From: Brevibacillus sp.
GTDB lineage: Bacteria; Bacillota; Bacilli; Brevibacillales; Brevibacillaceae
Length of the DNA stretch: 12,949 nucleotides
Reading direction: 5' to 3'
Assembly: GCA_029240815.1 (NCBI GenBank)
Contig: JARDZO010000196.1
Location: 1 to 12,949, forward strand
Shown here: one piece after another, positions 1 to 12,949 of the stretch
Numbering within the stretch: position 1 is the first letter of the stretch
How the letters are laid out: the number at the start of each line of letters is the position of its first letter
Program-made: the position numbers and the translations under genes
Notes under the pieces: generated by a model
What the model was told of the DNA's origin: nothing
Database searches by the model: none
Seen by the model: the letters and a program-made list of their open reading frames with translations, nothing else

Positions 1-57
1 TTCGAAGATGATGACTTGTTCCGAATGAACGATGTATCGAATGAGACGACTTCCTGA
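1..57 (+). CDS. Possible 3' tail of an unidentified gene
   Basis: Reading from base 1 there are 18 open codons, ending NDVSNETTS, followed by TGA at 55-57. A gene ending here would converge with the gapB-like gene, and a bidirectional terminator (now split by the IS) lies just after it. The minus strand is also open across this short stretch, so strand and reality are uncertain. I do not recognise the peptide and assign no function. Confidence 0.3.
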   Translation, partial: FEDDDLFRMNDVSNETTS

Positions 58-79
58 CAATTGAACGGATACGCAAGAA

Positions 80-91
80 AAACCCCTTTGC
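80..91. terminator. Left half of a terminator hairpin split by the IS
   Basis: AAACCCCTTTGC here is the exact reverse complement of GCAAAGGGGTTT at 2190-2201. If the IS (99-2183) and one TCT are removed, the two arms form a 12-bp perfect stem around a 10-base loop. On the minus strand it is followed by TTTTTCTT and on the plus strand by TTTGCTATTTT, so it was probably the terminator of the gapB-like gene and possibly of a convergent gene on the left. With 2 kb now between the arms it should no longer work. Confidence 0.8.
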
Positions 92-95
92 TGTT

Positions 96-98
96 TCT
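96..98. repeat. Target-site duplication TCT, left copy
   Basis: TCT directly abuts the TGGT end of the IS and is repeated as TCT at 2184-2186 beyond the other end. Three-base duplications are usual for the IS150 group of IS3. Three bases alone could match by chance, but the restored terminator hairpin supports the call independently. Confidence 0.7.
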
Positions 99-139
99 TG
101 GTCTTACCCCTGTCAAGTAGACAGTTTGAAACAAGCCCT
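99..139 (+). repeat. IS terminal inverted repeat (end distal to orfA)
   Basis: The repeat begins TGGTCTTACCCCTGTCAAGT and continues with AGACAGT. It pairs ungapped with the reverse complement of 2143-2183 at 30 of 41 positions, including the final GCCCT. This is the end expected downstream of orfB, yet 800 bp of passenger DNA lies between. Confidence 0.8.
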
Positions 140-151
140 CGTTTAGGCGTT

Positions 152-177
152 CGTTGAAAATTAAGTTTTAGACTAAG
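152..177 (+). repeat. Inner inverted repeat, left arm
   Basis: This 26-base arm matches the reverse complement of 890-915 at 22 positions, ending in the shared TAGACTAAG. The two arms enclose the whole passenger region. They may be the ends of a second, nested element or an old duplication of IS sub-terminal sequence. No target duplication is visible outside them. Confidence 0.6.
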
Positions 178-188
178 CGTAATACATG

Positions 189-245
189 AAACAGCGGCGA
201 CTTAAGACCTGATAATAAAGTCTTAAACTCACCGCTGTTTTTATT
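189..245 (+). terminator. Two-tier hairpin followed by a T tract
   Basis: The outer stem AAACAGCGG (189-197) pairs with CCGCTGTTT (232-240). The inner stem TTAAGAC (202-208) pairs with GTCTTAA (220-226) around an 11-base loop. TTTATT follows, as in a plus-strand intrinsic terminator. No gene is visible upstream within the element, so it may end a small RNA, act as a recombination structure, or block transcription entering the passenger gene. Confidence 0.6.
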
Positions 246-270
246 GAAATATCGTACCCGTTAGTTGAAT
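238..270 (+). repeat. Direct repeat, copy A (upstream of the passenger gene)
   Basis: This 33-base block matches 843-875 at 25 positions without gaps. The conserved parts are TTTTTATT, AATATC and CCGTTAG. Both copies start on the T tract of a hairpin, so hairpin plus repeat forms a unit that occurs before and after the acetyltransferase gene. Confidence 0.65.
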
Positions 271-294
271 ACACACAGCTTAGAACAAGAACCG

Positions 295-337
295 TTGTAT
301 ACGAATATAATACTGAATATAATATAGAATATAATTA
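295..337 (+). promoter_or_regulatory. Sigma-A promoter of the acetyltransferase gene, in a triple 12-bp repeat
   Basis: A -35 box TTGTAT (295-300) is followed after 17 bases by TATAAT (318-323). That TATAAT is one of three identical GAATATAAT units starting at 303, 315 and 327, each 12 bases apart, so there is one TATAAT above and one below the well-spaced copy. Transcription would start near 330, giving a leader of about 35 bases before the ATG at 366. Confidence 0.7.
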
Positions 338-365
338 CGTACTATTAAAAAATGGGAGGATTATA

Positions 366-815
366 ATGTCAGTTGTCATAAGAAATGCTGAACCTGAAGA
401 TGTAGGCAGTTTGACCGAGTTAATGCATGATTACATAGTTGGTTTTTATCAAAACCCTTGGCCACCTATCGAAAAAATTCATAATTTGATTCAAACCCTG
501 TTTGAGAAGCAGAATGGTATACAGTTTGTAGCAGAATTAAATGGAAAGTTGGTCGGTTTTGCTACATTATTCTTTACTTATAGCACTATGAAAGCAGATA
601 AAATCACCATTATGAACGACCTTTTTGTAATTGAGCAATTTAGAGATACAGAAGTGGAAACACAACTTTTTTTAGAATGTCATAAATACTCACAAGAACA
701 TGGATATGCTAACATGACTTGGATCACATCTACTGATAATACTCGAGCTCAAATTTTCTTTAAAAAAATGAGTGCTCTCCAAGGGAGAGATTGGGTTCAC
801 TTTTCCAAAAACTAG
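366..815 (+). CDS. GNAT-family N-acetyltransferase, IS passenger
   Basis: The 149-residue protein has the usual size and order of a single-domain GNAT enzyme, which moves an acetyl group from acetyl-CoA to an amine; the substrate is unknown. The N-terminal VVIRNAEPEDVGSL strand-helix is typical. The central strands run around residues 53-90 (FVAELNGKLVGFATLFF and NDLFVIEQFR), followed by the acetyl-CoA helix and the C-terminal NTRAQIFFKKM, equivalent to the common N-x-x-A-x-x-x-Y/F motif. The pyrophosphate loop reads FRDTEVE where the family usually has R/Q-x-x-G-x-G/A, so both glycines are missing and activity may be altered. GGGAGGA at 354-360 suits the ATG at 366. The gene is clearly richer in A+T than the flanking chromosome and has its own promoter and terminator, so it travels as a unit within the IS. 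Confidence 0.85.
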   Translation: MSVVIRNAEPEDVGSLTELMHDYIVGFYQNPWPPIEKIHNLIQTLFEKQNGIQFVAELNGKLVGFATLFFTYSTMKADKITIMNDLFVIEQFRDTEVETQLFLECHKYSQEHGYANMTWITSTDNTRAQIFFKKMSALQGRDWVHFSKN

Positions 816-823
816 GAAGTTGT

Positions 824-852
824 AACCCTCTAATATTGAGGGTTTTTATTTT
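824..852 (+). terminator. Terminator of the acetyltransferase gene
   Basis: AACCCTC (824-830), loop TAATATT, GAGGGTT (838-844), then TTTATTTT. It starts nine bases after the stop codon and is a clear plus-strand intrinsic terminator. It also prevents read-through into the convergent transposase genes. Confidence 0.85.
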
Positions 853-875
853 AATATCCTGTCCGTTAGCGTAAT
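843..875 (+). repeat. Direct repeat, copy B (downstream of the passenger gene)
   Basis: Second copy of the 33-base block at 238-270 (25 of 33 identical), starting on the T tract of the acetyltransferase terminator. Its last eight bases, AGCGTAAT, also occur at 176-183. These may be cassette boundaries. Confidence 0.65.
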
Positions 876-889
876 GGCTCAATTATTTT

Positions 890-915
890 CTTAGTCTACA
901 ACTACATTTTCAAAG
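890..915 (-). repeat. Inner inverted repeat, right arm
   Basis: Partner of 152-177 in inverted orientation (22 of 26 positions). It lies 26-51 bp beyond the orfB stop, where the end of an ordinary IS3 element would be expected. Confidence 0.6.
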
Positions 916-940
916 TCTATTACATTATTTTTAGTGAACA

Positions 941-1774
941 CTAGGCAATTTGAGCTCGGTATTGTACCGGGCTCAGATTGTTTAAACGGACTTGAATACG
1001 CTCGTTATTATAAAAATGAATATATTGTTTTATGGCCTTTTGTACCTCTTCATCCTGCGTAAAAGTGTTTACGTACAAACATTCTGTCTTGAGATGGCTA
1101 AAAAAGCCTTCGATACAAGCGTTGTCTAGGCATTTTCCCTTCCTTGACATACTAACCGTAATATTAGATGCTTGAAGTAATTCGTTATATTTTTTGGATG
1201 TGTATTGGTATCCTTGATCACTGTGCAAGAGTACGCCACTCACATCTCTTTTTTTAATAGCTGCTTTTACGGTATCCATTACAAGCTTTAGGTCATTTCG
1301 TTTGCTGATCCGGTAAGCAACGACCTCATTATTGAATAGATCGTAAATGACCGACAGATACAGACGACGTCCATTAAACATTACAAACGTAATGTCCGTT
1401 GCCCATTTCTCCAGAGGACGTGAAGCAGCAAAATCACGATTTAATTTATTTTCGGAAACGATAACTTGCTCTCTTCGGCCAAAAAACTTACGTTTTTTCC
1501 GAATGCGTGCTTGAATTCCCAATTCCTTCATCAGTCGATACACGCGTTTGTGATTGATATGAATGCCGTATTTTTTGTGGAGCCAAGCTTGTATCCGTGG
1601 GTACCCATAAATGCCTTTAAATCTTTGATAAGCAGCCGTGATGATCATTTTTAGCTTTTGTTCTTCCTTCTGCCTTTGGGACGGATACTCTTGGTAGCGC
1701 AGCCATTTATAATAGCCGCTTCTTGAAACTTGAGCAATCTTACAAAGAAGTGAAACAGGAAACCGTTTAGCCAA
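941..1774 (-). CDS. IS3-family transposase OrfB (DDE catalytic subunit)
   Basis: This is the catalytic part of the transposase, an RNase H-fold DDE enzyme. The N-terminal part (residues 1-60, SLLCKIAQVSRSGYYKW and GIYGYPRI) is the helical region typical of IS3 OrfB. The core carries D127 (WATDIT), D186 (LHSDQGYQYTS) and E222 (DNACIEGFFSHLK), with 35 residues between the last two as expected for IS3. The C-terminus (YIHFYNNERIQ to LSPVQYR) is complete. The frame opens further upstream, in -1 relative to orfA. The likely working product is an OrfAB fusion of about 391 residues made by frameshifting at 1816-1822; the TTG at 1774 would give OrfB alone. No premature stops are present, so the element may be active. 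Confidence 0.93.
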   Translation of the reverse strand: MAKRFPVSLLCKIAQVSRSGYYKWLRYQEYPSQRQKEEQKLKMIITAAYQRFKGIYGYPRIQAWLHKKYGIHINHKRVYRLMKELGIQARIRKKRKFFGRREQVIVSENKLNRDFAASRPLEKWATDITFVMFNGRRLYLSVIYDLFNNEVVAYRISKRNDLKLVMDTVKAAIKKRDVSGVLLHSDQGYQYTSKKYNELLQASNITVSMSRKGKCLDNACIEGFFSHLKTECLYVNTFTQDEEVQKAIKQYIHFYNNERIQVRLNNLSPVQYRAQIA

Positions 1775-1794
1775 ATCCGTAATGATCTTAAATT

Positions 1795-2115
1795 CTACCG
1801 TTTTCTTCCTGGTCTTTTTCCCTCCCTTCTGGCTTCTAAGAGCTTTTTTAAGAATTCTACCTCTGCCTCAAGCCGCTGTATTTTCTCCTCTGGGGGAAGA
1901 GATTTTTCACGAGTCCCCTCTGTTTTTCTTGTTCTCCCTCTACGATCCTCTAAGCCTTTCAATCCATCATCTCTGTATTTTCTAACCCATCTGCGGAACA
2001 TCCTTAAATCAAGACCGTATGTTTCTTTGATCTCCCTATAGGTAGTCCCTTGCTCGAAACATTCCACTACATGATGTTTGTATTCAAGAGAATACGTCTT
2101 TTTAGTACTGCTCAT
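1795..2115 (-). CDS. IS3-family transposase OrfA (DNA-binding subunit)
   Basis: The 106-residue protein has a helix-turn-helix in its N-terminal half (HHVVECFEQGTTYREIKETYG, then MFRRWVRKY) that should recognise the IS ends. A heptad leucine pattern follows at about residues 76-93 (IQRLEAEVEFLKKLLE), typical of the coiled coil through which IS3 OrfA multimerises. It starts at ATG 2115 behind GGAGGGG (2123-2129). It runs in the same direction as the gapB-like gene, whose terminator the IS has interrupted, so read-through could reach it. Confidence 0.93.
   Translation of the reverse strand: MSSTKKTYSLEYKHHVVECFEQGTTYREIKETYGLDLRMFRRWVRKYRDDGLKGLEDRRGRTRKTEGTREKSLPPEEKIQRLEAEVEFLKKLLEARREGKRPGRKR
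1816..1822 (-). promoter_or_regulatory. GGGAAAA -1 ribosomal frameshift site
   Basis: In the orfA frame the bases read G GGA AAA, a canonical X-XXY-YYZ heptamer. It lies eight codons before the orfA stop (1795-1797), and the -1 frame is open from here into orfB. IS3 elements use such a shift to make OrfAB. A second weaker run, GAAAACGG, lies just before the stop. Not tested. Confidence 0.6.
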
Positions 2116-2131
2116 AAAAATTCCCCTCCAA

Positions 2132-2165
2132 GTAAACAGTAAAGGGCTTTCTTTTTACTGTCTAC
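2132..2165 (-). promoter_or_regulatory. Hairpin overlapping the IS end, upstream of the orfA ribosome binding site
   Basis: On the minus strand GTAGACAGTAAA (2165-2154) can pair with TTTACTGTTTAC (2143-2132) at 11 of 12 positions around a 10-base loop. It uses the conserved TAGACAGT of the terminal repeat and ends two bases before the GGAGGGG of orfA. In other IS families such a structure forms only in transcripts entering from outside and lowers transposase translation. That role here is inferred. Confidence 0.45.
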
Positions 2166-2183
2166 CTAAAGGGGATAATACCA
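2143..2183 (-). repeat. IS terminal inverted repeat (end upstream of orfA)
   Basis: On the minus strand it begins TGGTATTATCCCCTTTAGGT followed by AGACAGT. It is the inverted partner of 99-139. Confidence 0.8.
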
Positions 2184-2186
2184 TCT
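2184..2186. repeat. Target-site duplication TCT, right copy
   Basis: TCT immediately outside the IS end at 2183, matching 96-98. Confidence 0.7.
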
Positions 2187-2189
2187 TAC

Positions 2190-2201
2190 GCAAAGGGGTT
2201 T
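2190..2201. terminator. Right half of the gapB terminator hairpin split by the IS
   Basis: GCAAAGGGGTTT, perfect complement of 80-91. It starts 38 bp beyond the gapB stop codon, the normal place for a terminator. It cannot form with its partner 2 kb away. Confidence 0.8.
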
Positions 2202-2239
2202 GCTATTTTCATGAAGAGCTGGTAGCCTGTGACGCGCAA

Positions 2240-3310
2240 TTAGTTGACGCCAGCAGCCGCTGCCTCTTTTGCTGTCGCTTGGGCTGCCTCTTTTGCTGTC
2301 GCTTGGTTGTGCATTTCGGAGACGTGGCGCACCAGGTCAACGACGCGGCAGGAGTAGCCCCACTCGTTGTCGTACCAAGCGATCACTTTCACTTGGTTCG
2401 TACCCATAACCATAGTGGACAGTCCGTCGACGATTGAAGAGTTTTCGTTGCCATTGAAGTCGCTGGAAACGAGAGGCTCATCGCAGAATTCCAGGTAGCC
2501 TTTCATGTTGCCTTCGCTCGCTTCACGCAGGACGCGATTGACTTCTTCCACTGTAACCGATTTCTTGGTGTTGATAACCAAGTCCACGACGGAAACGTTA
2601 GGAGTCGGTACACGCAGGGAGAAACCGTTCAGCTTGCCATTCAGCTCTGGCAATACTTTTCCTACCGCACGTGCAGCACCTGTCGTCGTCGGGATGATAG
2701 ATTCGCCAGCAGCCCGTGCACGACGCAGGTCTTTATGTGGATTGTCGATGTTCACTTGGTCGTTGGTGATCGAATGGATGGTAGTCATCAAGCCTTGTTC
2801 GATGCCAAATGCGTCATTCAGCACTTTTGCTACTGGAGCCAGACAGTTGGTGGTGCAAGAAGCGTTGGAGACGATATGATGGTTTGCGTGGTCGTAGATT
2901 GCATCGTTTACACCCATCACGATCGTTGCGTCTTCTTCTTTTGCCGGTGCTGTAATGACTACTTTTTTCGCGCCGCTTTGCAGATGCTTGCCAGCGCCTT
3001 CACGGTCCTTGAACTTGCCAGTAGCTTCTACGACGATCTCCACACCCAATTCGCCCCAAGGCAGTTTGAGCGGATCACGGTCGGAGAGCACTACGGTCGG
3101 TTTGCCATCTACGAGGATCTTGTTGTCTTGTACTTCCACTTTATTTTGTAGGCGTCCATGAATCGTGTCGTATTTCAACAAATGAGCGAGCGTCTCCGCA
3201 GGATAGCTGGCGTTGATCGCGACGATTTCGATGTTGGGGTCCTGAATAGCGCGGCGGAATACCATGCGCCCAATACGGCCGAAACCATTGATACCAATTT
3301 TGATTGTCAT
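2240..3310 (-). CDS. gapB: Glyceraldehyde-3-phosphate dehydrogenase, GapB type
   Basis: The enzyme interconverts glyceraldehyde 3-phosphate and 1,3-bisphosphoglycerate. The 356-residue protein starts with a Rossmann fold (INGFGRIGRMVFR, 7-20). Catalytic C152 lies in SNASCTTNC and H179 in TTIHS. After the second strand it reads AINASYPAET, without the acidic residue that makes glycolytic GapA specific for NAD. This and the neighbourhood point to the NADP-accepting, gluconeogenic GapB. B. subtilis also has gapB beside coaE, mutM and polA. The C-terminus is longer than usual and ends in two QATAKEAA units (336-351). AAAGGGG lies seven bases before the ATG at 3310. Its promoter carries a CcpN-type operator. 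Its terminator is interrupted by the IS. Confidence 0.93.
   Translation of the reverse strand: MTIKIGINGFGRIGRMVFRRAIQDPNIEIVAINASYPAETLAHLLKYDTIHGRLQNKVEVQDNKILVDGKPTVVLSDRDPLKLPWGELGVEIVVEATGKFKDREGAGKHLQSGAKKVVITAPAKEEDATIVMGVNDAIYDHANHHIVSNASCTTNCLAPVAKVLNDAFGIEQGLMTTIHSITNDQVNIDNPHKDLRRARAAGESIIPTTTGAARAVGKVLPELNGKLNGFSLRVPTPNVSVVDLVINTKKSVTVEEVNRVLREASEGNMKGYLEFCDEPLVSSDFNGNENSSIVDGLSTMVMGTNQVKVIAWYDNEWGYSCRVVDLVRHVSEMHNQATAKEAAQATAKEAAAAGVN
2260..2306 (-). repeat. 24-bp tandem duplication in the 3' end of gapB
   Basis: The same 23 bases occur at 2260-2282 and 2284-2306, giving two perfect QATAKEAA units in the protein tail. Identity at DNA level, including synonymous sites, suggests a recent in-frame duplication. 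The tail lies outside the conserved catalytic fold, so it is probably tolerated. Confidence 0.85.
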
Positions 3311-3355
3311 ATAGAAACCCCTTTCGCAATTAAGTTACGCTGTTCTGTTACTTTC

Positions 3356-3383
3356 ATTATAATAAGTATGACACAATTATCAA
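3356..3383 (-). promoter_or_regulatory. Sigma-A promoter of gapB
   Basis: On the minus strand a -35 box TTGATA (3383-3378) is followed after 16 bases by TATAAT (3361-3356). Transcription would start near 3349, leaving a leader of about 39 bases. An imperfect dyad ACACA-N8-TGTGT (3371-3388) covers the -35 box. Confidence 0.75.
3365..3375 (-). promoter_or_regulatory. Candidate CcpN operator
   Basis: TGTGTCATACT on the minus strand matches the B. subtilis CcpN consensus as I remember it, TRTGHYATAYW, at all 11 positions. It lies between the -35 and -10 boxes. CcpN represses gapB and pckA on glycolytic sugars, so the site fits the gene. Confidence 0.55.
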
Positions 3384-3476
3384 TGTGTTTTACTGAAAAA
3401 TAAATATTTGGACGATTTCCCCTCCTATTTTTTTCAATGTGTTTTCCTTTATCTTGCTCTTGGTATAAGAAATACA

Positions 3477-3660
3477 CCCTTTTCTCACTCGGTCAGACTG
3501 TGGTGGAGGAGAGGAAAAAGGGGAAAACGCTTCAGCTTCATAGGAACACCTGCTGGGGGTCATCCCTGTCCGCCTCCATGCAAAAAACGAAACCGCGTCC
3601 AAAGCAGCCATCTCAGGAAGCTTCTCAGAGGTGGACGCTTAAAAGCGTGTTCCGTTTTTT
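3477..3660 (+). ncRNA. Candidate structured RNA ending in a terminator
   Basis: No believable gene lies between gapB and the transglycosylase gene, but several helices can form on the plus strand. CCCTTTT (3477-3483) pairs with AAAAGGG (3516-3522), and GGAACAC (3543-3549) with GTGTTCC (3647-3653). GCGTCCA (3595-3601) pairs with TGGACGC (3632-3638). A terminator-like hairpin ACGCTT-AA-AAGCGT (3635-3648) is followed by TTTTTT at 3655-3660. The third stem and the terminator share bases and exclude each other. No convincing promoter is seen and I recognise no known RNA family. Confidence 0.3.
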
Positions 3661-3793
3661 CTATTGCGCCTTGGTTGGTGTTCCAAAGATCTTCCGCTTA
3701 TTTCCCCTTTTTCCTCGGCCTTCTCCCCACCCCAGCTATATTGATAAGCTCATCTTTTTTTCCTAGGAATTTATACTTTCCGATAGTAGGACA
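3661..3793. other. Non-coding spacer, nothing identified
   Basis: This pyrimidine-rich stretch lies between the candidate RNA and the terminator of the polA operon. Frames on both strands give low-complexity peptides without ribosome binding sites. I see no promoter or repeat that I can defend. Confidence 0.5.
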
Positions 3794-3826
3794 AAAGCCG
3801 CCTTCTTTTGAAAAGAAAGCGGCTTT
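3792..3826 (-). terminator. Terminator of the polA-mutM-coaE-slt operon
   Basis: AAAGCCGC (3794-3801) pairs with GCGGCTTT (3819-3826), with TTCTTTT (3803-3809) against AAAAGAA (3811-3817) extending the stem. On the minus strand it is followed by TTTTGTCC. Its first base is the last base of the transglycosylase stop codon (3826-3828). Confidence 0.85.
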
Positions 3827-4389
3827 CATTGCAAATCAATATCATATATGTTTTTGTATCGATCATGATAGTAGAGGACACGCTGAACATACTGCCGCGT
3901 CTCTCCGAACGGGATGTCCTCAATATGCTCACGCTGTCCGCTCCACTGCTCATTAGACAGCCACCCGCTGACTTTCCCCGGTCCTGCGTTGTACGCTGCG
4001 ATCACCTTGACCAGATCGCCTTCGTATCGATTGAGCAAAAAGTTCAAGTACCACGTCCCGATGTGAATGTTCATGACCGGATCGTACAAATATTGATCGT
4101 CCTTGGGCTGAAAGCCGGCTTGCTGGACAATCCACGCCGCTGTATCAGGCATAATCTGCATCAACCCGACCGCTCCCTTCTTCGAGACACGATCCGTCTT
4201 GAACCCGCTCTCGGACCGGATTACAGCCAAAATGAGATAAGGATCCACCTTATATTTCTGAGACGCGGTAACGATTTCTCCCTGAAACTTGATCGGATAC
4301 ATCCACTTCCAGACCAAAGGAGTATTGAGCAGCAAAAAGACGCTCATCAAAATGAGCAAAATAAGCGCTGCTCGACGACCGAGCTTCAT
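3826..4389 (-). CDS. Membrane-anchored lytic transglycosylase (SLT domain)
   Basis: The 187-residue protein should cut the glycan strands of peptidoglycan between MurNAc and GlcNAc, forming 1,6-anhydroMurNAc. Residues 8-26 form an N-terminal membrane segment or uncleaved signal anchor, which places the domain outside the membrane. The SLT fold covers about 37-180 and has its three hallmarks: catalytic E60 in VIRSESGF, GLMQIMP at 75-81, and AYNAGPG at 132-138. The ATG overlaps the coaE stop as ATGA (4386-4389), so the two are probably translationally coupled. It is the last gene before the operon terminator. Similar short SLT proteins are known beside coaE in this group, to my recollection. 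The specific cell-wall role is unknown. Confidence 0.9.
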   Translation of the reverse strand: MKLGRRAALILLILMSVFLLLNTPLVWKWMYPIKFQGEIVTASQKYKVDPYLILAVIRSESGFKTDRVSKKGAVGLMQIMPDTAAWIVQQAGFQPKDDQYLYDPVMNIHIGTWYLNFLLNRYEGDLVKVIAAYNAGPGKVSGWLSNEQWSGQREHIEDIPFGETRQYVQRVLYYHDRYKNIYDIDLQ

Positions 4390-4994
4390 GATTTCAACTC
4401 CGTACGAATCACAGACAGCATCTTCTCTACTTGCCGTTCTGTCTCTTCTCTCGACGTGGAGTTGTCAATTAAGAAGTCCGCTTCCGTTTTCTTTTGATCG
4501 ATCGGGAACTGGGCGCGCAGCCGTTTTTGTGCCTGCTCCTCCTCCAGTTCATCCCGTTCTATCATCCGGGCGAGCTGCATATCCGGGGGTGCGTATACGA
4601 CCACGATCTTTTCCACCATGTACTGCAGCTTGCTCTCAAACAAGAGCGGGATGTCCATAAACACGATCTCAGCCCCGTTGGCTTCAGCCGCCTCTGCTTC
4701 TTCCCTCATGACACGACGTACCTCTGGATGGATGATCGCATTCAGCTTTTGGCGCTCGGCCTCATCGGAAAACACGACCTCTCCCAGCTTTTTGCGGTCG
4801 ATTTGTGCATCATTCAGTAAAATCTCCCGTCCAAAGTGGCGCACGATGGCTTCGTAAGCAGGCTTGCCCGGTTCCACGACCTCTCTGGCAATCTGATCAG
4901 CGTCAATGACAGGAATGCCCCGCTCGCGCAGCATACCTGTGACAGTGCTTTTTCCCGTAGCGATCCCGCCAGTCAATCCTAATATCATGCCCAT
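4386..4994 (-). CDS. coaE: Dephospho-CoA kinase
   Basis: The enzyme catalyses the last step of coenzyme A synthesis, ATP-dependent phosphorylation of the 3'-hydroxyl of dephospho-CoA. The 202-residue length is normal. The P-loop is GGIATGKS (9-16). DAD at 31-33 supplies the acidic residues of the active site, and IHPEV (88-92), DIPLLFE (114-120) and the lid region KRLRAQF (157-163) follow the family order. Two starts are possible. ATG 4994 has AGGAG six bases upstream; ATG 4988 has GGAGG six bases upstream and gives MILGLTGG, closer to homologues. The gene follows mutM after 23 bp and runs into the transglycosylase gene. Confidence 0.96.
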   Translation of the reverse strand: MGMILGLTGGIATGKSTVTGMLRERGIPVIDADQIAREVVEPGKPAYEAIVRHFGREILLNDAQIDRKKLGEVVFSDEAERQKLNAIIHPEVRRVMREEAEAAEANGAEIVFMDIPLLFESKLQYMVEKIVVVYAPPDMQLARMIERDELEEEQAQKRLRAQFPIDQKKTEADFLIDNSTSREETERQVEKMLSVIRTELKS

Positions 4995-5017
4995 CCTCCT
5001 CTCCTAGAAAATAGTCG

Positions 5018-5845
5018 TTACTTTTTCTGACAAACGGGACAAATATGGGTGCCCCTGCCCCCCACGACAAACCTGACAATCTCCGTCCCACAGTTGACAC
5101 AAGGCTCATCCTTACGCCCGTACACCATGAGGGATTGCTGGAACATCCCCATCTCTCCCTGCCCGTTGACGTACGACTTGATCGAGCTGCCGCCTTGGTC
5201 CACTGCTTCCGACAGCGTGGCAACGATACTCTCATGCAGGAGATCCACCTGTTTTTTGGTCAGCTTGCCCGCAGGCCGCTCAGGGTGAATCCCTGCTTTA
5301 AAAAGTGACTCGTCCACATAAATATTCCCCAGTCCAACAATACATTCCTGGTTCAGCAGCAGCGGCTTGATTTTTGTTGGACGATCTTTTAACAGCCGGC
5401 GCAGGACATCCGCGGTAAAGTTCTCATCCAGCGGCTCTACACCGAGCTTGGAAAGGGGGCCTGTCGTCGTTTCCATCCCCAGAGGGTATACGTCCATCGT
5501 TCCGAACTGACGAACGTCCCGATAGCGCAGCTCCGTCCCATCGGTAAAGTGGAAGATGACATGGGTATGTTTTTCCACCGGTTCCTCTGCCTCATACAGG
5601 CCGTACCTTCCTTCCATCCGCAAATGTGAAATGAGTACATCCTGATCCAGAAAAAATTGAATGAACTTCGCCCGACGTTTGATCGTGTGGATCGTCTGTC
5701 CCTTAAGCTGAGATTTGAACTCCTCCACGTCATCAGGCGTACGGATGATTCTCGGCAAGAGAACGCTCACTCGCTCGATCTGCTTGCCGACAACCAGTCC
5801 ACCCAGCGTACGGACTACCGTTTCTACCTCTGGCAATTCCGGCAT
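5018..5845 (-). CDS. mutM: Formamidopyrimidine-DNA glycosylase (Fpg/MutM)
   Basis: This bifunctional base-excision enzyme removes 8-oxoguanine and formamidopyrimidines and nicks the abasic site. The N-terminus is MPELPEVETV; after removal of Met, the proline is the catalytic nucleophile and the next Glu is the acid. K60 (RRAKFIQF) and the helix-two-turn-helix CIVGLGNIYVDE (168-179) are present. The C-terminal zinc finger uses C249, C252, C269 and C272, with the lesion-contacting R264 in GGRGTHIC. The 275-residue length is standard. A GAGGAGG stretch just before ATG 5845 acts as ribosome binding site. It lies 44 bp behind polA, so excision and gap filling are encoded in one operon. Confidence 0.97.
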   Translation of the reverse strand: MPELPEVETVVRTLGGLVVGKQIERVSVLLPRIIRTPDDVEEFKSQLKGQTIHTIKRRAKFIQFFLDQDVLISHLRMEGRYGLYEAEEPVEKHTHVIFHFTDGTELRYRDVRQFGTMDVYPLGMETTTGPLSKLGVEPLDENFTADVLRRLLKDRPTKIKPLLLNQECIVGLGNIYVDESLFKAGIHPERPAGKLTKKQVDLLHESIVATLSEAVDQGGSSIKSYVNGQGEMGMFQQSLMVYGRKDEPCVNCGTEIVRFVVGGRGTHICPVCQKK

Positions 5846-5889
5846 ATGCCTCCTCCTCTCGCTGTCAGTCTCTCACGCCATCGGAAAGC

Positions 5890-8535
5890 CTACTTGGCAT
5901 CATACCAACTGTGCCCAAAGCTCACATCTGCCTTGAGTGGAACATGAAGCTCCAATGCGCTTTCCATGACCTCGGGCACCAGTTTTTTCATCGTCTCCAG
6001 TTCCTCCTGCGGCACCTCGAAGACCAATTCATCGTGTACCTGCAGCAGCATGCGGCTCGCCAGACCCTTTTCTTGCAGGGCTTCCTGCATACGGATCATC
6101 GCAAGCTTGATCACGTCAGCAGCAGTCCCTTGGATCGGAGTATTCATCGCTGTCCGCTCTGCAAAGGAACGCAGATTAAAGTTGCTGCTCCGGATGTCAG
6201 GCAGATAGCGACGTCGGTTCAAGAGCGTCGTGACAAAGCCGTCCTGCTTGGCCTGCTTGACGATTTCCTCCATCCATTGTTTGACACCTGCAAAGACAGA
6301 GAAATAACGTTCGATAAAATCGCCCGCTTCTTTTCGGGTAATGTTCAAGTTCTGTGACAGTCCGTAGTCACTGATGCCGTACACGATTCCGAAGTTGACT
6401 GCCTTTGCCTGACGCCGCATCAAGGATGTAACCTCTTCCTCGCTTACACCGAAAACGTCCATCGCCGTCCGCGTGTGAATGTCCATGCCATTGCGGAAAG
6501 CGTCGATCAGGTTTTCATCGCCTGAGATGTGCGCCAAGATGCGCAGCTCGATCTGGGAATAGTCTGCTGCCAGCATGTACCAGCCATCCTCGGACGGGAT
6601 GAAGGCTTCGCGAATCTTGCGTCCCTCTTCCATTCGGATCGGAATATTTTGCAGGTTGGGCTCAGTACTGGACAGTCTCCCCGTCGCCGTCGTTGCCTGG
6701 TTGTACAGCGTGTGCACTTTGCTCGACTGGCTGTGAATTTCCTTGGTCAGTCCTTCGATATAGGTGGACCGCAGCTTGCCCAGCTGGCGGAAGGTCAGAA
6801 TCGCGTCGATAATCGGATGATACGGTGCCAGCTTTTCCAAGACATCGGCACTGGTAGATGGTCCGGTCTTGGTTTTTTTCAATACCGGCAGATCGAGCAC
6901 ATCAAACAAAATTTCGCCCAGTTGTTTCGGCGAATTGATATTAAAAGTCGTGCCAGCGAGCTCGTAAATCTGCTTGGTCAGCTCCTCCAGCTTGGTATCC
7001 AGCTCGGCTCCCATTTGAGCGAGTCGATCACGGTTTACCTTGATACCCTGCTTTTCCATGAGAGCGAGGACCATGCTGAGTGGTGCTTCGAGATCGTTCA
7101 ACAGCTCATTCATCTGGTTTTCAGTCAGCTGCTCGCGCAATACCGGTACGCACTGCCAGATCGCCGCCGCTTTGTGTGCCGCGTGTTCGCTGAGTACATC
7201 TATCTCTGGCAAAAGCCTCTTTGCCCCTTTTCCGTACACCTCTTCATCAGAGCGCACCCGTACCTCGGCGTACTGGGAAGCGATGGAGTCCAGCGTCGGG
7301 TTGCTTTCTGTCGCATTCAGCAAATAGGACGCCAGGTAAACGTCAAAGTTGATGCCTTTGATGTCCAGCTCATGCCATGCGAGTCCAACGGTGTCACGCT
7401 TGCCATCGAATGTCCATTTTTCCTGGGAGCCGTCTGCCAGCCACTGACAAAACGCCTTCCATTCCTTTGCCACATCCCATGGGACAAACAAATTTACATC
7501 GTCCGCCGACAATCCAAAACCAACGATTGGAGAATGGTGGTAGTTGTCTCCATCCATCTCCACGTAGACAGCCATTGGTGATGTCAGCTTGTCCGTGAAT
7601 TTCTCCACAGTTTCCTCAGAAATCACTTCATATTGAAAAGGAGCAGCATTTGCAGCTTGTCCGTCGTCTGGCGTATCTACCTTAATTTTGGACAGGAGCG
7701 ACTTGAATTCCATCTTTTTAAAGAACTCGCTCAAGGACACGCCGTCATAACCGGTATATCCGGTCTCTTGCACATCCAGCTCGACCGGCGCCTCTCTCAG
7801 AATTGTCGCCAGTTCCTTACTCATTTTGGCCTTGTCCACGTTCTCGCGGAGGTTTTCCTGCAGTTTTTTGCCGGATACGCGATCAATATTTTCGAGTACT
7901 TCTTCTACAGAACCGTACTCGTGCAACAGCTTCAGGGCCGTCTTCTCACCGACACCCGGTACGCCTGGAATATTGTCTGACGTATCACCCATTAACCCTT
8001 TGAGGTCTATTATTTGCAACGGCTTCAGACCGTACTTTTCCTGAATTTCCTGCGGGGTGTACAACTCGATTTCGCTGACGCCCTTGCGTGTCAACGCCAC
8101 TGAAACATGCTCCGATACGAGCTGAAGCATGTCCTTGTCACCCGTGATCACGGTCGTTTTCCAGTCCTGCTCATCTGCCGTTTTGGTCAAGGTACCGATG
8201 ATATCATCTGCCTCATAGCCTTCCAACTCAAAGCGTTTGATGGAGAAAGAATCCAACAGCTCGCGAATCAGCGGAAACTGCTCGGACAGCTCCGGCGGCG
8301 TTTTTGCACGCCCTCCTTTATAATCGGCATATTCACTATGGCGGAACACCACTTTGCCCGCATCAAACGCAACCATGATATGCGTAGGCTTCATTTCCTC
8401 CAAGACCTTTAACAGCATGGTCGTGAATCCCAACACAGCATTGGTGTGCAATCCTGCCGACGTGGACAGGAGCGGCAACGCATAAAACGCACGATTGGCG
8501 ATACTATTTCCGTCAATCAATACAAAATGGCTCAA
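5890..8535 (-). CDS. polA: DNA polymerase I
   Basis: The 881-residue protein fills gaps in repair and removes RNA primers. The 5' nuclease domain covers about 1-290 (VLIDGNSIANRAFYAL, VAFDAG, EADDIIG, ITGDKDMLQL, GDTSDNIPGVPGVGEKTA). The middle domain has VYVEMDGDNYHHSPIVG where proofreading enzymes have the D-x-E motif, so 3'-5' exonuclease is probably absent, as in Geobacillus Pol I. The polymerase domain has motif A D658 (DYSQIELRI), motif B R707 to Y719 (RRQAKAVNFGIVYG) and motif C with D835 in VHDE. The start is TTG at 8535, with AGAGGGG nine bases upstream. It is the first gene of its operon and is divergent from the deacetylase-like gene. No clear promoter was found. Confidence 0.97.
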   Translation of the reverse strand: MSHFVLIDGNSIANRAFYALPLLSTSAGLHTNAVLGFTTMLLKVLEEMKPTHIMVAFDAGKVVFRHSEYADYKGGRAKTPPELSEQFPLIRELLDSFSIKRFELEGYEADDIIGTLTKTADEQDWKTTVITGDKDMLQLVSEHVSVALTRKGVSEIELYTPQEIQEKYGLKPLQIIDLKGLMGDTSDNIPGVPGVGEKTALKLLHEYGSVEEVLENIDRVSGKKLQENLRENVDKAKMSKELATILREAPVELDVQETGYTGYDGVSLSEFFKKMEFKSLLSKIKVDTPDDGQAANAAPFQYEVISEETVEKFTDKLTSPMAVYVEMDGDNYHHSPIVGFGLSADDVNLFVPWDVAKEWKAFCQWLADGSQEKWTFDGKRDTVGLAWHELDIKGINFDVYLASYLLNATESNPTLDSIASQYAEVRVRSDEEVYGKGAKRLLPEIDVLSEHAAHKAAAIWQCVPVLREQLTENQMNELLNDLEAPLSMVLALMEKQGIKVNRDRLAQMGAELDTKLEELTKQIYELAGTTFNINSPKQLGEILFDVLDLPVLKKTKTGPSTSADVLEKLAPYHPIIDAILTFRQLGKLRSTYIEGLTKEIHSQSSKVHTLYNQATTATGRLSSTEPNLQNIPIRMEEGRKIREAFIPSEDGWYMLAADYSQIELRILAHISGDENLIDAFRNGMDIHTRTAMDVFGVSEEEVTSLMRRQAKAVNFGIVYGISDYGLSQNLNITRKEAGDFIERYFSVFAGVKQWMEEIVKQAKQDGFVTTLLNRRRYLPDIRSSNFNLRSFAERTAMNTPIQGTAADVIKLAMIRMQEALQEKGLASRMLLQVHDELVFEVPQEELETMKKLVPEVMESALELHVPLKADVSFGHSWYDAK

Positions 8536-8676
8536 GCAATCCGACCCCTCTCGTTACAAAACTACTATCTTTAATCGTAACATAGTGGGGGCATTGAAGC
8601 CAGTCTGTGGATATCGTCGGGCAAAGAAACAAACGCTAGAACAGACTAAGAAAAAATGAAAAAGGAAGGCGATCCC

Positions 8677-9495
8677 ATGTATTGGACGACACGGATAAAG
8701 TACATCCCCCTCTTCGCTGTGGCCATTCTCTTTCTTCTATGTACAAACTCGTTGGCAATTGCTACTGCTCCTCCTTCCCCAATCTCCCCGATCCAAGAGA
8801 CGGCGAATCCAAGAAAAAAGGTGATTGCCTTTGTCATTGACGATTTCGGGAATAACATGACAGGTACGGAGGAAATATTGGAGCTCCCTGTTCCGTTGAC
8901 TGTGGCTGTCATGCCCTTCATGTCCAGCACCAAACAGGATGCCGAGCTAGCCCATCATAAAGGACATGCGGTCTTCGTCCATATGCCTATGGAGCCGAAT
9001 AAAGGAAAAAAGTCGTGGTTGGGCCCCGGAGCTATCACCACGGATCTTTCTGATGAGGAAATTAAGCAGCGCATTCAAAAAGCGATCGACGATGTCCCAC
9101 ATGCTGTCGGGATGAATAACCATATGGGCTCAAAAATCACGGCAAATGAACATATCATGCGAATCATCATGGGAGTCGTCAAGGAGCGAGGACTCATCTA
9201 CCTAGACAGCAAAACCACAGACAAGAGCGTCGCGATCAAGCTGGCAGAAGAGATGGGTGTCCCGCATGCAGAAAACCAAATCTTCCTCGATGATGTCTAT
9301 TCGGTCCCACATATTACCCAGCAAATGGAGAGAATATACAAACACATTCGGACTCACCCTCAATGCATTTCGATTGGGCACGTCGGACCTCCAGGCAAGA
9401 AAACTGCCTCCGTTCTGCGCCAGTACATCCCGCGATTACAGAAGGAGGCCGAGTTTGTCACCGTTTCCCAATTAGTTCACCCATCGTTCCACTAG
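8677..9495 (+). CDS. Secreted divergent polysaccharide deacetylase-like protein (YibQ/DUF610 type)
   Basis: With the start chosen here the protein has 272 residues. AAAGGAAGG (8661-8669) lies seven bases before ATG 8677; the in-frame ATG at 8656 has no ribosome binding site. Residues 1-28 hold a signal peptide or anchor (IPLFAVAILFLLCTNSLAIA). The rest resembles the divergent polysaccharide deacetylase family (PF04748): VIDDFGNN with D55/D56, HMPMEP near 102-107, GMNNHMGS near 145-152 and LIYLDSKTT. These acidic and histidine residues match the metal site of NodB-like enzymes, but catalytic activity is not established for most of the family. Its 3' end overlaps the convergent amidase gene by 24 bp. 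A cell-envelope role is likely. Confidence 0.85.
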   Translation: MYWTTRIKYIPLFAVAILFLLCTNSLAIATAPPSPISPIQETANPRKKVIAFVIDDFGNNMTGTEEILELPVPLTVAVMPFMSSTKQDAELAHHKGHAVFVHMPMEPNKGKKSWLGPGAITTDLSDEEIKQRIQKAIDDVPHAVGMNNHMGSKITANEHIMRIIMGVVKERGLIYLDSKTTDKSVAIKLAEEMGVPHAENQIFLDDVYSVPHITQQMERIYKHIRTHPQCISIGHVGPPGKKTASVLRQYIPRLQKEAEFVTVSQLVHPSFH

Positions 9496-10203
9496 CATCT
9501 TCCAAAAGCTTTCTTCTGTCTTCGCCTCCATCTTCAAGTTACCGGTAAGAGTCGCATATTCGCTCACGGCTGTCTTGATGGCCTGAGCGATTTTTTCTTG
9601 TCCTTTGGGATCCGTCAGCATGTCTCTGTCCCTGGCGTTACTAATGAATCCCATTTCCACAATGATGGTCGGGCAATAGCTGTGCTTCAGCACGTAGTAT
9701 GTTCCCCCCTTTACTGGCTTGTCATGAGTTCCTGCCAGTCGGTTGAGGGAGTCCTGCACCAGTTGCGCGAGCATAAAGCTCTGTTCATTACTCTGATACA
9801 GGACAACGGGACCTCGACGACGCTTGTCCGAAGACCAGTTCACATGCAAGCTGAGCATCATCTGGGGAGTGAGTTCTTTTGCTAAATTTCTGCGCTGTGC
9901 GAGGTCGCGAATGTGGCGGGAACGCGAATTAAGCCAGCGATTCTCATCACTCAACGCGATGTCTTCTTGACGGTTGAGGGCAACACGGTAGCCTGTTTCT
10001 GTCAGTTGCTGATAGAGACGTTTGGCAATCTGCAGATTGATATCTTTTTCAAACATATTGCCGAATGACGTGCCCGAATCGACACCTCCATGTCCGACAT
10101 CGATGAGCATGTTGATCGGGGTAAACGGGATCGCCATGCTTTGAACGGGAAAACAGACTGTCCATACCATCAGGGTAGCGAATATAAGGATACGTTTTTT
10201 CAT
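9472..10203 (-). CDS. Secreted N-acetylmuramoyl-L-alanine amidase (Amidase_3, CwlD-like)
   Basis: The enzyme should cleave the amide bond between MurNAc and the stem peptide. Residues 1-24 are a signal peptide ending near SMA. The Amidase_3 domain has its zinc and catalytic residues in order: H38 (DVGHGG), E52 (FEKDIN), H120 (SLHVNW) and E183 (VEMGF). At 243 residues, with no wall-binding repeats, it resembles CwlD, which with a deacetylase makes muramic-delta-lactam in spore cortex. The identity with CwlD is inference; the cortex deacetylase PdaA is a different family from the convergent neighbour. The ribosome binding site (GGAAAT) is weak, and no sigma-E or sigma-G promoter could be defended. 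Confidence 0.88.
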   Translation of the reverse strand: MKKRILIFATLMVWTVCFPVQSMAIPFTPINMLIDVGHGGVDSGTSFGNMFEKDINLQIAKRLYQQLTETGYRVALNRQEDIALSDENRWLNSRSRHIRDLAQRRNLAKELTPQMMLSLHVNWSSDKRRRGPVVLYQSNEQSFMLAQLVQDSLNRLAGTHDKPVKGGTYYVLKHSYCPTIIVEMGFISNARDRDMLTDPKGQEKIAQAIKTAVSEYATLTGNLKMEAKTEESFWKMLVERWVN

Positions 10204-10260
10204 TCTTGTAGGATTTCCAGATCGAAAGTAAACCTTTCAGCCAACTGGGTAAGCATAACA

Positions 10261-10289
10261 TTGTGAATTTTTCAGCCTGACGTTACAAT
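10261..10289 (+). promoter_or_regulatory. Sigma-A promoter of the EamA-family gene
   Basis: TTGTGA (10261-10266), 17-base spacer, TACAAT (10284-10289). Transcription would start near 10296, giving a leader of about 35 bases. Confidence 0.65.
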
Positions 10290-10330
10290 AGAGAACATCG
10301 TGACTTCCCCCCATATAAGAAGGTGCACTC

Positions 10331-11275
10331 ATGGAAAAATCATTGGATAAACCGTTGTTCCCCCCGTATTTGGCATTGTTTCTGGGGGTTATCGCCGTCT
10401 CTACTTCGGCAATTTTTGTGAAACTGTCCGATGCTCCCGCTCCGATCATCGCGACTTACCGACTCTTGTTCTCGGTCATCCTGACGCTCCCGCTCTTAGC
10501 ATGGAACCGGGGTGCCCTGGCAGAAATCGGCAAGCTGACCAAGAAAGTATGGCTGCTTTGCATCTTGTCAGGCGTCTTTTTAGCCAGCCATTTCCTGCTC
10601 TGGTTTGAGTCTCTGAACTACACGTCTGTTGCCAGCTCGACCGTTCTGGTAACATTGCAGCCCCTTTTCGCCTTCATCGGAGGATACTTTTTTTTCGGGG
10701 AACGTGTACGTCTGCTCGCACTGACAGGTGGATTGCTTGCGATTGTGGGCAGCTTCGTCATTGGCTGGGGTGATTTTCGCGTAGGCGGCATGGCCCTATG
10801 GGGTGACTTCCTCGCTCTGCTCGGCGCGGTTACTGTGACGGGTTACTGGTTGGTGGGACAATACGTCCGACAGCACATGTCCTCTTTTGCCTACACCTTG
10901 GTTGTATACTCGGCAACAAGCGTCATTCTCATCGGATACGATCTAGTGCTGGGCTATTCGCTGGTAGGGTATCCGGCTGCGGACTGGGGATGGTTTTTCT
11001 GTCTCGCTCTGTTCCCGACTTTGCTCGGTCACTCCATCTTCAACTGGATCATCAAGTGGATCAATACGACGACAATTTCTATGGGTATCCTGGGAGAGCC
11101 CATTGGCACTGCAATATTAGCTTACTTTATTCTGGGTGAAGTCGTAACTTTGCCACAATGGATCGGCGGTCTGATTATTCTCGCTGGGATCTACCTGTTT
11201 ATTCGTTTCAATCAAGCCGCCAAAGGAGTGACAACCGTTGAACAACAATCAGCAGCCCCGGAAAAGCTTGCGTGA
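10331..11275 (+). CDS. EamA-family (drug/metabolite) transporter
   Basis: The 314-residue membrane protein has about ten hydrophobic helices arranged as two EamA repeats (about 15-150 and 160-295), as usual for DMT exporters. The repeat ends are marked by VLVTLQPLFAFIGGYFFFGERV and GILGEPIGTAILAYFILGEVV, the typical proline and GE-containing helices. Such proteins export small metabolites or amino acids; the substrate cannot be read from the sequence. AAGGTG lies six bases before ATG 10331. The C-terminal tail is hydrophilic, and its last 38 bases overlap the small gene at 11238. Confidence 0.92.
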   Translation: MEKSLDKPLFPPYLALFLGVIAVSTSAIFVKLSDAPAPIIATYRLLFSVILTLPLLAWNRGALAEIGKLTKKVWLLCILSGVFLASHFLLWFESLNYTSVASSTVLVTLQPLFAFIGGYFFFGERVRLLALTGGLLAIVGSFVIGWGDFRVGGMALWGDFLALLGAVTVTGYWLVGQYVRQHMSSFAYTLVVYSATSVILIGYDLVLGYSLVGYPAADWGWFFCLALFPTLLGHSIFNWIIKWINTTTISMGILGEPIGTAILAYFILGEVVTLPQWIGGLIILAGIYLFIRFNQAAKGVTTVEQQSAAPEKLA

Positions 11276-11381
11276 ATACGTAAAGGGCCTCAGTGTCTGG
11301 TCCAAGATTGGATGGACGATCTTGCTCGGCTACATCGTCGGCCGTATCGTCTACTGGATTGCCAAAGTCATTTCATCTTGA
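11238..11381 (+). CDS. Small single-helix membrane protein, function unknown
   Basis: A 47-codon frame starts at TTG 11238 and ends at TGA 11379-11381. AAAGGAG (11222-11228) lies nine bases upstream, inside the transporter gene. The N-terminal part is basic and polar (NNNQQPRKSLREYVKG). A hydrophobic helix follows at about residues 25-45 (GWTILLGYIVGRIVYW). It overlaps the transporter gene by 38 bp in another frame and ends nine bases before the shared terminator, so it is probably co-transcribed and translationally coupled. I know no family for it. Positive-inside topology would place the N-terminus in the cytoplasm. Confidence 0.7.
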   Translation: MNNNQQPRKSLREYVKGLSVWSKIGWTILLGYIVGRIVYWIAKVISS

Positions 11382-11389
11382 ATTGCATC

Positions 11390-11416
11390 AAGCCACTCCA
11401 TCAGAGTGGCTTTTTT
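11390..11416 (+). terminator. Terminator of the EamA gene and small-protein gene
   Basis: AAGCCACTC (11390-11398), loop CATCA, GAGTGGCTT (11404-11412), then TTTT. A strong plus-strand intrinsic terminator. Confidence 0.92.
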
Positions 11417-11423
11417 CCTGCGC

Positions 11424-11457
11424 AAAAAAACCAGCAAGCATTACGCTGCTGGTTTTT
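11424..11457 (-). terminator. Terminator of the MFS exporter gene
   Basis: AAAAACCAGCA (11426-11436) pairs with TGCTGGTTTTT (11447-11457). On the minus strand the stem is followed by TTTTTTT. The TAA stop codon (11441-11443) sits in the loop, so one arm encodes the last residues of the protein. It lies nine bp from the plus-strand terminator. Confidence 0.9.
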
Positions 11458-12949
11458 GTTCTTTTGGCTGTTCTGGTCCTTTTTTCGGCTTTTTATGCAG
11501 GAAATACAGGAGTGGAATGGATAATACAATCGGGATCGCCGATACGAGGAATGTATCTCCAATCCCCTCGACCAAAGCCTCTTTTGCCAATACGCCATAC
11601 AGGATCGTGCTCGCTCCCCCTGTTGCGCTAGCCGCATCTACCCCAACCTGCGTGTATAGTCCTGATAGACCAGCAAGTAATTGCGTCGCCACATCCGTAT
11701 TCATGTTGTCGGTGATGACTGACATATGGAACGTTTGTCGCGCTTGCATGATCACAGTCAGGATCGCGATCGCAAACGAACTCAACACTTGCCGCAATAC
11801 GTTTGAGAGCGGAGACGCATCCCCTACACTTGTTCGTGGTACAGCGTTCATCCCAACGGTTGATAATGTCATCATACATAATCCAATCCCGAGCCCGCGA
11901 ATGGTTAAAATCATGTTCATCCACGAATGCATACTATCTGAAGCCAGATTATGCAATTCATAGGTGGTCACACTCATGATCGTCAAACCAATGAGACCAA
12001 TCGGACCGACGCCGTATTTATCCATCAACTTCCCGCTGATCGGCATCATTAAGGCCATGGCAATCGATTGTGGCATCAACAAGATACCAGACTCCATCGC
12101 GGTCAGACCTTGAATGTTTTGCAGGAAGATCGGCATCAGGAAGATCCCGCCCATCATCCCCATCATGACAAAACCGGATGTCAGGATGCTGATAGAGAAC
12201 ACCGGAATCTTGAGCAAGCGTAAGTCAAGCAGCGGCTGATCTTTTCCCAGCTCCACCCAGACAAACAGGACGAGACTCATAATGGCGATAAAAAACAGTC
12301 CGACGATGAAGAACGACGTCCATCCCTCTGCCTGCCCTTTACTAAAGGCGAGTAAGAGGCAACCAAATCCGACGATCGCCAGAAAAGCACCTAGAAAGTC
12401 AAATTTGAGGTCGGGCTTTTTCGGGGTTTCCTTTAATAGCATCATACTCATGATGACTGCGAAAATCCCAAATGGTACACCTACCAGAAACAGAAACTGC
12501 CAGCTTAAAAACTCAATCAAATAGCCACCCAGCGTCGGCCCGAGAGCAGGCGCTGTCATCGAGGCAATCCCGAAAATCCCTAAAGCCATCCCAATCTTTT
12601 CACGAGGGACGATCATGTAAATCATCGACATCCCAATCGGCATGATCATACCGCCGCTCACACCTTGTACGACGCGGAACGCAATCAACGATGTGTCGCT
12701 CCACGCCAACGCACAGAGCACGGATGAAATGGTAAAGGACGCGAGTGAAATCACGAAGACTCTTTTTGCTCCAAACTTGGCTGACAAAGAGCCACTCATC
12801 GGAATCATGACGGCGTTCGCCAGCATGTATCCCGTCAGTACCCACTGCATGGTGTCTGTCGTAGATCCAAAGATGTTCACCATGGTAGGGAGGGCAACGT
12901 TGATCAAACTGTTGTTCAGGATCGCTACGAAGGTTCCGGAGAGGATAGC
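11441..12949 (-). CDS. MFS drug exporter, DHA2 (EmrB/QacA) family, 5' end outside the window
   Basis: The frame runs open to the window edge. The leucine codon at 12907 is internal to SLINVALPT, so the start lies beyond 12949. About 502 residues are visible. The pattern of about 14 hydrophobic helices fits DHA2 proton-driven exporters, which expel drugs and other hydrophobic compounds. The motif A loop reads GSLSAKFGAKRVF and the antiporter motif C reads ALGPTLGGY. The first helix is AILSGTFVAILNNSLINVALP, as is typical for this family. The C-terminal tail is short and charged (KKPKKGPEQPKEQKPAA). The gene converges with the EamA gene. Substrate unknown. Confidence 0.92.
   Translation of the reverse strand, partial: AILSGTFVAILNNSLINVALPTMVNIFGSTTDTMQWVLTGYMLANAVMIPMSGSLSAKFGAKRVFVISLASFTISSVLCALAWSDTSLIAFRVVQGVSGGMIMPIGMSMIYMIVPREKIGMALGIFGIASMTAPALGPTLGGYLIEFLSWQFLFLVGVPFGIFAVIMSMMLLKETPKKPDLKFDFLGAFLAIVGFGCLLLAFSKGQAEGWTSFFIVGLFFIAIMSLVLFVWVELGKDQPLLDLRLLKIPVFSISILTSGFVMMGMMGGIFLMPIFLQNIQGLTAMESGILLMPQSIAMALMMPISGKLMDKYGVGPIGLIGLTIMSVTTYELHNLASDSMHSWMNMILTIRGLGIGLCMMTLSTVGMNAVPRTSVGDASPLSNVLRQVLSSFAIAILTVIMQARQTFHMSVITDNMNTDVATQLLAGLSGLYTQVGVDAASATGGASTILYGVLAKEALVEGIGDTFLVSAIPIVLSIPLLYFLHKKPKKGPEQPKEQKPAA

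Follow-up and report, generated by a model that had tools for sequence, protein, structure and literature searches.

A putative single-gene cassette with compact two-arm sites, nested in a Tn7-like mini-element and an IS3-family element in Brevibacillus

The attC sites of integrons have the core GTTRRRY, and the dif site of the XerC/XerD recombinases consists of two inverted arms around a 6-bp spacer. According to IntegronFinder 2.0, integrons are nearly absent from Firmicutes, in which the sole complete integron was found in Limnochorda pilosa, together with a few CALIN (PMC9024848). Integrons are also known as cargo, with 10% of Tn7-like elements reported to carry one (PMC8649781). Among insertion sequences, members of the IS4 family have been described that hold additional DNA, with passenger genes, between their left repeat and the gene for the transposase (PMC2266710). 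Here, we analyzed a window of 12,949 bases (the whole stretch of DNA under study), in which an acetyltransferase gene lies between the ends of an IS3-family element. The window is chromosomal DNA of a Brevibacillus-like organism, and the genes beside the element, recognized from their translations, are presumably gap, a lytic-transglycosylase-like gene, coaE, mutM, and polA. With a probability of roughly 70%, we read the locus as a nest of three layers, in which an IS3-family element contains a Tn7-like mini-element that in turn contains a single-gene cassette, which a recombinase would exchange at the core of a short site.

The outer layer is the IS3-family element at positions 99-2183, which carries orfA and orfB on the minus strand and the acetyltransferase gene between orfB and the far end. 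Its terminal inverted repeats, 99-139 on the orfB side and 2143-2183 on the orfA side, pair over 41 nt with 73% complementarity. Both orfA (1795-2115, 106 amino acids) and orfB (941-1774, 277 amino acids, with an rve integrase core) have transposase family matches; against the NCBIfam IS3 model NF033516 (cut-off 160), orfB scores 313.9 bits and passes, and orfA scores 37 bits and stays under the cut-off. A slippery A_AAA_AAG is found in frame at 1843-1849 on the minus strand, and the orfB frame is open from 1868, upstream of this signal, suggesting that orfB would be reached from orfA by −1 frameshifting. Transposase, two ORFs with a frameshift signal, terminal inverted repeats, and a short target duplication are all characteristic of the IS3 family; the departure lies in the content, as an extra 793 bp (148-940) accompanies orfA and orfB between the ends. 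Short IS3 relatives lacking this insert are present in two other genomes (G016 and G017). An earlier note on this DNA, made from the sequence alone, had described an IS3 element with an acetyltransferase gene within its inverted repeats, and the repeats, the transposase ORFs, and the GNAT gene at 366-815 were all confirmed. A search of a phage collection gave zero matches; 30 plasmid records matched, none covering 80% of the query, and among the 20 listed all matches fell under transposase genes. An Rfam scan of positions 1-2300 returned three matches, all far below gathering scores.

The position of this element is informative with respect to its target. A perfect 12-bp inverted repeat, now split into a left half (80-91) and a right half (2190-2201), would form the terminator hairpin of gap, and the flanks joined with a single TCT fold at −20.3 kcal/mol. 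The trinucleotide TCT is found on both sides of the element, at 96-98 and 2184-2186, so that the TCT duplication and the restored hairpin proposed in the earlier note were both recovered. Judged from these flanks, the IS3-family element is inserted in the loop of the predicted gap terminator, with duplication of TCT. The gap gene was present in 26 of 26 genomes of the Brevibacillus group; the 200 nt below it contained the IS in none of the 26, and the CCCCTTTGC...GCAAAGGGG stem was retained, by eye, in 12 of them. Terminator-like hairpins were found at the insertion sites in all five flank pairs compared. We also observed a short IS3 relative in what is apparently one and the same terminator loop in two genomes (L002 on contig C7 of G016 and L003 on contig C4 of G017), in opposite orientations and with flanks that are reverse complements of each other, hinting that terminator hairpins may be repeatedly targeted. 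Our literature search for terminator-targeting IS3 elements returned no paper. IS1397 and ISKpn1 are described as inserting specifically into palindromic units (PMC1525189); they resemble the present case as IS3-family members with palindromic targets and differ from it in that the hairpins here are terminator-like. Separately, positions 2259-2306 contain an exact 24-bp tandem duplication at the 3′ end of gap, which extends the tail of the protein.

The middle layer is the 793-bp insert itself, a candidate non-autonomous Tn7-like mini-element at 148-940 (plus strand; cGTTCG...GAACA), whose ends were placed by alignment with other loci. It is bracketed by TTAGG (143-147) and CTAGG (941-945), a putative 5-bp duplication with one mismatch, the right copy of which overlaps the orfB stop, and the short IS of G016 (L002) aligns across the flanks joined after removal of 148-940. 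Together with the end repeats described next, these observations identify 148-940 as a non-autonomous insert of Tn7-like type placed at the stop of orfB, and its nesting within the IS3-family element is well supported by the sequence comparison. The motif AGTCTANNACNTTATTTTC, scored over 16 positions at a threshold of at least 12, has four sites in the whole 12,949-base window, all of them within 148-940: two on the minus strand at the left end (156-174 with 15/16 and 211-229 with 14/16) and two on the plus strand at the right end (893-911 with 14/16 and 914-932 with 15/16). The second left repeat lies within a leader hairpin (189-240, plus strand; outer arms 189-203 and 226-240), and leaders are conserved in other copies, where the approximately 19-bp end repeats also occur in tandem. 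Better-preserved leaders begin with TGTTC; in the window, C replaces the first T at 148, and the right end closes with GTGAACA at 940. The outer repeats, Tn7-like ends, and cassette sites form three distinct sets, and the idea that the repeats around the GNAT gene are IS3 ends was rejected for this reason.

The alignments with other loci reveal ends of Tn7-like type in 148-940. Positions 154-275 and 882-942 (56-177 and 784-844 of the element) match dozens of places, and in 13 of the 20 loci compared these end stretches occur without any IS3 ORF match. In another genome (G015, locus L275), four such end repeats are found between tnsA and a gene that, from recognition of its translation, we take to be glmS, in a complete TnsABCD element with TnsA (PF08722, 1.3e-20), TnsB-like (Mu-transpos_C, 5.5e-9), TnsC-like (AAA_22, TniB), and TnsD (PF15978, 1.5e-78) proteins. 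The ORF list of 148-940 contains none of TnsA, TnsB, TnsC, or a target selector, and a TnsA N-domain is found in 7 of the 26 genus genomes. The mini-element would have been moved by the Tns proteins of a helper element. A scan of genome contigs with the leader core gave 10 stretches, all from Brevibacillus, so that the leader looks genus-bound, unlike the cassette site described below. At L050 (G007:C1:280000-293500), L038, and L049, we additionally noticed a glmS-adjacent region where a TnsA-like remnant that stays below cut-off is accompanied by several copies of the leader, which gives the impression of mini-elements piling up at the target of Tn7.

The inner layer was delimited by comparison of copies that carry different cargo. 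Two direct copies of a two-arm site (arm-N6-GTTAG) lie in the mini-element on the plus strand, one attI-like at 244-270 (spacer GTACCC, core GTTAG at 260-264) and one on the cassette side at 849-875 (spacer CTGTCC, as opposed to CTGCCC; core GTTAG at 865-869), forming 28-nt direct repeats at a spacing of 605. BLAST comparison of the window with two copies from G007 that carry other cargo (L031 and L032) showed that homology is lost at 264 and regained at 864, within CGTTAG, so that cargo differences are seen to begin and end at the core. At L033, the left homology also ends at 264, but the right homology starts at 882, not at 864, and at L034 the right homology starts at about 883. If exchange adjoins the G of GTTAG, the cassette would span 261-865 (plus strand, 605 bp); its boundaries are well supported by the comparison, and the exact point of exchange would be the one assumed here. 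GTTAG follows 26 of 61 leader matches, two of which (L185 and L199) are unlike the site, and it is preceded by CCC in 16 of these 26 leaders, while the bases 3′ of GTTAG vary with the cargo. Eleven right-end regions were read: six have the site (the window, L031, L033 with a damaged core, L044, and L049 twice), with CGTAATG coming next in four of these six, and five (L034, L038, L041, L045, and L047) are without it. The cargo-dependent bases after GTTAG and the sites at right ends fit the view that each cassette brings its own site and that exchange takes place beside the G of GTTAG.

The GNAT acetyltransferase gene (366-815, plus strand, 149 amino acids) matches PF00583 with an E value of 2.8e-10. 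A promoter scan of the forward strand detected promoter-like sites only at 411 and 458, both within the gene, and a terminator scan detected a terminator-like hairpin at 824-844 (plus strand). Of the promoter and terminator that the earlier note had assigned to this gene, the terminator has a terminator-like counterpart, and the promoter was not confirmed; the gene is presumably expressed. A DNA relative of the gene within the genus (79% identity; G019, L037) lies outside any cassette, and PADLOC gave one match, to the GNAT protein, with an E value of 0.0029.

Mobility of such a composite as a unit is shown by G007, which contains two copies of the same layout of IS3 plus cargo (2370 bp, 0 differences) at 3.83 and 5.15 Mb, flanked by separate 3-bp duplications (GAT and TAT) and situated again in hairpin loops. 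As the two copies are identical and each has its own duplication, the sister composite in G007 can be seen from these sequences to move as one unit. In both copies, a methyltransferase gene in the opposite direction takes the place of the GNAT gene; copies with other passenger genes, for which the earlier note had proposed to search, do therefore exist. A passenger gene moving along between IS ends, the hallmark of a transporter IS, is thereby documented for the sister composite and not for the present copy, since a second copy of the GNAT-bearing block was found in none of the 26 genomes; the self-contained mobile unit postulated earlier holds to that extent. What found no support is that the IS3 element itself acquired the gene, which lies in a separate Tn7-like mini-element with cargo exchanged at a defined site. 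Two further genomes match only parts of the transposase region, with AraC and NAD-epimerase genes as cargo in G009 and a small, lipoprotein-looking protein in G010. Between the window and L031 or L033, identity over the left block (99-264) amounts to 94.0% and 96.4%, and over the transposase side to 83.4% and 81.8%, whereas L031 and L033 are 97.0% identical to each other on that side. A similar left block and a divergent transposase side imply that the two halves have different histories.

The two-arm site recurs well beyond the window. Its 17-letter right half gave 13 exact sites in 8 of the 26 genus genomes and was also detected in 3 of 299 genomes sampled across the phylum, every one of them from a single family (f23), which we call Paenibacillaceae from the recombinase of one member (G092), as it matches a protein of Paenibacillus pabuli with 100% identity over 99%; among the matches listed, most named homologues of that recombinase are from Paenibacillus. 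A 16-letter version was found in 110 of 197 genomes of this family, with up to 27 in one genome, as compared with 7 matches in all for the reversed pattern. When 29 distinct sites were selected on the right half alone (30 matches, one dropped for insufficient flank), the inverted left arm matched on average at 6.14 of 10 positions, while 1000 shuffles reached at most 3.79. These putative sites are also seen to recur in arrays, with 20 neighboring same-strand pairs at spacings of 393-3240 bp (median 1492.5), and 32 of the 38 ORFs between array sites point against the site. Locus L100 of G092 is a small array of genes from the NUDIX, SnoaL, glyoxalase, and phosphotransferase (APH) families, and its SnoaL-bearing stretch recurs with 85% DNA identity in the Brevibacillus mini-element L049, the homology of the SnoaL cassette stopping at the site on one side. 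By comparison between genomes, then, the units are mostly one-gene cassettes bounded by sites and exchanged at the core, as in integrons. We also noted that ORFs of L100 (the APH family one) and of L105 in G048 share their first 50 residues, suggesting a common cassette. Furthermore, at L074, L078, L088, L100, and L155, paired sites are separated by 60-75 bp that include a hairpin, the CTGCCC type coming first and the G...CCC type second.

A tyrosine recombinase of 282 amino acids is encoded in the L100 array (6476-7321), and the window itself contains neither a recombinase nor an IntI integrase. R140, H231, R234, H257, and Y266, which we take to be the catalytic residues, are invariant across 14 aligned recombinase sequences. 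The protein scores 186.2 bits for XerC (cut-off 335.15), 185 for XerD (329.6), 181 for XerA (220), and 89.5 for the integron integrase (265), and the closest solved structure is XerD (1a0p, 2.5e-31). IntI4 aligns in two pieces, separated by 21 residues in the query (187 to 209) and by 61 in IntI4 (183 to 245), which means that a segment of about 40 IntI residues is absent from the recombinase. Given this absence and the score of 89.5 bits against a cut-off of 265, its identification as IntI was rejected. PADLOC returned no match for the recombinase. The protein is found in 34 of 197 Paenibacillaceae genomes at E ≤ 1e-40, two of them (G514 and G505) with only 33-35% identity, and in 31 of 398 class genomes at E ≤ 1e-60, and 429 database proteins match it at E ≤ 1e-30. 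Within the genus, the close family is represented by partial copies only, in 4 of 26 genomes (G025, G023, G020, and G006), and the genus's own XerC/D-like proteins are 33% identical to the recombinase.

Sites are concentrated around this recombinase. In 20 regions surrounding it (321 kb), 33 distinct sites score at least 18, against 1 in reversed sequence; this count was taken after removal of overlapping both-strand matches (35 by bins before). Upstream of close homologues, we found TTRAACTAGC-GTNTCCC-GTTAG or a variant of it, reading away from the gene. A site scoring at least 19 is present upstream of 14 of 21 close homologues, as compared with 16 of 420 control windows taken at these loci; when only the core is considered, the counts are 13 of 21 versus 9 of 420. 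Of the 22 loci sampled, L160 was dropped, its recombinase being a fragment. The spacer of 6 or 7 nt was adopted after scoring with a 6-nt spacer, which had given 7 of 32 at a score of at least 17 versus 30 of 640 control windows. The genomic context thereby reveals a recombinase family with a putative upstream site, whose geometry is, by analogy, that of attI beside intI: in integrons an attI site adjoins the integrase gene and reads away from it, and an analogous site does so in the close homologues. We infer that this recombinase carries out cassette exchange. A branch of about 50% identity was also observed in other families of Bacilli (L248-L261; f88, f81, and others); only 1 of 11 such homologues has the core upstream, and since this group mostly lacks a recognizable upstream site, it may use other sites.

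The distribution of sites on the chromosome is strand biased. In 23 Paenibacillaceae genomes, 91 of 108 sites are on the strand that has the sequence of lagging nascent DNA; counted by 50-kb cluster the ratio is 58 of 70 (p about 2e-8), and when sites within 6% of the point opposite dnaA are set aside, 61 of 65 are on the same strand. These genomes were taken as one main chromosome with dnaA located, from 28 picked after the pattern had been noticed in a few; five fragmented ones (G411, G510, G370, G492, and G433) were left out. For chromosomal integrons, PMC5371416 reports that the bottom strand of attC lies on the leading template in 25 of 30. If the GTTAG strand corresponds to the top strand, the replication-strand polarity here is opposite, and for this reason the strand bias was not taken as proof of kinship with integrons. 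Both biases may come from genes that are co-directional with replication.

Taken together, these observations can be assembled into a nested history. A non-autonomous Tn7-like mini-element (148-940) would first have inserted in an ancestral IS3 at the orfB stop, and the IS3-family element 99-2183 would later have entered the loop of the gap terminator, duplicating TCT. The mini-element would provide the attI-like site (arm-spacer-GTTAG) at its leader end, and a single-gene cassette (about 261-865), holding the GNAT gene, would carry its own half-site, of the CTGCCC type as in other cassettes. The XerC/D-like tyrosine recombinase would most likely insert and remove such cassettes by exchange within the CGTTAG core. 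The evidence is comparative throughout, and several observations speak against this history: leaders and right ends that lack the site, right-hand homology from 882-883 at L033 and L034, a close recombinase family reduced to partial copies in the genus, the core upstream of just 1 of 11 homologues at about 50% identity, the GNAT relative outside a cassette, the mismatch in the 5-bp duplication, and the CTGTCC spacer. A history with two layers only, in which the cargo varies by homologous recombination in the leader and right end or by independent insertions of mini-elements, and GTTAG is a chance limit of homology, is an unlikely though serious competitor. Leader and right end are indeed long shared stretches, the halves of the composites differ in history (94.0-96.4% on the left, 81.8-83.4% on the right, as compared with 97.0% between L031 and L033), and 35 of the 61 leader matches have no GTTAG nearby. 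Against it, the two points at which homology to two copies breaks, 264 and 864, fall within the core, the two-arm site is also present in a second family, around a dedicated recombinase, and the SnoaL cassette is common to L049 and to the Paenibacillus-like array L100 (85%), where one end of the homology coincides with the site.

Far less probable are two simpler accounts. If the locus were a plain transporter IS, the IS3 element would have captured the acetyltransferase gene through a faulty transposition event, and no meaning would attach to the inner repeats; the gene does lie between IS ends, and passenger-bearing IS have been described (PMC9330008), yet the four Tn7-like end repeats are confined to 148-940, the same ends occur without an IS3 ORF match in 13 of 20 loci, and different cargo is found at the same junctions. 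A similarly slight chance is left for the two-arm motif being a regulatory or structural intergenic repeat and no recombination site: intergenic position, palindromy, proximity to the leader hairpin, and strand bias on the chromosome would all suit such a role, but in copies of one element the motif marks the limits of the differing cargo, it is found upstream of a tyrosine recombinase, and within arrays it separates genes in one orientation. The three-layer nest accordingly remains our preferred reading of the locus.

On a broader scale, we consider it somewhat better than an even chance that Bacilli, above all Paenibacillaceae and Brevibacillus, have an integron-like cassette system of their own, in which IntI is replaced by a small Xer-type tyrosine recombinase and attC by a compact site of two arms spanning about 27 bp, and which takes up unrelated small genes and rides on Tn7-like elements and thereby on insertion sequences. 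Such a system may have been overlooked because integron finders seek IntI and attC; the open-access literature that we searched contained no description of a non-IntI cassette system in Bacilli, which is weak evidence of absence. If a separate cassette-exchange system spans Paenibacillaceae, it would help to explain the movement of small enzyme genes among these soil bacteria. It would represent the integron way of life on a different recombinase, with a compact pair of sites for testing, and the nest illustrates how one cassette would ride two transposons simultaneously.

In conclusion, the locus can be placed among the known systems as follows. With integrons, it would share a tyrosine recombinase whose upstream site points away from its gene, units made of one gene and one site, arrays, and unrelated cargo swapped at a conserved GTTAG core; it differs from them in a recombinase under the IntI cut-off with about 40 residues fewer than IntI4 between query positions 187 and 209, in a compact palindromic site of about 27 bp with two arms around 6 or 7 nt, and in ORFs that mostly oppose the site (32/38). 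The likeness to Tn7 and Tn7-like elements consists of a TGT-type end (with C at 148 in the window), repeated sequences resembling binding sites at both ends, a putative 5-bp duplication (with one mismatch here), and relatives at glmS with TnsABCD, whereas here only ends and cargo remain, an IS3 is the place of insertion, and the cassette site appears to be of another type than in integrons. As in transporter IS and MIC, an IS moves with a gene between its ends, but the passenger here would be a nested Tn7-like element with an exchangeable cassette. Finally, the XerC/XerD-dif system is close in that XerD (1a0p) is the nearest solved relative and the site likewise has two inverted arms with a 6-bp spacer, and it is set apart by the 33% identity of the recombinase to the XerC/D-like proteins of the genus and by the occurrence here of multiple sites in gene arrays.
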